This document shows positions 1 to 64,000 of a stretch of DNA of 64,000 nucleotides, one piece after another. Both the position numbers and the translations under genes were made by a program. Origin of the DNA: Polaribacter glomeratus (lineage in GTDB: Bacteria; Bacteroidota; Bacteroidia; Flavobacteriales; Flavobacteriaceae); contig NZ_MSCM01000001.1 in the NCBI RefSeq assembly GCF_002954665.1, positions 2,323,893-2,387,892 on the forward strand, in the 5' to 3' direction. The stretch's first letter is position 1. Each line of letters starts with the position of its first letter. The notes below the pieces were generated by a model. It was not told the DNA's origin and did no database searches. It was given only the letters and a program-made list of their open reading frames with translations.

Positions 1-288
1 AATATTCTAAACTATTTTGACAATAGAAAATACTAACACATCTGCAGAATCTTTCACTGCAAGAATAAAGTATTTAGAGCACAGTTTAAAGTCGTTAGAA
101 ACATAGAGTTCTTCCTTTTTAAACTCTCGATGATTTATACTTAAATTCTAAATTTAACAACTTTTGAATTTAAAAGGTACATTGACACAAAACTATCAAA
201 ATTCTTTTCCTTAAAAAATCTATTAAACAAAAAAAAACGCTCTGAATTGAATTCAAAGCGTTTTGTAGTATAAAAAATATTTTAATAT
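1..288. other. intergenic, possible 3' tail of an upstream gene
   Basis: No gene is supported here apart from the rpsT terminator at 235-263. Plus frame 1 is open from the window edge for 11 codons and stops at 34-36 (TAA), so it could be the C-terminal tail of a plus-strand gene starting outside the window. Eleven codons are too few to assign a function. Confidence 0.3.
235..263 (-). terminator. rpsT rho-independent terminator
   Basis: A near-perfect AT-rich stem (arms AAACGCT and AAGCGTTT extended through a GAATTC core, one mismatch) is followed on the minus strand by a run of T residues. It lies 26 bases past the rpsT stop codon. Confidence 0.8.
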
Positions 289-540
289 TTATAACGTAGC
301 TACATGCTTGGTTAACTTAGACTTTAAGTTTGCAACTTTATTCTTATGAATAATATTTCTTTTAGATAACTTATCTAACATCGAAACAACTTTAGCTAAT
401 TTAGACTGTGCTTCTGTTTTGTCTTCAACAGCACGTAAATCTCTAACTGCATTACGCGCAGTTTTGTGCTGATATTTGTTAAGTACTCTTTTAGCTTCGT
501 TGCTTCTAATTCTTTTTAAAGCTGACTTATGATTTGCCAT
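289..540 (-). CDS. rpsT: 30S ribosomal protein S20
   Basis: This 83-residue protein is S20 of the small ribosomal subunit, which binds 16S rRNA early in 30S assembly. It is short, Lys/Arg/Ala-rich and all-helical in character, opening MANHKSALKRIR, the usual S20 N-terminus, and its length is normal for the family. It lies 38 bases downstream of tRNA-Glu on the same strand and ends just before a strong terminator. The two are probably transcribed together from the promoter at 682-711, as there is little room for a separate one. Identification is secure. Confidence 0.97.
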   Translation of the reverse strand: MANHKSALKRIRSNEAKRVLNKYQHKTARNAVRDLRAVEDKTEAQSKLAKVVSMLDKLSKRNIIHKNKVANLKSKLTKHVATL

Positions 541-578
541 AATTCTTAATTTATTAGTTTTTATATATTAAAACTTTG

Positions 579-650
579 TAGTCCGTACGGGAATCGAACC
601 CGTGTTACATGGATGAAAACCATGCGTCCTAACCCCTAGACGAACGGACC
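579..650 (-). tRNA. tRNA-Glu (anticodon UUC)
   Basis: The minus strand folds into a complete 72-base cloverleaf. The acceptor stem is GGTCCGT with ACGGACT (first pair G-U), the anticodon arm is CATGG-TTTTCAT-CCATG with anticodon TTC, and the T arm contains GGGTTCGATTCCC. The 3' CCA is not encoded and must be added after transcription. It sits between proS and rpsT on the same strand. Confidence 0.96.
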
Positions 651-681
651 ATAACAATTAAATACTTCTCAATTGCGGGTG

Positions 682-711
682 CAAATATACAACGTTTTTT
701 AAATTGTGCAA
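682..711 (-). promoter_or_regulatory. promoter of tRNA-Glu/rpsT
   Basis: On the minus strand TTG (711-709), 19 bases, then TATATTTG (689-682). This fits the Bacteroidota sigma-ABfr consensus TTG-N19-21-TAnnTTTG. Transcription would start about 25 bases before the tRNA. Confidence 0.8.
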
Positions 712-716
712 TTATT

Positions 717-745
717 TTTGAAAAAAAATTACTTTTTTTTTCAAA
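717..745 (-). terminator. A/T hairpin after proS
   Basis: TTTG plus an A run, a TTAC loop, then a T run plus CAAA forms a pure A/T hairpin directly after the proS stop. It may act as a weak terminator. It has no GC-rich stem, so confidence is limited. Confidence 0.4.
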
Positions 746-2224
746 TTAATATGCTTTTGCAAAAAGCACCCTTTTTAAAGAAGGATTCCCAGTTAATACA
801 CAAATACCAATTTCTTCTTTTGCATCGTTAGGAATACACCTAATAGTAGCTTTTGTATACTCTTTGATCCTTTCTTCTGTTTCTGATGTTCCATCCCAAT
901 GTGCAGAAACAAAACCACCTTTATTCTTTATCGCTTTTTTAAATTCATCAAAAGTTGTTACCTCTGTTGTATGTTCATTTCTAAAATCGGTTGCTTTCTT
1001 AAATAAGTTATCCTGTATTTCAACCAATAAAGTATCAATAAAATTAACAACATCATCCTGAGAAACAATTTGCTTCTCTAAAGTATCTCTTCTGGCAACT
1101 TCTACTGTATTATTTTCTAAGTCACGACTTCCAATAGCCATTCTAACAGGAACTCCTTTTAATTCATACTCTGCAAACTTTGCTCCTGGTCTGTAGGTAT
1201 CTCTATCATCATATTTAACAGAAATTCCTTTTTTGCGTAATTCTTTTACAATTTCATTTACTTTTTCTGAAATAGCAACTAATTGCTCATCATTCTTATA
1301 AATGGGAATAATTGCCACTTGAATTGGCGCTAATTTTGGAGGTAAAACTAACCCTAAGTCATCAGAATGCGTCATAATCAATCCACCAATTAAACGAGTG
1401 GAAACTCCCCAAGAAGTAGCCCAAACATATTCTTGCTTGCCTTCTTTTGAGGTATATTTTACATCAAACGCTTTTGCAAAATTCTGACCTAAAAAATGGC
1501 TGGTTCCTGCTTGCAAAGCTTTTCCGTCTTGCATTAAGGCCTCTATAGTAAAGGTTTCTTCTGCACCTGCAAAACGTTCACTTTCAGATTTAGAACCCTT
1601 TATAACTGGCATTGCCATAAAATTTTCTGCAAATTCCGCATATACTTCTTGCATTTGTTTTGCTTCTATTACCGCTTCGTTTTTGGTTGCATGTGCAGTA
1701 TGACCTTCTTGCCATAAAAATTCTGCTGTACGCAAAAACAAACGGGTTCTCATTTCCCATCTTACCACATTTGCCCATTGATTAATTAACAACGGTAAAT
1801 CCCTGTAAGACTCAATCCAACCTTTGTAAGTGCTCCAAATAATTGCTTCGGATGTTGGCCTAACAACCAACTCTTCCTCTAATTTAGCCTCTGGATCTAC
1901 TCTTAATTTACCAGGATTATCTGGGTCGTTTTGCAAACGATAATGGGTTACAACTGCACATTCTTTTGCAAAACCTTCCGCATTTTTTTCTTCAGCTTCA
2001 AACAAACTCTTAGGCACGAAAAGCGGAAAATATGCATTTTGATGTCCTGTTTCTTTAAACATTCTATCTAACTCTGCTTGCATGTTTTCCCAAATTGCAT
2101 ATCCGTAGGGTTTTATAACCATACAACCTCTAACTGCTGAATTTTCTGCTAAATCGGCTTTTACCACCAATTCGTTATACCACTTAGAGTAATCTTCTGT
2201 CCTTTTTGTTAACTTCTTGCTCAT
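746..2224 (-). CDS. proS: prolyl-tRNA synthetase, archaeal/eukaryotic-like (type 3)
   Basis: This cytoplasmic class II enzyme charges tRNA-Pro with proline using ATP. At 492 residues it matches the short archaeal-type form without the bacterial editing insertion. RPTSE lies at residues 122-126, motif 2 with paired Arg residues around 155-170, and the protein ends in FAKAY, the family's Tyr C-terminus. The C-terminal zinc-binding module looks degenerate: only the Cys of RCIP and one Cys of GICVLTG remain where relatives carry four. It is upstream of tRNA-Glu and rpsT but separated by a promoter, so probably a separate unit. Confidence 0.96.
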
Positions 2225-2396
2225 AAATATTTACTTTGGCACAAATATTGTTATATTTATAGTGAAATAATATCTTAGTTTCTGGTTTTTTGTTACCATT
2301 TACAAAACTAGTATAAAATGATCATAGACCAAGTAAAGTTTAAATGTTTTACACTATTATTTTATTTTTTTCGTTTATCAATTAAAATTCAACATT

Positions 2397-3395
2397 ATGA
2401 AAACTACATCTAAATACTTTAAAAATTATTCATTACTTACTTTATTTGCAATGAGTTTGCTATTGTTTTCTTGTGGCACATACCAAAGTGTTTACAATCA
2501 AGATGGTATTTATGATGATGAAATAAAAAGACAAGTAGTAGAAGTTGCTGTAATTAATCAAAACCCTAATCAACAAAATTACCAGCAAAACTCTTTTACA
2601 AACAGATTAGAAGAACTTGAAAATATTGGTGAAAATGAGGTTTTTGTTGATGTTGATTCTTACAGTTCTGATAACACTACTTATATTGATGATGAAACTA
2701 ATGACAACAACCTTAATTACAATGCAAATGCAGCTTGGGGATACGACAATAGTAGTGCGCCAATTGTTAACATAAATGTAATGAATGACCCTTATTGGAA
2801 TGGCTTTAACAATTGGGGCTATAATGATCCTTGGTTATTTAATAATTGGGGAAATAGAAATTGGGGCATGTGGGGTGGTAACTATTGGGGAATGAACTCT
2901 TATTGGCATCCTTATCACAATGGTTTTGGATGGAATAACGGCTTTGTAAATCCTTGGTTTTATAATAGACCTTGGGGTAACAACAACTGGGGTAACAACA
3001 ATAATTGGGGTAATAACAACAACAGAAATAGAAATGTTAGTTATGGAAGAAGAGACTACAATAACGTTAATAGAAGAAACACTAACGAAAACTCAAGATT
3101 TACCTCTGCTTTAAGTAGAAGAAGTAATGCAAATAATAGTTCTTCTACATCAAGAAGAAGTGCTAATTCTAATGTGCAAACTAGCAGAAGATCTACTTAT
3201 TCAATCAGAAGAAATTCAACAAATAGTAGAAATAATAGTTCTCCTAATTACGAAAGAACTTCATCTTCAAATAATAACAATAATAGCAACACTTCGCAAA
3301 GAAGAAGTTCAACAAGTTCTTCATCTTCAGGAACGTCTGGCAGGAGTTCAACTAGTAGAAGTTCTTCATCAACATCGAGAAGAAGAGGTAACTAA
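2397..3395 (+). CDS. Asn/Trp/Ser-rich predicted lipoprotein of unknown function
   Basis: A 332-residue protein with a lipoprotein signal: a hydrophobic stretch ends in LLFSCG, with Cys26 as the lipidation site. After a modest acidic region, residues about 110-210 are dominated by Asn, Trp, Gly and Tyr in NNWG-like units, and residues about 210-332 are an Arg/Ser/Asn tail with many RRS and SSS tracts. Such low-complexity tails are seen in flavobacterial surface lipoproteins, but I recognise no enzymatic domain. The next gene starts 25 bases later on the same strand and encodes an outer-membrane barrel, so the two may be cotranscribed and act together at the outer membrane. Function unknown. 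Confidence 0.75.
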   Translation: MKTTSKYFKNYSLLTLFAMSLLLFSCGTYQSVYNQDGIYDDEIKRQVVEVAVINQNPNQQNYQQNSFTNRLEELENIGENEVFVDVDSYSSDNTTYIDDETNDNNLNYNANAAWGYDNSSAPIVNINVMNDPYWNGFNNWGYNDPWLFNNWGNRNWGMWGGNYWGMNSYWHPYHNGFGWNNGFVNPWFYNRPWGNNNWGNNNNWGNNNNRNRNVSYGRRDYNNVNRRNTNENSRFTSALSRRSNANNSSSTSRRSANSNVQTSRRSTYSIRRNSTNSRNNSSPNYERTSSSNNNNNSNTSQRRSSTSSSSSGTSGRSSTSRSSSSTSRRRGN

Positions 3396-3420
3396 AAATA
3401 CATGCTTAAATAAAAAAACA

Positions 3421-4806
3421 ATGAAACGATTTTATCTATCAGCGGTATTTATCGCATCCACTCTTGTGTCATTTTCTCAATCTTTGGGATATCAAGATTT
3501 AGGGTTACTTTTTTCACAAAATGACCAAAATGGAACTGCACGTTTTACATCAATGTCAGGAGCTTTTGGTGCTTTAGGCGGAGATTTATCATCCTTGAAC
3601 ATAAATCCGGCCGGTTTATCTGTATTTACAAACAGTTTGTTAACCGGAACTATTAATTCTAGAGCTTCTACTATTACCTCTAATTATTATGGTAATAGCA
3701 TAGACTCTCAAGATCAATTTATAAATTTATCGCAAGTAGGAGCTGTTTTAGTGTTTGACAGTGCTTACAGCAAAGACTGGGGTAAATTTGCAATTGGTTT
3801 TAATTATAGGATTACAAAAAATTTTGCAGATAGTTTTGTAACAGAAGGTAACAGCGGTATTGCAACTTTTATCGAATTTCCAAAAGACCCCGATCTACAA
3901 AACCCTATACAATATAACATTGCAGACAGCCAACGTTTTGAAAACAATTACGGAGGTAATCTTTCTGAGTTTAATCTTGGGTTTTCATCTGTATTTCAAA
4001 AAAATTTACATGTTGGTTTAAGTTTAAATTTTTATGATTTAACTTTTAATCAAAGATCCAGTTTATACGAATTTAACAGCGATACAGATGGCAACGAATT
4101 AGACGCTAAATTGTATCAAGAAAACTTAACTACTGGCGCTGGTTTTTCTGCAAACTTAGGTTTTATTTATAAAGTTCATAAAAGTGTAAGATTAGGACTA
4201 TCATACCAAACACCTACGTACTTTTCAGAAATTTTAGAAAGAACAAATATTGTAGATAATGATGGTTTTAATGGTGATACAAGGATTTCTGTAAGTAATG
4301 ACAATGCTGTTTACAACAATACAGATGGTAATTTTTTTCCAAGCCAAGAATTTATTTACAGATTAAAAACACCAAGTAAGCTAACCGCCAGCACTGCTTT
4401 TATATTTGGCAAAAATGGCTTATTGAGCTTAGATTATAGTAATAAAAGTTTTAATAGAACAAAATTATCAAATTCTAATTTCACAGATGAAAATGAATTT
4501 TTTCAAAATGAATTAAGAAATACACATAATTTAAACATTGGTTCAGAATGGCGGTTTGATCGATTTAGTGTTAGAGGAGGATACATGTTTGAACAAAACC
4601 CAGATAAATTGGCTATAAATTCTGATAATATTACGGGGTATTCTTTTGGTGGTGGTTATAATTTTAATAACTTTAAATTAGATTTTTCTTACAGAGATAA
4701 TAATAGAACTGGTGTTTATAATTTTTACTCAGGTTTTGATGTAAACTCAACAGAACTAAGCATTAATAACAAAATTTTTACAACAACATTAACAATCAAT
4801 CTTTAA
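3421..4806 (+). CDS. FadL/OmpP1-type outer-membrane transport barrel
   Basis: A predicted 461-residue outer-membrane beta-barrel. I place the start at ATG 3421, giving a signal peptide (MKRFYLSAVF... ending near SFSQS); the longer open frame from 3127 overlaps the previous gene and starts with unrelated residues. After the signal come features of the OmpP1/FadL/TodX family: an N-terminal segment with ARFTSMSGAFGALGGD and NPAGL, then alternating barrel strands rich in aromatic residues, ending in TLTINL. Family members pass hydrophobic compounds such as long-chain fatty acids; the substrate here is unknown. A strong terminator follows at 4829-4863. Confidence 0.85.
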   Translation: MKRFYLSAVFIASTLVSFSQSLGYQDLGLLFSQNDQNGTARFTSMSGAFGALGGDLSSLNINPAGLSVFTNSLLTGTINSRASTITSNYYGNSIDSQDQFINLSQVGAVLVFDSAYSKDWGKFAIGFNYRITKNFADSFVTEGNSGIATFIEFPKDPDLQNPIQYNIADSQRFENNYGGNLSEFNLGFSSVFQKNLHVGLSLNFYDLTFNQRSSLYEFNSDTDGNELDAKLYQENLTTGAGFSANLGFIYKVHKSVRLGLSYQTPTYFSEILERTNIVDNDGFNGDTRISVSNDNAVYNNTDGNFFPSQEFIYRLKTPSKLTASTAFIFGKNGLLSLDYSNKSFNRTKLSNSNFTDENEFFQNELRNTHNLNIGSEWRFDRFSVRGGYMFEQNPDKLAINSDNITGYSFGGGYNFNNFKLDFSYRDNNRTGVYNFYSGFDVNSTELSINNKIFTTTLTINL

Positions 4807-4828
4807 CAAACTACTTTTTAATAAAAAA

Positions 4829-4863
4829 AAGACTTCGTGTTTAAAATCATACGAAGTCTTTTT
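4829..4863 (+). terminator. rho-independent terminator after FadL-like gene
   Basis: Perfect 10-bp stem AAGACTTCGT / ACGAAGTCTT with a 12-base loop, followed by a T run on the plus strand and preceded by an A run, so it could work in both directions. Confidence 0.85.
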
Positions 4864-4864
4864 A

Positions 4865-4893
4865 TTTGTTGTCAGTTTTTTCCCGTAATTTTG
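4865..4893 (+). promoter_or_regulatory. promoter of nfu-ubiE-porT
   Basis: TTTG (4865-4868), 17 bases, TAATTTTG (4886-4893), matching the Bacteroidota promoter pattern with slightly short spacing. It lies just before ATG 4911 and supports that start. Confidence 0.65.
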
Positions 4894-4910
4894 CAACTTA
4901 TTTAAAGATT

Positions 4911-5816
4911 ATGCAAGAGACTAAAATTACCATTCAAGAAACTACAAATAACACCATATTAAAATTTAACAGTAACACAATTTTAATTAACGGTGGTAGT
5001 TACGAATTTTCTAATATTGACGACGCTAAAAACTCACCCTTAGCGCAAGAATTATTTTATTTACCATTTGTAAAAAAGGTATTCATAACCGCTAACTTTA
5101 TTGCAATTCAACGTTTTGATATTGTAGAATGGCTTGACGTTCAACAAGAAGTTGCAGAACAAATTGAAGCGTATATTGCTGACGGAAACCTTGTTGTAAA
5201 CGAACAAACATCAACAACCAAAAAAGAAGCAATTGAAGTATATGCAGAGGTTACCCCAAATCCTTCAGTAATGAAATTTGGAACTAATAAAGCATTAACT
5301 CAAACTGATGTTGAGTACAAAAATATAGATGAAGCAAACAAATCATCGCCTTTAGCACAAGCAATTTTTACGTTTCCTTTTGTAAAAGAAGTTTTTATTT
5401 CTGATAATTATATCTCGATTACAAAATATGATATGGTTGAATGGAATGAAGTTTTTACCGAAGTTAGAAGTTTTATTCGCGAATACTTAGTGGAAGGAAA
5501 AACAATTATTAAAGAAATTCCGAGTGAAAAACCGGTTTCTGAAACTTCCGTTGACGTTCCTGCCGTAAAACTAGAAGGTATTCCTGCACAAATTGTAGAC
5601 ATTTTAGATGAGTACATAAAACCTGCTGTTGCTGCCGATGGAGGAAATATTGCATTTCGTTCATATGATGAAGTAAATAAAGTAGTAAGCGTAGTTTTAC
5701 AAGGCGCATGTAGTGGTTGCCCATCTTCTACTGCTACTTTAAAAAACGGAATAGAATCGTTACTAAAAGAAATGTTGCCAAATCAAATTAACGAAGTGAT
5801 TGCAATAAACGGATAA
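4911..5816 (+). CDS. nfuA: Nfu-type iron-sulfur cluster carrier with two Nfu_N domains
   Basis: A predicted scaffold/carrier that binds an Fe-S cluster and passes it to apoproteins. I start at ATG 4911 ([10 protein letters not shown]), giving 301 residues; the longer frame would begin inside the promoter. Two tandem Nfu N-terminal-type domains occur at about 15-90 and 116-193, each with the pattern SPLAQ..F..PFVK.VFI. They are followed by a C-terminal NifU-like domain with CSGC at 267-270, the cluster-binding Cys pair. Most family members have one Nfu_N domain, so the duplication is notable. It heads a likely operon with ubiE (5 bases later) and porT. Confidence 0.88.
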
Positions 5817-5821
5817 AAAAT

Positions 5822-6553
5822 ATGTCAGCAGAAAAAATAAATCCTTATAAAGATTCTCAACTTGGCAAAAAGGAACAAGTTACACAAATGTTTGACACTA
5901 TCTCTGAAAATTATGATGACTTAAACAGAATTATCTCTTTAGGAATTGACGTTAAATGGCGTAAAAAAGTAGTTGCAATTGTCGGTGAAAATAATCCAAA
6001 GCAAATTTTAGATATTGCAACAGGCACCGGCGATTTGGCATTAATGATGGCTTCTCTAAACCCTGATAGAATTGTTGGTTTGGATATTTCGGCAGGTATG
6101 CTAGATGTTGGTAAAAGAAAAATTGCCAAAGCTAAATTATCAGAAAAAATTGAAATGATTGTAGGAGACTCTGAAGATATGCCTTTTGATGATCATACGT
6201 TTGACGCAATTACCGTTTCTTTTGGCGTTCGAAATTTTGCACATTTAGACAAAGGTATTACAGAAATTGCTAGAGTTTTAAAGCCTACAGGAGTTTTGGT
6301 TATTTTAGAAACTTCAAATCCCACTAAATTTCCTTTTAAACAAGGTTATAAATTTTACACAAATTATATACTTCCTATAATTGGTAAATTATTTTCAAAA
6401 GACAAAGTTGCTTATTCCTATTTATCAGAATCTGCAAATTCTTTTCCTTTTGGTGAAACTTTCAACAATATTTTGCAAAAAAATGGGTTTACACATACAA
6501 AGCATAAACCTGTAACTTTTGGAGTTGCTACAATTTATACTGCAAGCAAATAA
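5822..6553 (+). CDS. ubiE: demethylmenaquinone methyltransferase (UbiE/MenG)
   Basis: A 243-residue class I SAM-dependent methyltransferase that makes menaquinone from demethylmenaquinone. SAM-binding motif [12 protein letters not shown], the following VGLDIS acidic motif, and FGVRNF are characteristic of UbiE/MenG. Length is normal. Flavobacteria respire with menaquinone, so the MenG role is more likely than ubiquinone synthesis. It follows nfu by five bases and precedes porT by two, implying cotranscription. Confidence 0.94.
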
Positions 6554-6555
6554 CA

Positions 6556-7254
6556 ATGAATAAAAAAGTGCTATTTTTTGGTTTTTATCTAATGATTTCT
6601 GCCGCGTTTTATGCGCAAAGAGAACCTGTAGAAAACTTACCAACGTTTGATGAAAGAAGGTTGCATTATGGTTTTTACTTAGGGGTTAATCAAAATGATT
6701 TTAAACTAAATCTAAGAAACAGTACAATACCAAATGCAGATATTAGAGTTGAACCCTCTGCTGGTTTTAATGTTGGTTTAATTACTGACTTTCGTTTACA
6801 TAAAAATTTAAGTTTACGTTTTGAACCAGGTTTAATGACAAATTCAAAGAAAATTTATTTTAATCATCTAGCCACAGCACAAGATAGTGTTAGAGAGGTT
6901 GGCTCGACCTACTTGCACGCGCCTTTATTATTAAAATTTAGTACCGATCGGTATAAAAATATTCGTCCTTATTTATTAGGTGGCGTTTCGTATAATTTTA
7001 ATTTTTCTAGTAATGAAGACAATCAAGACGATAATTCTTCTGGACAATTTAGAATGAAATCAAGCGATTTTATGTACGAAGTTGGTTTAGGAATTGATAT
7101 CTATTTAAATTTCTTTAAGTTCTCACCTTCTATTCGTGGCGTTTTTGCGATAACAAACGAAATAAAATACGATAATGACCCTAACAGTCAATGGACTTCG
7201 CCAATAAACTTTATGGGAACGCGTGGCGTTTTTCTTACTTTTGCTTTTGAATAG
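6556..7254 (+). CDS. porT: PorT, type IX secretion outer-membrane protein
   Basis: A 232-residue protein with a cleavable signal (MNKKVLFFGFYLMIS... AFYAQ) and a beta-barrel pattern. The block EDERRLHYGFYLG-like (here FDERRLHYGFYLGVN) followed by DFKLNL is typical of PorT, an outer-membrane component needed for the T9SS that exports adhesins and enzymes in Bacteroidota. The last strand ends in Phe-Glu, fitting an outer-membrane protein. The ATG lies two bases after the ubiE stop; ubiE-porT adjacency is familiar in Flavobacteriia. Its clients in this window could include the GH53 enzyme and the SprB-repeat protein. Confidence 0.92.
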   Translation: MNKKVLFFGFYLMISAAFYAQREPVENLPTFDERRLHYGFYLGVNQNDFKLNLRNSTIPNADIRVEPSAGFNVGLITDFRLHKNLSLRFEPGLMTNSKKIYFNHLATAQDSVREVGSTYLHAPLLLKFSTDRYKNIRPYLLGGVSYNFNFSSNEDNQDDNSSGQFRMKSSDFMYEVGLGIDIYLNFFKFSPSIRGVFAITNEIKYDNDPNSQWTSPINFMGTRGVFLTFAFE

Positions 7255-7479
7255 CGCCTGTTATTGAAGGGTTATTTCTCAGATATTCACAAAGCTATTT
7301 GACTTAGTTACGCCAAGTGATTAGCAAATCTGGCTAAATAAACGATGTTTTCTATGTTTCTATTGTGGTAAAATTGTTTCACAATGCTATTTCGCTGCGT
7401 ATTTTAAAAGAATTAAGCAGCATAAAACTATTTTTTAACTGTTCTAAATATTTTTCTGCCCTAAACGACTCCTCGAATA
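7255..7479. other. non-coding gap between convergent porT and rRNA methylase genes
   Basis: No gene supported. It contains an imperfect hairpin (ATTGTG 7362-7367 with CACAAT 7379-7384) and, on the minus strand, a segment with AAACATAGAAAACAT that resembles degenerate dispersed repeats of flavobacterial intergenic regions. A 36-codon open minus stretch lacks a credible start and is probably chance. Confidence 0.35.
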
Positions 7480-8211
7480 CTAACAACTGCGCTTAAACTC
7501 ACTTAATAAAATTGCCGTTGCCGTTGCAACATTTAAACTTTCTGTTTCTTGGGTTTCTCCAAATCTTGGGATACAAATTTTGTTTTTTATCAGTGCCTTT
7601 ATTTCATCAGAAACACCATTTGCCTCGTTTCCCATAATTAATATAGCTTCTTCTGGTAAAGTTGATTTGTATACATTTTCGCCATCCATATCAGCAATAA
7701 AACTTGGTACAGCTGCTTCTTTTAAAAACGTTGCTAAATCAATATATTTTACAGATATTCGGGTTAAAGAACCCATGCTTGCTTGCACTACTTTTTGATT
7801 GTAACAATCTACCGTTTCTTTAGAACAAAGTAATTGAGTAACCCCAAACCAATCGCATAAGCGAATAATTGTACCTAAATTTCCAGGATCATTTATAGCA
7901 TCCAAAGCAATTGTTAATCCGTTAGTTTGAAGCGGTTTTTCATCAGGAATTATAAATAATCCTAATACTTTATTTGATGCTTTTAAGTTGCTTATTTTTT
8001 GTAATTCTTTATCCGAAACTCTTATAATTTTATCCGAAGAAATATCGGTTTGAAAATCTTCTGTAGCAAATAAAGTGTCTACTTTAAAAGAAGAGTTTAA
8101 TAGTTCATTCACAACTTTTATTCCTTCAGCAATAAATAATTTATGCTTTTGTCTGTACTTTTTTTGAGATAAACTTGTTATAATTTTAAGCTGACTTTTT
8201 GAGATGCTCAT
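7480..8211 (-). CDS. SpoU/TrmH-family RNA 2'-O-methyltransferase
   Basis: A 243-residue SPOUT methyltransferase that would methylate a ribose 2'-OH in rRNA or tRNA using SAM. Motif 1 is NDPGNLGTIIRLCDWFG, motif 2 is IMGNEANGVS, and motif 3 is ESLNVATATAILLSEF, together forming the trefoil-knot SAM site. The N-terminal SKSQLKIITSLSQKKYR segment is typical of RlmB/TsnR-like proteins with an L7Ae-like substrate-binding domain. It is divergent from tamL, with starts about 70 bases apart. The exact target nucleotide cannot be told from sequence. Confidence 0.92.
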   Translation of the reverse strand: MSISKSQLKIITSLSQKKYRQKHKLFIAEGIKVVNELLNSSFKVDTLFATEDFQTDISSDKIIRVSDKELQKISNLKASNKVLGLFIIPDEKPLQTNGLTIALDAINDPGNLGTIIRLCDWFGVTQLLCSKETVDCYNQKVVQASMGSLTRISVKYIDLATFLKEAAVPSFIADMDGENVYKSTLPEEAILIMGNEANGVSDEIKALIKNKICIPRFGETQETESLNVATATAILLSEFKRSC

Positions 8212-8225
8212 TAATTGTTTGTTAA

Positions 8226-8257
8226 TTGGAATTAACCGTTGAAAATTGTTATTTTTG
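8226..8257 (+). promoter_or_regulatory. promoter of tamL
   Basis: TTG (8226-8228), 21 bases, TATTTTTG (8250-8257): a full match to the Bacteroidota consensus, 24 bases before ATG 8281, which supports that start over the upstream ATG at 8239. Confidence 0.75.
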
Positions 8258-8280
8258 ATTTTCTTAGCAGCGCTAAAATA

Positions 8281-10761
8281 ATGAAAAAAATTTCGTTTTA
8301 TTTTTTATTAATTATCTTTTTTGTTTCATGTAATTCTACAAAACATGTAACCGAAGGCGAACACATGTTAAATGATAATTATATTTTTATAGACAGCATA
8401 AAAACAAAAGGTACAGATTTACAAAAATATATATTACAAAAACCAAATCCTCGTTTTTTAGGCTTACCAATTGCGTTATATTTTCATAATATTGGCAATC
8501 ATAACAAACCTAAAACACCCATAAAATGGGCTAAGAAAAATCCACGTTCTTACAATTTTATAAAAACTATTTTTTCTGAAAAGCAAAGTATAGCGTATGC
8601 TAATTCGTTTATAAAACTAAATAATAGGTTTTTAAAGAATAATGAACCCGAAATAATTAATGAGATAAAGGTAAATAGAACTGCAGATAATTTGTGGGCT
8701 TATTACAAAACGCAAGGGTATTTTAAATCTTCTGTAAATTCTCAAATTAATAAAGATTCCGTCAGCAAAAAAGCTTCCGTTGCCTATTATATTACTACAG
8801 GGAAAGCTACTGTTTTAGATTCTATTAAATTTAAAATAGATTCGCCAGTTTTAGATTCAATTTATAAAACAGCTAACATAGAAACTTTTTTAAAAACTGG
8901 AGAACAATATAAAGATGTAACCTTTAGAAATGAAGCAAATACTGTTGTTAAACTTTTTAGAAATAGTGGAATTTATCATTTTACAGAATCGGCTTTAGGT
9001 TTTTATGTAGATTCTACTAGAACAGATTACAAAACAAATGTAGAGTTTTTAATTTCTGGAGAACGGTTAATTGAAGAAGACGGCCTTTATGTAGAAAAAC
9101 CGTTTAAGGTTCATACCATAAAAGAAATTAATGTTATTACAGATTATTCATTTACAAAAAAAGGCGGATCGATTCAAGATTCTGTAGACTATAAAGGAAT
9201 TAAATTTTTAGCATACAACAAGTTAAGGTACAATCCTAAATACTTAGCACAGTCAATTTTCTTAAAACCAGAAGGTATTTATAAAGACACTTTAAGTAAT
9301 TTAACACGAACCCATTTAAAGTCTTTAAAGAATTTTAAATCATCTAATATTGTTTACTCCTCAATTCCGGGTACAGATGATGAGCTAAAAATGGATATTT
9401 TTTTAGCTCCTTTAGAAAAATTTACGCTAGGCTTAGAAACAGAATTAACGCACTCTAACATCAGAAATATTGGTACTTCTGCAAAATTTTCTATTACAAA
9501 TAGAAATACTTTTAAAGGTGCCGAACTGCTAAAAATGTCTCTTTTAGGTTCTTGGTTTAATTCAAATAATGGTCCAGGTTACGAAATTGGTGCAGATGTT
9601 TCATTAGAAGTACCTAGGTTTGTTGCTCCTTTTGGATTAAATAAATTAGTACCAAAAGAAATGTCGCCAAGAACATTATTCTCTGTAGGATCCAGTTTTC
9701 AGAAAAACATTGGGCTAGACAGACAAACATTTTCTTTTTTAACAGATTACAAATGGCAATTTAATCAAAAGAAAACGATACAATTAGAGGTTTTAAATAC
9801 ACAATATGTACAAAATTTAAATATTGGTAGCTTTTTTAATATCTATAAATCTGAATTTAGAAATCTGAACGCTGTTGCTAAAGTGTACTTTAATGATACC
9901 AACAAAATTTTGAGTTTGCCAAATGAAGCGTTAACTTTTATGAACACTGTTACAACCGATATCAATTTTAGAGCTAGTAATTCTGATGAGTTTAACACCG
10001 CAAAGAATATTTTAAATAGATATAATATAATTACATCCGACTTTTTAATTCCGGTGTTTGGCTACTCATATACCTACAATAACCAAACAACTTTTAAAGA
10101 CAGCGATTTTTCTTACTTTAAAGTTAGAATTGCAAATTCTGGAAATATTTTAGGATTACTATCTAAAAACAGAAATGAAAACAACAAAAAAACATTCTTA
10201 AACATTCCGTTAGCTCAATATTTTAAAACGGATATTGAATATAAAAAATTCTGGAATTTTGGAAATAACGCCGTTTTTGGAGTACGAACATTTTTGGGAG
10301 CTATTGTTACGTATGATAATTCTGATATTCCTTTTACTAAAAGTTATTTTGCAGGTGGATCCAATGATATTAGAGCATGGCAAACCTATGAACTTGGCCC
10401 AGGAAGTAGAAATACAGGTTTAGAATACAATACAGGTAGTTTTAAATTTTTATCAAGTGCAGAATATCGATTTGATGTTTTTAGCCGATTAAAAGGTGCT
10501 TTATTTGTTGATGCAGGAAATATTTGGGACATTTCTGGTTCTAGTTTGGTCGATGACAATTCGAGATTTAATGGTTTTAACTCTTTAAAAGACATTGCTA
10601 TTGGGTCTGGTTTTGGCGCAAGATTAGACTTTAGCTTTTTAATTTTACGTTTCGATATTGGTTTTAAAACCTATGAACCTTACTTAGATAGCAACAAATG
10701 GTTTAGAAATTATAATTTTTCGAACGCAGTTTATAATGTTGGTATTAACTACCCTTTCTAG
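8281..10761 (+). CDS. tamL: TamL-like BamA/TamA-family outer-membrane lipoprotein
   Basis: An 826-residue Omp85-superfamily protein. From ATG 8281 it has a lipoprotein signal ending VSCNS (Cys17), POTRA-like repeats over roughly residues 30-370, and a C-terminal 16-strand barrel domain. The barrel includes the conserved YFAGGSNDIRAW motif around residues 690-700 (VRGF/IRGF equivalent) and DAGNIWD. Lipidated TamA homologues (TamL) are known in Bacteroidota, where they work with TamB in envelope assembly. No tamB is adjacent here, so the pairing is inferred. Downstream is fba after a hairpin. Confidence 0.88.
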   Translation: MKKISFYFLLIIFFVSCNSTKHVTEGEHMLNDNYIFIDSIKTKGTDLQKYILQKPNPRFLGLPIALYFHNIGNHNKPKTPIKWAKKNPRSYNFIKTIFSEKQSIAYANSFIKLNNRFLKNNEPEIINEIKVNRTADNLWAYYKTQGYFKSSVNSQINKDSVSKKASVAYYITTGKATVLDSIKFKIDSPVLDSIYKTANIETFLKTGEQYKDVTFRNEANTVVKLFRNSGIYHFTESALGFYVDSTRTDYKTNVEFLISGERLIEEDGLYVEKPFKVHTIKEINVITDYSFTKKGGSIQDSVDYKGIKFLAYNKLRYNPKYLAQSIFLKPEGIYKDTLSNLTRTHLKSLKNFKSSNIVYSSIPGTDDELKMDIFLAPLEKFTLGLETELTHSNIRNIGTSAKFSITNRNTFKGAELLKMSLLGSWFNSNNGPGYEIGADVSLEVPRFVAPFGLNKLVPKEMSPRTLFSVGSSFQKNIGLDRQTFSFLTDYKWQFNQKKTIQLEVLNTQYVQNLNIGSFFNIYKSEFRNLNAVAKVYFNDTNKILSLPNEALTFMNTVTTDINFRASNSDEFNTAKNILNRYNIITSDFLIPVFGYSYTYNNQTTFKDSDFSYFKVRIANSGNILGLLSKNRNENNKKTFLNIPLAQYFKTDIEYKKFWNFGNNAVFGVRTFLGAIVTYDNSDIPFTKSYFAGGSNDIRAWQTYELGPGSRNTGLEYNTGSFKFLSSAEYRFDVFSRLKGALFVDAGNIWDISGSSLVDDNSRFNGFNSLKDIAIGSGFGARLDFSFLILRFDIGFKTYEPYLDSNKWFRNYNFSNAVYNVGINYPF

Positions 10762-10782
10762 TAAAATAAGTGCTAAAATTCT

Positions 10783-10804
10783 ATAACGTTTTCGTTATTT
10801 TATT
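10783..10804 (+). terminator. weak terminator after tamL
   Basis: Perfect 6-bp stem ATAACG / CGTTAT with a TTTT loop followed by TTTATT, 22 bases after the tamL stop. Confidence 0.5.
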
Positions 10805-10837
10805 ACCAATCAATATTCTTAAACTACTATTTTTTAG

Positions 10838-10845
10838 TACTTTTG
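10838..10845 (+). promoter_or_regulatory. -7 element upstream of fba
   Basis: TACTTTTG matches TAnnTTTG, 28 bases before the ATG. No clear TTG lies at the expected upstream distance, so only the -7 half is claimed. Confidence 0.5.
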
Positions 10846-10873
10846 ACATATATACATCCATAAAATACACAAA

Positions 10874-11941
10874 ATGAGTCATACTATAAAACCTGGAGTA
10901 GCAACAGGAAAAGAAGTTCAAGCAATTTTTAAATTAGCAAAAGAAAAAGGTTTTGCTTTACCAGCAGTAAACGTAGTAGGTTCTAACACTATTAATGGTG
11001 TTTTAGAAGCTGCTAGAGATTTAAATGCACCTGTAATTATACAGTTCTCAAATGGAGGAGCACAATTTAATGCAGGTAAAGGCTTATCAAACGAAAATCA
11101 AAAAGCCGCAATCGCTGGCGGAATTGCTGGTGCAAAACATATTCATGAATTAGCAGTTGCTTATGGCGTGCCTGTAATTTTACATACAGACCACTGTGCA
11201 AAAAGTTTATTACCCTGGATTGATGGTTTACTTGATGCTTCAGAAAAACATTTTGAAGAAACTGGCAAGCCTTTATATAGTTCTCACATGATTGATTTAT
11301 CGGAAGAACCAATTGAAGAGAATATAGAAATTTGTAAAGCATACTTAACTCGTATGAGTAAAATGGGTATGACGTTAGAAATTGAATTAGGTATTACCGG
11401 TGGTGAAGAAGATGGTGTTGATAATTCTGATGTAGATGCATCTAAATTATACACACAACCAGAAGAGGTTGCATATGCATATGAAGAGTTACTAAAAATT
11501 TCTCCTCAATTTACAATTGCTGCTGCTTTTGGAAACGTACATGGAGTTTACAAGCCAGGAAACGTAAAATTAACACCAAAAATTTTAAAAAATTCTCAAG
11601 AATATGTTTCTAAAAAGTACAACGTTCCTCATAATACAATTGATTTTGTGTTTCATGGAGGATCTGGTTCTACTTTAGAAGAAATTAGAGAAGCTATTGG
11701 TTATGGTGTTATTAAAATGAATATAGATACCGATTTACAATTTGCTTTTACAGAAGGAATTAGAGATTATATGCAAGGTAAAGCTCCTTATTTAGCAAAT
11801 CAAATTGGTAATCCTGATGGAGCAGAACAGCCTAATAAAAAATATTACGACCCAAGAAAATGGTTGCGTGAAGGTGAAGCAACTTTTATTACAAGATTAA
11901 AACAAGCATTTGCAGATTTAAATAATGTAGACACATTATAA
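10874..11941 (+). CDS. fbaA: class II fructose-bisphosphate aldolase
   Basis: A 355-residue metal-dependent aldolase that interconverts fructose-1,6-bisphosphate with glyceraldehyde-3-phosphate and dihydroxyacetone phosphate in glycolysis and gluconeogenesis. Zinc ligands are visible in HTDHCAK (about residue 109), in AAFGNVHGVY (about 217-226) and in the phosphate-binding VFHGGSGS (about 257-264); NIDTDLQ is the other substrate-binding block. Length and motifs fit the long class IIA type found in E. coli. It carries its own promoter motif and a strong terminator, so it is probably monocistronic. Confidence 0.97.
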   Translation: MSHTIKPGVATGKEVQAIFKLAKEKGFALPAVNVVGSNTINGVLEAARDLNAPVIIQFSNGGAQFNAGKGLSNENQKAAIAGGIAGAKHIHELAVAYGVPVILHTDHCAKSLLPWIDGLLDASEKHFEETGKPLYSSHMIDLSEEPIEENIEICKAYLTRMSKMGMTLEIELGITGGEEDGVDNSDVDASKLYTQPEEVAYAYEELLKISPQFTIAAAFGNVHGVYKPGNVKLTPKILKNSQEYVSKKYNVPHNTIDFVFHGGSGSTLEEIREAIGYGVIKMNIDTDLQFAFTEGIRDYMQGKAPYLANQIGNPDGAEQPNKKYYDPRKWLREGEATFITRLKQAFADLNNVDTL

Positions 11942-11962
11942 AATTTGTATACTAAACATTTA

Positions 11963-11997
11963 AAAGCATTTTGAAATATTTCAAGATGCTTTTTTTA
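11963..11997 (+). terminator. fba terminator
   Basis: Fourteen-base arms AAAGCATTTTGAAA / TTTCAAGATGCTTT (one G-U pair) with a 2-base loop and a following T run. Confidence 0.85.
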
Positions 11998-12061
11998 TGC
12001 TCAAAATTAGGGTACTTAAAAAGAATCCTATTAAGAAAATTTATAGTTCATAAAAATCTTT

Positions 12062-12069
12062 TACATTTG
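12062..12069 (+). promoter_or_regulatory. -7 element upstream of accD
   Basis: TACATTTG fits TAnnTTTG, about 63 bases before ATG 12133. No good upstream TTG is visible. Confidence 0.45.
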
Positions 12070-12132
12070 TAGACTGATTTTTATTTTTTTTTAAACACAA
12101 ATAACAAACATCAACAATAAAATAAACTAACT

Positions 12133-12993
12133 ATGAATGCTTGGTTTAAACGTAAAGACAAAGGAATTCAAACTCCTACAGAAGATAAAAAAGACACCCC
12201 AAAAGGACTTTGGTACAAAACTCCTAGTGGAAAAATTATTGACACAGAAGAGTTAAAAAAGAACCTATATGTAAGTCCAGAAGATGGATATCATGTAAGA
12301 ATTGGTAGTAAAGAATATTTCGAAATCTTTTTTGATAATAATAAATTTTTAGAATTAGATGCAAATCTAACTTCAAAAGATCCTTTAAAATTCGAAGACA
12401 CCAAAAAATATCCAGACAGATTAAAAGCTGCTCAAGAAAAAACAAAATTAAATGATGCTGTAAGAACCGCTGTTGGAAAATCTTTAGGAAAAGATATTGT
12501 AATTGCAGCAATGGATTTTGCTTTTATCGGTGGATCTATGGGTTCTGTAGTAGGTGAAAAGATTGCAAGAGCAATTAATTACGCTATCGAGCACAAAATT
12601 CCTTTTTTAATGGTTTCAAAATCTGGAGGAGCAAGAATGATGGAAGCATCACTCTCTTTAATGCAATTGGTAAAAACATCTGCAAAATTAGCACAATTAG
12701 CAGAAGTTAAAATACCTTATATCTCGTTGTGTACAGACCCTACAACGGGTGGTACAACAGCTTCTTATGCAATGCTAGGCGATATTAACATTGCAGAACC
12801 AAATGCATTAATTGCGTTTGCTGGCCCAAGAGTTGTAAAGGACACTACAGGTAAAGATTTACCCGAAGGATTTCAAAAATCAGAATTTGTCTTAGAACAC
12901 GGCTTCTTAGATGCAATTTACGAAAGAAAAGAATTAAAAAAACAAGTAAATTTATATATTGATTTAATTCAGAATATACCAATTAGAGCTTAA
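12133..12993 (+). CDS. accD: acetyl-CoA carboxylase carboxyltransferase beta subunit lacking zinc-ribbon cysteines
   Basis: AccD pairs with AccA to move the carboxyl group from carboxybiotin to acetyl-CoA, the first step of fatty-acid synthesis. The 286-residue protein has the crotonase-fold core: [14 protein letters not shown] (about 131-144), [11 protein letters not shown] (about 162-172) and [16 protein letters not shown]. The N-terminal zinc ribbon of the family (two Cys pairs in E. coli) is absent: the corresponding segments read WYKTPSGK (27-34) and YVSPEDGYH (46-54), with no Cys. I believe this is usual for Flavobacteriia rather than a defect. accA is not in this window. Confidence 0.96.
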
Positions 12994-13010
12994 TAAAAAA
13001 GCAATCCTTG

Positions 13011-13044
13011 TTGCGTTTCTATTCAAAAATTAATTATATATTTG
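13011..13044 (+). promoter_or_regulatory. promoter of rpsO
   Basis: TTG (13011-13013), 23 bases, TATATTTG (13037-13044), in the accD-rpsO gap. The -7 element is a perfect match; the spacing is slightly long. Confidence 0.6.
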
Positions 13045-13096
13045 CAGCTTCAATGAAAGCATTGATATACATAATAATCATTTAAATAATATTGGC

Positions 13097-13366
13097 ATGT
13101 ACTTAACAAAAGAAGTAAAAGAAAGCATCTTCGAAAAGCACGGTAAAGGTAAAAACGATACTGGTACTTCAGAAGGACAAATTGCGTTATTCACACACAG
13201 AATTAACCATTTAACTGAGCATTTAAAAAGAAATCGTAAAGATTTTAATACAGAGCGTTCGTTAGTAATGATGGTAGGTAAGCGTAGAAGATTATTAGAT
13301 TATCTTAAGAAATCTGAAATCAATAGATATCGTGCAATTATTCTAGAATTAGGAATTAGAAAGTAA
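13097..13366 (+). CDS. rpsO: 30S ribosomal protein S15
   Basis: An 89-residue primary 16S rRNA-binding protein of the small subunit. The conserved S15 blocks GTSEGQIALFTHRINHLTEHL and a basic RSLVMMVGKRRRLLDYL region are both present, and length is exactly that of the family. It stands upstream of pnp, the common bacterial rpsO-pnp order, but here a terminator and a separate promoter lie between them, so the two can be transcribed independently. Confidence 0.98.
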   Translation: MYLTKEVKESIFEKHGKGKNDTGTSEGQIALFTHRINHLTEHLKRNRKDFNTERSLVMMVGKRRRLLDYLKKSEINRYRAIILELGIRK

Positions 13367-13378
13367 TTCTCACAAAAA

Positions 13379-13410
13379 AAAGAGGCTCTATAAACGTGCC
13401 TCTTTTTTTT
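13379..13410 (+). terminator. rpsO terminator
   Basis: Stem AAAGAGGC / GCCTCTTT with an 11-base loop and a run of eight T residues. Confidence 0.85.
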
Positions 13411-13420
13411 ATGATAAATT

Positions 13421-13453
13421 TTTGCAGCTTTTAGCTACAAAACATTAAATTTG
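13421..13453 (+). promoter_or_regulatory. promoter of pnp
   Basis: TTTG (13421-13424), 21 bases, TAAATTTG (13446-13453), an excellent consensus match. It implies a leader of about 155 bases before pnp. Confidence 0.75.
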
Positions 13454-13525
13454 TATTTCTCGTTAAAATGAGAATTAAAAAAAGTATTTGATTCTGTCTA
13501 ACTCACAGAAACTTAATAAAAAAAT

Positions 13526-13548
13526 CAAGAATCTTAACAAAATTCTTG
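13526..13548 (+). promoter_or_regulatory. hairpin in the pnp leader
   Basis: Inverted repeat CAAGAAT / ATTCTTG with a 9-base loop, followed by an unstructured CAA-repeat stretch (about 13560-13590) before ATG 13616. PNPase genes in other bacteria are autoregulated through leader hairpins; here that role is inference. Confidence 0.4.
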
Positions 13549-13615
13549 TATTTCCATTGCAACAACAAACAACAACGCAACAACAAACAAATTAAAAATT
13601 TAGAATTAAAATTTT

Positions 13616-15868
13616 ATGATTCCAAAAGTATTTAGAGAGGTTATAGACCTTGGAGATGGAAGAGAAATTTCTATCGAAACAGGTAAATTAGCAAAACAAG
13701 CTCATGGTAGTGTTGTTGTGCAATCAGGAAAATGTATGATGTTGTGTACAGTTGTTTCCAATTACGAACAAAAAGATCTTGGTTTTTTACCATTAACGGT
13801 AGATTATAGAGAAAAATTTGCAGCTGCAGGTCGTTATCCAGGTGGTTTCTTCAAAAGAGAAGCAAGACCAAGCGACGGCGAAGTATTAACAATGCGTTTA
13901 GTAGACCGTGTTTTACGTCCGTTATTCCCAAAAGATTATACCGCAGAAACGCAAGTGATGATTCAGTTAATGTCTCATGACGAAGATGTGATGCCAGATG
14001 CAATGGCAGGTTTAGCAGCATCAGCAGCGATTCAATTATCAGATTTTCCATTTGAATGTGCAATCTCTGAAGCAAGAGTTGGTCGTATCAACGGTCAGTT
14101 TATCATCAACCCAACAAGAGCACAATTAGCAGAATCTGACATCGATATGATGATTGGCGCTTCTGCAGATTCTGTAATGATGGTTGAAGGTGAAATGGAT
14201 GAAATTTCTGAAGAAGAAATGGCAGACGCAATTAAGTTTGCACACGAAGCTATTAAGATTCAATGTGCTGCTCAATTAAGATTAGCAGAAGCATTCGGAA
14301 AGAAACCAGTTCGTGAATACGAAGCTGCAAGAGAAGATAAAGAGTTAGAGAAAAAGGTTCATGATATGGCATACGATAAAGTATATGCTATCGCAGAAGC
14401 TGGATCTGCTAAACATGAAAGAAGTGCTGCATTTAAAGAAATAAAAGAAGCTATCAAAGCAACTTTTTCTGAAGAAGAATTAGCAGATTATGGTGGTTTA
14501 GTTTCTGATTATTATCGCAAAGCAGAAAAAGCAGCGATTAGAGATTTAACCTTAAACGTAGGATTGCGTTTAGATGGTCGTAAAACAGATGAAATTAGAC
14601 CAATTTGGTCAGAAGTAGATTATTTACCATCAGTTCATGGTTCTGCAATCTTTACTCGTGGAGAAACGCAAGCTTTAGCTACCGTTACTCTAGGAACGTC
14701 AAGAGATGCAAACAAAATAGATATGCCTTCTTATGAAGGTGAAGAAAATTTCTATTTACATTATAACTTCCCTCCATTTTGTACAGGTGAAGCTAGACCA
14801 ATTCGTGGAACATCTCGTAGAGAAGTTGGACATGGTAATTTAGCACAACGTGGTTTAAAAGGAATGATTCCTGCAGATTGCCCTTATACAGTAAGAGTAG
14901 TTTCTGAAGTTTTAGAATCTAACGGTTCTTCTTCTATGGCAACTGTTTGTGCTGGTACAATGGCATTAATGGATGCAGGTGTTCAAATGATTAGACCCGT
15001 TTCTGGTATTGCAATGGGATTAATTTCTGATGCTGTATCTGGAAAATATGCTGTATTATCTGATATTTTAGGTGATGAAGATCACTTAGGAGACATGGAT
15101 TTTAAAGTAACAGGTACTTCTGAAGGAATTACTGCTTGTCAAATGGATATTAAAGTAAAAGGTTTAAGCTACGAAATTTTAGTAAATGCACTAAAACAAG
15201 CTCGCGAAGGTCGTTTACATATTTTAGGAAAAATAACTGAAACTATTGCTTCTGCAAACCCAGAAGTAAAAGCACATGCTCCTAAAATGATTAACAGAAG
15301 AATTCCTAACGAACTAATCGGTGCATTTATTGGACCAGGTGGTAAACATATTCAAGAATTACAGAAAGAAACAGGAACTACAATTGTAATTACTGAAGAT
15401 GCTGTAACTGAAGAAGGAATTATTGAAATCTTAGGAACAAGTCCAGAAGGAATTGAAAAAGTTATTGCTCGTATAGAATCAATGATGTTTAAACCAGTAG
15501 TTGGTAACGTGTACGAAGTAAAAGTGATTAAAATGTTAGATTTTGGTGCAGTTGTAGAATATATTGAAGCTCCAGGAAACGAAGTTTTATTACACGTAAG
15601 CGAATTAGCTTGGGAAAGAACAGACAATGTTTCTGACGTAGTGAAAATGGGAGAAATCTTAGATGTAAAATATTTTGGATTAGACCCAAGAACTCGTAAA
15701 GAAAAAGTTTCGAGAAAAGCTATTTTACCAAAACCAGAAGGGTATGTTGCAAGACCGCCAAGAGATGACAAACGTAGCAGTAGTCCTCGTGATAGCAGAG
15801 GTAGAGATAGTCGCGGACGTGATGATAGAAAACCAAGAGAACCGAGAGAACCAAGAAAAGAAGAATAA
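13616..15868 (+). CDS. pnp: polyribonucleotide nucleotidyltransferase (PNPase)
   Basis: A 750-residue phosphorolytic 3'-5' exoribonuclease of the RNA degradation machinery. Two RNase PH domains are present: the first contains [19 protein letters not shown], the second [16 protein letters not shown] and the catalytic-core [16 protein letters not shown]. Between them is the all-helical linker. The KH domain ([15 protein letters not shown]) and an S1 RNA-binding domain ([19 protein letters not shown]) follow, and the C-terminus is an Arg/Asp/Ser-rich basic tail (about 715-750), possibly for RNA or partner binding. A perfect palindromic terminator follows. Confidence 0.98.
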
Positions 15869-15893
15869 ATTCTTGATATTTAAATAATTTATA

Positions 15894-15925
15894 AAAAGGC
15901 TGTCTTTAAAGACAGCCTTTTTTAT
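15894..15925 (+). terminator. pnp terminator
   Basis: Perfect palindrome with arms AAAGGCTGTCTTT / AAAGACAGCCTTT followed by T residues. Confidence 0.9.
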
Positions 15926-16081
15926 TTTAAAGCAATTTTAGACATATCAATCTGAGCAAACTTATAAATACTACTTTTATAACTTTACAAAAAATAGCAA
16001 GTTACTATTAAGAGAAATACTCAAAGTATAAATCTAATGCAAAAGTCTAAAAAAATATTTCATCAAATAGTTTCAGTTTAG

Positions 16082-16089
16082 TAACTTTG
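16082..16089 (+). promoter_or_regulatory. -7 element upstream of the small membrane protein gene
   Basis: TAACTTTG matches TAnnTTTG and lies 38 bases before ATG 16127. No upstream TTG at the correct spacing. Confidence 0.45.
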
Positions 16090-16126
16090 TTCAATATTAA
16101 AAATAACTTTTTAGCCTTACTTCTAA

Positions 16127-16612
16127 ATGATAGCAACTCCTCTTTTAATTATTTTTTTACTTATTGTATTCATTGTATTATGGCTGTTTGTCAAAACTAT
16201 AGATGATCGTAAATGGCTCACTCTTTTAGTAAGTATTATTCTTACACCTGTAATCTATTTTTACTTGTTTTATCCTTTGTTAAACATTTTTAGCAATTAT
16301 CATCACGAAAAATACTTTGAAGCTACTGCATGGAAAGAAAAACCTACTTTACGTTTCGAAATGAGCAACCAAATTATCGATAAACAATTGTTTAAAGGTA
16401 AAACTAAAAGTGAAGTTCAGAAATCATTAGGAACAAGCGAATGGTATGGCTGGGATGATAGTATCAAAGCAAATTCTCCTGAAAAATGGAACTACAACTT
16501 AGGTTTTAAGCCTGGTGCATTTAATACACAACAAGAATGTTTGGAATTAATATTCAAAAATGACACCGTTGTAAAAAGCCACCAATATCAAATGGAAAAT
16601 TTAGATTACTAG
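16127..16612 (+). CDS. small membrane protein with SmpA/BamE-like periplasmic domain
   Basis: A 161-residue protein with two N-terminal membrane segments (about 3-23 and 30-55) and a soluble remainder. The pattern LFKGKTKSEVQKSLGTSEWYGW, then WNYNLG..., then LELIFKNDTVV resembles the short alpha/beta fold of SmpA/OmlA (BamE)-type domains, whose signature is G.T..EV...LG followed by W.Y.LG and a strand with F.ND.V. The BamE relation is inference from the pattern; I do not recognise a specific gene. It stands alone with its own promoter motif. Confidence 0.7.
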   Translation: MIATPLLIIFLLIVFIVLWLFVKTIDDRKWLTLLVSIILTPVIYFYLFYPLLNIFSNYHHEKYFEATAWKEKPTLRFEMSNQIIDKQLFKGKTKSEVQKSLGTSEWYGWDDSIKANSPEKWNYNLGFKPGAFNTQQECLELIFKNDTVVKSHQYQMENLDY

Positions 16613-16904
16613 AAATATAAGACATAAACGTTCGTTTTTTCTATCAAGAAAATAACCATAAAACAAATATCGATACAATTTAATAGCATTAATTTACTAC
16701 TAGTTTTAGAAGTTTCTAATTTTAAACCTTTACAAAGCATCTTTATTATTTTACTTTAACTATTGATATACATGCTATTATTTTTAAAAATAGCTTACTT
16801 TATTATTGTAAAAAAGATAAGTATATGTCCATCAATTAATTTCTATTAATTTTATGAAACCATAGTAATAATTAGAATCCTTTTATTTTCTTTGCATCAC
16901 TTAT
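16613..16904. other. AT-rich intergenic region
   Basis: No gene seen. A weak A/T hairpin (GCTATT 16774-16779 with AATAGC 16789-16794) may end the preceding transcript. A 25-codon open frame starting inside it looks like chance. Confidence 0.4.
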
Positions 16905-18029
16905 ATGAAAATTCAACGTATCACATATTTATCTTTAGGAACAAATCAAGGAAATAAACTTGAAAATCTACAAAATGCGATTAATTCAATTGCTGATAAA
17001 GTAGGTGATATTCAAAAAGTATCCTCTGTTTATAAAACTGCTTCTTGGGGTTTTGCTAGCGACGATTTTTTGAATATCTGTTTACAAGTTACAACTTATC
17101 ATGCTCCTGAAAAACTAATTAGCACTCTTTTACATATCGAAGCTGAACTTGGTAGAGAACGAAAAGATTCGAAAGAATATGTGGATAGAAATATTGATAT
17201 AGATATTCTTTTGTTTGACGATGAAATTATATTTTCTAGAACGCTAACCGTTCCGCATCCAAAGATGTTAGAACGTAAATTTGTTTTAGTTCCTTTGGCA
17301 GAAATTGCGGGTTCTACTTTTCATCCAATTGAGAAAAAGCAGCTTACTGTTTGTTTAAAAAATTGTGATGACTCTTCTGAAATCACTGTGATTGAAGAAA
17401 AATTAAAAAGACCAATTCCGATATCAGAAAAGTATAATTACATCGCTATTGAAGGCAATATTGGCGCAGGAAAAACTTCCTTAGCCAAAATGATGTCTGA
17501 TGAATTTAACGCAAAAATTATTTTAGAACGTTTTGCTGACAATCCTTTTCTTCCAAAATTTTACGAAGATAAAGAGCGCTTTGCGTTTCCTTTAGAAATG
17601 AGCTTTTTAGCAGATAGATATCAACAATTATCAGATGATTTAGCACAATTAGACTTATTCAAAAATTTAATTGTTTCTGATTACTACATCTTTAAATCGT
17701 TGATTTTTGCACAAATTACTTTGCAAAAAGATGAGTATGTTTTGTATAGAAAAATGTTTGACTTAATGTACAAAGAAATTACAAAACCAGATTTGTATGT
17801 GTATTTATATCAGAATACAGATCGCCTTTTGCAGAACATCAAAAAACGTGGCAGAGATTATGAGCAAAATATTGAGGCAGATTATTTGCAAAAAATCCAT
17901 GATGGGTACAAACAATTTATAAGTACCCAACAAGATTTAAATGTTTTGGTTATCGATGTTTCAGAAATTGATTTTGTTGATAATGATGATGATTATAAGT
18001 ATATCATCAACAAAATTAAAAACGTTTAA
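16905..18029 (+). CDS. folK: bifunctional HPPK (FolK) - deoxynucleoside kinase fusion
   Basis: A 374-residue two-domain protein. Residues 1-~160 are 6-hydroxymethyl-7,8-dihydropterin pyrophosphokinase of folate synthesis: YLSLGTNQGN near the start, the ELGRER...RNIDIDILLFDD block with catalytic Asp residues, and PHPKMLERKFVLVPL. Residues ~178-374 are a deoxynucleoside kinase of the dCK/dGK type: P-loop GNIGAGKTS at 184-192, ERFADNPFL, and the Arg-rich KKRGRDYEQ lid region. It would phosphorylate deoxynucleosides for salvage. HPPK-dNK fusions are known in Bacteroidota. No stop or internal start separates the domains, so the fusion is real. Confidence 0.95.
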   Translation: MKIQRITYLSLGTNQGNKLENLQNAINSIADKVGDIQKVSSVYKTASWGFASDDFLNICLQVTTYHAPEKLISTLLHIEAELGRERKDSKEYVDRNIDIDILLFDDEIIFSRTLTVPHPKMLERKFVLVPLAEIAGSTFHPIEKKQLTVCLKNCDDSSEITVIEEKLKRPIPISEKYNYIAIEGNIGAGKTSLAKMMSDEFNAKIILERFADNPFLPKFYEDKERFAFPLEMSFLADRYQQLSDDLAQLDLFKNLIVSDYYIFKSLIFAQITLQKDEYVLYRKMFDLMYKEITKPDLYVYLYQNTDRLLQNIKKRGRDYEQNIEADYLQKIHDGYKQFISTQQDLNVLVIDVSEIDFVDNDDDYKYIINKIKNV

Positions 18030-18033
18030 ACCG

Positions 18034-18369
18034 CTACTTTTTAAGGTCTAATTTATCAGCAAAATAAGCACAAAAATCGCGCATTGTTGCACCCATTTTT
18101 GTGTCATCTGTTGCTTTTTCAAAAGCATCTGCCATAGAAACTAAAGTTTGATGATAAAATTGTTTCATTTCATCTACAGGCATATCTTTTGTCCACAAAT
18201 CCATACGCAACGTATCTTTTTGTTTATGATCCCAAACAGAAATCATAATTGCTTTTGAAGCTTCATTATTAATTCCGCCATCTATTGCAGTCCAAGAAAT
18301 TTCTTCAGGAACTTTGTTTTCATCTAAACCAACTTTAAATTTTATTTCAGAATTGTGTTTAATTGCCAT
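18034..18369 (-). CDS. gldC: gliding motility protein GldC
   Basis: A 111-residue soluble protein without a signal peptide. The sequence (SEIKFKVGLDENKVPEEISW, then DGG, then WDHKQKDTLRMDLWTKDMPVDEMK) is typical of GldC, which is linked to flavobacterial gliding although its biochemical role is unclear. Its ATG overlaps the gldB stop by one base (TAATG), so translation is probably coupled. The order nadE divergent from gldB-gldC is a known flavobacterial arrangement. Confidence 0.93.
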   Translation of the reverse strand: MAIKHNSEIKFKVGLDENKVPEEISWTAIDGGINNEASKAIMISVWDHKQKDTLRMDLWTKDMPVDEMKQFYHQTLVSMADAFEKATDDTKMGATMRDFCAYFADKLDLKK

Positions 18370-19328
18370 TACTTTTTGGGTTTGTATTTAGATTTATTAA
18401 ATAAATCTGATTCGTCTATTTCTAATAATTCTTGCAAAGATACATCATTATGTTTCATATAAGACCTTACAATTTGCCAACCAATCCAAACACCAATTTT
18501 ACCTGGTGATAAGTTATCTTGTGCTGTATAAAACTTTGAAAACGGCGCATTTTCTAAAAATCGTTGATTTAGTTTTGTATCAGTACTAAACAATAATTTG
18601 TTATCTATAAAGTACATCCAAATTTGTTCTTCATTGGTAGTTGCCCAGTTTAATTTATCTTCTGGATATCCTATTTTTTCATGATCAGAAATTGAGGGTA
18701 AATACATGTCAATGAGGTACATTTTTTTGCCTTCTTGTATCATTTTAGCAATAAAATCTCTTTTGTTTGATGGGTATACTTGCTTGTCAATTATGGCATT
18801 TGCAACATCCACAACGATATGATTTTTGGTGTTATTTTCCTTAATATATTTTGGGTAATCTCCATAAAATTTATGATTTTCACCAAGATAGACATCCAAA
18901 GAAATAAGCATTAAACTGTCTGCATAAATAACCCGACTATCATAATCTATATTTGATAATATCGTTACAACAGCTGGTTCTTTAAACTCTTTGTTATAAT
19001 ATTTAACATGTTTAAAAAGCGATGCTATTTCATTTTCTTCGGATGAAAAATCTTTATATACTTTTTGAGTTTCTGCAAATAATTCTTGTTCTTGTTTGTC
19101 ATTTATCTTTGCAAAAACCAAGCTATCTGTAAATTCTTTTGGGAACAAATATGGATAGTTTTGCTTCAACTGCGGTAAATTTTGACTTGTAGCTGTATAG
19201 AAATCTACATCATATCTTTTTACGGCAAAATCAACATTTATCTTAGAAACGTCTATTTGATTCAAATTTTTATCAGAACAAGAAAAAAACAGGCATAAAA
19301 CCATTAAAACTGTAAAAAAAAATCTCAT
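18369..19328 (-). CDS. gldB: gliding motility lipoprotein GldB
   Basis: A 319-residue lipoprotein with signal MRFFFTVLMVLCLFFSC and lipidation at Cys17. The remainder matches GldB: DVDFYTATSQNLPQLKQNYPYLFP near the start and a later region with GKIGVWIGWQIVRSYM and LQELLE. GldB is required for gliding in Flavobacterium, but its molecular activity is not established. It overlaps gldC by one base and faces away from nadE, with 59 bases between starts. Confidence 0.94.
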   Translation of the reverse strand: MRFFFTVLMVLCLFFSCSDKNLNQIDVSKINVDFAVKRYDVDFYTATSQNLPQLKQNYPYLFPKEFTDSLVFAKINDKQEQELFAETQKVYKDFSSEENEIASLFKHVKYYNKEFKEPAVVTILSNIDYDSRVIYADSLMLISLDVYLGENHKFYGDYPKYIKENNTKNHIVVDVANAIIDKQVYPSNKRDFIAKMIQEGKKMYLIDMYLPSISDHEKIGYPEDKLNWATTNEEQIWMYFIDNKLLFSTDTKLNQRFLENAPFSKFYTAQDNLSPGKIGVWIGWQIVRSYMKHNDVSLQELLEIDESDLFNKSKYKPKK

Positions 19329-19387
19329 ATTCTTCGTATCTTAGTAACTCAATTTAAGAACGATAAAAATACTAAAATAGTTTGTCA

Positions 19388-20176
19388 ATGAATACCGAAA
19401 AAGTAGCAGAATATATTATTAATTGGTTAAAAGAGTATGCAACCAATGCAAAAGTAAATGGATTTGTAGTTGGTGTTTCTGGCGGAATAGATTCTGCATT
19501 AACCTCAACTTTATGCGCAAAAACAGGTTACCCAACTTTATGTGTAGAAATGCCTATTCATCAAGCAGAAAGTCAAGTTTCTAGAGCAGAAGAACATATT
19601 GCACAACTTAAAAAGCGTTTTGCTAATGTTTCTGAAGCAAGAGTTGATTTAACTTCAACTTTTGAAGATTTTAAAAATGTATTGCCAAGTGTAGCGCATT
19701 CTGAAAAGTTAGATTTGTCTTTGGCAAATACAAGAGCACGTTTAAGAATGACTACTTTGTATTATTTTGCTGGCTTACAAGGATTATTAGTTGCCGGAAC
19801 AGGAAATAAAGTAGAAGACTTTGGTGTTGGTTTTTACACAAAATATGGCGATGGCGGCGTAGATTTAAGTCCGATTGCTGATTTAATGAAATCTGAAGTC
19901 TATCAATTAGCAGCCTATTTAGGTGTACCAAATTCCATACAAAAAGCACAACCTACAGATGGGTTATTTGGCGATAGCAGAACAGATGAAGATCAAATTG
20001 GTGCTTCTTACGATGAATTAGAATGGGCAATGAATATGAAAGAAAAAGGTAAAACTGCTGCTGATTTTTCTGGAAGAGAAAAGGAAGTACTTAAGATTTA
20101 TACGCGTTTAAACACCATAAATCAACATAAAATGTTAGCAATACCTGTTTGCAAAATTCCAAAAAAAATTATGTAA
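19388..20176 (+). CDS. nadE: NAD synthetase (ammonia-dependent)
   Basis: A 262-residue cytoplasmic enzyme that converts deamido-NAD and ammonia to NAD with ATP. The ATP-PP loop is VSGGIDSAL (about residues 31-39). GTGNKVEDFGVGFYTKYGDGGVDLSP gives the deamido-NAD-binding block, and ADLMKSEVYQLA follows. It lacks an N-terminal glutaminase domain, so it would use free ammonia. I start at ATG 19388; a TTG two codons earlier is possible but less likely. A terminator follows that also serves the convergent small gene. Confidence 0.96.
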   Translation: MNTEKVAEYIINWLKEYATNAKVNGFVVGVSGGIDSALTSTLCAKTGYPTLCVEMPIHQAESQVSRAEEHIAQLKKRFANVSEARVDLTSTFEDFKNVLPSVAHSEKLDLSLANTRARLRMTTLYYFAGLQGLLVAGTGNKVEDFGVGFYTKYGDGGVDLSPIADLMKSEVYQLAAYLGVPNSIQKAQPTDGLFGDSRTDEDQIGASYDELEWAMNMKEKGKTAADFSGREKEVLKIYTRLNTINQHKMLAIPVCKIPKKIM

Positions 20177-20198
20177 ACCAGTATTGTAGAGCAAAAAA

Positions 20199-20230
20199 AA
20201 ACGTCTTAACTATAATTAGCTAAGACGTTT
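20199..20230 (+). terminator. bidirectional terminator between nadE and the first microprotein gene
   Basis: Perfect 10-bp stem AAACGTCTTA / TAAGACGTTT with A runs before and T runs after, so it can stop nadE (plus) and the 43-codon gene at 20248-20379 (minus). Confidence 0.85.
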
Positions 20231-20247
20231 TTCTTTCTGTATCTTTT

Positions 20248-20379
20248 TTATAATAAGTTTGCAGAAATCATCATTCTTTTAATTTTCTGATAAGCTCTTC
20301 TTTTAGAACCTTTGGAAATTTCAAATGGTAAAAAGATGAATAATTGAATGATTTTTAGTATTTGTAATGTTCTTTTCAT
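20248..20379 (-). CDS. 43-residue microprotein, paralogue A
   Basis: An open frame of 43 codons: hydrophobic N-terminal half (MKRTLQILKIIQLFIFLP) and a basic half with SKGSKRRAY, KIKR and a terminal ANLL. It aligns without gaps to the 43-residue product of 20542-20673 at 24 of 43 positions, including MKR, ILKI, LP, IS.GSK, KIK, MI.A and LL, which is strong evidence that both are translated. A TAnnTTTG element lies 27 bases upstream and a terminator 18 bases downstream. I do not recognise the family; it may be an amphipathic, membrane-associated peptide. Confidence 0.7.
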   Translation of the reverse strand: MKRTLQILKIIQLFIFLPFEISKGSKRRAYQKIKRMMISANLL

Positions 20380-20405
20380 GATGCATAGGTTTCTTTTTCT
20401 TAAGA

Positions 20406-20413
20406 CAAATGTA
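20406..20413 (-). promoter_or_regulatory. -7 element for microprotein A
   Basis: Minus-strand TACATTTG, a perfect TAnnTTTG, 27 bases before the ATG. A matching -33 element is not evident. Confidence 0.5.
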
Positions 20414-20443
20414 CAAAAAAAATTAGAACTTTGATTTAAAGAG

Positions 20444-20466
20444 AAAAGGGAAAAACCCCCTTTTTT
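20444..20466 (-). terminator. possible terminator after microprotein B
   Basis: Hairpin AAAAGGG / CCCCCTTTTTT with a 5-base loop, in the gap between the two small genes. The T run is stronger on the plus strand, but the only gene that would need it is the minus-strand gene at 20542-20673. Confidence 0.45.
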
Positions 20467-20541
20467 AAAATCAGGTTAAAATATAGATAGTTAAAAATGA
20501 GAAAATTACTTTAAAAAACGAACCTTAACAACTTAAACATT

Positions 20542-20673
20542 TTACAATAATCGAGCATTAATCATTAACTTTTTAATTTTAACAGAAGCACTTTTTTTTG
20601 AACCATTAGAAATATCTAAAGGCAATCTAAGCAGTAATGCAACAATCTTTAAAATTTCAAATACTCTTTTCAT
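20542..20673 (-). CDS. 43-residue microprotein, paralogue B
   Basis: A second 43-codon frame: MKRVFEILKIVALLLRLP, then DISNGSKKSA, VKIKKLM and a terminal ARLL. It matches paralogue A (20248-20379) over its full length at 24 of 43 residues with no gap, while the flanking DNA does not align. A TACTTTTG promoter element sits 27 bases upstream, the same distance as in paralogue A. It lies downstream of dnaG on the same strand but has its own promoter. Function unknown; possibilities include a membrane-active regulator or a type I toxin-like peptide, neither supported further. Confidence 0.7.
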   Translation of the reverse strand: MKRVFEILKIVALLLRLPLDISNGSKKSASVKIKKLMINARLL

Positions 20674-20699
20674 AGTTTTGGTTTTTTCTTTTTCGCCTG

Positions 20700-20707
20700 C
20701 AAAAGTA
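20700..20707 (-). promoter_or_regulatory. -7 element for microprotein B
   Basis: Minus-strand TACTTTTG, a perfect TAnnTTTG, 27 bases before the ATG, the same placement as for paralogue A. Confidence 0.55.
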
Positions 20708-20829
20708 CTTTAAAAAAATGTCTAACGAAGTAAAACCTAACTTTATCTTAAATTTTTATGAGTTTTTTGCTAAAAAGGTACTAAACAAGAAAAAAAGCTA
20801 ACTATGTATTCTAAAAAAAAATACGGCAA

Positions 20830-22833
20830 CTAAACGACTCTTTTTAGTTTCTCTGAAAGTCGAATTCTTAACGAATTATAACTCATAATCTCCTCTTTTT
20901 CCTCATTTGTGTATTCTTTACCTTGTACTAAAAACTCATCTACCAACCTATCAATTAAAATTCTGCGTAAATTATAAATTACATCAGAAACCGCTTTTGG
21001 CAATACTTCAAAAGCAGACTTAACCTCAATACTTTTACCGCCCCAGTTGCTTAATTGGTACTTTTCTTCATCCATTAAAATAGAAGTAACTGTAGTTGCA
21101 ATATCTAAATTTTTGTTATTAATAAATTTATCTATTTCTAATTTTTCAGATTGATTTAACTGATGAATCATTTCTGTATAAATTTCTTGAAAAAGAGGAT
21201 TTGTAAATTCTATTTCATCTTCTTGTAAGTGTAAATAAATTTCTGCACAAACTAAGTTTTGATACTTTCTGTTTGAAAAAGTTTCTTTTCCGTCTTCATC
21301 AATGTTACTAACTTCTTCAGAAAAATCTACCTCTTCATTACCATACAATAACAAAATCTTTATAATTTCATTTTCTAGAATTGATAGTTGATCTACTTTT
21401 TGAGAAGATATTTGCACACCTTTAACAAGTGCCATTGAAGATTGCTCTTGCTCATAAAAATATTCTGCAGGCGGCTCATTTGGATCTGCATTATTAGTAT
21501 AGTTAGAACTTGGTTTATTTCTTTGAGTAGCCTCTTTTTTTAGTAACTGCGCTAACTCACTAAATAATACGCGCTCAGAAATATCCATGATTCTTGAACA
21601 TTCTTGTACGTATACTTCTCTTTGAATTCCATCCGGAATTTTAGAAATACTTGTTACAATATCTCTAATTACGGTTGCTTTTTTTATAGGATCGTTATTA
21701 GAATCTTTTAGTAATAGCGATACTTTAAAATTAATAAAATCTTGCGCTGAGGTTTCTAGATATTCTTTTAACTCAGCATTTGTATGTGATTTCGCAAAAC
21801 TATCTGGATCTTCTCCATCAGGAAACTGAACCACTTTAACATTCATTCCTTGTTCTAGAATTAAATCTATTCCGCGAATGGAAGCTCTAATTCCGGCTGC
21901 ATCACCGTCAAAAAGTACTGTTATGTTTTTTGTTAATCTGTTTACTAATCGTATTTGATCTGATGTTAAAGCCGTACCTGAAGATGCCACAACATTCTCT
22001 ACGCCAGATTGATTAAAGGAAATAACATCTGTATATCCTTCCACTAAAAAACAATTATCTTGTCTTGCAATTTCTTTTTTGGCTTGATAAATTCCGTATA
22101 AAATTTTACTTTTATGGTAGATATCACTTTCTGGAGAATTTAAATATTTAGCCGCTTTTTTATCCGCAGTTAAAATTCTACCACCAAAACCTAAAATACG
22201 CCCAGACATTGACTGAATTGGAAATAACACTCTTCCTTTAAAACGATCAAACTGTTTGTTTTCTTTCACTATTGAAAGACCGGTTGATGCTAAATATTTT
22301 AGATCATAGCCCTTTGCTAAAGCTGCTTTTGTAAAATTATCCCATTCATCTAAACAATATCCTAACTGAAATTTTTTAATCGTTTCATCTGTAAAACCAC
22401 GTTCTTTAAAGTAAGACAAACCGATGGCTTTCCCTTGGTTTGTGTTGAGCATTAAATTATGAAAATAATCTTTTGCAAAATTAGACACCAAGAACATACT
22501 TTCTCGTTCATTAGTTTGCTCTTTTTGCTCATCAGATTGCTCTGTTTCTTCAATTTCTATATTGTATTTTTTGGCTAACCATTTTAAAGCTTCGGGATAC
22601 GAAAAATGCTCGTGTTCCATTAAAAAAGAAACTGAGTTCCCTCCTTTTCCTGTAGAGAAATCTTTCCAGATTTGTTTTACAGGAGAAACCATAAATGATG
22701 GTGATTTTTCGTCTGTAAAAGGACTTAATCCTTTAAAATTACTTCCTGCTTTTTTTAGCTGAACAAACTCACCAATAACCTCCTCTACTCTCGCAGATTC
22801 GAAAATTCGGTCTATGGTACTTCTAGAAATCAT
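20830..22833 (-). CDS. dnaG: DNA primase lacking zinc-ribbon ligands
   Basis: A 667-residue primase that lays RNA primers for replication forks. The N-terminal region keeps the shape of the DnaG zinc ribbon (GLSPFTDEKSPSFMVSP and a later GKGGNSVSFLM), but the expected Cys-His and Cys-Cys ligands are replaced by Ser37, Thr40, Asp58 and Thr61. The RNA polymerase domain follows with RGRVLFPI-like GRVLFPIQ and the TOPRIM blocks LVEGYTDV and VLFDGDAAG; the C-terminal part is the divergent helicase-binding region. The same substitution is, to my recollection, common in Flavobacteriia. Confidence 0.96.
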   Translation of the reverse strand: MISRSTIDRIFESARVEEVIGEFVQLKKAGSNFKGLSPFTDEKSPSFMVSPVKQIWKDFSTGKGGNSVSFLMEHEHFSYPEALKWLAKKYNIEIEETEQSDEQKEQTNERESMFLVSNFAKDYFHNLMLNTNQGKAIGLSYFKERGFTDETIKKFQLGYCLDEWDNFTKAALAKGYDLKYLASTGLSIVKENKQFDRFKGRVLFPIQSMSGRILGFGGRILTADKKAAKYLNSPESDIYHKSKILYGIYQAKKEIARQDNCFLVEGYTDVISFNQSGVENVVASSGTALTSDQIRLVNRLTKNITVLFDGDAAGIRASIRGIDLILEQGMNVKVVQFPDGEDPDSFAKSHTNAELKEYLETSAQDFINFKVSLLLKDSNNDPIKKATVIRDIVTSISKIPDGIQREVYVQECSRIMDISERVLFSELAQLLKKEATQRNKPSSNYTNNADPNEPPAEYFYEQEQSSMALVKGVQISSQKVDQLSILENEIIKILLLYGNEEVDFSEEVSNIDEDGKETFSNRKYQNLVCAEIYLHLQEDEIEFTNPLFQEIYTEMIHQLNQSEKLEIDKFINNKNLDIATTVTSILMDEEKYQLSNWGGKSIEVKSAFEVLPKAVSDVIYNLRRILIDRLVDEFLVQGKEYTNEEKEEIMSYNSLRIRLSEKLKRVV

Positions 22834-22856
22834 GTAGTTTATGTGATAAAAGTAAA

Positions 22857-22864
22857 CAAATATA
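22857..22864 (-). promoter_or_regulatory. -7 element upstream of dnaG
   Basis: Minus-strand TATATTTG, perfect TAnnTTTG, 23 bases before the dnaG ATG. No clear TTG upstream. Confidence 0.5.
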
Positions 22865-22910
22865 AGGTTTAGAACTTTGATTATTTCTAATACAAAAGTT
22901 TATAAAATAA

Positions 22911-22945
22911 AAAAACCTCAAAAGTTTAAAAACCTTTGAGGTCTA
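22911..22945 (-). terminator. clpX terminator
   Basis: Stem ACCTCAAA (22915-22922) / TTTGAGGT (22935-22942), followed on the minus strand by a run of T residues. Confidence 0.85.
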
Positions 22946-22962
22946 GTATAATATGTGTTATT

Positions 22963-24198
22963 TTAAGAAGCTGCTCTTAATTTCTTTAATGTAGTATTCG
23001 TTAATTTAGCTTCTGCATATTCTTTGTTTACATTAAATTCTTTATCATTAGAACTTGGTAACTCAAACATTGCATCGGTAAAAATTGCTTCACATAAAGA
23101 ACGCAAACCTCTTGCACCTAATTTATATTCTATTGCTTTGTTTACAATATAGTTTAAAGCACCCTCTTCAATTGTAAATGCAACTTCATCCATCAAAAAC
23201 AACTTTGTATATTGTTTTATAATTGAGTTTTTAGGTTCTGTTAAAATTGCTCTTAACGTTTCTGCATCCAAAGGATTCATGTAACTTAAAACTGGTAAAC
23301 GACCAATAATCTCTGGAATCAATCCAAAAGATTTTAAATCTAAAGGCGTTATGTATTGTAACAAATTTTCTTCATCAATTTTATTACCTTCTAAAGAGGC
23401 GCCAAAACCAACAGCTTGCCTGTTTAAACGTTTGCTAATTGTTCTATCAATTCCTGAAAAAGCACCACCAGCAATAAATAAAATATCTTTGGTATTTATT
23501 TCAATAAACTTCTGTTCTGGGTGCTTTCTACCTCCTTTTGGCGGCACATTTACCACAGAACCTTCTAATAATTTTAACAACGCTTGTTGAACACCTTCAC
23601 CAGAAACATCTCTAGTAATGGAAGGATTATCGCCTTTTCTGGCAATTTTATCAATTTCATCAATAAAAACAATTCCTTTTTCTGCTTTTTCTACATCGTA
23701 ATCCGCAGCTTGTAATAATCTGCTAAGAATACTTTCTACATCTTCACCTACATAACCAGCTTGCGTTAAAACAGTAGCATCTACAATAGAAAAAGGTACA
23801 TTTAACATTTTTGCAATTGTTCTTGCCACTAATGTTTTTCCTGTTCCTGTTTCACCGACTAAAATAATGTTCGATTTTTCAATCTCTACTTCGTCATCTG
23901 TCTCTTTTTGCAATAAACGCTTGTAATGATTGTAAACTGCAACAGCCATTGCTCTTTTAGTTTCTACCTGACCAATAATATATTGATCTAAAAACTCCTT
24001 TATTTCTAAAGGCTTCTTAAGCATTAAGTCTTTAGACAATTTGCTCGATTTTACATCAGATATTTCTTCTGTTACAATACCATGCGCTTGTTCAATGCAT
24101 TTATCGCAAATATGAGCATCCATTCCTGCGATTAGCAAGTCTGTTTCTGCTTTTTTTCGTCCACAAAATGAACACTCTAAAATTTCTTCTTTTGCCAT
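22963..24198 (-). CDS. clpX: ATP-dependent Clp protease ATP-binding subunit ClpX
   Basis: A 411-residue AAA+ unfoldase that feeds tagged proteins into ClpP. Starting at MAKEEILECS (ATG 24198; the longer frame adds an unrelated N-terminus), it has the Cys4 zinc-binding domain (Cys9, Cys12, Cys31, Cys34), Walker A GETGTGKT at 115-122, pore loop GYVG at 148-151, Walker B IVFIDEID at 176-183, and the sensor region. The IGF-type ClpP loop should lie in the middle; I see ISKRLNRQAVGFGA instead at the expected place. It is downstream of clpP. Confidence 0.97.
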   Translation of the reverse strand: MAKEEILECSFCGRKKAETDLLIAGMDAHICDKCIEQAHGIVTEEISDVKSSKLSKDLMLKKPLEIKEFLDQYIIGQVETKRAMAVAVYNHYKRLLQKETDDEVEIEKSNIILVGETGTGKTLVARTIAKMLNVPFSIVDATVLTQAGYVGEDVESILSRLLQAADYDVEKAEKGIVFIDEIDKIARKGDNPSITRDVSGEGVQQALLKLLEGSVVNVPPKGGRKHPEQKFIEINTKDILFIAGGAFSGIDRTISKRLNRQAVGFGASLEGNKIDEENLLQYITPLDLKSFGLIPEIIGRLPVLSYMNPLDAETLRAILTEPKNSIIKQYTKLFLMDEVAFTIEEGALNYIVNKAIEYKLGARGLRSLCEAIFTDAMFELPSSNDKEFNVNKEYAEAKLTNTTLKKLRAAS

Positions 24199-24282
24199 TA
24201 TTCTCTGGTTTTTGGTTACTGGCGAATAGTTGTTTGGCAAAATACTTACCAACAGCTAAAAATCCAATAACTAAATACTTTA

Positions 24283-24942
24283 CTACTTTCTAACTAAGAT
24301 TTCATCAATCATACCATACTCTTTTGCTTCATCTGCTTTCATCCAATAATCTCTATCAGAATCTGCGTGCACTTTTTCGAGAGTTTGACCAGAATGATTT
24401 GCAATAATTTCGTACAATTCAGTTTTTAGCTTTCCAATTTCTCTTACAGTTATTTCCATATCCGAAGCCTGACCTTGAGCACCGCCTAAAGGCTGATGAA
24501 TCATAATTCTAGAATGAGGTAAAGCAGAACGTTTTCCTTTTTGACCTGCACACATTAAAACAGCACCCATTGAAGCTGCCATTCCTGTACAAATTGTTGC
24601 AACATCTGGCTTTATAAACTGCATTGTGTCATAAATCCCTAAACCTGCATACACGCCACCACCGGGAGAATTGATGTAAATAGAAATATCTTTGCTTGAA
24701 TCTACACTTTCTAAAAACAACAATTGCGCTTGAATAATATTTGCAACTTGATCGTTAATACCAGTTCCCAAAAAGATAATTCTATCCATCATTAAACGTG
24801 AAAAAACATCCATTTGAGTGATGTTCATTTGACGTTCTTCCATAATATATGGCGTTAAACTACTTGTAATTTTTGTATAACTAGTGCTGCTAATTCCGTG
24901 ATGTTTAGTAGCATATTTTTCGAACTCTTTTCCGTAATCCAT
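24283..24942 (-). CDS. clpP: ATP-dependent Clp protease proteolytic subunit
   Basis: A 219-residue serine protease forming the ClpP barrel. Catalytic Ser lies in TGMAASMGAVL and His in SRIMIHQPLGGAQGQ; the Asp is in the DRDYWM segment. YINSPGG forms the oxyanion region. A short N-terminal stretch before MDVFSRLMMDRIIFLG is probably a processed propeptide. It sits between tig and clpX, the standard tig-clpP-clpX order, although a terminator separates it from tig. Confidence 0.97.
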   Translation of the reverse strand: MDYGKEFEKYATKHHGISSTSYTKITSSLTPYIMEERQMNITQMDVFSRLMMDRIIFLGTGINDQVANIIQAQLLFLESVDSSKDISIYINSPGGGVYAGLGIYDTMQFIKPDVATICTGMAASMGAVLMCAGQKGKRSALPHSRIMIHQPLGGAQGQASDMEITVREIGKLKTELYEIIANHSGQTLEKVHADSDRDYWMKADEAKEYGMIDEILVRK

Positions 24943-25018
24943 TGATGATTATTTTAAATATTTTGATTGGTAAAGGTAAGAAACTATTTATTACCTTTCT
25001 GTTAATGTACTTGCCAAA

Positions 25019-25044
25019 AAAACCTGAATTTAAAATTCAGGTTT
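25019..25044 (-). terminator. tig terminator
   Basis: Stem AACCTGAATT / AATTCAGGTT with a 3-base loop and T runs on both sides; on the minus strand it ends tig before clpP. Confidence 0.8.
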
Positions 25045-25053
25045 TGATTTTTT

Positions 25054-25126
25054 GTCGCTGCGAATTATTAATATCAGAAGAAATCTATTATTTGATAAAT
25101 AGATTACTACGTTTCTCGCAATGACG
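25054..25126 (-). repeat. degenerate CGTCATTGCGAG-type palindromic repeat
   Basis: On the minus strand CGTCATTGCGAG...AATCT, a short A/T loop, then AGATT...TCGCAGCGAC form two imperfect complementary arms. This looks like the GTCATTGCGAG...GCAATCT hairpin family common in intergenic regions of many Bacteroidota. It lies directly after the tig stop, upstream of the terminator. Confidence 0.55.
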
Positions 25127-25127
25127 T

Positions 25128-26450
25128 TTATTTATAAACTTCTTTAATAAATTCCTCGTAAGAAACTTCCTTTGTTTTAAAACTGATTTTCTCCTTAAAG
25201 AAAGCCAATAATTTATGACTAATTAATTGCGCTTGCAACTTTTGAGCTTCTTCTTGATTTTGTAAAATTCTACCAGCAATATCTTCTAATTCTTTTTCCT
25301 CTGGATTCATATTACCAAACTGAGCCATTTGCGTGCGGATAAATCCTTTTGCATAGTCGATCAATTCTTTATAATCAATTTTGATATCGTTATCCTTCAT
25401 AATCTTACCTTCGATTAATTGGTAACGTAAACCTTTTTCTGATTTTTCGTATTCTGCGGTAGCTTCTGCAGCATTTAATGGCTTTTCGCCAGCATTTGCT
25501 AACCATTTTTTTAAGAAATCTGCAGGTAAATCAAATTTTGTGTTTTCTACTAAATACTCGGTTACAGCATTTAATAATTGCTGATCACCTTGTTGTAGAA
25601 ATTGTTTTTCTGCGTCTTCTTTAATTTTTTCTTTTAATTCTGTTACAGAAGTAACGCTTCCATCAGCAAATAATTTATCAAATAACTCTTTGTCTAAATC
25701 TGCTGGTGCTGTTGTTGTAATATCTTCAACAGTAAAAGTAACTGTAATGTCTAAATCATGAATTTCGTCATGAGAAACACCTAAAATTTGCTGTAATTTA
25801 TGATCGTCTTCAAATAATTTCTTAGTTTCTAACGCTATTACATCACCTAACTTAGCACCAATAACTTTCGCTTCGTTTTTCTTACCTTTTAAATCTTTTA
25901 CTAAAAAAGTAGCCTTTTTATTGATTTCTTTTTCTTCGTTTACAAAAGTTCCTGTTACACTAGCATTTTCAGTAGCTTCATCAATAGCATTTACATTTCC
26001 GTAACGTGTTTGAATGTTTTTAACTTCTTCGTTTATTAAATCATCGGTAGCGACAATTTTATACTGCTGTATTTTGTTTTTCTCGCTTAAATTGATTTCA
26101 AATGTAGGCGCTAAACCTACTTCAAATTCAAAAGAGAACACAGCTGCGTCCCAATTAAAATCCTCTTTCATTCTAGGTAAAGGGTTTCCTAAAATCTCTA
26201 ATTTTTCATCTGCTAAAAACTTATTTAAAGAACTTTGTAAAAGTTTGTTAACCTCATCTATCATTATAGATTTACCATACTGCTTTTTGATCATTCCCAT
26301 TGGCACGTGGCCTTTTCTAAAACCAGGAATATCTGCTTTTTTACGATAATCTGCTAACAAATCAGCTACTTTTGCTTGATAATCATCAGCAACAATATCA
26401 ATTTTTACAACTGCATTTAATGCGTCTACGTTTTCTTTTGTAATATTCAT
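25128..26450 (-). CDS. tig: trigger factor
   Basis: A 440-residue ribosome-associated chaperone. The N-terminal ribosome-binding domain carries the signature GFRKGHVP (about 42-49, GFRxGxxP). A middle PPIase-like domain is divergent, as in other Bacteroidota, with TGTFVNEEKE-type segments rather than a clear FKBP core. The C-terminal chaperone arms cover about 260-440. A strong promoter lies upstream. Identity rests on the ribosome-docking motif, length and tig-clpP-clpX context. Confidence 0.93.
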   Translation of the reverse strand: MNITKENVDALNAVVKIDIVADDYQAKVADLLADYRKKADIPGFRKGHVPMGMIKKQYGKSIMIDEVNKLLQSSLNKFLADEKLEILGNPLPRMKEDFNWDAAVFSFEFEVGLAPTFEINLSEKNKIQQYKIVATDDLINEEVKNIQTRYGNVNAIDEATENASVTGTFVNEEKEINKKATFLVKDLKGKKNEAKVIGAKLGDVIALETKKLFEDDHKLQQILGVSHDEIHDLDITVTFTVEDITTTAPADLDKELFDKLFADGSVTSVTELKEKIKEDAEKQFLQQGDQQLLNAVTEYLVENTKFDLPADFLKKWLANAGEKPLNAAEATAEYEKSEKGLRYQLIEGKIMKDNDIKIDYKELIDYAKGFIRTQMAQFGNMNPEEKELEDIAGRILQNQEEAQKLQAQLISHKLLAFFKEKISFKTKEVSYEEFIKEVYK

Positions 26451-26484
26451 TTCTTATTATGTATAGTTCTTAAAAAATCGACTG

Positions 26485-26516
26485 CAAAATTAATCAATTT
26501 GTATGAATATTACAAA
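26485..26516 (-). promoter_or_regulatory. promoter of tig
   Basis: Minus-strand TTTG (26516-26513), 20 bases, TAATTTTG (26492-26485): a full consensus match 35 bases before the ATG. Confidence 0.8.
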
Positions 26517-26610
26517 GGTTTAAACGGTTCTATTTCAGCATTTTCATTTTATTTAAAAAATTATAAATCAAAACAATAACGCTGAATTTCTAAAAAATAA
26601 AAAAATTCCG

Positions 26611-26618
26611 TAATTTTG
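26611..26618 (+). promoter_or_regulatory. -7 element of pyrH
   Basis: TAATTTTG matches TAnnTTTG, 44 bases before ATG 26662. Confidence 0.5.
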
Positions 26619-26627
26619 CTCAACTTT

Positions 26628-26643
26628 ATTCCCAAAAGGGAAT
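26628..26643 (+). promoter_or_regulatory. hairpin in the pyrH leader
   Basis: Perfect inverted repeat ATTCCC-AAAA-GGGAAT about 10-25 bases after the expected transcription start and 18 bases before the start codon. It is among the few GC clusters in an AT-only leader and may affect translation; no T run follows. Confidence 0.4.
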
Positions 26644-26661
26644 TTTCAAACAACATACTAA

Positions 26662-27369
<708 letters not shown>

Positions 27370-27394
27370 AAGCATAATCTTTAAATTTAAAAAG

Positions 27395-27949
27395 ATGAAC
27401 GACGAAATTGAATTTATAGTAGACACTGCAAAAGAAGCAATGTCAAATGCAATTGAGCATTTAGAAAAAGAATTAAGATCTATTAGAGCAAGTAAAGCTA
27501 CACCTGCAATGTTGGGTATGGTTATGGTAGATTATTATGGTTCGCAAACACCATTAAGCCAGGTTGCAAATGTTACCACTCCAGACCCAAGAACTTTAAA
27601 CATTCAACCATGGGAAAAAAGTATGTTACAAACTATAGAAAAAGCTATTATGTTGGCTAATCTTGGTTTTAACCCAATGAATAATGGAGATGTTATTATG
27701 ATTAATGTACCACCATTAACAGAAGAGCGAAGAGTTGGCTTAGCTAAACAAGCAAAAGCAGAGGCAGAACATGCAAAAGTTGGTATTAGAAACGCACGTA
27801 AAGACGCTAATAACGAGATCAAAAAAGTTGATATTTCTGAAGATATGAAAAAGATTGCAGAAGATGAAATTCAGAAATTAACGGATACTTACGTAAAAAC
27901 TATTGACGATAAATTCTCTGTAAAAGAGATGGAAATAATGAAAGTTTAA
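27395..27949 (+). CDS. frr: ribosome recycling factor
   Basis: A 184-residue protein that, with EF-G, splits terminated ribosomes. It has the three-helix bundle pattern with LRSIRASKATPAMLG and YYGSQTPLSQVANV near the N-terminus and the LTEERRVGLAKQAKAEAE helix in the second half. Length is normal. It follows pyrH and ends before a strong terminator. Confidence 0.97.
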   Translation: MNDEIEFIVDTAKEAMSNAIEHLEKELRSIRASKATPAMLGMVMVDYYGSQTPLSQVANVTTPDPRTLNIQPWEKSMLQTIEKAIMLANLGFNPMNNGDVIMINVPPLTEERRVGLAKQAKAEAEHAKVGIRNARKDANNEIKKVDISEDMKKIAEDEIQKLTDTYVKTIDDKFSVKEMEIMKV

Positions 27950-27971
27950 TCAAATAAAACCTACTAAATAC

Positions 27972-28002
27972 AAGGAGTGTTGCAAAACACTCCTTTTTAT
28001 TT
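27972..28002 (+). terminator. pyrH-frr terminator
   Basis: Perfect stem AAGGAGTGTT / AACACTCCTT with a 4-base loop and a T run. Confidence 0.88.
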
Positions 28003-28023
28003 AAACCACCATTACAAATTAAC

Positions 28024-28031
28024 TAACTTTG
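28024..28031 (+). promoter_or_regulatory. -7 element of the RND exporter gene
   Basis: TAACTTTG fits TAnnTTTG, 16 bases before ATG 28047. Confidence 0.5.
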
Positions 28032-28046
28032 CACAAAATTAAATAA

Positions 28047-30422
28047 ATGAATTTCTGGACAAAAGTTGCAGGTATAATTTTAAGAAACAGATACTTAATT
28101 TTAATAATTATTGCAATCATTACTGGCTTATTAGCTTCACAAATGAAGTATATGAAGTTTTCATATACAGAAGCAAACTTGCTGCCAGAAAACCATGAAG
28201 CCAATTTAGAATACAATAAATTTCTTAAAATCTTTGGCGAAGAAGGCAACTTGGTAATTCTTGGTATAAAAGATTCTACTGTCTTTACGCCAAAAAAGTT
28301 TAATGCATGGAATAATTTAGTTCGTGAATTTGAAAACTTAGACGAAATAGATTTCACCATTTCTATTGCTGATGTTAAACAATTAAAAGCAGACAGAAAA
28401 CAAAGAAAATTTGTATTAGAGCCCTTGTACGAAGAAGACCCAACAACCAAAGAAGAAGTTCTAGAAATTAAGAAACAGCTTTTTGAGAAGCTTCCTTTTT
28501 ACGACAATTTACTTTTTAACAAAGAAACAGGCACTTTACAAACTGCTATTTACATCAAAAAAGAGATTATTAATACTCCAGCTCGTAGAGATTTTATTTT
28601 TGATAAATTAATTCCGACTATAGAAAAATTCGAAAAAGAGAACAATGTAGATGTTCGTGTTTCTGGTATGCCTTATATAAGAACACTAAATGCGCAAAAC
28701 ATTCAAGATGAAATTATACTTTTTGTTGTTGGGGCTTTAGGGATAACCGCCATCATTTTCTTCTTCTTTTTTAGGTCTTTTAGAGCTACTTTTATTACGC
28801 TTTTGGTAGTGTTAATTGGTGTTGTTTGGGCTTTTGGTTTCATCGGTTTATTTAGATATGAAATTACTGTTTTATCAGCATTAATTCCGCCTTTAATAAT
28901 TGTAATTGGTGTACCAAATGCTGTTTTTCTCATTAATAAGTATCAGCAAGAAATTAAAAAACATGGTCAACAAGCAAAAGCTTTACAGCGTGTAATTTCC
29001 AAAATAGGAAATGCAACTTTAATGACTAACATTACAACCGCTTCTGGTTTTGCAACTTTTATTTTTGTTAAAAGTGATTTATTACGTGAATTCGGAATTT
29101 TAGCTTCTGTGAACATTATTAGTATTTTTATTTTAGCACTATTAATTATTCCTATTATTTACAGTTTTATGCCGCTTCCAAAAAAGAAACATTTAAATCA
29201 TCTCGAAAGAAGATGGATTGAAAATGTGGTAAATTGGATGGAAAGAATGGTAAAAGAGCAACGAATTACAATCTATATAGCATCTGTAGTTGTTATTATT
29301 TTAGGAATTATTGGCGTTTATCAAATTAAAGTTTCTGGAAGTTTAATTGAAGACATGCCTAAAAGTATGGGCTTTTATAAAGACATTAAATTCTTCGAAA
29401 AAGAGTTTGGCGGAATTATGCCTCTTGAAATTTTAATTGACACAAAAAAGGAAAAAGGCGTCATGAAATTATCCACTTTAAAAAAGATGGATAAAATTAA
29501 TGAAGCGATAGAAACCTTTCCTGAATTATCAAAACCCATCTCTGTTGTAAACTTGGTAAAATACTCTAAACAAGCGTACTACAAAGGGAATCCTAAATAT
29601 TACCAATTACCAACAAATCAAGAACAAAGTTATATTTTTTCGTACACGAAAAACTCGAATAGCGAAGCAGGAATGCTCAAGAATTTTGTAGATTCTACCG
29701 GACGTTATGCAAGAATAACTACCTTTATGAAAGATATTGGTACAGACAAAATGGATGTTATTCAAGAACGATTAAAAGCGGTAATCGATAAGGAATTTCC
29801 TTCGGATAAGTACACGGTTACATTAACGGGTAAAGCATTGGTTTTTATAAAAGGAACTAATTATTTAATCAATAATTTAGTTTTTTCTTTATCATTGGCT
29901 ATTATTTTGATTGCACTATTTATGGCTTGGATGTTTAGGTCACCACAAATGATTTTAATTTCTTTGATACCAAATATGTTACCTTTATTAATTACCGCAG
30001 GCTTAATGGGCTTTTTAGACATCCCTATAAAACCGTCTACCATCTTAGTTTTTAGTATTGCTTTTGGTATTTCTGTGGATGATACTATTCACTTTTTAGC
30101 CAAGTATAGGCAGGAATTAATGGCCAACAAATGGAAAATTAAACCGTCTGTTTACGCTGCTTTGCGAGAAACAGGAGTTAGTATGTTTTACACATCAATA
30201 GTATTATTCTTTGGCTTTTTAGTGTTTACACTTTCTAGTTTTGGTGGTACAATTGCATTGGGAGGCTTAGTTTCTGTAACTTTATTATTAGCAATGGTAT
30301 CAAACTTACTTTTATTGCCTTCTTTGTTATTAACCTTTGAAAAGAAAATTGCTAACAAAAAAGATTTTAAAGAACCATCGATAAAAATTATTCCTCCGAA
30401 AGAGGAAATGAATGAGGAATAA
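28047..30422 (+). CDS. MMPL-type RND-superfamily exporter
   Basis: A 791-residue inner-membrane protein with the RND repeat: one N-terminal membrane helix, a periplasmic loop (about 35-215), five helices, a second lone helix near 395-415, a second periplasmic loop and five more helices. VSGMPYIRTLN and the later SIAFGISVDDTIHFLAKYRQEL (a conserved D-D pair in TM4-like position, about residues 665-675) support proton-driven export. This form resembles MMPL/HpnN-like lipid exporters rather than multidrug AcrB pumps. Substrate unknown. The gene is bracketed by its own promoter motif and terminator. Confidence 0.88.
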   Translation: MNFWTKVAGIILRNRYLILIIIAIITGLLASQMKYMKFSYTEANLLPENHEANLEYNKFLKIFGEEGNLVILGIKDSTVFTPKKFNAWNNLVREFENLDEIDFTISIADVKQLKADRKQRKFVLEPLYEEDPTTKEEVLEIKKQLFEKLPFYDNLLFNKETGTLQTAIYIKKEIINTPARRDFIFDKLIPTIEKFEKENNVDVRVSGMPYIRTLNAQNIQDEIILFVVGALGITAIIFFFFFRSFRATFITLLVVLIGVVWAFGFIGLFRYEITVLSALIPPLIIVIGVPNAVFLINKYQQEIKKHGQQAKALQRVISKIGNATLMTNITTASGFATFIFVKSDLLREFGILASVNIISIFILALLIIPIIYSFMPLPKKKHLNHLERRWIENVVNWMERMVKEQRITIYIASVVVIILGIIGVYQIKVSGSLIEDMPKSMGFYKDIKFFEKEFGGIMPLEILIDTKKEKGVMKLSTLKKMDKINEAIETFPELSKPISVVNLVKYSKQAYYKGNPKYYQLPTNQEQSYIFSYTKNSNSEAGMLKNFVDSTGRYARITTFMKDIGTDKMDVIQERLKAVIDKEFPSDKYTVTLTGKALVFIKGTNYLINNLVFSLSLAIILIALFMAWMFRSPQMILISLIPNMLPLLITAGLMGFLDIPIKPSTILVFSIAFGISVDDTIHFLAKYRQELMANKWKIKPSVYAALRETGVSMFYTSIVLFFGFLVFTLSSFGGTIALGGLVSVTLLLAMVSNLLLLPSLLLTFEKKIANKKDFKEPSIKIIPPKEEMNEE

Positions 30423-30586
30423 AAAAAACCTTTACCACTTAGAAAGTTGGTAAAGGTTTTTTTACTGATTTAGGCCGGGGGAATAAAAGGATTTTAATAA
30501 GAAGCAAAGTTTTTATAAATTCTTTTTCATAGCGAATTTTTTTACTTTCTCTTGTTCAATATACTTTCACTTTTTCAATAACATTT
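30420..30586 (-). ncRNA. candidate small RNA between RND exporter and LuxR regulator
   Basis: An orphan promoter at 30593-30623 (minus) points into this stretch, which runs about 165 bases to the bidirectional terminator at 30426-30459. No ORF longer than five codons begins in it, apart from short open stretches without a start. The RNA would carry a C-rich single-stranded patch (TTCCCCCGGCC) at about 30475-30485. Existence is inferred from promoter and terminator alone. Confidence 0.35.
30426..30459. terminator. bidirectional terminator after the RND exporter gene
   Basis: Twelve-base arms AAACCTTTACCA / TGGTAAAGGTTT with a 10-base loop; T runs flank it on both strands, so it can also stop a minus-strand transcript arriving from 30600. 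Confidence 0.88.
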
Positions 30587-30592
30587 ATTTTA

Positions 30593-30623
30593 CAAAGATA
30601 ACTTATATTTAAGGTGTTGTCAA
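30593..30623 (-). promoter_or_regulatory. orphan minus-strand promoter
   Basis: TTG (30623-30621), 20 bases, TATCTTTG (30600-30593), a full consensus match. It is divergent from the LuxR gene at 30660 and has no protein gene downstream. Confidence 0.6.
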
Positions 30624-30659
30624 CTGTGTTTATACGCAGTTTTATGTTATTTTCGTTAA

Positions 30660-31388
30660 ATGAAAAATCAATTTGGTAAATATACTAGAGAAAGAGTGTC
30701 AAATATTCCTTTTGATGCTACCGATGATTTTTACAAAGAATACAAAGAGAAAATAGCACAGTTTGTTGGCCAAGCAGTCTACATCTACTCTTTTGAGAAA
30801 AACAGAATGCTATTTGCAAATGGTTGGGAAGACATGTTGGGTTATAAAGATGAAGAAATTACTTTATTAAAAATTGTTAGCTCAACCTCTAAAAGACACT
30901 CAAACTTCTCTAACGAATTAAATGACAAAAGTTTACAATATTTAAAAGACATTAAAGAAGATTTAAATAAATATAGTTTTACTATTGAAGTAGAAAAAAT
31001 TCATAAAAACGGAGAAATTATTCCAATATTTTCAAGAGTAGGTGTCTATAAATCTATGGATGGTACAATTTTAGAATTAATTGGTATATCAGAAAAAATT
31101 CATTCAAGAAAATTAGGCAATATTATGCAATATGCAGCATTTGGGCCAGAAACTTCTGGATTTGAAGAAACGTTGAATGAACAATTATTTAACCAATTAG
31201 CAATTTCAAGAAAAGAAAAAGAAGCATTAGAGTTAGCAGCTAAAGGCTATGCTTTTAAAGAAATTGCTGATAAATTAAATGTTAGTCAATCTGCAATTGA
31301 AAAAAGAATGATTCCTCTTTACAAAAGATTTGATGTTAAAAGCTTACCGCACTTAATTAGTTTTGCGCACGATAATTATATTTTATAA
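30660..31388 (+). CDS. PAS domain - LuxR-type HTH transcription regulator
   Basis: A 242-residue cytoplasmic regulator. Residues about 25-150 resemble a PAS sensor domain (VYIYSFEKNRMLFANGWEDMLGYKDEEI; later KNGEIIPIFSRVGVYKSMDGTI), and residues about 185-235 form a LuxR/GerE HTH: SRKEKEALELAAKGYAFKEIADKLNVSQSAIEKRM. No receiver domain is present, so it would sense directly rather than through a partner kinase. The last six bases overlap the convergent NTPase gene. Target and signal unknown. Confidence 0.85.
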   Translation: MKNQFGKYTRERVSNIPFDATDDFYKEYKEKIAQFVGQAVYIYSFEKNRMLFANGWEDMLGYKDEEITLLKIVSSTSKRHSNFSNELNDKSLQYLKDIKEDLNKYSFTIEVEKIHKNGEIIPIFSRVGVYKSMDGTILELIGISEKIHSRKLGNIMQYAAFGPETSGFEETLNEQLFNQLAISRKEKEALELAAKGYAFKEIADKLNVSQSAIEKRMIPLYKRFDVKSLPHLISFAHDNYIL

Positions 31389-32432
31389 GTTTATGGTTGC
31401 AATTTTATGTTGTTCTATTCCAATTTTTAGCAACATATCTTTCCATTCATCAACATGACTTTCATCCAAAGATTGCTTACTTCCTAAAACCCAAATTATA
31501 TTCTTATTTTTGAGTGTTTCTCTATTTTTTTGATTTTCGGGCTTTAGTGTGTCTATGAAACTTAAAAGTTTTGTTGGCGAAATTAATTCATCTTGTATAG
31601 GTTCACTGGGGTTTATGTCATCAATCATTAAAAAATTAGCAGTTTTCCAATTCCAGATTTCATAAGCGCTTACTAAATCGCCTTCCTCCTTAAAAAAATA
31701 ATTAAACATTTTTATAGCATTTACATATAAGCAACTATTATTTTGTATACTTAATTCATTTAACATTCCAACACCTAAACTTGTTTTTCCTGCACCTAAA
31801 GACCCAAAAATTAATAAATGATTTCCGTTTGTTTTTGCTGATAAAAAGTTCTCAACTTTTAGTTTATCCGAAGCATTGATATTAAAATTCCATTGACTTA
31901 ATCTAAATTGAAAAGGAAATCTTGCATAAAATTGATACATTTTGGTAACATACCAATACCTAGTAGCAAATGCTAGATAAAGACCTAAAATAGAAAGGAC
32001 AATTAGTATATCATTATCATCTAACTTAAGGATACAGAAAGCGAACAAAAAACAACCTAAGGTAAAAAAACAAACATCTGTAAACGTATCAAAAGCAACA
32101 TTAAACCATCTAGGCTTAAAAACATAAGTCTTTTTTGGCTGATTGGAAAGAACATCAGTATTTGATTTTCTTTTACTTAACAAAGGTCCTAAAAAATTAT
32201 ACAATTCAAATAAAGACCAAAAAATAGCAACATATAAAGCTGATTTTAACACTGATGTATGTAAAAAATAATACACTAAAAAAGTAGGTATAAACCCTAA
32301 TGAGATATGCCCAAACTGGTTTGCCAACCAAGCGTATGTTAGCGTTACACCTCTATAAGAATCTTTCCCTATTAAATCTGCATTAAGTTGTTGTAAAATT
32401 CTTTTAAAAGGTATTTTATTGTTCTTTTTCAT
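31383..32432 (-). CDS. membrane-anchored P-loop NTPase of unknown function
   Basis: A 349-residue protein with about four membrane segments in its N-terminal half (approx. 43-60, 63-82, 115-137, 141-158) followed by a cytoplasmic ATPase-like domain. The Walker A motif FGSLGAGKTS is at 209-218 and a Walker B-like FLMIDD at 267-272; a sensor-like IIWVLGSKQS lies near 312-321. The build suggests an AAA+/DnaA-like or STAND-like module tethered to the membrane, but I recognise no named family. It ends in a shared TTATAA with the LuxR-type gene and is divergent from asnS. Confidence 0.7.
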   Translation of the reverse strand: MKKNNKIPFKRILQQLNADLIGKDSYRGVTLTYAWLANQFGHISLGFIPTFLVYYFLHTSVLKSALYVAIFWSLFELYNFLGPLLSKRKSNTDVLSNQPKKTYVFKPRWFNVAFDTFTDVCFFTLGCFLFAFCILKLDDNDILIVLSILGLYLAFATRYWYVTKMYQFYARFPFQFRLSQWNFNINASDKLKVENFLSAKTNGNHLLIFGSLGAGKTSLGVGMLNELSIQNNSCLYVNAIKMFNYFFKEEGDLVSAYEIWNWKTANFLMIDDINPSEPIQDELISPTKLLSFIDTLKPENQKNRETLKNKNIIWVLGSKQSLDESHVDEWKDMLLKIGIEQHKIATINL

Positions 32433-32530
32433 AATATGTATTGAAAATTTTTATAAATATAAAAAAATAGATATCATTTTAACTGATTTAGAGCGCCATA
32501 TAACTTTATACTTTTATTGACATTTGATAA

Positions 32531-32561
32531 TTGCGCAATTTGTTGCAAAAAAGTATCTTTA
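32531..32561 (+). promoter_or_regulatory. promoter of asnS
   Basis: TTG (32531-32533), 20 bases, TATCTTTA (32554-32561), one mismatch to TAnnTTTG, 44 bases before ATG 32605. It argues against the longer start at 32524. Confidence 0.5.
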
Positions 32562-32604
32562 CGTTTCAGTATATACATTTAGTAGAAAATCAAACAAAAA
32601 AAAG

Positions 32605-34038
32605 ATGACACATAAAAACGTTGCCGAAATTTTAAAATCGGATTCAGTTTTACAAGAAGTAGAATTAAAAGGTTGGGTAAGAACATTTAGAAGTAATCGG
32701 TTTATTGCTTTAAATGATGGCTCAACTTTAAACAATATACAATGTGTTATCGACTTTGAAAACACCGATGAAACTACTTTAAAAAGAATTACAACTGGCG
32801 CGGCAATTGCTATAAAAGGCACAATTGTAGAAAGCCAAGGAAAAGGTCAATCGGTTGAAGTACAAGTTTCTAAAATTGAAATTTTAGGAGATTGTAATCC
32901 AGAAGAATATCCTATTCAGCCTAAAAAACATAGTTTCGAATTTTTACGAGAAAATGCACATTTACGTGTTAGAACAAACACTTTTAGTGCTGTAATGCGT
33001 GTGCGCTCTAAACTATCTTTTGCAGTTCATAAATACTTTCAAGAAAATGATTTTAACTACGTAAACACGCCAATTATTACCGGTTCGGATGCAGAAGGTG
33101 CAGGAGAGATGTTTAGAGTTACAAATTTTGAAGACAACAAAGCGCCGTTAACTGAAGACGGCAAAATTGACTATTCTAAAGACTTTTTTGGTAAAGAAAC
33201 CAACTTAACGGTTTCTGGTCAATTAGAAGCAGAAACTTTTGCAATGGCTTTAGGTAAAGCTTATACTTTTGGACCCACTTTTAGAGCAGAAAACTCAAAC
33301 ACAACCCGTCATTTAGCAGAATTTTGGATGATTGAGCCAGAAGTTGCTTTTATGGATTTAGATGGCAATATGGATTTAGCAGAAGATTTTATAAAGTCTG
33401 TTATTAATGATATTTTAAAAAACTGTAAAGATGATTTAGCATTTTTAGATGAGCGTTTAACCCAAGAAGATAAAAGTAAACCTCAAGCAGAACGCAGTGA
33501 AATGAGTTTGTTAGAGAAATTACGTTTTGTTGCTGATAATAATTTTAAACGTGTTTCTTATACCGAAGCAATCGATATTTTAAGAAATTCGAAACCTAAT
33601 AAAAAGAAGAAATTTCAGTACCTAATTAACGAATGGGGAGCAGATTTACAATCTGAACACGAGCGTTATTTGGTTGAAAAACATTTTAAATGTCCAGTAA
33701 TTTTATTTGATTACCCTGCAAATATTAAAGCATTTTATATGCGTTTAAATGATGACGGAAAAACGGTAAGAGCTATGGATGTTTTGTTTCCAGGAATTGG
33801 AGAAATTGTTGGTGGAGCGCAAAGAGAAGAGCGTTATGACGTTTTGGTTGAAAAAATGAAAGCAATGAATATCGACGAAAAAGAATTGTGGTGGTATTTA
33901 GATTTGCGTAAATACGGAACAGCAGTGCACTCTGGTTTTGGCTTAGGTTTTGAACGTTTGGTGCAATTTACAACCGGGATGAGTAATATTAGAGACGTTA
34001 TTCCTTTTCCAAGAACACCGCAAAATGCTGAATTTTAA
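32605..34038 (+). CDS. asnS: asparaginyl-tRNA synthetase
   Basis: A 477-residue class IIb synthetase. From ATG 32605 (MTHKNVAEIL), the N-terminal OB fold with VELKGWVRTFRSNRFIALNDGS binds the anticodon. The catalytic domain has the flipping-loop and motif regions GAGEMFRVT, FRAENSNTTRHLAEFWMIEPE, and motif 3 GFGLGFERLVQF near the end. The longer frame from 32524 overlaps the promoter and adds unrelated residues. It is followed 26 bases later by rpoN. Confidence 0.97.
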   Translation: MTHKNVAEILKSDSVLQEVELKGWVRTFRSNRFIALNDGSTLNNIQCVIDFENTDETTLKRITTGAAIAIKGTIVESQGKGQSVEVQVSKIEILGDCNPEEYPIQPKKHSFEFLRENAHLRVRTNTFSAVMRVRSKLSFAVHKYFQENDFNYVNTPIITGSDAEGAGEMFRVTNFEDNKAPLTEDGKIDYSKDFFGKETNLTVSGQLEAETFAMALGKAYTFGPTFRAENSNTTRHLAEFWMIEPEVAFMDLDGNMDLAEDFIKSVINDILKNCKDDLAFLDERLTQEDKSKPQAERSEMSLLEKLRFVADNNFKRVSYTEAIDILRNSKPNKKKKFQYLINEWGADLQSEHERYLVEKHFKCPVILFDYPANIKAFYMRLNDDGKTVRAMDVLFPGIGEIVGGAQREERYDVLVEKMKAMNIDEKELWWYLDLRKYGTAVHSGFGLGFERLVQFTTGMSNIRDVIPFPRTPQNAEF

Positions 34039-34064
34039 AATAGAATTTTCGTACATTTAAATCT

Positions 34065-35531
34065 ATGCTAAAGCAAAGTTTACAATACAAACTCTTACAA
34101 AAATTATCTCCACAACAAATACAGTTGATGAAGTTAATTCAATTGCCTACACAAGCTTTTGAAGAACGTTTGAAACAAGAAATTGAAGAAAATCCGGCGC
34201 TAGATACGGGCAAAGATGATTCAGAATCTATAGATGATGATTTATCTAACGAGTTTGATGACGATGATGATGCTGGAAATGAAAAAATTGATGCAGATGA
34301 CATTAATATTGATGAGTATTTGAGTGATGATGAAACACCAAGTTATAAAACGCAAGCCAATAACTATTCTGCGGATGATGAAGAAAAAAATGTGCCGTAT
34401 GCAGCTGGAACGAGTTTTCATCAGTCTTTAAAAAATCAACTAAATACGTTTAATTTTAATGACGAAGAACGTGCAATTGCAGAATTTTTAGTTGGTAGCA
34501 TAGATGATAGTGGCTATATACGAAGAGAAATTATTGATTTAGTAGATGATTTAGCTTTTACCGCAAACGTTTTTACATCCGAAGAAAAAGTGTTGGCTGT
34601 TTTAAGAAAAGTGGTTCAAAATTTGGATCCAATTGGGGTTGGCGCAAGAGATTTAAAAGAGTGTTTAATCATTCAATTAAAAGCAAAGGATAAAAATAAA
34701 ATTAGAAGTTTAGCCATTGATATTTTAGAAAATGCCTTTGATCATTTTGTGAAAAAACATTACAAAAAGCTTCAAGAAAAGTACAGTATTTCTGAAGCTG
34801 AGTTAAAAGAAGTGAACACAGAAATATCGCGATTAAATCCAAAACCAGGGAGTTCATACGCTGGTAACAACAAAATTGCAGAACAAATTGTTCCTGATTT
34901 TTCGATTAAAATTTTAGATGGCGAACTAGATTTAACTCTAAACTCAAGAAATGCGCCCGAAATGCATATTTCTAGAGAATATAATAATATGTTAAAAGGG
35001 TATCAAGAATCTACTGTAAAAAGTAAATCGCAAAAAGATGCTGTGTTTTTTATCAAACAAAAATTAGATTCTGCAAAATGGTTTATAGACGCCATAAAAC
35101 AACGTCAGCAAACGCTTTTAGTTACGATGAATTCGATCATGCATTATCAATACGATTATTTTTTAACAGGTGATGAACGCAAGTTAAAACCAATGATTTT
35201 AAAAGATATTGCAGATCAAATAAAAATGGATGTTTCTACGGTTTCCAGAGTTGCAAATAGTAAATATGTTTCTACACCGTATGGCACAAAATTAATCAAA
35301 GAATTCTTTTCTGAGTCTATGAAAAATGACCAAGGAGAAGATGTATCAACCAAAGAAATTAAGAAAATTTTAGAAACCGTTATTACCGAAGAGAATAAAA
35401 GAAAGCCTTTAACAGATGAAAAATTAGCGGCAATTTTAAAAGAAAAAGGATACCCAATAGCAAGAAGAACTATTGCCAAATACCGTGAGCAATTAGATTT
35501 GCCTGTGGCACGTTTACGAAAAGAAATCTAG
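34065..35531 (+). CDS. rpoN: RNA polymerase sigma-54 factor
   Basis: A 488-residue alternative sigma factor. Region I is the Gln/Leu-rich LKQSLQYKLLQKLSPQQIQLMK start that contacts enhancer-binding activators; region II is strongly acidic (about 48-95, many Asp); the core-binding domain and the HTH follow, and the RpoN box reads ARRTIAKYRE near 465-474, recognising the -24 element. Sigma-54 needs an AAA+ activator; none is encoded nearby. asnS-rpoN are close on one strand, and the next gene overlaps the stop by one base. Confidence 0.96.
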   Translation: MLKQSLQYKLLQKLSPQQIQLMKLIQLPTQAFEERLKQEIEENPALDTGKDDSESIDDDLSNEFDDDDDAGNEKIDADDINIDEYLSDDETPSYKTQANNYSADDEEKNVPYAAGTSFHQSLKNQLNTFNFNDEERAIAEFLVGSIDDSGYIRREIIDLVDDLAFTANVFTSEEKVLAVLRKVVQNLDPIGVGARDLKECLIIQLKAKDKNKIRSLAIDILENAFDHFVKKHYKKLQEKYSISEAELKEVNTEISRLNPKPGSSYAGNNKIAEQIVPDFSIKILDGELDLTLNSRNAPEMHISREYNNMLKGYQESTVKSKSQKDAVFFIKQKLDSAKWFIDAIKQRQQTLLVTMNSIMHYQYDYFLTGDERKLKPMILKDIADQIKMDVSTVSRVANSKYVSTPYGTKLIKEFFSESMKNDQGEDVSTKEIKKILETVITEENKRKPLTDEKLAAILKEKGYPIARRTIAKYREQLDLPVARLRKEI

Positions 35532-36130
35532 TGCATTTTTATAAATTCATATCTGTAATTTTACATCCAATTGTACTGCCTACAATTGTAGTAATGTTGT
35601 ATTTTTTATTGATTCCAACTAATTTTATAAGCAATCAAAAACTTATTATTTTAAGTCTGATTTTTGTGGTAACTTATTTAATTCCGTTACTTATTTTAGC
35701 TGTTTTTAAAAAATTAAAAATTATAGAAAACTATCAAACGGAAAGTATAAAAGAACGAAAACTGCCAGTTGCTTTAATGGTTACTTTGTTTTATGTGCTA
35801 GGAAATACGTTAAATACTATTGCACATTTAAAAGATTTAGGCTTACTTTTTTACGCAACCTCTTTAGGCTTATTCATTGTTTACTTACTTTTTTACTTTA
35901 AAATAAAAGCTAGTTTGCACATGTTTTCATTAGGAATCCCTATTGGTTTTTTTATGATTTTGAGCAACCTTTATTCACAACCCTTTTTAATTATAATTAT
36001 ACTCCTATTTTTACTTTCGGGTTTAGTAGCATCCGCTAGATTAAACCTAAGGGCACACACAACAAAAGAAATTTATATTGGTTTTTTTGCAGGTGTTTTA
36101 TCCTCTTTAAGTATGTATTACCTTTTATAA
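35531..36130 (+). CDS. PAP2-related integral membrane protein
   Basis: A 199-residue, very hydrophobic protein with about six membrane helices. It starts with GTG at 35531, sharing a base with the rpoN stop (TAGTG), so translation coupling is likely. The ending ASARLNLRAHTTKEIYIGFFAG resembles the C-terminal SR...H...E..G part of PAP2 phosphatases, but the first motif (K......RP) is not clear; it may be a catalytically reduced relative. Six bases at the 3' end overlap the convergent barrel gene. Confidence 0.7.
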   Translation: MHFYKFISVILHPIVLPTIVVMLYFLLIPTNFISNQKLIILSLIFVVTYLIPLLILAVFKKLKIIENYQTESIKERKLPVALMVTLFYVLGNTLNTIAHLKDLGLLFYATSLGLFIVYLLFYFKIKASLHMFSLGIPIGFFMILSNLYSQPFLIIIILLFLLSGLVASARLNLRAHTTKEIYIGFFAGVLSSLSMYYLL

Positions 36131-36799
36131 AATATAGAAAATCAATCCAAATTTTAAGATTTGCGTATTGATGTTTTCGCCATTAATGGTTGCATTTTCA
36201 AAAACAGGAGTTAAGCTATAAAAAAGATACGCGTTAAACTCTGTATAACCCGCGGAAAATGTTAAACCATATTGTAATTTTCGATATGCAGAAACATTTT
36301 TATACTTAAAATCTGTGGCATTTTCTGTAAACTGAAAAGTGTTAGATACATTATATAAAAATTTTACACCTGTGTAAATTCGCCAAAAATCATATTTTTT
36401 AGCGTTCGAGGTTCTCCATCTAATTTCTAAAGGAAACTCTAAATTATGAGATTTAAAGACATTAGAACTCGTATTTGCTGATGTATCAAAAAATGTATTA
36501 TTATTTATTTCTGATACTTTTAATTCGTGGTTAAAAAAATCGTAGCCATAACCAACTCCGGCTGCAAATGAAATAGTCCCTTTTTCATTAAGAATAAAAT
36601 CTTTTAAAAAACCTATTGAGAATGCGTAAGAAAATCTGCTTCTTGTAATACTTGAAGGCTGATTACTAAATTGTGCATAGGTAATAGCTGCATAAATTTG
36701 ATCATCGGCATAGCTATCGCCCAACTCTAAAGAATCTTTTTGCGAGTAAATAAGAGTTGTAAAGAGTGCTAAAAAGCAAGAAAAAATTAATTTATTCAT
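36125..36799 (-). CDS. PorT-like outer-membrane beta-barrel protein
   Basis: A 224-residue protein with a signal peptide (MNKLIFSCFLALFTTLIYSQ) and the repeating amphipathic strands of an 8-stranded barrel; the chain ends in FGLIFYIL with an aromatic near the C-terminus. It belongs to the general outer-membrane beta-barrel (PorT-like) class of Bacteroidota but lacks the hallmark RRLHYG block of true PorT at 6556-7254. Function is unknown. It is not operonic with the sugar transporter downstream of its promoter region, judged by the 114-base gap. Confidence 0.75.
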   Translation of the reverse strand: MNKLIFSCFLALFTTLIYSQKDSLELGDSYADDQIYAAITYAQFSNQPSSITRSRFSYAFSIGFLKDFILNEKGTISFAAGVGYGYDFFNHELKVSEINNNTFFDTSANTSSNVFKSHNLEFPLEIRWRTSNAKKYDFWRIYTGVKFLYNVSNTFQFTENATDFKYKNVSAYRKLQYGLTFSAGYTEFNAYLFYSLTPVFENATINGENINTQILKFGLIFYIL

Positions 36800-36913
36800 A
36801 TTTATTTAAAGGAATATAAATATACGCTATTTCAACATTCATTCTTTAAAGTTGCTTCTAAAATGAAAAAGTAACTTTTTTATCAATCAAAAAACAATCA
36901 AGTTTGCATCACT

Positions 36914-38461
36914 TTAATAATCTTTAACCAACTCCCTTTCTAACTCTTCCAGAGATTTCCCCTTTGTTTCCGGTACTATCTTTAACATCACAAAAAAGCC
37001 AATTACAGCAACTGCACCAAACAAAAAGAAAGTTAATGCATTTCCTAAATTAGAGATTTCCCACGGAAAAACTAATTGTACAATCGAACTTATTAAAGAA
37101 TTTATAAAAGCAATAACGCCAATAGCGATTCCTCTATACTTTATTGGATATAATTCTGATAACAACACCCACATTACAGGACCTAATGAAAATGCAAAAC
37201 ATGCGATAAAACCTAAAATTCCTATTAAAACTAGATTTGCATTTATATTTGTGGCAGCCTCTAAAATTTCGCCATCGTTTTTACTATAAACTTGATTTCC
37301 TAAAACAGCTTTTATTTCGTTTTTAAAATCAAGATCATTCTCATAAATTTTATCTGCAAGGGGTACTAATTTCTGAGATTCTGCAAACTCAAATTGATTA
37401 ATTTTTTCGATGGATAATTGATAGGTCGCATTATTAAAACTATATGCACACAACAATAAACTTACTGCAATACCTGCTGTACCAATTAATAACAAAGGTC
37501 TCCTGCCCATTCTATCAATTAAATAGATTGCAAGAAAAGTAAAAATTACAGAAATAGTACTTAATAAAACTCCTGATGAAAAAGCAGCATCTGTACCAAT
37601 ACCAGTTTGCTTAAAGATAGATGTTGCATAAAAATAGACTGCGTTAATACCTGTAATTTGCTGAAGAATACCAACAACTAAACCAATAACTAAAATAAAA
37701 CGCAAGGACGGTTTTAATAAATCTTTTATTTTTAAATCTGATTTATTTTTATCAGCGTGTATATTCTTTTCTATGGATGCAATTTCTACGCGCCCCCTTT
37801 CTACACCGTGAATCTGGTTTAAAACTTTTTCTGCTTCTTCATAGTTTTTTTTTAGGTACAACCAACGCGGACTTTTTGGTACAAAGAATAATAAAACAAA
37901 ATAAAACAATGCAGGAATTAACTCTACACCCAACATCCATCTCCAGACGGTTTCATCGGTTAAAAATGTACTATCGGCTGTATTGTATTTATTAAAAAAG
38001 TAGTTGCTTAAAAATGCTGCAAAGAAACCAAAAACGATATTAAGTTGTTGTAATGAAACTAACTTACCTCTGTTTTCTGCTGTGGAAATCTCTGCAATAT
38101 AAATTGGTGCTAACACCAAAGCAGCTCCAAATGCCAAACCACCAATCATTCTTGCGATATAAAGCATTTCATAAGAAGGTGCAATTGCAGACAATAAAGC
38201 TGAAATTGCATAAAGGAAAGCTACAAAAATGAGTGTTTTTTTTCTACCAATAATATCACTTATCCTTCCTGAAAATAACATCGCAAACATCGCCGCAAAA
38301 GAAGGTGCGCTTACCACCCATCCAGATTGAATTTCAGTTAAATTAAATTGAGGCCCCGCAAAAGACATTACACCAGAAATGATCCCTGCATCAAAACCAA
38401 AAAGAAATCCTCCTAATGCTACTATAAAACTTATAAAAATGGTGTACGCCTTATTATTCAT
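36914..38461 (-). CDS. sugar:proton symporter (MFS sugar porter family)
   Basis: A 515-residue, 12-helix transporter of the inner membrane. Hallmarks: DAGIISG in TM1, GRISDIIGRKKTL after TM2, the paired DRMGRRPLLLIG after TM8, and PETKGKSLEELE at the C-terminus (PETKG signature). A long insert between TM9 and TM10 (about residues 345-405) is larger than in E. coli XylE/GalP but common in Bacteroidota homologues. The sugar cannot be deduced. The 29-codon small ORF at 38491-38580 stands immediately upstream on the same strand. Confidence 0.92.
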   Translation of the reverse strand: MNNKAYTIFISFIVALGGFLFGFDAGIISGVMSFAGPQFNLTEIQSGWVVSAPSFAAMFAMLFSGRISDIIGRKKTLIFVAFLYAISALLSAIAPSYEMLYIARMIGGLAFGAALVLAPIYIAEISTAENRGKLVSLQQLNIVFGFFAAFLSNYFFNKYNTADSTFLTDETVWRWMLGVELIPALFYFVLLFFVPKSPRWLYLKKNYEEAEKVLNQIHGVERGRVEIASIEKNIHADKNKSDLKIKDLLKPSLRFILVIGLVVGILQQITGINAVYFYATSIFKQTGIGTDAAFSSGVLLSTISVIFTFLAIYLIDRMGRRPLLLIGTAGIAVSLLLCAYSFNNATYQLSIEKINQFEFAESQKLVPLADKIYENDLDFKNEIKAVLGNQVYSKNDGEILEAATNINANLVLIGILGFIACFAFSLGPVMWVLLSELYPIKYRGIAIGVIAFINSLISSIVQLVFPWEISNLGNALTFFLFGAVAVIGFFVMLKIVPETKGKSLEELERELVKDY

Positions 38462-38490
38462 TATAAATATTGAATTTTAAAAAAGTAAAT

Positions 38491-38580
38491 TTAGTAAATT
38501 ATTGTTTGCATTGCACGCGTTGCTATTTCTAAAAGTGTTTCACTTTCACCAACTATTAATTTATACATAATATAGCGCAT
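38491..38580 (-). CDS. possible 29-residue small protein or leader peptide upstream of the sugar porter
   Basis: ATG at 38580 opens a 29-codon frame ending TAA at 38491-38493; an alternative ATG lies at 38568. The peptide reads IVGESETLLEIATRAMQTI in its centre, a balanced composition unlike translated AT-rich spacer. The frame stays open upstream for about 20 more codons, through the terminator hairpin. It ends 29 bases before the transporter start. It may be a leader peptide, a microprotein or a gene relic. Confidence 0.35.
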   Translation of the reverse strand: MRYIMYKLIVGESETLLEIATRAMQTIIY

Positions 38581-38583
38581 CAA

Positions 38584-38613
38584 AAAAGAGTAACTATTTC
38601 TAATTACTCTTTT
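38584..38613 (-). terminator. terminator of the copper cluster
   Basis: Perfect 10-bp stem AAAAGAGTAA / TTACTCTTTT with a 10-base loop and T run on the minus strand, 82 bases after the last copper gene. Confidence 0.75.
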
Positions 38614-38695
38614 AAAGTTTAAAATAAAATCAAAATATTAATATCTATTTATAAAAAAAATCGGATATCTAAATTTTGTGCTTTTGTAATTTGTC

Positions 38696-39103
38696 CTATT
38701 TAACAATCATATTCATATTCATGGAATGACTGTATTTGCAACATCCTGGCAAATTTTTATATGCTTCTTCGTTTCCTGGTACATTTTCTGTATCATAACC
38801 AGACGCTGCAATTGCAGTGTGAATTGCCATTATATCCGTTTTGCTTTCATCAAAAGAAACATCAATTTTCTTTTCATCTACACTCCACGTTGCATTAGAA
38901 ACGCCTTCAACCGCATTTGCTGCTTTTTCAATTGTGCTTTTACACATGCCGCAATTACCTCTTACTCCAAAAGAAACAGCTGTCATTGCCATGTCTTTAG
39001 ACATCTCTGTAGTTTCTGTTTTTGTTTCATTTTTTGCTTCATTTTTACAGCTTGTAAACGCTATAGCAGCAATTACTGCTAAACTTAAAATTACTTTTTT
39101 CAT
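38696..39103 (-). CDS. secreted HMA-domain copper-binding lipoprotein
   Basis: A 135-residue protein started at ATG 39103 (MKKVILSLAVIAAIAFTSC), which gives a lipoprotein signal with Cys19; the longer frame to 39211 reads through into cusB in another frame. The mature part is Lys/Glu-rich, then an HMA domain with GNCGMCKSTIEKA (CxxC metal-binding loop), and ends in CCKYSHSMNMNM, a Cys/His/Met tail that could bind copper. As the last gene of the cluster it is probably a periplasmic or surface copper buffer. Metal specificity is inferred from context. Confidence 0.88.
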   Translation of the reverse strand: MKKVILSLAVIAAIAFTSCKNEAKNETKTETTEMSKDMAMTAVSFGVRGNCGMCKSTIEKAANAVEGVSNATWSVDEKKIDVSFDESKTDIMAIHTAIAASGYDTENVPGNEEAYKNLPGCCKYSHSMNMNMIVK

Positions 39104-39120
39104 TGTTTTAAATTTAATTG

Positions 39121-40896
39121 TTAGTACTCTATTACTTGTTTTACTTCTCCGCAAGTTAGCATTGCATCGCCAAAATACGGATTGATTACCTTTTCTTCTG
39201 TACTCAACCAATACGCGCCTTTATTAGCATCAGCCATAGGGCAAAATTGATGATAAACCTTTTCATTAATTCCAAATACCTCTAAAGCATTCGCTAAATT
39301 TGATGATAAATGCTTAAAATGATTTCTTTGCGCTTTAATGTTTGATGTGTTTGAAATTGAACTTGCCGCCGTTTTTATTTCATTTTCTAAAGACATCCAA
39401 TGAGTATGAACATCTTTATTTTCTAATAGTTTCATATCAACTTTAGACAAATTATCTAAAAGTTTTTTTGATGCTGCTATTCCTTTTTTTGAATCCTCTT
39501 TTACCAAAGCGTCTTTTAATTTAATATATTCATTAAAAACTGCTTTTAATTGATTCTGAAAATCCTTTGAAACGCTCATTCTTTCATTCATATTCAAATG
39601 ATTCTCATTTTTTACAGAAGTCGTTTCATTCATTCCTAGATGGCCTTCGTGACCTGTAGTCGTTTTTCCGCCATCTCTGTTCATCATCGACTTTTTACCT
39701 TGCAATTGCGCAGCAGCATCCACCGTAAATGTACCATTTGTTACAATTTCATCACCAGCATTTAATCCTTCTACTATTTCATAAAAATCACCAACTTTAT
39801 TTCCTAAAGTAACTTCAAGCATTTTAAAAATAGGCTCCTTCGGATTTACTTTCAAATACACTACAGAGCGTTTTCCTGTCCATAAAACTGCTGAAGCCGG
39901 AACCGTTAAAACCTGCTCTTTGCTCGAAGTAATTCCTTTAATATTTCCTTCAACAAACATCCCTGGTTTTAAAAAACCTGCTGTATTATTAAGTACCACT
40001 CTCAATTTTACAGTTCGTGTTTTTGTGTCTAAAACAGGATCAATAAAAGCTACTGTTGCCTTAAATTCTTTATCAACATAGGCCTTAGAAGTGATGGAAA
40101 TTTCCTGACCTTTTTTAAATAATTCAATTTGATTTTCATACACATCAAAATTAGCCCAAACGGTATTTAAATTCGCAATTTTAAGCAAAGCCTGACCTTG
40201 TTTAATTGATTCGCCTTGTGCTACTAATTTTTCTGATACAGTACCTGAAACTGTTGCATAAACAGGAAAATTTTCTTTTACTTTTCCGGATGTTTCAATC
40301 TGCTGAATCTGATTTTCAGAAAGTTTCCAGATTTTTAGTTTATTACGCACCGCTTTGTACAATGCAGGTTGCGATTCTTTTAAAGACACTGCAGTAATTA
40401 ATTCTTGTTGGGCAGCATATAATTCGGGCGAATAAATAGTTGCCAACAATTGGCCTTTACGTATTTCTTCACCCGTAAAACTAACATTTAATTGCTCAAT
40501 TCTTCCAGAAAAATAACTCACTTGAACCGTATTTGCTTCTTCATTTGGCACAATCTTACCAGACAACTTCATCGCTGAATTTTCAATTTTACCCTCACCA
40601 ACCATAGAAGTTTCAATATTTGCCAAGGCCATTGCATTTTTAGTGAGCTTAAATTGATCTGCCATTAATCCGTCTGCACTCGTTTCTGCAGGAATTAAAT
40701 CCATACCACAAATTGGGCAATCGCCTGCTTCTGGTTGCATAATCTGCGGATGCATAGAACACGTCCACATTTTATTAGTTTCTGACATTTCAGCGTGATT
40801 ATGTGCTATTTTTTCTTCGGATGAATTCCCAAAAAGAATCCAACCTAAAAACAAACCAGCTATTAACATTCCTGAATACATTAAATATTTTTTCAT
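39121..40896 (-). CDS. cusB: CusB-like periplasmic adaptor with HMBD and DUF3347 domains
   Basis: A 591-residue membrane-fusion protein linking the CusA pump to TolC. Order: N-terminal membrane anchor (about 5-22); a heavy-metal-binding motif WTCSMHP...[12 protein letters not shown] at 44-69; the HlyD-like hairpin and lipoyl/barrel domains (about 100-400); a His/Met linker; and a DUF3347 domain at 442-591 with YHQFCPM, YWLS and NPYFGDAMLTCG. The last unit is homologous to the separate protein at 45884-46390. Classical E. coli CusB lacks both extra domains. A mini-ORF with an HMA-like start lies immediately upstream. Confidence 0.93.
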   Translation of the reverse strand: MKKYLMYSGMLIAGLFLGWILFGNSSEEKIAHNHAEMSETNKMWTCSMHPQIMQPEAGDCPICGMDLIPAETSADGLMADQFKLTKNAMALANIETSMVGEGKIENSAMKLSGKIVPNEEANTVQVSYFSGRIEQLNVSFTGEEIRKGQLLATIYSPELYAAQQELITAVSLKESQPALYKAVRNKLKIWKLSENQIQQIETSGKVKENFPVYATVSGTVSEKLVAQGESIKQGQALLKIANLNTVWANFDVYENQIELFKKGQEISITSKAYVDKEFKATVAFIDPVLDTKTRTVKLRVVLNNTAGFLKPGMFVEGNIKGITSSKEQVLTVPASAVLWTGKRSVVYLKVNPKEPIFKMLEVTLGNKVGDFYEIVEGLNAGDEIVTNGTFTVDAAAQLQGKKSMMNRDGGKTTTGHEGHLGMNETTSVKNENHLNMNERMSVSKDFQNQLKAVFNEYIKLKDALVKEDSKKGIAASKKLLDNLSKVDMKLLENKDVHTHWMSLENEIKTAASSISNTSNIKAQRNHFKHLSSNLANALEVFGINEKVYHQFCPMADANKGAYWLSTEEKVINPYFGDAMLTCGEVKQVIEY

Positions 40897-40915
40897 TTTA
40901 CTCTATTTTTTATTT

Positions 40916-40975
40916 TTAATGATTTTCTTCCGAAGCGCAATCCATTTTTGATATTTTGAATACTGTTTTTTGCAT
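40916..40975 (-). pseudogene. 19-codon HMA-like mini-ORF upstream of cusB
   Basis: The frame encodes MQKTVFKISKMDCASEENH and then stops (TAA 40916-40918), 19 bases before the cusB start. It matches the N-terminus expected of a small HMA-type metal-binding protein (FKI..MDC.SEEN, where relatives continue for 60 or more residues); the body of the protein is missing. It is either a truncated gene or a leader peptide whose Cys, Met and His might sense metal. Both readings are inference. Confidence 0.45.
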
Positions 40976-40984
40976 TTATTTTCT

Positions 40985-43288
40985 TTAATAGTTTAAAGTT
41001 GCTCCAAAACCAATTCCCATATCGCTGTCGTAATGGGTTGTAATTCCGATATTCCGAGTAACAATATACTTAAATCCTGTCATATATTCTTTGTCGGTAT
41101 TTGCCATAAACGCCCATCTTACTCTGGGCGAAATAGGAATATCCTCACGCATTAACTGAAATCGCACATTCCCGTCTGTAAATACTTCTCCTTGCAATTT
41201 TACAAGCATTGGTAGCGTGTATTCTGCTCCCAAACTCAAAACTGCCCTTTGGTCTTTGGTGTTTGTTTGTCCGAATACATTTTTTTCAACTGCGCCATTT
41301 TGTTTTCGATATCGCCAATCAAAACCAACAAATGGCATCAACCATTGGTTTTTGCCAATATATCTACCAATATGCGTTTCGGTTTCATAACCATGTTCGT
41401 CATGATAGCCCAAACGCCATTCTGTTCCAAAACTCCAACGTGTATTTTGCAACATTACTTGTCCGTCGTTTCCATTGGTTGCAACGTTATTTTCTGCCAT
41501 TAAATGAAGTTGGTTACTTTCTGACTGTAACTTTTTGTAGGCCCATTTTTTGTTTGGTAAATACGGATTTGGTGCCTGATTTTCATAAGAAAAAACGCGA
41601 TTCATTCCAGCCATCATATGGTATAAAATATGACAATGAAAAAACCAATCGCCTTCAACATTTGCTAAAAACTCTATGGTATCTGTTTCCATTGGCATAA
41701 TATCCAGTACATTTTTAAGTGGTGCAAATTCGCCTTGACCGTTTAAAACTCTAAAATCGTGTCCATGCAGGTGCATTGGGTGTCGCATCATTGAATTATT
41801 GTAAATCGTAATCCGCACATTTTCACCTTTTTTAATGAGGATTTTATCCGTTTCCGAAAGCACTTTATTATCCATACTCCAAACATACCGATTCATATTT
41901 CCTGTTAGTTCAAAACGCAATTCTCTAACTGGTGCATCTTTGGGTAATGTTGTTGGTTGTGGTGCTTTTAACATTGCATAATTTAAAGTAACAATCCCTT
42001 CTGATGTATTTATTGTTTGATCCATCTTCATTCCATCCATTTTCATCTCAGGCTTCGAAGCTATCGTATCTTTGGTTGCATTCATAGAATGATTGGAGTG
42101 CTCCATTTTATCGTCCATTTTCATTCCATCCATTCCTGACATCCCAGAAATTTCTGGATACATTATCGTATTCATATCCATTTGTTGCAAAGACATTTCC
42201 ATTCCCATATCATTCATACTTCCGTCCATATTCATCATGTCGTTCATCATCTTCATTCCTTCAAAATACATGAGCTTTGGCATTTTAGGCATCGACTTAA
42301 TTTTGCCACTTCCTAAATAAAGAGAAGCCGATTTTGTGCGATCTTCCGGAGTTACCAAAAATTCGTATGCTGTATCTTTTTTCGGAATTGTAACCACAAC
42401 ATCATAGGTTTCTGATACTCCAATAATTAATCGATCAACCTCTACAGGTTCAACATCATTTCCATCATTTGCAACCACAGTCATTTTTCCTCCGGCATAA
42501 TTCAACCAAAAATAAGAAGATGCTCCACCATTTGAAATACGCAAACGAACTTTATCACCAACTTTAAATTGTGGTAATTGACTTTCATTTTTTCCGTTGA
42601 TTAAAAACTTATCATAATAGACATCACTAACATCCATCGCCAACATACGTTTCCATTCGCTGCCTAATTTCGTTTTAAAATGTCCTGTTTTTATAGCTTC
42701 TGAATAACTTTGAACAGTACCTTTTTTAATGGCTGCCCAATCGTTTGCATTGTGCAACATACGATGTACATTTTCAGGTTTTATATCTGTCCATTCGCTT
42801 AAAAGAACAGGAACTTCTGGTAAATCGTCAATCCCTCTTCTAAAAGTTGGATCGTCTTTTTTCTTTAATAAAACCAGTGAGCCATACATTCCAATTTGTT
42901 CTTGCAAACCACTATGACTGTGATACCAATGTGTTCCGCTTTGAATTATAGGAAAACGGTACGTAAATGTTTCGTTCGGCTCAATTGGCATTTGCGTTAA
43001 ATAAGGAACGCCATCATATTTATTAGGCAGAAAAAGGCCGTGCCAATGCAAAGAAGTACTTTCTTTTAACTTATTATGAACTACAATTTCAGCAATGTCA
43101 CCTTCTGTAAAAGTTAAGGTTGGCATTGGAATTTGTCCGTTTACGGCAATCGCTCTTTTTTCTTTACCAGAAAAATTAACAATCGTATCGGTAACGGTTA
43201 AATTATATCGAACTACATTTTGGCCAAATACCATATGAGCAGACAATATACCTACATAAACTATACACCATTTTATGTGTTTATTCAT
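40985..43288 (-). CDS. multicopper oxidase (CopA/PcoA type) fused to a CopB-like barrel domain
   Basis: A 767-residue secreted protein (signal MNKHIKWCIVYVGILSAHMVFG). Residues ~25-570 are a three-cupredoxin copper oxidase: HWHGL at 81-85, HWYHSHSG at 120-127, HPMHLHGH at 503-510 and HCHILYHMMAGM at 551-562. Between cupredoxins lies a Met-rich stretch (333-422, 26 Met in 90 residues), as in copper-tolerant oxidases that take up Cu(I). Residues ~585-767 resemble CopB/PcoB: HLMAENN, GYHDEHGYETETHIG, IPISPRVRWAF and a terminal aromatic. In Proteobacteria CopA and CopB are separate proteins. It would oxidise Cu(I) to Cu(II). Confidence 0.92.
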   Translation of the reverse strand: MNKHIKWCIVYVGILSAHMVFGQNVVRYNLTVTDTIVNFSGKEKRAIAVNGQIPMPTLTFTEGDIAEIVVHNKLKESTSLHWHGLFLPNKYDGVPYLTQMPIEPNETFTYRFPIIQSGTHWYHSHSGLQEQIGMYGSLVLLKKKDDPTFRRGIDDLPEVPVLLSEWTDIKPENVHRMLHNANDWAAIKKGTVQSYSEAIKTGHFKTKLGSEWKRMLAMDVSDVYYDKFLINGKNESQLPQFKVGDKVRLRISNGGASSYFWLNYAGGKMTVVANDGNDVEPVEVDRLIIGVSETYDVVVTIPKKDTAYEFLVTPEDRTKSASLYLGSGKIKSMPKMPKLMYFEGMKMMNDMMNMDGSMNDMGMEMSLQQMDMNTIMYPEISGMSGMDGMKMDDKMEHSNHSMNATKDTIASKPEMKMDGMKMDQTINTSEGIVTLNYAMLKAPQPTTLPKDAPVRELRFELTGNMNRYVWSMDNKVLSETDKILIKKGENVRITIYNNSMMRHPMHLHGHDFRVLNGQGEFAPLKNVLDIMPMETDTIEFLANVEGDWFFHCHILYHMMAGMNRVFSYENQAPNPYLPNKKWAYKKLQSESNQLHLMAENNVATNGNDGQVMLQNTRWSFGTEWRLGYHDEHGYETETHIGRYIGKNQWLMPFVGFDWRYRKQNGAVEKNVFGQTNTKDQRAVLSLGAEYTLPMLVKLQGEVFTDGNVRFQLMREDIPISPRVRWAFMANTDKEYMTGFKYIVTRNIGITTHYDSDMGIGFGATLNY

Positions 43289-43292
43289 TTTA

Positions 43293-45785
43293 CTATAGTT
43301 TAATATTTCTTAATCTTAGTGCGTTTACAATCACAGAAACCGAACTAAAACTCATTGCTAATGCAGCAATCATTGGCGAAAGCAGCAACCCAAATATTGG
43401 ATACAAAACACCTGCTGCAATGGGCACGCCCAATACATTATATACAAATGCAAAAAATAAGTTCTGTTTTATGTTCTTAACTACACCATGACTCAATTTT
43501 TTAGCTTTTACAATACCCAGTAAATCGCCTTTCACTAAAGTTATGGATGCACTTTCAATGGCTACATCTGTTCCTGTTCCCATGGCAATACCAACATCGG
43601 CTTGCGCTAAAGCGGGTGCATCATTAATTCCATCTCCTGCCATGGCAACAACTCTGCCTTCTTCCTGTAGCTTTTTAATTTCATTCAATTTATCTTCTGG
43701 TAAACATTCTGCTTTGTAATGTTTTAGGTTTAATTGCTCAGCAACCGATTTTGCAGTATTCTTATTATCCCCGGTTAACATAATTACCTCAACACCGTTG
43801 TCTTGTAGTTCTTTAATCGCTTTTAAACTGGTTGCTTTTATCGCATCAAAAATAGTAACATATCCAACTGCTTCGTTATCAACTGTGATGTATGAAACCG
43901 TTTTACCATGCTCTTGCTCCGCTTTTACTTTACTTGCTAAACTTTCAGAAATATCGATGGCGAATTGTTCTAATAATTTTGCATTACCTAAAGCTATTTT
44001 TTTATTTTCAACAGTACCAATAACTCCTTTTCCTGCAACTGCTTCAAAATCATCAACTTTAGTAATTAAAACATTTTTTGATTTCCCATAGTTTACAATT
44101 GCTTCCGCTAACGGATGTTCACTATACTGATTTAAAGAGGCAATATATTTAAGTAAACTATTTTCTTCTATTTCATTTACTGATATTACTTTTTCTACGG
44201 ATGGTTTTCCTTCTGTAATCGTTCCTGTTTTATCAACAATTAGCGTATCCACTTTATTCATTTTCTCTAAAGCTTCTGCATTTTTAATTAAAACACCAGA
44301 TTGTGCACCTCTACCAACACCAACCATTACAGACATTGGCGTTGCTAAACCTAAAGCACACGGACACGCAATAATTAATACTGCAATTGCATTTACAAAC
44401 GCAAAAACATAGGCTGGTTCTGGACCAAATAGTGCCCAAACTATAAATGTTATAACAGAAACTAAAAACACCGTAGGCACAAAGTATTTAGCAATTCTAT
44501 CCGCTAATTTTTGAATAGGTGCTTTTGATCGGCTTGCCGTATTTACCATATGAATAATTTGAGAAAGCAAAGTTTCTGACCCTACTTTTTCGGCTTTCAT
44601 CACAAATGATTTTGTTCCATTTATGGTTCCTGAACTCACGTTATCATCAATGTTTTTATCAACAGGAATGGGCTCTCCCGTAATCATAGATTCATCGATG
44701 CTACTATGACCTTCTACGATACTTCCATCCACAGGAATTTTTTCTCCTGGTTTTACACGTAATAAGTTTCCTTTTTCAATTTTATCAATGGCAATTACTT
44801 TGTCCTCACCGTCGGTAACTAACGTAGCTGTTGCCGGCACTAATTTTAGTAATTCTTTTATAGCGCCACTTGTTTGACTGTGTGCTCTTGCTTCTAATAA
44901 TTGTCCTAACAACACTAAAGTAAGAATAACCGTTGTTGCTTCAAAATAAACAAATACGTTGCCATCCGCAGTTTTAAAATCTGCTGGAAACACTTCTGGA
45001 AATAACATTGCAAACACACTAAAAATCCACGCGATTCCCGAACCAATTCCGATTAGGGTAAACATATTTAGATTCATCGTTTTTAAGGATGTCCAAGCAC
45101 GTTTAAAAAACATCCAAGTTGCGAAAAACACCACAGGAATTGACAATACAAATTGAACCCAATTCCAGTTTTTCTGGGCTAAAATGTCATATAATGGATT
45201 GTTTTCAATCATCTCAGACATTGCTAAGAGAAATATTGGAACCGTAAAAGCAACCGCAATCCAAAACTTTTTTAATAGTTTTTTATAGGTTTTATCTTCT
45301 TCGGATGTACCTGCTTCTAACGGAATTAAATCCATTCCGCAAATAGGGCAAGCACCTGGCTCATCTTTTAAAACCTCTGGATGCATCGGACATGTAAACT
45401 GATTGCTAGAAGAAGAAATGCTTCTTTCTTCGATTAAATCCATTCCGCAAACTTTACAATCACCTGCTTTATTATAGGTTTTTTCGCCTTCGCAATGCAT
45501 CGGACAATAAAATGTTCCCGTTCCTTTGCCTTTAGGTTTCTCTTTTTTCTCTTCTTTAATAAGAGGATGTTCTCCTGATTTATGAATACTATAACTAGCT
45601 CCATCATCTTTTAGCGCCTCTTGAAATTTTTCTATAGCAATATGTACTTCCATTTCTAGGATTGCTTCTGCCTTTTCTAAATTAACCTCAACTTTAGAAA
45701 CACCTTCCACTTTAGAGAGTATTTCTTCAACGTGACCTCTACATCCGTTGCAAGTCATTCCGTGTATGTGATAGGTATGTTTCAT
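43293..45785 (-). CDS. copA: Cu(I)-exporting P1B-type ATPase with HMA and two HMBD motifs
   Basis: An 830-residue inner-membrane pump that expels Cu(I)/Ag(I) using ATP. Order: HMA domain with MTCNGC (10-15); two heavy-metal-binding motifs, FYCPMH...CKVCGMDL (92-117) and FTCPMHP...CPICGMDL (130-153); membrane helices; TGEP 369-372; CPC in TM6 at 474-476; phosphorylated Asp518 in [19 protein letters not shown] 717-724. TM7/TM8 carry YN (782-783) and MxxSS (811-815), the Cu(I)-specific signature. The oxidase gene starts four bases downstream. Confidence 0.96.
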
Positions 45786-45829
45786 TGTATTTAAAATTAA
45801 TTATTTTTAATTGCTGATAGATTACCTGT

Positions 45830-45870
45830 ATTCTTAAGACTATAATAAGCGATTCTTAAATCATCCTTAA
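45830..45870 (-). promoter_or_regulatory. phased direct repeats upstream of copA
   Basis: ATTCTTAA occurs at 45830 and 45852 and ATCCTTAA at 45863: start-to-start distances 22 and 11 bases, that is, on the same face of the helix. The array lies 45-85 bases before the copA start. It may be a binding site for the cluster's AraC-type regulator; that assignment is inference. Confidence 0.4.
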
Positions 45871-45883
45871 AGAGGAGAAATCT

Positions 45884-46390
45884 CTAATTAATCGTCTTTT
45901 GAACTTTTCCACATTTAAGCATTTTACTACCATAATATGGATTTCTTACTTCATTACTCATACTTAACCAAGCAGAACCTTTGTCATACATTGGGCAAAA
46001 TTGTTGGTAAAGCGTATTTTTTGTTCCCGTAATAGCCACCAAATCCAAAATATCTTTACTCAATGTTTTAAAGTGCTCTCTTTGATGACCCAACGGGCTT
46101 TTTGCAATATGTTCTGCATGTTCTGTGGCATCTTCAATAATATCTATCAATTCTTTTTGTTCATCCGCAGTAAAACTTGACATATTAAAGGCTTTTAAAG
46201 AGATTACCAATGTAGCGCCTGTTTGAGCAGCCTTTTTAGAATCATCAGCTACCAAAGCATCTTTTAACATAAAATAATCAGCAAGAATTGCTTCTGCCTT
46301 AGCATCATTTATTTCATTTTTTTCTTGTGCATTGGTAGAAGAAACGACTAACAATAACATTACTACTATACTCATTTTTAAATTTTTCAT
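45884..46390 (-). CDS. DUF3347 periplasmic copper-associated protein
   Basis: A 168-residue exported protein (signal [22 protein letters not shown]). The domain is helical, followed by conserved [39 protein letters not shown]; the Cys, Met and His residues suggest copper binding. It is clearly homologous to the C-terminal third of CusB in this cluster, which shares all four blocks. DUF3347 proteins are usually found in such clusters. It is 15 bases after the haem-binding protein gene, so cotranscribed. Confidence 0.88.
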
Positions 46391-46405
46391 TTTCTTTGTA
46401 TTTAA

Positions 46406-46858
46406 TTATAAATTATTTTTTAACTCTGATATATATTCAATTATTTTCTGTTTTTCAACTAAAGAAAACAGTGCATTTCTGTGGATAAGTGTATAGGATT
46501 CCAAAGGCATTTCGTTACTTTCAATTTGTTTTATAATTGAACGAAGTTTACTTGCCTTTCTTCTGCTCGATAGTAAATCCCACTCACTAAAATTCAATTC
46601 GTCTTTACCTTTTTTAATATGATCTTCTAAAATCCAAGCCACAGGTTGTATTTTATTGTACCAAGGATATGCCGTATTATTACTGTGGCAATCGTAACAA
46701 GAAACTTGTAATTTATTCTTAATTATTTCTGGAACATTATTTACCATCATAAAATCAGTTTTTGGCACAACATCGCTTGTGTTAAGCGCTGTAGGCACAA
46801 ATTGCAAACCCACAAAGGCAACTAATAAAACCAATAGTATGATTTTTACAATTTTCAT
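46406..46858 (-). CDS. haem-binding domain (cytochrome-c-like) protein
   Basis: A 150-residue protein with an N-terminal membrane anchor or signal (about 3-22) and a single CYDCH haem-attachment motif (about residue 55) followed by SNNTAYPWYNKIQPVAWILEDHIKKGKDELNFSEW. This matches the short Bacteroidota haem-binding domain family, not a classical c-type cytochrome fold. It would sit in the periplasm and could serve electron transfer related to copper redox state, an inference from context. Confidence 0.87.
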   Translation of the reverse strand: MKIVKIILLVLLVAFVGLQFVPTALNTSDVVPKTDFMMVNNVPEIIKNKLQVSCYDCHSNNTAYPWYNKIQPVAWILEDHIKKGKDELNFSEWDLLSSRRKASKLRSIIKQIESNEMPLESYTLIHRNALFSLVEKQKIIEYISELKNNL

Positions 46859-46885
46859 TTTATATTTATCTTGTACAAAGTTCGT

Positions 46886-46913
46886 ATTCTAATACTATTT
46901 TCTTTATTCTAAT
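46886..46913 (-). promoter_or_regulatory. ATTCTAAT pair upstream of the haem-binding protein gene
   Basis: Two ATTCTAAT copies at 46886-46893 and 46906-46913 (20 bases apart), in the 67-base gap after the regulator gene. They resemble the ATTCTTAA repeats before copA but differ in the last three bases. Possible regulator site, weak. Confidence 0.3.
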
Positions 46914-46925
46914 TATGGATATAAT

Positions 46926-47492
46926 CTATACAATTTGGTCTAACGGGTTTCTACCTTTATTTTGTAATAATTTATAATCAGTAAGACTCATACCTGTTTC
47001 TATTTTAAATTGCTTGCTCAAATGGTTTATATTACTGTAATCTAAAAACTGACTTATCTCCGTAAAGTTTTTTTCTTGCGCTTCAATTAATTCTTTTACT
47101 TTTTCTATTTTTAGTTTGATAAAATATTTTTCAATGGTTATTCCTTCCGTTGATGAAAATACTTTACTTACTTTCGAATAGTCTTGATGCATTGTTTCAG
47201 CAAGGTGAGTTGATAGATTTTCTTTCAAATCGAGCGGCAGTTTACTTACTATTTTAATGAGATCTATTTTAACTTTTTCAGTTATTTTTTCTTCTACACT
47301 ATTAATTATTTCAAAACCGTTGCTTATAATAATCTTCTCGAGTTTATCCAATTCCTTATCATTTAAAATATTCAATTGTATGCGACCAAGTTCAATTTCT
47401 ACTATTGCTATTTCTTGCGCTTCAATTTCATTTTTGAGCACTTTTATACAACGATCACAAACCATATTTTTTATGTAAAAATCTTTGATCAT
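46926..47492 (-). CDS. AraC-family regulator with N-terminal HMA-like metal domain
   Basis: A 188-residue predicted transcription regulator. Residues 1-65 resemble an HMA fold: FYIKNMVCDRCIKVLKNEI with Cys12 and Cys15, then beta-strand IAIVEIELGRIQLNI and a second helix pair. Residues ~110-180 form an AraC-type HTH (FTEISQFLDYSNINHLSKQFKIETGMSLTDYK). The likely design is that Cu(I) or Ag(I) binding by the Cys pair alters DNA binding, so the protein senses the metal that the cluster exports. It is three bases after tolC and probably autoregulated within the operon. Confidence 0.87.
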   Translation of the reverse strand: MIKDFYIKNMVCDRCIKVLKNEIEAQEIAIVEIELGRIQLNILNDKELDKLEKIIISNGFEIINSVEEKITEKVKIDLIKIVSKLPLDLKENLSTHLAETMHQDYSKVSKVFSSTEGITIEKYFIKLKIEKVKELIEAQEKNFTEISQFLDYSNINHLSKQFKIETGMSLTDYKLLQNKGRNPLDQIV

Positions 47493-47494
47493 TG

Positions 47495-48721
47495 TTACTG
47501 CGTTAAATAGTTAATAATCGTTGTTTGCACATAATAGGCCTTCACAGCTTCTATTTGATTTATTTCAAACTTTAATTGTAATTCCTGAATGTCTAATACA
47601 TCCTTAAAATCAATCGTTCCTGTTTCGTAACTTTTTAGTAAAATTTCTTCTGCATTTTTGGCTTGTCGTAAATTTTTAGCCTGAGTTTTATAACTTATTC
47701 TTGCAGAAATTCTATCTTTTTTTGCTTTGTCTAAAAGTGTTTCTAACGTGTTTAAGCGTTCACTTTTTTGTGCCAAGATTTCTTTTTGTTGCAACTCGTT
47801 TTGCTTGGTTTGCGATCTATATTTATTATTAAAAATTGGAATAGAAATTGACACTGTTGGCATTACAATATCTTTACCATTATCGCTAAAACTCATATTG
47901 GGTCGTTTTTCAACGTTGATATAATCCAATCCAAAACCAATCATTGGGCTACTTTCTTTTTGATTCAGTAATTCAGATTTTTCTACGGATTGATAGAGTT
48001 TGTCATATTTCAACAATTCTGGGTGTAATGCTAAATTTTTACTAGTAATTTCAAAATCATCCGAAGGAATATTTAATTCAGAAACAAGACGAACTACAAT
48101 CGTATTTTCTCTATTCAATAAATTATTAAAAGCAGTTTGTTCTGCTACGTATTGCTGACTCAAAACATCTAATAATTGCTGCATTTCATTTTGACGCATT
48201 TGCAAACGCAATACATCTACTGCAGATGCTTTGCCAACTTCAACAGAAGTTAATGCCAATGTTTCGTAGGTTTCCAACAATTTTATATTTTCGGATAACA
48301 CTTGTTGCTTCGCTTTATTTGCGTATAAATTATAATACGATTGCGAAACCGAAACCATCAGTTTTCTTTTTGCAATTACAATGTCTTCATATTTTGTATC
48401 CGCCAAAGAACTTACATAATTTTCTCTTGCTGTAATATTACCAAACCAAGGCAACATTTGTTTTGCCGATACTCTAAAACGTTGCGCTCCCGTTCGTGTT
48501 TCTGGTTCGCTTACAAAATAGCCAACACCAAATTCGGTATTTGGCAAGGTGTTTACTTCATTTACTTTTTCTGTGGCGATGCTATATTGCAATTCATACT
48601 TTTGAATTTCAGGATTGTTTGCCAATGCTTCGCCAATTAGTGTTTCTAATTGCTGACTTTGAGTCTTAGAAACAAACAGCATAAAACAAACTATACTGCT
48701 AATTTTTATATATAATTTCAT
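47495..48721 (-). CDS. cusC: TolC-family outer-membrane efflux protein
   Basis: A 408-residue exit duct with a signal peptide (MKLYIKISSIVCFMLFVSKTQSQ). Two OEP repeats with long amphipathic coiled coils are apparent, each half carrying heptad-like Leu/Glu/Lys runs (residues ~40-220 and ~245-405). It lies directly between the cusA gene (5 bases upstream) and the regulator, so it pairs with CusA/CusB to move copper or silver out across the outer membrane. The name cusC is by function and context. Confidence 0.9.
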   Translation of the reverse strand: MKLYIKISSIVCFMLFVSKTQSQQLETLIGEALANNPEIQKYELQYSIATEKVNEVNTLPNTEFGVGYFVSEPETRTGAQRFRVSAKQMLPWFGNITARENYVSSLADTKYEDIVIAKRKLMVSVSQSYYNLYANKAKQQVLSENIKLLETYETLALTSVEVGKASAVDVLRLQMRQNEMQQLLDVLSQQYVAEQTAFNNLLNRENTIVVRLVSELNIPSDDFEITSKNLALHPELLKYDKLYQSVEKSELLNQKESSPMIGFGLDYINVEKRPNMSFSDNGKDIVMPTVSISIPIFNNKYRSQTKQNELQQKEILAQKSERLNTLETLLDKAKKDRISARISYKTQAKNLRQAKNAEEILLKSYETGTIDFKDVLDIQELQLKFEINQIEAVKAYYVQTTIINYLTQ

Positions 48722-48726
48722 CTGTT

Positions 48727-51700
48727 TTATGATTTAATAGAAATTGGTTGCGCTTCATTTTTTAATTTTCTCTTTGCTATAAATTCTTTCTTCCAGCTAA
48801 ACAAAACAGGCACAATAAAATAAGAAGTAATGTCGATGATCATTCCTCCAAAAATCGGAATTGCCATCGGAATCATAATATCACTTCCTCTACCTGTTGA
48901 AGTTAATACTGGCAACAATGCTAAAACGGTGGTAACTGTCGTCATTAAACAAGGTCTAATTCGTTTTGATGCCGCTTCTAAAGTTGATTTTCTAATTTCA
49001 AATTTATCTGTTGGATCATTTTTATCAAAAGTTTGCGTTAAGTAGGTTGCCATCACCACACCATCATCCGTAGCAATACCAAACAACGCAATAAAACCAA
49101 CCCAAACAGCGACACTTAAATTAATCGTTTTCATATTAAAAAGGTCTCGTACGTTTTCTCCGAAAAAACTAAAATTCAAAAACCATTCTTGACCATACAA
49201 CCACATCATAATAAAACCTCCTGCAAATGCAACCGATATTCCTGTAAAAATCATTAAGGATGTTGATACAGATCTGAATTGAAAATACAGAATTAAAAAT
49301 ATGATGAGTAAAGCTAAAGGAACCACAACTGACAAGGTTTTTTCTGCTCGAAGCTGATTTTCATAGGTTCCTGTAAATTTATAACTGATGCCTTTTGGCA
49401 CAATTAACTCTCCTGATGCAATTTTTTGCTGAATTAATGCTTGTGCAGTTTCAACTACATTTACTTCTGCAAAACCATCTAACTTGTCAAATAATACATA
49501 GCCAACCAAAAAAGTATCTTCACTTTTAATAACTTGTGGCCCTTTTTCATAACGGATGGTTGCCAATTCGCTTAATGGCACCGGATTTCCTTTACCAACA
49601 GGAATGTAGATGTTTTTTAAATCATCTGGATTATTACGCAATTCTCTTGGATATCGAACTCTTACACCATAACGTTCTCTTCCTTCAACGGTTTGTGTTA
49701 AAATCATTCCGCCAACAGCCACTTTTAAAACATCTTGCACATCTTGTATCGAAATGCCATAACGTGCTATTTTTTCTCTATCAATATCAATAAGTAAATA
49801 CGGTTTGCCTACAATTCGGTCTGCAAAAACAGCTTCTTCCTTTACCCCTTCAGATTGTTTTAAAATCGTTTCTAATTGAACCCCAAAAGCTTCAATTTGT
49901 TTTAAATCTTGTCCTTTAACTTTGATTCCCATTGGTGCACGCATTCCTGTTTGCAACATTACCAATCTCGTTTCGATAGGTTGTAATTTTGGTGCAGAAG
50001 TAACTCCCGGTAACTTGGTAACTCTTATAATTTCGTTCCAAATATCATCTGGTGATTTAATTTCTGGTCGCCAATTTCGGTAGAATTCGCCATCGTTATC
50101 TGGAATGAGTTGTTTTTTTGCATCCACAGATTGCCAAGCTTCACGAGGTTCCGTTGGTAAAGACATTCCGTTTTTTAACACATATTTACCTTCATCATTC
50201 ACTTTATAGCGCTGGCGTTCTCCGTGCTCATTTAACATATATTCAGGTTTATACTGAATCATATTTTCGTACATAGATATTGGCGCAGGATCTAAAGCAG
50301 ATTCTGTTCTGCCCGCTTTACCAACCACAGTTTCTATCTCTGGAATACTAGCAACTGCCATATCTAATTGCTGTAAAACTCGTTTGTTTTCTTCTATCCC
50401 AGAATGTGGCATCGAAGTAGGCATCAACAAAAATGAACCTTCGTTTAATGACGGCATAAATTCCTTGCCTGTATTCTTCATGATATAAAAACCAAAAACC
50501 AATAAGGAAGCAGGAATCGTTAAAAATAGCAGTCTATTTTCTAGTGCCCATTTTAAAATTTTAGAGTAATAATTTTGGAATAAAATAAAAATACCCAACA
50601 ATCCGAAGCAAATAATACAAACAAAAATCAAGTTTAAGGCAATACTTTTATCAACACCAAGTGGTCTCCAATATTCGGCCAATAGAAATACAATTGCCAA
50701 TGAAGACGCAATTATGTTAATACGATTTGCTCTTTTATCAGTAAGTTTACCCTGCATTTTTAAAAACGCTACAGTTCCGTAACTAATTAATAAAATTCCA
50801 ATCCAATAGCCTAAAAACATAATTACAAGCCCCAGAATTAGTAACAATCCGTTTAAAATAAAACTCGTTGTTCTTCTGATGCTCACTTTTTTGAATATCG
50901 AGGCTGCAAAAGGCGGAATTAAAAATAGCGCAATAAATAGTGCTGCTGCTAATGCAAAGGTTTTTGTAAATGCCAAAGGTCTAAATAATTTTCCTTCGGC
51001 GCCAATCATTGTAAAAACTGGAATAAAACTAATAATCGTAGTCATTACCGCAGTTACAATCGCCCCAGAAACTTCGGCCGTAGCATTATAAACAATCTGA
51101 TTAATTGTTAGTTTTTGGTTGTTAGTTATTGGTTGCTCTTCTGATTCATCAATATGACGAATGATGTTTTCTGATAAAATAACCCCAACATCCACCATAG
51201 TTCCAATGGCAATTGCAATTCCTGAAAGTGCCACAATATTTGCATCAACTCCAAAAAGTTTCATCGCAATAAACACAATTAAAACCGCAACAGGTAATAA
51301 TCCTGATATTAATATGGATGCTCGCAGGTTAAAAACCATGACAATAATTACTAAAAAAGTAATTAAAATTTCTAAAATTAACGCTTCATTTAAAGTTCCT
51401 AAGGTTTCTTGAATCAGTTCTGTTCTATCGTAAAACGGAACAATAGTAACTTGTGATGTACGTCCGTCTGCCAGTACTTTCGATGGCAAACCTGCACTTA
51501 ATTCGTTAATTTTTTCTTTTACATTGTTGATAACTTCCATCGGATTTGCTCCATATCTTGCTACCACAACTGCACCCACAACTTCGGCACCTTCTTTATC
51601 TAAAACACCTCTTCGAGTTGCCGGACCTAGAGATACTTTACCAATATCTTTTATTTTGATGGATGTAAAATCCTCTGAAGTAACCACTGCATTTTCAATA

Positions 51701-52479
51701 TCCTCAACCGATTTTACATACCCCAAACCACGTACTAAATATTCTGCTTGGTTGATTTCTAAGGTTTGCGCACCAATATCTTTGTTACTTTCCTTAACGG
51801 CTTTTACAACTTGGTTTAAACCAATATTGTATTGACGCATTAATTCTGGATTCACATCTACTTGGTATTCTTGAACATAACCACCAATAGAAGCCACTTC
51901 AGAAACGCCACTTGCAGAAGACAACGCATATTTTACATAGTAATCTTGAATGCTTCGCAATTCGTGTAAATCCCAACCGCCAGTTACGTTTCCTTGTTCA
52001 TCACGACCTTCTAATGTGTACCAAAATATTTGCCCTAAACCGGTTGCATCTGGTCCTAATGATGGATTTACCCCTTCAGGTAACAATCCGCTTGGCAAGG
52101 AATTTAGCTTTTCTAGGATTCTGCTACGACTCCAATAAAACTCAATATCTTCCTCAAAAATAATGTAAATACTAGAAAAACCAAACATAGAAGAACTACG
52201 GATGGTTTTTACTCCGGGAATTCCTAGTAAAGAAGTCGTTAAAGGATAGGTAATTTGATCTTCAATATCTTGTGGCGAACGACCGTCCCATTTGGTAAAG
52301 ACAATTTGTTGGTTTTCGCCAATATCAGGAATCGCATCTACTGCTACAGGATTGCTTGGCAAAAGACCTGTGTTCCAATTAAAGGGTGCGTTTATAGTTC
52401 CCCATCCCACAAAAAGGACAAGCATTAAAACCGCTACTAGTTTATTTTCTATTAAAAATTTGATGCTTTTATTTAGCAT
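48727..52479 (-). CDS. cusA: CusA-type heavy-metal RND efflux pump
   Basis: A 1250-residue inner-membrane RND pump of the HME subfamily, about 200 residues longer than E. coli CusA. VAIDAIPDIGENQQIVFTKW opens the first periplasmic loop; SGIAIAIGTMVDVGVILSEN carries the TM4 Asp of the proton relay and ALFGIATDDGVVMATYL the second half. Met residues in EFMPSLNEGSFLLMPTSMPHSG and LQTGMRAPMGIKVKG are at positions where CusA binds Cu(I). Extra length comes from added membrane segments near residue 580-640 and a loop near 740-830 typical of Bacteroidota homologues. It leads the core operon. Confidence 0.95.
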   Translation of the reverse strand: MLNKSIKFLIENKLVAVLMLVLFVGWGTINAPFNWNTGLLPSNPVAVDAIPDIGENQQIVFTKWDGRSPQDIEDQITYPLTTSLLGIPGVKTIRSSSMFGFSSIYIIFEEDIEFYWSRSRILEKLNSLPSGLLPEGVNPSLGPDATGLGQIFWYTLEGRDEQGNVTGGWDLHELRSIQDYYVKYALSSASGVSEVASIGGYVQEYQVDVNPELMRQYNIGLNQVVKAVKESNKDIGAQTLEINQAEYLVRGLGYVKSVEDIENAVVTSEDFTSIKIKDIGKVSLGPATRRGVLDKEGAEVVGAVVVARYGANPMEVINNVKEKINELSAGLPSKVLADGRTSQVTIVPFYDRTELIQETLGTLNEALILEILITFLVIIVMVFNLRASILISGLLPVAVLIVFIAMKLFGVDANIVALSGIAIAIGTMVDVGVILSENIIRHIDESEEQPITNNQKLTINQIVYNATAEVSGAIVTAVMTTIISFIPVFTMIGAEGKLFRPLAFTKTFALAAALFIALFLIPPFAASIFKKVSIRRTTSFILNGLLLILGLVIMFLGYWIGILLISYGTVAFLKMQGKLTDKRANRINIIASSLAIVFLLAEYWRPLGVDKSIALNLIFVCIICFGLLGIFILFQNYYSKILKWALENRLLFLTIPASLLVFGFYIMKNTGKEFMPSLNEGSFLLMPTSMPHSGIEENKRVLQQLDMAVASIPEIETVVGKAGRTESALDPAPISMYENMIQYKPEYMLNEHGERQRYKVNDEGKYVLKNGMSLPTEPREAWQSVDAKKQLIPDNDGEFYRNWRPEIKSPDDIWNEIIRVTKLPGVTSAPKLQPIETRLVMLQTGMRAPMGIKVKGQDLKQIEAFGVQLETILKQSEGVKEEAVFADRIVGKPYLLIDIDREKIARYGISIQDVQDVLKVAVGGMILTQTVEGRERYGVRVRYPRELRNNPDDLKNIYIPVGKGNPVPLSELATIRYEKGPQVIKSEDTFLVGYVLFDKLDGFAEVNVVETAQALIQQKIASGELIVPKGISYKFTGTYENQLRAEKTLSVVVPLALLIIFLILYFQFRSVSTSLMIFTGISVAFAGGFIMMWLYGQEWFLNFSFFGENVRDLFNMKTINLSVAVWVGFIALFGIATDDGVVMATYLTQTFDKNDPTDKFEIRKSTLEAASKRIRPCLMTTVTTVLALLPVLTSTGRGSDIMIPMAIPIFGGMIIDITSYFIVPVLFSWKKEFIAKRKLKNEAQPISIKS

Positions 52480-52587
52480 TAGCTTTGATTATTAAACAAT
52501 TAGACATTGGTGTTAAAAAAATACCGAATACAAGAAATTATCCTAATGAAATTAATCAGTGGATAAAAGAGTCTATTGTTTAAAAAA

Positions 52588-53001
52588 TCAAATTAAATAA
52601 GTCTCGTCAATTTTGTAGAGTTGTCGTATGACGAGCGGTGATTTGTATGCTGCGTAAGAAGATATATTTTTAGCTGAACCTTCAAAAAGAGTGTGATACG
52701 TATATACAAATGAAACGATGAATAATTGTTGATTAAAAGTGATTTTATCAACTAATAATTGCAATTCATCTTGACCATCGACCACTAATTGTTCGTCTTT
52801 ACAACAATTCTTTTTAGTCATCTCACAGTCATTTGTTGAAGGCTTTTGCATTTCCATTCCGCAACCTTTTGCTTTATGAAAAACAGCCGTTTCAACCAAA
52901 GTGTCGCCACAAAAATGCATATCAATTGTGAACGACATTGTAGAAAATAAGACTACAAAAGCCATTAAAGTTGATATTATTTTATGTGAAACTTGTTTCA
53001 T
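52588..53001 (-). CDS. HYC_CC_PP-family small protein
   Basis: A 137-residue exported protein with an N-terminal hydrophobic segment (about 10-27). It shows DMHFCGDTLV, then the central CEMTKKNCCKDE, matching the HYC_CC_PP family found next to copper and TonB genes in Bacteroidota; the PP element appears as SPLVIRQLY. The Cys/His/Met content suggests metal handling, but the role is not established. It is divergent from the TonB receptor (95 bases between starts) and first in the copper cluster orientation. Confidence 0.82.
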   Translation of the reverse strand: MKQVSHKIISTLMAFVVLFSTMSFTIDMHFCGDTLVETAVFHKAKGCGMEMQKPSTNDCEMTKKNCCKDEQLVVDGQDELQLLVDKITFNQQLFIVSFVYTYHTLFEGSAKNISSYAAYKSPLVIRQLYKIDETYLI

Positions 53002-53009
53002 ATTAAAAA

Positions 53010-53017
53010 CAAATTTA
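53010..53017 (-). promoter_or_regulatory. -7 element of the copper cluster (HYC_CC_PP gene)
   Basis: Minus-strand TAAATTTG (perfect TAnnTTTG) nine bases before the start codon, facing away from the TonB receptor promoter. Confidence 0.5.
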
Positions 53018-53056
53018 CGAAAATTTATCGAACGAATTATTTTTGTTTAAATTTTC

Positions 53057-53080
53057 ATTCATAAAAAATGAATACTTTTG
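53057..53080 (+). promoter_or_regulatory. TonB-receptor promoter element with overlapping inverted repeat
   Basis: TACTTTTG (53073-53080), perfect TAnnTTTG, 17 bases before ATG 53097, overlaps by one base the inverted repeat ATTCAT-AAAAA-ATGAAT at 53057-53073. The repeat is placed where a repressor would block RNA polymerase. Confidence 0.5.
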
Positions 53081-53096
53081 CGATTAAATATACAGT

Positions 53097-55388
53097 ATGC
53101 CACAAATATTGTTTCTCTTTACCTTATTATTAAGCATTTTAACAAGCTTAGGTCAATCAAAAATAAGCGGAAAAATTATTGATAGTGATACAAATACACC
53201 TTTGGCATCTGCTAAAATCACTAATTTTAAAACCGGTATTGGTACCAACGCTGATTTAAATGGCACATTTCAAAATTTAGAAACTGGAACATACACATTT
53301 CGAAAAGAGGGCTATTTTGAAAAAACGATTGAATTAAAGAAAGAGACGTATGCTATTATTCAGCTTAGCATAAATCCTAATCAATTAAATGAAATTATTA
53401 TTAATGCAAATCAAATACCCAAAAAACTAAAAAGAGCGACCAACGCCATCAACATCATTTCTTCTGATGACATTGCACGCTTTAACAATACAGATTTTGC
53501 GCCAATTTTAAATAGAACTCCTGGCGTTTTTATGCAAAGTGGTGCGTTAAATACCAACCGAATTACCATAAGAGGTATTGGTTCTAGAAATCTTTACGGT
53601 ACCTCAAAAATTAGAGCTTATTTTAAAGATATCCCGTTAACAAACGGAAGTGGAGAAACTACGATTGAAGATTTTGAACTCGCTTCAATTTCTCAATTAG
53701 AAATTATTAAAGGAGCTGCATCAAGTGTTTATGGCGCAGGACTTGGTGGCGTTATTCACTTAAAACCACAAAATGCTTTTTTAAATGAATCTAGCGTTAA
53801 TAGCGAACTTACTGTAGGTTCTTTTGGGTTGATTAAAAGTGTTATTAATGCTAATTACGGGACTTCTAAAAATAGTTTTAGAGCAGTTTTTAGCGACACA
53901 GAAAGTGATGGATATCGTGAAAATAACAATTATAATAGACAAACAATTACACTAAACACCAACCATTTTATTTCAAAAAAAGATGAAGTGTCTTTTTTAG
54001 GAAGTTTCGTAAATTTAAAAGCGTTTATACCGAGTTCAATTAACGAAAATACTTTTATAAATAATCCTAAGTCTGCAGCTTTTACATGGAAACAAGCACA
54101 AGGTTATGAGGATGCTACCCGAGGAATTTTTGGAATCTCATGGAACCATGATTACAGTTCCAGTCTAAAACAAGTTACAAGTGTTTTTACATCTTTTAGA
54201 GAAGGATACGAGCCGAGACCTTTTGATATTTTAAAAGAAAATACACGTGGGCTTGGTATCCGAAGTAGAGTTTTAGGAAACACGGTAGTATTTAAAAACC
54301 CATTTAATTGGACGATTGGCGGCGAACTATTTAATGACACATATACCTACGGAACTTTTGAAAATTTATATAAAGATTTTCCGCCAAATACAGGAAGTGT
54401 AGAAGGCAAACAATTATCTAACTACAAAGAACGCAGATATTATTACAATGTTTTTGCCGAGGCAGATTATGAAATCTCTGAAAAAACCACGATTTCAATT
54501 GGTTTAAATTTAAATAAGACATCCTACAATTTAAAGGATAGGTTTCCAGTTTCTACTGAAAACAAAGACCAATCTGGCAGCTATAAATATAAAGACATTG
54601 TGTCTCCTAAGTTTGGTTTTTCGCACTTGTTAAATAAACAAATTAGTGTTTTTACGAGTATAAGTCATGGCTTCTCTCCTATTTCTCTTCAGGAAACATT
54701 ATTACCAGACGGACAAATAAATAGAGCTGTAAAACCAGAGACAGGTTGGAACTACGAAATAGGAACTCGTGGTGCTTTCCTTAATGATAGGTTTCAGTTT
54801 AACGCATCAATATATAGACTAGACATCAAAAATTTATTGGTTCCTAGAAGAACAGCAGAAGATCAATTTATTGGCATTAATGCGGGTAAAACCCAACATG
54901 ACGGACTAGAATTAGCCATTAATTATAAATGGCTAGATCAAGAAAAAATCTCCATAAGTATGTTTTTAAACTACACTTTAAACAATTATATATTTAAAGA
55001 TTTTATTGATGATACTAAAGATTTTTCTGGAAATGAATTAACTGGTGTTCCTTCTGATGTATTTAATACGGGTCTCGATTTTCAAACTTTAGTTGGTTTC
55101 TACGGAAACATTAATTATCAATTTGTGAGCAGTATGCCAATTACGGATAGTAATAGCTTATATTCTGATAGTTACAACCTCGTAAACCTTAAAATAGGGT
55201 ATCAAACAAACCTTACTAAAAAGCTGAAGTTAAATACGTTTGTAGGTGTAAATAATGTTTTTGATGAATTTTACGCTTCTCAAATTTTAATAAATGCAAC
55301 TGGCTTTGGTGGCAGCGCTCCTAGATATTATTACCCAGGCAATCCTGTAAATTATTATGCTGGAATAAACTTGAATTATCATTTTTAA
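53097..55388 (+). CDS. TonB-dependent outer-membrane receptor
   Basis: A 763-residue outer-membrane transporter. After the signal (MPQILFLFTLLLSILTSLGQS) there is a carboxypeptidase-regulatory-like domain (ISGKIIDSDTNTPLASAKI..., ~20-105), a plug domain (~115-225: INIISSDDIARFN, FAPILNRTPGVFMQSG, GIGSRNLYGTSKIRAYFKDIP, QLEIIKGAASSVYGAGLGG) and a 22-strand barrel ending GINLNYHF. No SusD partner is adjacent, so it is not a Sus-type glycan system. Its placement opposite the copper genes hints at a metal or metal-chelate substrate, but this is inference. Confidence 0.92.
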   Translation: MPQILFLFTLLLSILTSLGQSKISGKIIDSDTNTPLASAKITNFKTGIGTNADLNGTFQNLETGTYTFRKEGYFEKTIELKKETYAIIQLSINPNQLNEIIINANQIPKKLKRATNAINIISSDDIARFNNTDFAPILNRTPGVFMQSGALNTNRITIRGIGSRNLYGTSKIRAYFKDIPLTNGSGETTIEDFELASISQLEIIKGAASSVYGAGLGGVIHLKPQNAFLNESSVNSELTVGSFGLIKSVINANYGTSKNSFRAVFSDTESDGYRENNNYNRQTITLNTNHFISKKDEVSFLGSFVNLKAFIPSSINENTFINNPKSAAFTWKQAQGYEDATRGIFGISWNHDYSSSLKQVTSVFTSFREGYEPRPFDILKENTRGLGIRSRVLGNTVVFKNPFNWTIGGELFNDTYTYGTFENLYKDFPPNTGSVEGKQLSNYKERRYYYNVFAEADYEISEKTTISIGLNLNKTSYNLKDRFPVSTENKDQSGSYKYKDIVSPKFGFSHLLNKQISVFTSISHGFSPISLQETLLPDGQINRAVKPETGWNYEIGTRGAFLNDRFQFNASIYRLDIKNLLVPRRTAEDQFIGINAGKTQHDGLELAINYKWLDQEKISISMFLNYTLNNYIFKDFIDDTKDFSGNELTGVPSDVFNTGLDFQTLVGFYGNINYQFVSSMPITDSNSLYSDSYNLVNLKIGYQTNLTKKLKLNTFVGVNNVFDEFYASQILINATGFGGSAPRYYYPGNPVNYYAGINLNYHF

Positions 55389-55409
55389 CGTAAATTAGCA
55401 CTGAAAATC

Positions 55410-56561
55410 ATGGATATGAGAAAATTTTATTACTTATTTATTGCATTATTTATTGCACAAGCTGCAGCTGCACAAACAGAAGCTGAGCTAAGCCAAATTC
55501 AATCTGAAATAGTGCCAATACCTATTGCTGATAAAGATTTAGAATACAAAGCAGAACTTATAATTGCAGATTTAAACATCCCTTGGGGAATGGATTTTTT
55601 ACCTGATGGAAGTATTATTTTTACTGAAAAATCAGGAGAATTGTACCTCTTTAAAGATGGCAAAAAAACTGAAATAAAAAACGTGCCAGAAGTTTATGCT
55701 CGCGGACAAGGTGGCTTATTAGATATTAAACTGCATCCAGATTATAAAAATAACGGTTGGCTTTATATTACCTATTCGTCATCCGAAGGAGAAGGAAAAG
55801 GCGGTAACACCGCATTAATTAGAGCAAAACTCAAAGAAAATAAATTAGTTAGTATTGAGAAATTATACAAAGGAGCAATTAACTCAACAAGAGGGCAACA
55901 TTTTGGTTCTAGAATTGTATTTGACAAAAATGGATATCTTTATTTTTCTATAGGAGAAAGAGGAAATCGTGATGAAAATCCGCAGGATTTAACAAGAGAT
56001 GGTGGTAAAATTTACCGCCTAAATGAAGATGGAACAATTCCCGAAGACAATCCTTTTATAGATGTAAAAAATGCAAAAACCGCCATTTATAGTTACGGGC
56101 ACAGAAATCCGCAAGGACTAGCAATAGACCCAATTACTGGTGAACTTTGGGAACATGAACACGGCCCAATGGGAGGCGATGAAATTAATATTGTAAAAAA
56201 AGGTAAAAATTATGGTTGGCCTATTATTTCTTATGGTATTAATTATAACAAAACCTCATTTACAGAACTTACCAAAAAAGAAGGTATGGAAGAACCTGTT
56301 TTCTTTTGGGTACCTTCGATTGCACCAAACGGCTTCGTTATTGTTTCTTCGGATAAATATCCTGAGTGGACTGGCAGTTTCCTTGTTGGCTCTTTAAAAT
56401 TTCAATACCTAGAGCGGTTAATTTTAAAAGATAATAAAGTTGTAAAACGTGAAAAATTGTATGAAAATATTGGTCGCGTTAGAAATGTTGTTCAAGCTCC
56501 GGATGGCTATATTTACATGGCAGTAGAAGGAAAAGGAATTTATAAACTACTAAAAAAATGA
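55410..56561 (+). CDS. PQQ-dependent sugar dehydrogenase (soluble GDH/sorbosone dehydrogenase family)
   Basis: A 383-residue periplasmic oxidoreductase with a signal peptide (MRKFYYLFIALFIAQAAAAQ; ATG 55410 or 55416 are both possible). The six-bladed propeller family motifs are visible: NIPWGMDFLPDGSIIFTEKSG, GQGGLLDIKLHP, RIVFDKNGYLYFSIGERG, and YSYGHRNPQGLAIDP then GELWEHEHGPMGGDEIN, the PQQ/calcium region. No PQQ biosynthesis gene is in the window. The stop overlaps the cytochrome c start by four bases (ATGA), so electrons from the dehydrogenase probably go to that cytochrome. Substrate uncertain. Confidence 0.9.
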   Translation: MDMRKFYYLFIALFIAQAAAAQTEAELSQIQSEIVPIPIADKDLEYKAELIIADLNIPWGMDFLPDGSIIFTEKSGELYLFKDGKKTEIKNVPEVYARGQGGLLDIKLHPDYKNNGWLYITYSSSEGEGKGGNTALIRAKLKENKLVSIEKLYKGAINSTRGQHFGSRIVFDKNGYLYFSIGERGNRDENPQDLTRDGGKIYRLNEDGTIPEDNPFIDVKNAKTAIYSYGHRNPQGLAIDPITGELWEHEHGPMGGDEINIVKKGKNYGWPIISYGINYNKTSFTELTKKEGMEEPVFFWVPSIAPNGFVIVSSDKYPEWTGSFLVGSLKFQYLERLILKDNKVVKREKLYENIGRVRNVVQAPDGYIYMAVEGKGIYKLLKK

Positions 56562-56980
56562 AAACATTACTTATTTTCACAGCAGCACTTTTCTTCTATT
56601 TCTCTATAGAATCGGAAGCTAAAATTGAAATCTATACATCACAAGATCCGTTAAAAGAAAGTATAAAAAGAGGTAGTGAAATTTACTCGGACTTTTGCAT
56701 GTCTTGCCACTTGCCAGCGGGAGAAGGTGTGGCAGAAGTTTTTCCGCCATTGGCAAAGTCTGATTATCTGATGCAAAAAAGAAAAGAAAGTATTCAAGCT
56801 ATTAAATACGGCCTAAAAGGCAAAATTATTGTCAATGGCCAAGAATATAACGGCAATATGAGCGCTTTAGGATTAGCTGATGATGAAGTTGCTGATGTTA
56901 TGAATTATATTACGAATAGTTGGGGCAATGAGAATGATAAAATGGTTACCGAAGAAGAAGTTGCTAAAATAGAAAAGTAA
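56558..56980 (+). CDS. periplasmic c-type cytochrome
   Basis: A 140-residue single-haem cytochrome c with a hydrophobic N-terminus acting as signal (MKTLLIFTAALFFYFS). The haem motif CMSCH is at 47-51, with a distal Met candidate in NGNMSALGLADDEVADVMNYI. Its start overlaps the sugar dehydrogenase stop by four bases; translation coupling and functional pairing as electron acceptor are likely. It ends the divergent plus-strand operon. Confidence 0.93.
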   Translation: MKTLLIFTAALFFYFSIESEAKIEIYTSQDPLKESIKRGSEIYSDFCMSCHLPAGEGVAEVFPPLAKSDYLMQKRKESIQAIKYGLKGKIIVNGQEYNGNMSALGLADDEVADVMNYITNSWGNENDKMVTEEEVAKIEK

Positions 56981-56996
56981 GCGCTTTTTTATTGAA

Positions 56997-57224
56997 AATC
57001 ATTGTTGTCCGACAAAAGAATCAGGATTGTTTCACTTTTAGAATCAAGAAACAAGACTTGATTCTAACTGTCTAAAAAACAAATATATTTTAAAATAGAA
57101 ATTGCATTTATTTATCTTTTTAAAATGAACTCTAAATTCAATCTAATGTTTAAAAACGACCTTAAACTTTACTATTTGTTGATATTCCTGAAATTAAAAT
57201 AGTTTTAATCGGACAATAGTGATT
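56997..57224. mobile_element. possible MITE-like segment with imperfect terminal inverted repeats
   Basis: Left end AATCATTGTTGTCCGA (56997-57012) and right end TCGGACAATAGTGATT (57209-57224) are inverted repeats matching at 14 of 16 positions, enclosing about 200 bases without a gene. Inside is an 11-bp perfect hairpin (TTAGAATCAAG 57038-57048 / CTTGATTCTAA 57057-57067) and a minus-strand TATATTTG (57080-57087). No target-site duplication is obvious. It separates the copper/PQQ region from the esterase. Confidence 0.4.
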
Positions 57225-57250
57225 AAAAATATGCTTCGTTAAATAATTTA

Positions 57251-58105
57251 TTATTTATTTAAAACCTCATTCTGTAGCCAAGTCCCTGCTAAAGAAGGCC
57301 AAGTTTCTGCTGCAATATTCCCCGATCGGATTCCATATCCATGACCTCCATTTGGTAATAAATGCAGTTCAACAGGCACTTTATTGTCTCTCAATGCAGT
57401 TGCCATAACGAGAGTACTATTTCCATATTTGTCATCCGCAGTAGCGAAAATAAACATGGGCGGAGTTTGCGTATTCACTAGCAATTCTGGAGATAAATTT
57501 CTATTTTCTCCTTCGTCTAAATATGCAGGATAAATTAATAAAGCAAAATCGGGCCGACTTGAAATAGTGTCAATTTCATCCATTAAAGTATAGCTTTTTT
57601 CAGAAAACTGGGTACTTGCACGAGCACTTAAACTTCCTCCAGCAGAGAAGCCAATAACGCCTAACTTTTTAGTGCTCAAGCCTAAAGCAGCGTTCTTACT
57701 GCGGATAACTTTTATGGCTCTTTGAAGGTCGTACAATGCTTCTTTTCGTTTATTTGGTACTCGATATTGCAAAACATATGCAGTATAACCAAGTTTGCTT
57801 AGCCATGCTGCTATTTCGTATCCCTCTAAATCTATAGCGAGAATTCCATAACCTCCTCCGGGACTCACAATTATACTTACTCCGTTATTATTTGAGATCT
57901 TGGGTTCATAAACAATCAATGCAGGATTTGTAACCTTATTTAATCGGATAACATTCCCTGTTTTATTTGAACTTTGCGTAGGATTCTGCTTTACTTCAAT
58001 TTGACCAGGTACTTTATCTGGCCATAAATAAATGGTATCACGTGTTTGAGAATAATTTGTCATCGTGTAAAAAAGGGTTAAAATTAGGGAGAAAAATAAT
58101 TTCAT
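57251..58105 (-). CDS. secreted alpha/beta-hydrolase, acetyl-esterase-like
   Basis: A 284-residue hydrolase with signal (MKLFFSLILTLFYTMTNYSQ; ATG 58105 chosen because the longer frame adds a charged leader). The nucleophile lies in GVIGFSAGGSLSA, the oxyanion region in IIVSPGGGY, and the catalytic His in HLLPNGGHGYGI; DKYG probably holds the acid. Length and pattern match Bacteroidota esterases of the BD-FAE/xylan acetylesterase type that remove acetyl groups from plant or algal glycans. It follows GH53 on the same strand with a 90-base gap. Confidence 0.87.
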   Translation of the reverse strand: MKLFFSLILTLFYTMTNYSQTRDTIYLWPDKVPGQIEVKQNPTQSSNKTGNVIRLNKVTNPALIVYEPKISNNNGVSIIVSPGGGYGILAIDLEGYEIAAWLSKLGYTAYVLQYRVPNKRKEALYDLQRAIKVIRSKNAALGLSTKKLGVIGFSAGGSLSARASTQFSEKSYTLMDEIDTISSRPDFALLIYPAYLDEGENRNLSPELLVNTQTPPMFIFATADDKYGNSTLVMATALRDNKVPVELHLLPNGGHGYGIRSGNIAAETWPSLAGTWLQNEVLNK

Positions 58106-58195
58106 CTTTGGGTGTTTTTTTAGCCTAAACAAGTTACTACTAAATTTCTTAGAACCGTAAAATGAACCCTTACTTTTAAAAACTAAAAATTTTAC

Positions 58196-59860
58196 TTAAT
58201 TCTTTAAAAACTTTATAGATGCTAGATTATTTATTTTTAGAGTATAAATTCCTGTTTTTAAATTTGAAACGTCAATACTTTTAGAAACACCTTCTGCATC
58301 TATACTTCTAATTTCCTTACCCAAAATATCAAATATTTTCACAGATGTTAGACTGTTTTTTAAAGCTTTAATGGTGATGACGTTAGTACTTGGATTTGGA
58401 TATACTTTAAATAATTTACTGTTTTCAATTTCAAAACCTTCTAAATCTAGTGTAGATTTATCAATAAAAGCATCCATAGCAATAGACGGACTTCCATCTG
58501 CATCCCAAGCTCCTTTTGAATAAGATGTAAAATTATCGTACGCAATTGGTTCCCAATAAAAAACGCCCAAAGCTCCCGTTTGTCTTGCTTTTTCAATCAT
58601 ATACACTAAAAATTGATGCGAAATACTTGGTTGATTGGCGCTAAAACCAACCTCTACAATCATTGCCTCTTTGTTGTAACGAGATTTTAAATCTAACACG
58701 TTAGCAGAAGCATCATCTACCATGGATTTCCAGGTATTAGTATCGGGATATAAAGACATTCCAATAATATCTATATTACTAAAATTTAAACCATTGTTGA
58801 TTAAACCATCTATATTCCATCGAAATAAACCATTATTATTCCCTTCTGATAAATGAAGAATTGTTTGAATCCTATTGTTAACTATTTTTACGGCATTTGA
58901 GCCTGCATTTATAAATTTAGCATAGTTTACAAATCCACCAGTTGAAGCTTTACCAGAATCCCAAAGCATACCATCACTTGTTTCATTGCCTATTTGCACC
59001 CATTTTGGTGCAATCCCTTTTGCTTTTAATGCTGTTAAAATTTCTGTAGTATGGTTTGCAACTGCGGTTTCTAATTGCCCAACTGTAAAATTAGTCCAAG
59101 CTGCAGGTTTTTTTTGATTACCAGGATCTGCCCACCAATCGCTATAATGAATGCAAATCATAATATCCATATTTAGCGCGTTAGCTAACTCTGCTTTTTT
59201 AACCAAATCATCAATATCACACCATCCATTTGCCTGAGAATTTTCTGGATTTACCCAAACTCTTAATCGCACTGCATCAAGTTGATATTCTTTTAACAGC
59301 GGCAATAATTCTTTGGTATTTCCTGCATTATCCTTCCAGGTATAGCCTTTAGATTCCATCTCTGTCATCCAACTAATGTCTGCTCCTTTTGATATTTTAT
59401 TGGTACTAAATTGATAATTACTTGTATCCTGAAGTGTTAATGCTGGCGTGTTCCAATAACCAGCCCACGCATTTTCTGACCAACTTTCGCTTTTATATAA
59501 AATAGCTCTCGCTTGATAATAAAATCCTGTTGGCAAATTTTCTGATAATTGATTACTACTGCCTACAAAAAGCTGAACATTTCCTGCCTTATTTTGCCCT
59601 GAAGATTGATTTTGTAATACGACACCAGAAACCGAAGCGTAATAATCGTTGTTACTATCTAATATTTCTAAACCAATAAAAATATGGTTTCCTGCAGCAC
59701 CTGTTTCGCTAGAGTATGTATAATTGATGGTTAGTGTACTTCCTGTTAAAGGATTTACTTCTAACGGATTTTCACTAAAAGAAACAATTTCTATCGCTTG
59801 CGAAAAAACGAAGCTTGCTATCATTACGATCGAAAATAATACTGTTTTTAAAATTTTCAT
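58196..59860 (-). CDS. GH53 endo-beta-1,4-galactanase with T9SS type A sorting domain
   Basis: A 554-residue secreted enzyme (ATG 59860) that would cut beta-1,4-galactan of pectic arabinogalactan. Signal ~1-20; an immunoglobulin-like or carbohydrate-binding region ~22-145; the GH53 catalytic barrel ~155-475 with VRLRVWVNP, HYSDWWADPG, acid/base Glu293 in QIGNETSDG and nucleophile Glu403 in VEVGFSA; a T9SS sorting domain at ~480-554 (YPNPSTNVITI...KIFDILGKEI...LKTGIYTLKI). PorT in this window belongs to the machinery needed for its export. The next minus-strand gene is an acetyl-esterase-like hydrolase, suggesting a small glycan-degradation unit. Confidence 0.93.
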   Translation of the reverse strand: MKILKTVLFSIVMIASFVFSQAIEIVSFSENPLEVNPLTGSTLTINYTYSSETGAAGNHIFIGLEILDSNNDYYASVSGVVLQNQSSGQNKAGNVQLFVGSSNQLSENLPTGFYYQARAILYKSESWSENAWAGYWNTPALTLQDTSNYQFSTNKISKGADISWMTEMESKGYTWKDNAGNTKELLPLLKEYQLDAVRLRVWVNPENSQANGWCDIDDLVKKAELANALNMDIMICIHYSDWWADPGNQKKPAAWTNFTVGQLETAVANHTTEILTALKAKGIAPKWVQIGNETSDGMLWDSGKASTGGFVNYAKFINAGSNAVKIVNNRIQTILHLSEGNNNGLFRWNIDGLINNGLNFSNIDIIGMSLYPDTNTWKSMVDDASANVLDLKSRYNKEAMIVEVGFSANQPSISHQFLVYMIEKARQTGALGVFYWEPIAYDNFTSYSKGAWDADGSPSIAMDAFIDKSTLDLEGFEIENSKLFKVYPNPSTNVITIKALKNSLTSVKIFDILGKEIRSIDAEGVSKSIDVSNLKTGIYTLKINNLASIKFLKN

Positions 59861-59892
59861 TTTCTTTCTTTTGAATCTATTATTCATTTTTG

Positions 59893-59909
59893 AGTTTAGA
59901 CTCTAAACT
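59893..59909. promoter_or_regulatory. 17-bp palindrome upstream of GH53
   Basis: AGTTTAGA-C-TCTAAACT, perfect 8-bp arms, 33 bases before ATG 59860 and just after a minus-strand TACTTTTA (59931-59924, one base off TAnnTTTG). Such placement is typical of a repressor operator. Confidence 0.45.
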
Positions 59910-60028
59910 GATTTTAGCTATTTTAAAAGTACCTTAACATCCGAAGAGAAAGATAGAAATAATGACTTTTGTATCCTTGCTAAAAGCTCTTTTTATTGAT
60001 CATTTCTAATTAATTTCATGGTAGGTTT

Positions 60029-60934
60029 TTAGTTCAAATCAGTCATTTTAAACGTTAGTTCTAAAAACACAGGTAAATGATCAGAAATTTTTCTTGCGCT
60101 TTCTAAATTAGCACAAGAAGTTACAAAATCTAAAACACCAGATTTTACGAAAGTAATTTTATTAGTATTGTAGTAAATATTATCAATGGAGTGGTTTACA
60201 TAGCTACCATTTTTGCATTTTCTTTTTAAAGTTGTCGCGGTATTTTTTATGGCAGGTTTAAAGCCCATTTTATATAAAGGATTCCAAACTGTATGATTTT
60301 CGTCTAAATTAAAATCGCCTAAAATAAAAATAGCATCTGTTTGTAATCTTTCTGGATATTTTTTAAAATGTGCTATTTCCATTTCTGGATTTCTACTGTA
60401 AACACGCGCATGCATATTTATAAAATAAACTATTTTTTTATTCTTTATAATTTCAAATTTGACTAAATAAGGTTCTCGTTCAATTGCATCTTGTAGCAAA
60501 ACATCTAAAGCTGGTTTTTTTAAAAGCCTTAATTTAGAGGTTTTCCAAATATACGCATAGCGTTCACTAATATAGCTCGAAGGACTTTTGGTTGGCTTAC
60601 TTATACTATAATCCCATTTACTGCCCAACCTATTTAATTCACTTACTATTTTTGCAATGGCTTGTGCTCCTTTAGGATCTTTTGCAACAACTTCTTGAAT
60701 AGCAATAATGTCGTAATTCTTTATAATTTGCGCTATAAAACTAATTTCTGAACTATTTTTTGTACCTCCTAAATCTTGAATATTCCAAGTTAAGAGTTTT
60801 AAATCTGTTTTATTTTCTTGGTCTTTTACAGTACCAAAACCATCCTCTACTTTATCCTTTAAAGAAAAAATAGTATTAGAGATTGTAAAATTATAAAATA
60901 GTACGAGTAAAATAAAAAAGATCTTTTTTTTCAT
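60029..60934 (-). CDS. secreted endonuclease/exonuclease/phosphatase-fold protein
   Basis: A 301-residue protein with an N-terminal signal or anchor (MKKKIFFILLVLFYNFTIS) and the DNase I-like fold: LLTWNIQDLGG, IIAIQEVV with the metal-binding Glu, NMHARVYSR, FILGDFNLDENH with the catalytic Asp, and ISDHLPVFLEL with the terminal His. The substrate may be DNA, phospholipid or phosphate ester; the family is broad and sequence alone does not decide. It is separated from PorP/SprF by 34 bases and may be cotranscribed. Confidence 0.88.
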   Translation of the reverse strand: MKKKIFFILLVLFYNFTISNTIFSLKDKVEDGFGTVKDQENKTDLKLLTWNIQDLGGTKNSSEISFIAQIIKNYDIIAIQEVVAKDPKGAQAIAKIVSELNRLGSKWDYSISKPTKSPSSYISERYAYIWKTSKLRLLKKPALDVLLQDAIEREPYLVKFEIIKNKKIVYFINMHARVYSRNPEMEIAHFKKYPERLQTDAIFILGDFNLDENHTVWNPLYKMGFKPAIKNTATTLKRKCKNGSYVNHSIDNIYYNTNKITFVKSGVLDFVTSCANLESARKISDHLPVFLELTFKMTDLN

Positions 60935-60968
60935 GATTTAAGAATCTATCCAAATAATCTATTTTTAT

Positions 60969-61967
60969 TTAAAAGTAATTTACACATTTATACCTGTCTA
61001 AAAGTCTAATATTGATGCTAAAGTCGTACGCTATAGAAAACTCATGAATACCGCCCGTATTTAAAAGTTCGGTAGTATTAAAATCATACGAATATCCAAA
61101 CCTAAAACCCTGCCACCTTATGCCTGCAAATGTGCTAACAGAATTAAGAATATTACTATTGTTGTCATTTTTTAAAGGTGATGTAGCAGCGGTAATTCCT
61201 AAAGAAAACTGGTCATCAAAAATATACTGAAACCCAAGGTCGAACCTGTTAACATTTCCTTGCATCATAAAATTTGACAACACATAAAATTTGCTATAAT
61301 TAGAAAACCAAGTTCTACTATTTTCTAAAAATGGTAGATAATATTTTGTGTGAACAGAAATAAAAATATCTAATGGAATATTCCCGCTTTCGGTTAAAGA
61401 GATGTTCGGTTTGTTTAAATGCCTTAATGTTAGACCAATCCAAGAGTCATCATTATTAAATAAAATAGAAGAACTAAAATCAAAAAAAATTCTTTGAGAA
61501 CTTAATAAAAGCGGATCTAAAGTAGCTGTATTGATACTATTATTGTTTAGGTTTATTTGATCTTCTAACAAGATATTTTGAAATCCGTAATTTTTCATTC
61601 CGAAGCCAGCAGAAATACTAGGTCTAAAAAACCAGGTGTCGCTCATTTGAAAAGCCATTGAATAATTAAAATTAATTTGATTAAAAGTATAGGTAGAAGC
61701 CGTTTCTGTTTGGTTTAAAAAGGAAAATCCCAAACCTGTTTTAAAACCCTTTAACCAAGTATCATAATACACAAAACTAGAATTCGTTTTAAAAGCACTA
61801 TTTCGCCATTGAGATCTGTGAATTGTGCCCATTTTTGGTGCTCTAATTGCTCCTGTAAAAGAGGTGTTTAAAGTTTCTGGAACCAAAAAGTTTTGAGAAA
61901 AAATAACATCTTGTGTCATTGTTTGCAAACTCACTAAGAAAAAAAGAATGTATAAATATTGTTTCAT
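60969..61967 (-). CDS. PorP/SprF-family T9SS outer-membrane protein
   Basis: A 332-residue outer-membrane protein of the PorP/SprF family: signal MKQYLYILFFLVSLQTMTQD, then ..IFSQNFLVPETLNTSFTGAIRAPKMGTIHRSQWRN and barrel strands typical of the family. Members act with individual T9SS substrates that have type B C-terminal domains. Its gene begins one base after the stop of the SprB-repeat gene (TAA-G-ATG), so the pair is cotranscribed and probably translationally linked. It is not one of the core por operon copies. Confidence 0.93.
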   Translation of the reverse strand: MKQYLYILFFLVSLQTMTQDVIFSQNFLVPETLNTSFTGAIRAPKMGTIHRSQWRNSAFKTNSSFVYYDTWLKGFKTGLGFSFLNQTETASTYTFNQINFNYSMAFQMSDTWFFRPSISAGFGMKNYGFQNILLEDQINLNNNSINTATLDPLLLSSQRIFFDFSSSILFNNDDSWIGLTLRHLNKPNISLTESGNIPLDIFISVHTKYYLPFLENSRTWFSNYSKFYVLSNFMMQGNVNRFDLGFQYIFDDQFSLGITAATSPLKNDNNSNILNSVSTFAGIRWQGFRFGYSYDFNTTELLNTGGIHEFSIAYDFSINIRLLDRYKCVNYF

Positions 61968-61968
61968 C

Positions 61969-64000
61969 TTATTTAAGGAGTGTTACAGGTGAACTTTTTG
62001 TAATTTCTTTTTCATAAAATGTATTTCCTCTTACAACCATTACATAATTTCCGTTTTCAGCTGGTTTGCCATTTATCAAACCATTCCAACCTTTCAAATT
62101 AACTCCTTCTTCTTGATAAACTGTTGTTCCCCAAGTATCGTAGATAGTCATTCTTATATTTGTAAAACCTCTATAAGAAGGTCTAATAGTTTCATTGTAA
62201 CCATCATCATTTGGTGTAAATGCCGTTGGATGTATCAAAGAATATCCTTGGGTAATGGTAATAGTTCGCTCAAAAACTTCTGTACAACCTTGCGTAAATT
62301 CAACCGTTAAGACGACATCAAAAGAGCCAACTGAATTATAAGTATGTACAGGGTTTTCTTCGTTAGTGATTGCACTTCCATCTCCAAAATCCCATTTTAA
62401 GCTAGTAAAATCGCCAGTAGTAAGATTTGTAAATTGTATTGGATCTTCAATAGATAACAAATTGTACGTGGTTAAAGCAAAAGCATTATATCTAAAATCT
62501 GCACTGCCAATTGTAGGCACATTAACGATAAAAGAGTTGCTTTTTTCACAACCTTTTGCATCCGTAATTGTTAAAATATAAGAGCCGTTTTGAGAAGTTG
62601 TCATTATTTCGTCATCAGGGCCAGAAACAATTCCGGCAGACCAAGAATAGGTATAAGGTAAAAAACCACCTGCTACTTTTGCTTTATTTTGTTTACTTAC
62701 TATTTTTAAATCACAATCTGTAAGCGTAGTTTCTTCGAAAGTAATAGTGATTGGTTCTTGTCTAAAAATAGTAAATTGTCTCGAAACTGTGCACCCGTTT
62801 GCATCTGTAATTTCTACAGAATAATCTCCTTGAGGTATATTTTTAATATCTTCTGTTGTTTCGTTAGTACTCCATTTAAATGAGTAAGGAGCTGTTCCTC
62901 CAGAAGTTTCTAAATCGATACTTCCACTATTTACACGATCACAATCTACAGCGTCTATAACCGTTGTACTTACAGAAATTAAAGGCGGATTTGTAATAAT
63001 AAAGGTTCTTTCTATAGGACATTGATAGGTGTCACTATCTAAAATAACAACACTATAGGTTCCTGCAGCAAGGTTATTTCTTTGAAGTCCTTCCGAAGAA
63101 CCATCATTCCATGTTACAGAAAAAGGGGCAATTCCGCCTGATAAATTTAACTTTATAACAGCATCATTTTCTCCATTACAAGAAATAGGAGTTACCACTG
63201 GTTCTATAAAAAACACAGGTTCTTCTATTTTTATAGACACTTGTGCTGTACAATTATTTGCATCTGTAATGGTCGCTATATAAATGTTTGCGGATAAATT
63301 AGATAATGAAAAACCACTTGCCAAATTACTCCAAGATATTTGATGTGGCGCTTTACCGCCGCTTACTGTTACTTTAATAGTTCCGTCATTTGCTTTATAA
63401 CAGGTAACATTTGTTTTCTCAAAATTGATTTTAATTTCTGTAGATTGATTTATAATAAAAATTGCGCTAATTGTACAACCCAAATTATCTAAAACAACCA
63501 CTGTATAAGTGCCCACAAATAAATTAGTAATATTTTTTGAAGTACTTGTAAATCCATTTGGACCAGACCAACTATATAAATAATCGAAAATACCAGGAGA
63601 AGTTTCTACTTGAGTTCCACCAGAAACACTAATTTCAATAGCACCAGTTGCATCGCCAAAACATAAAATATCTTGTTTAGAAACCATCTCTATTTTTAAA
63701 ACTTCAGGTTCTGTAAGTATAAAATTGGTTGCAATTTTGCAGTTGTTTTTATCAACAATTTCTAAAGTATAGGTTCCTGCTGTTAATGTATTCTGATTTT
63801 TAGTGTTTGATACAATTCCGTTTCCATCTGTAGTTGACCAATTATAAGTGTACGGCAAAGTTCCGCCAGCAATTGTAACTTCTAGTACGCCATCGTTTCC
63901 TTGAAAACAAGAAATATTCTTTTCAATATCTTTCGTAATTGACAAAATATTGGGCTGCGTTACCTCTAGTTCTTCAGTAATAGAAAAGCCTTCTTTGTCT
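61969..64000 (-). CDS. SprB-repeat cell-surface adhesin with type B T9SS domain (5' end outside window)
   Basis: The 3' 677 codons of a larger gene: the frame is open past the window edge (GFSITEELEVTQPNILSIT precedes the first internal TTG). It has six SprB-type repeats of about 75-90 residues each, with CFQGNDG, CFGDATG, CYKANDG, CNGENDA, CDRVNSG and a diverged CDLKIV start. A PKD-like domain follows (WDFGDGSAITNEENPVHTYNSVGSFDV). The C-terminal CHU_C type B domain contains HPTAFTPNDDGYNETIRPSY, IYDTWGTTVYQEEG, WNGLINGKPAENGNYVMVV. These proteins are exported by T9SS with help of SprF-like partners and can drive gliding or adhesion. Confidence 0.94.
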   Translation of the reverse strand, partial: DKEGFSITEELEVTQPNILSITKDIEKNISCFQGNDGVLEVTIAGGTLPYTYNWSTTDGNGIVSNTKNQNTLTAGTYTLEIVDKNNCKIATNFILTEPEVLKIEMVSKQDILCFGDATGAIEISVSGGTQVETSPGIFDYLYSWSGPNGFTSTSKNITNLFVGTYTVVVLDNLGCTISAIFIINQSTEIKINFEKTNVTCYKANDGTIKVTVSGGKAPHQISWSNLASGFSLSNLSANIYIATITDANNCTAQVSIKIEEPVFFIEPVVTPISCNGENDAVIKLNLSGGIAPFSVTWNDGSSEGLQRNNLAAGTYSVVILDSDTYQCPIERTFIITNPPLISVSTTVIDAVDCDRVNSGSIDLETSGGTAPYSFKWSTNETTEDIKNIPQGDYSVEITDANGCTVSRQFTIFRQEPITITFEETTLTDCDLKIVSKQNKAKVAGGFLPYTYSWSAGIVSGPDDEIMTTSQNGSYILTITDAKGCEKSNSFIVNVPTIGSADFRYNAFALTTYNLLSIEDPIQFTNLTTGDFTSLKWDFGDGSAITNEENPVHTYNSVGSFDVVLTVEFTQGCTEVFERTITITQGYSLIHPTAFTPNDDGYNETIRPSYRGFTNIRMTIYDTWGTTVYQEEGVNLKGWNGLINGKPAENGNYVMVVRGNTFYEKEITKSSPVTLLK

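Follow-up and report, generated by a model that had tools for sequence, protein, structure and literature searches.

CydX, KdpF and MetS are small accessory subunits of membrane proteins, and SpoVM-like proteins are amphipathic microproteins of the membrane surface. A third kind of very small protein is represented by the chromosomal type I toxins Ldr and ZorO/ZorP, the latter duplicated as zorO/zorP (PMC3919570, PMC8309996). The family that we describe here resembles these toxins in being small, hydrophobic, duplicated, lineage-restricted and intergenic, but it differs from them in showing no conserved antisense promoter, in its short inferred leader, in its presence in most sampled genomes of its genus, in its second, basic helix and in being under purifying selection. 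The family is like CydX, KdpF and MetS in being tiny, helical and of putative membrane type, with one subfamily directly following a permease gene; unlike them, its main copies lie beside nadE and dnaG and not in a transporter operon, and no significant match was obtained in Pfam (best 0.021, one member) or NCBIfam (best 0.12). With SpoVM-like proteins it would share a short amphipathic helix, yet it belongs to a different phylum and has a second, basic helix.

The window, that is, the whole 64,000-nucleotide stretch of Polaribacter glomeratus DNA that was analyzed, contains two members of this family, copies A and B (Table 1). They are minus-strand frames of 43 codons, each starting with ATG, which align without gaps at 24/43 identical residues, precisely as the original prediction had described them. 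Neither PHROGs (best 0.0045, one of 41 members) nor PADLOC (best 0.031, one member) gave a significant match, PDB sequences contained no relative (best E 0.18), and Rfam had no match at the pair at gathering score. Literature searches over titles and the beginnings of abstracts brought up nothing on such a microprotein family. As far as these library and literature searches show, the family thus appears to be undescribed, its general kind, the lineage-restricted microprotein, being known.

Table 1. Positions of the microprotein genes and associated features (window coordinates unless a locus is named)
Feature	Position	Strand	Basis
Copy A (nadE-side), 43-residue microprotein gene, MKRTLQILKIIQLFIFLPFEISKGSKRRAYQKIKRMMISANLL	20248..20379	-	ORF list, alignment, dN/dS, tree
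Copy B (dnaG-side), 43-residue microprotein gene, MKRVFEILKIVALLLRLPLDISNGSKKSASVKIKKLMINARLL	20542..20673	-	ORF list, alignment, tree
TACATTTG, promoter-like element before copy A, Bacteroidetes -7 type	20406..20413	-	Motif position; consensus in PMC6847099
TACTTTTG, promoter-like element before copy B, -7 type	20700..20707	-	Motif position
Hairpin bounded by runs of A and T, a likely terminator in both directions (copy A and nadE)	20193..20236	.	Fold of minus strand
nadE, convergent neighbour, synteny anchor	19382..20176	+	Name from the original prediction
dnaG, next gene upstream, same strand, synteny anchor	20830..22833	-	Name from the original prediction
Far-side second copies	L079 8683-8814; L083 11304-11435; L217 4618-4758; L218 2733-3023		
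Permease-linked loci, with gap in bases	L087 6; L170 13; L167 195; L086 63; L210 6; L211 198; L212 13; L214 11		

Coding status, distribution and age of the copies

It is nearly certain, judging from sequence comparison, that copies A and B are genuine genes. A copy-versus-copy search of the whole 4.06-Mb genome recovered the other paralog at E 8.1e-9; the DNA differences between the two fall at codon positions 1, 2 and 3 in 12, 9 and 21 of 43 codons, respectively, with a third-position excess (p = 0.019), and in their flanks, compared without gaps, identity is limited to 49/120 and 30/100 bases. (A third and far weaker match in the same genome, on contig 2 at E 0.64, lies antisense within a longer frame and was taken as chance.) The dN/dS ratio is 0.32 for the window pair, 0.04-0.22 for copy A against five orthologs, and 0.23, 0.24 and 0.57 (closest pair), plus one saturated value, for copy B against its orthologs. 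Among the 56 copies with a length of 132 bases, which served for pairwise dN/dS, the palindrome tests and the column counts, the Nei-Gojobori median is 0.22 over the 358/1540 pairs with a usable synonymous distance, pairs that are mutually non-independent and in which paralogs are mixed. The larger, 67-copy set excludes copies with non-ATG starts as well as L035, which is on the same contig as L059; three GTG-start copies were added for the tree and the ortholog dN/dS, and three off-locus peptides for the tree.

Three copy-B orthologs carry GTG in place of ATG at the same codon. Adenine is enriched upstream of the 58 copies counted (L077 was left out), reaching 0.74 at -3 and 0.67-0.83 at -10 to -13, and more weakly 0.50 at -6; a study of F. 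johnsoniae names -3, -6 and an upstream A-rich region (PMC6847099). Against coding speak a frameshift near codon 29 in copy A of P. filamentus, the ratio of 0.57 in the closest copy-B pair and stops in several extra copies. The original prediction of translated paralogous genes had named two outcomes that would speak against it, a lack of homologues in relatives and a dN/dS close to 1 accompanied by frameshifts; what we found instead were relatives in most sampled genomes of the genus, purifying selection with the median given above, a start codon that is kept and adenine enrichment at -3 and -10 to -13, all of which argues that the copies are probably translated. An out-of-frame ATG lies 7 bases 5' of the copy A start (window 20380-20386) and is also present in P. 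filamentus; start competition between the two is possible.

A 41-row profile (E <= 0.001) matches 101/116 same-genus genomes, the window's own included and drawn from Polaribacter and Tenacibaculum records, two of these matches being weak (about 6e-4); it matches 0/78 other relatives, and the matching genera number 1/42. With a two-row profile (E <= 0.1), matches were obtained in 51/58 same-genus genomes and in 42/45 of the good-quality ones. In a family-wide sample 4/299 genomes match, three of them from the same genus, and in an order-wide sample 13/393, twelve of them from the same genus, most genomes in both samples having been scored on 24 or 18 first-look candidates, such that distant relatives could be missed. 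The named records with a family match are three of Polaribacter and one of Tenacibaculum, and a search centred on the matching Tenacibaculum genome drew the same genus sample. Matches outside the genus were ascribed to chance: one (G089) lies inside a 962-codon frame, another (G614) covers 17 columns with a stop, and the remaining three (G080, G105 and G204, E 0.006-0.009) were made by the permease-type profile. Because profile matches outside the genus are thus either absent or chance-like, the microprotein family appears to be confined to one genus, as far as our searches reach. Phage, plasmid and viral contigs were also searched for family homologs; none were found, and a mobile origin was discarded on this ground.

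In the tree, which was built on 43 columns and in which many forks are unresolved and the bootstrap has not settled, copy B groups with P. filamentus, G024, G042, G009 and the second copy of G029 (support 98/85), and copy A falls into a separate set of four rows (support 98/80). Since the tree places each copy in a separate supported set, the pair is not the product of a recent local duplication; by the same tree both copies have been kept through several species, and their duplication predates several species splits. What emerges is an orphan family of microproteins, clean and well sampled and with no counterpart in the curated libraries searched, that is seemingly confined to one well-sequenced marine genus and in which duplications, losses and changes of genomic partner can be traced species by species.

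The slot between nadE and dnaG and its putative control signals

At a distance of no more than 1.2 kb from nadE there are 59 ATG-start copies, distributed over 51 loci; all 59 are on the strand opposite to nadE, which is the dnaG strand wherever dnaG was found, and 10 of the 51 loci hold two or three copies when GTG-start copies are counted. The conserved nadE-dnaG location that the original prediction had listed as a point to check is therefore supported, but only within the genus, the slot being genus-specific among the loci examined. A LuxR-type response regulator frame, running on the nadE strand, occupies this gap in 27 of the 29 other genera that were examined (29 of the 59 nadE loci from other genera were covered). 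These frames, all within the set L129-L157 (e.g. L130 730-1359), were identified by motif search, and receiver and GerE domains were confirmed for one of them. In the Polaribacter-Tenacibaculum loci that were read, the gap is either too short for a response regulator or filled by microprotein genes. An origin of the family on the strand antisense to the response regulator gene was considered and rejected, as a six-frame search of the 29 other-genus loci returned no convincing profile match (best E 0.42).

Five genomes, 2.1-2.8 Mb in size, are without the nadE-side gene; in these the nadE stop and the aligned dnaG end are 13, 13, 82, 45 and 157 bases apart, and one of them (L086) keeps a permease-linked copy. 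Because the nadE-dnaG copy is missing from these five genomes, it is dispensable. One set of 13 genomes included four without a nadE match (L166 was left out of further analysis). Where the gene is present, its 3' end overlaps that of nadE in 24/59 copies, 22 of them sharing 9 bases with it and two sharing 4, and the last codons are therefore read on both strands; the fixed length of this convergent overlap can be seen, for example, at L057 6020-6151 and L088 4889-5014. In four genomes a second copy is located beyond the nadE-gldB-gldC cluster, approximately 3.3-6.3 kb away.

Each window frame is preceded by a TAnnTTTG element, as had been noted before; it starts 34 bases before the ATG, the earlier figure of 27 bases being correct when counted to its near end. 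Both elements fit the consensus -7 element of Flavobacterium (PMC6847099). Within -70..-20 of the 59 copies, TAnnTTTG occurs in 19 (3.9 expected) and TAnnTTGC in 17 (1.2 expected). The -7 element implies a short leader of about 20-25 bases. On the 3' side of copy A, a hairpin with a U run at its end folds at -22.7 kcal/mol (z -7.96, 0/200 shuffles as good), and three of three hand-chosen downstream stretches of relatives likewise fold strongly (z -4.7 to -6.3); a simple terminator scan listed nothing in this stretch of the window. Elsewhere in the window, positions 13037-13099 carry an S15-Flavobacteria ribosomal protein leader RNA (Rfam RF03161).

A different element, GTGAC-N15/16-[CT]GTC, is found 47-50 bases 5' of the ATG in five copies among 67 upstream regions scanned, its carriers being 5/24 of the copies that overlap the nadE end, and a similar GTGAC-type element precedes 3/14 copies in further loci. 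We take this element to resemble an ECF-sigma promoter, a likeness for which a literature search found nothing. The exact form GTGACN15YGTCTAA occurs five times in four genomes (reversed control 0), three times at family copies, once 5' of a DUF4197 gene and once between listed frames. The DUF4197 site, GTGAC-N15-TGTCTAA, lies about 40 bases before frame 761-1474(-) of L197 (G047 C1:282084-282110). The presence of the element at both family copies and a DUF4197 gene hints at a small envelope regulon.

Predicted protein and permease-linked subfamily

In the 56 equal-length copies, P18 is invariant (56/56), followed by G24 and K34 (55 each), L13 (54), I21 and I33 (53 each) and N41 (49). Polar residues recur at positions 2, 3, 6, 9, 12, 20 and 23 in the region of the N-helix, and positions 26, 27, 28, 32, 34 and 35 are polar in 56/56 copies, mostly K or R; the net charge ranges from +5 to +12. 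An AlphaFold model (pLDDT 77.5, pTM only 0.43) has helices at 2-21 and 26-39, and the predicted layout is that of an amphipathic-to-hydrophobic N-helix ending in LPFEIS, which is connected by a Pro-Phe-Glu-Ile-Ser-x-Gly joint to a second, basic helix. The membrane contact suggested by the original prediction is at best plausible: the mean hydrophobicity of the N-helix, about 1.0 (range 0.72-1.37), is in keeping with it, but K9 and Q12 are conserved inside the helix, and because of this conserved charge within a hydrophobic stretch the N-helix may not be membrane-bound.

The LPFELSKGKKRK-type subfamily, which has a tree support of 100/99 (four members in the tree), immediately follows one permease-like gene, in the same orientation, at nine loci; all nine copies have open frames, the ninth (L216) being without a clear start codon; at L172 the permease-linked copy is degenerate. 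In the 58-genome sample, the nine closer permease loci (53-100% identity) comprise four with an open copy, one with a degenerate copy and four with none, the window's own genome belonging to the last group, and five distant permease loci (35-37%) have no copy; linkage to the permease is therefore not obligatory. Five further permease-linked loci are biased toward linkage because they were reached through the microprotein search. Of two permeases tested, neither matched Pfam and one gave a weak NCBIfam match to cytosine permease, far below the cut-off. Copies A and B of the window are not encoded with a transporter.

Possible function

The family is conserved and under purifying selection, its duplication is older than several species splits and, in the window, each copy is equipped with a promoter-like element. 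It is best read, in our opinion, as one of inner-membrane-associated accessory or regulatory microproteins, although we put this reading somewhat short of an even chance. Each copy would be made as a free-standing protein, the amphipathic N-helix (2-21) of which would rest on the inner leaflet of the cytoplasmic membrane or be embedded in it, with the SKGSKRR turn and the basic second helix (26-39) facing the cytoplasm. The microprotein could then dock on a partner, either an integral membrane protein or anionic lipid, and tune the partner's activity or stability. The nadE-dnaG copies would represent the basal form, one subfamily would be tied to a permease-like transporter, and some of the nadE-overlapping copies would be under a seemingly alternative (ECF-like) sigma factor, such that the duplicates may serve different conditions. 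A bolder and rather doubtful extension is that genus-specific microproteins took the response-regulator slot, duplicated with housekeeping and ECF-like promoters and seeded a permease accessory-peptide subfamily, amounting to a radiation into different membrane partners.

The same properties can be read otherwise. If the conserved (S/Q)KKRxYxRIKK segment bound RNA or DNA, with the N-helix as dimer interface, the microprotein would be a nucleic-acid or ribosome-binding one; its net charge, the polar, mostly K/R positions 26-28, 32, 34 and 35 and the dnaG neighbour would all be consistent with this. However, so hydrophobic an N-helix would be unusual in a soluble 43-mer, the permease linkage of one subfamily suggests a membrane setting and no relative was found among PDB sequences, and we consider such a role unlikely, if still deserving of attention. 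Marginally less probable is a coding gene with no membrane or partner role readable from the sequence, such as one that regulates a soluble enzyme, a possibility with which the lack of a significant domain match and of a pathway shared by nadE and dnaG would agree, but with which the hydrophobic N-helix and the permease linkage of one subfamily would not.

A type I toxin-like or membrane-damaging peptide silenced by antisense RNA is, in turn, improbable and disfavoured. Size, tandem copies, narrow distribution and the existence of extra and decayed copies resemble what is seen in zorO/zorP, and the frames qualify as short hydrophobic ORFs. Nevertheless, in a scan of TAnnTTTG-type promoters over 120 bases upstream and 100 downstream, antisense elements occur at chance frequency (5/59 upstream, 5.3 expected; 4/59 downstream, 3.4 expected), and the 18/59 found within the genes (8.2 expected) include 16 at one place, in the codons of the conserved ANLL end; with no conserved promoter found, an antisense RNA antitoxin was rejected. 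The short inferred leader, the carriage of the family under purifying selection by most sampled genomes of the genus and the lack of a significant PADLOC match likewise speak against a toxin. Least probable by far, and also disfavoured, is that a regulatory RNA or a DNA palindrome is the conserved object and the frame incidental. The idea has its origin in the PFEISKG codons, the DNA of which is nearly self-complementary; but synonymous shuffles reach the observed 14.82/20 in 139/1000 cases (null 14.54 +/- 0.24), the palindrome disappears where a residue changes, dN/dS is well below 1 in most comparisons and no Rfam match at the pair reaches gathering score. As the palindromy of the joint does not exceed what its codons impose, the palindrome was dismissed as a conserved object.

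The copies in L060, L066, L078 and L085 have other, unrelated neighbours, and a third type of extra copy (PFAISKGQ) is present at L169 4922-5029 and L213 3989-4162, the one in L169 carrying an in-frame stop and adjoining a cellulase-domain gene.
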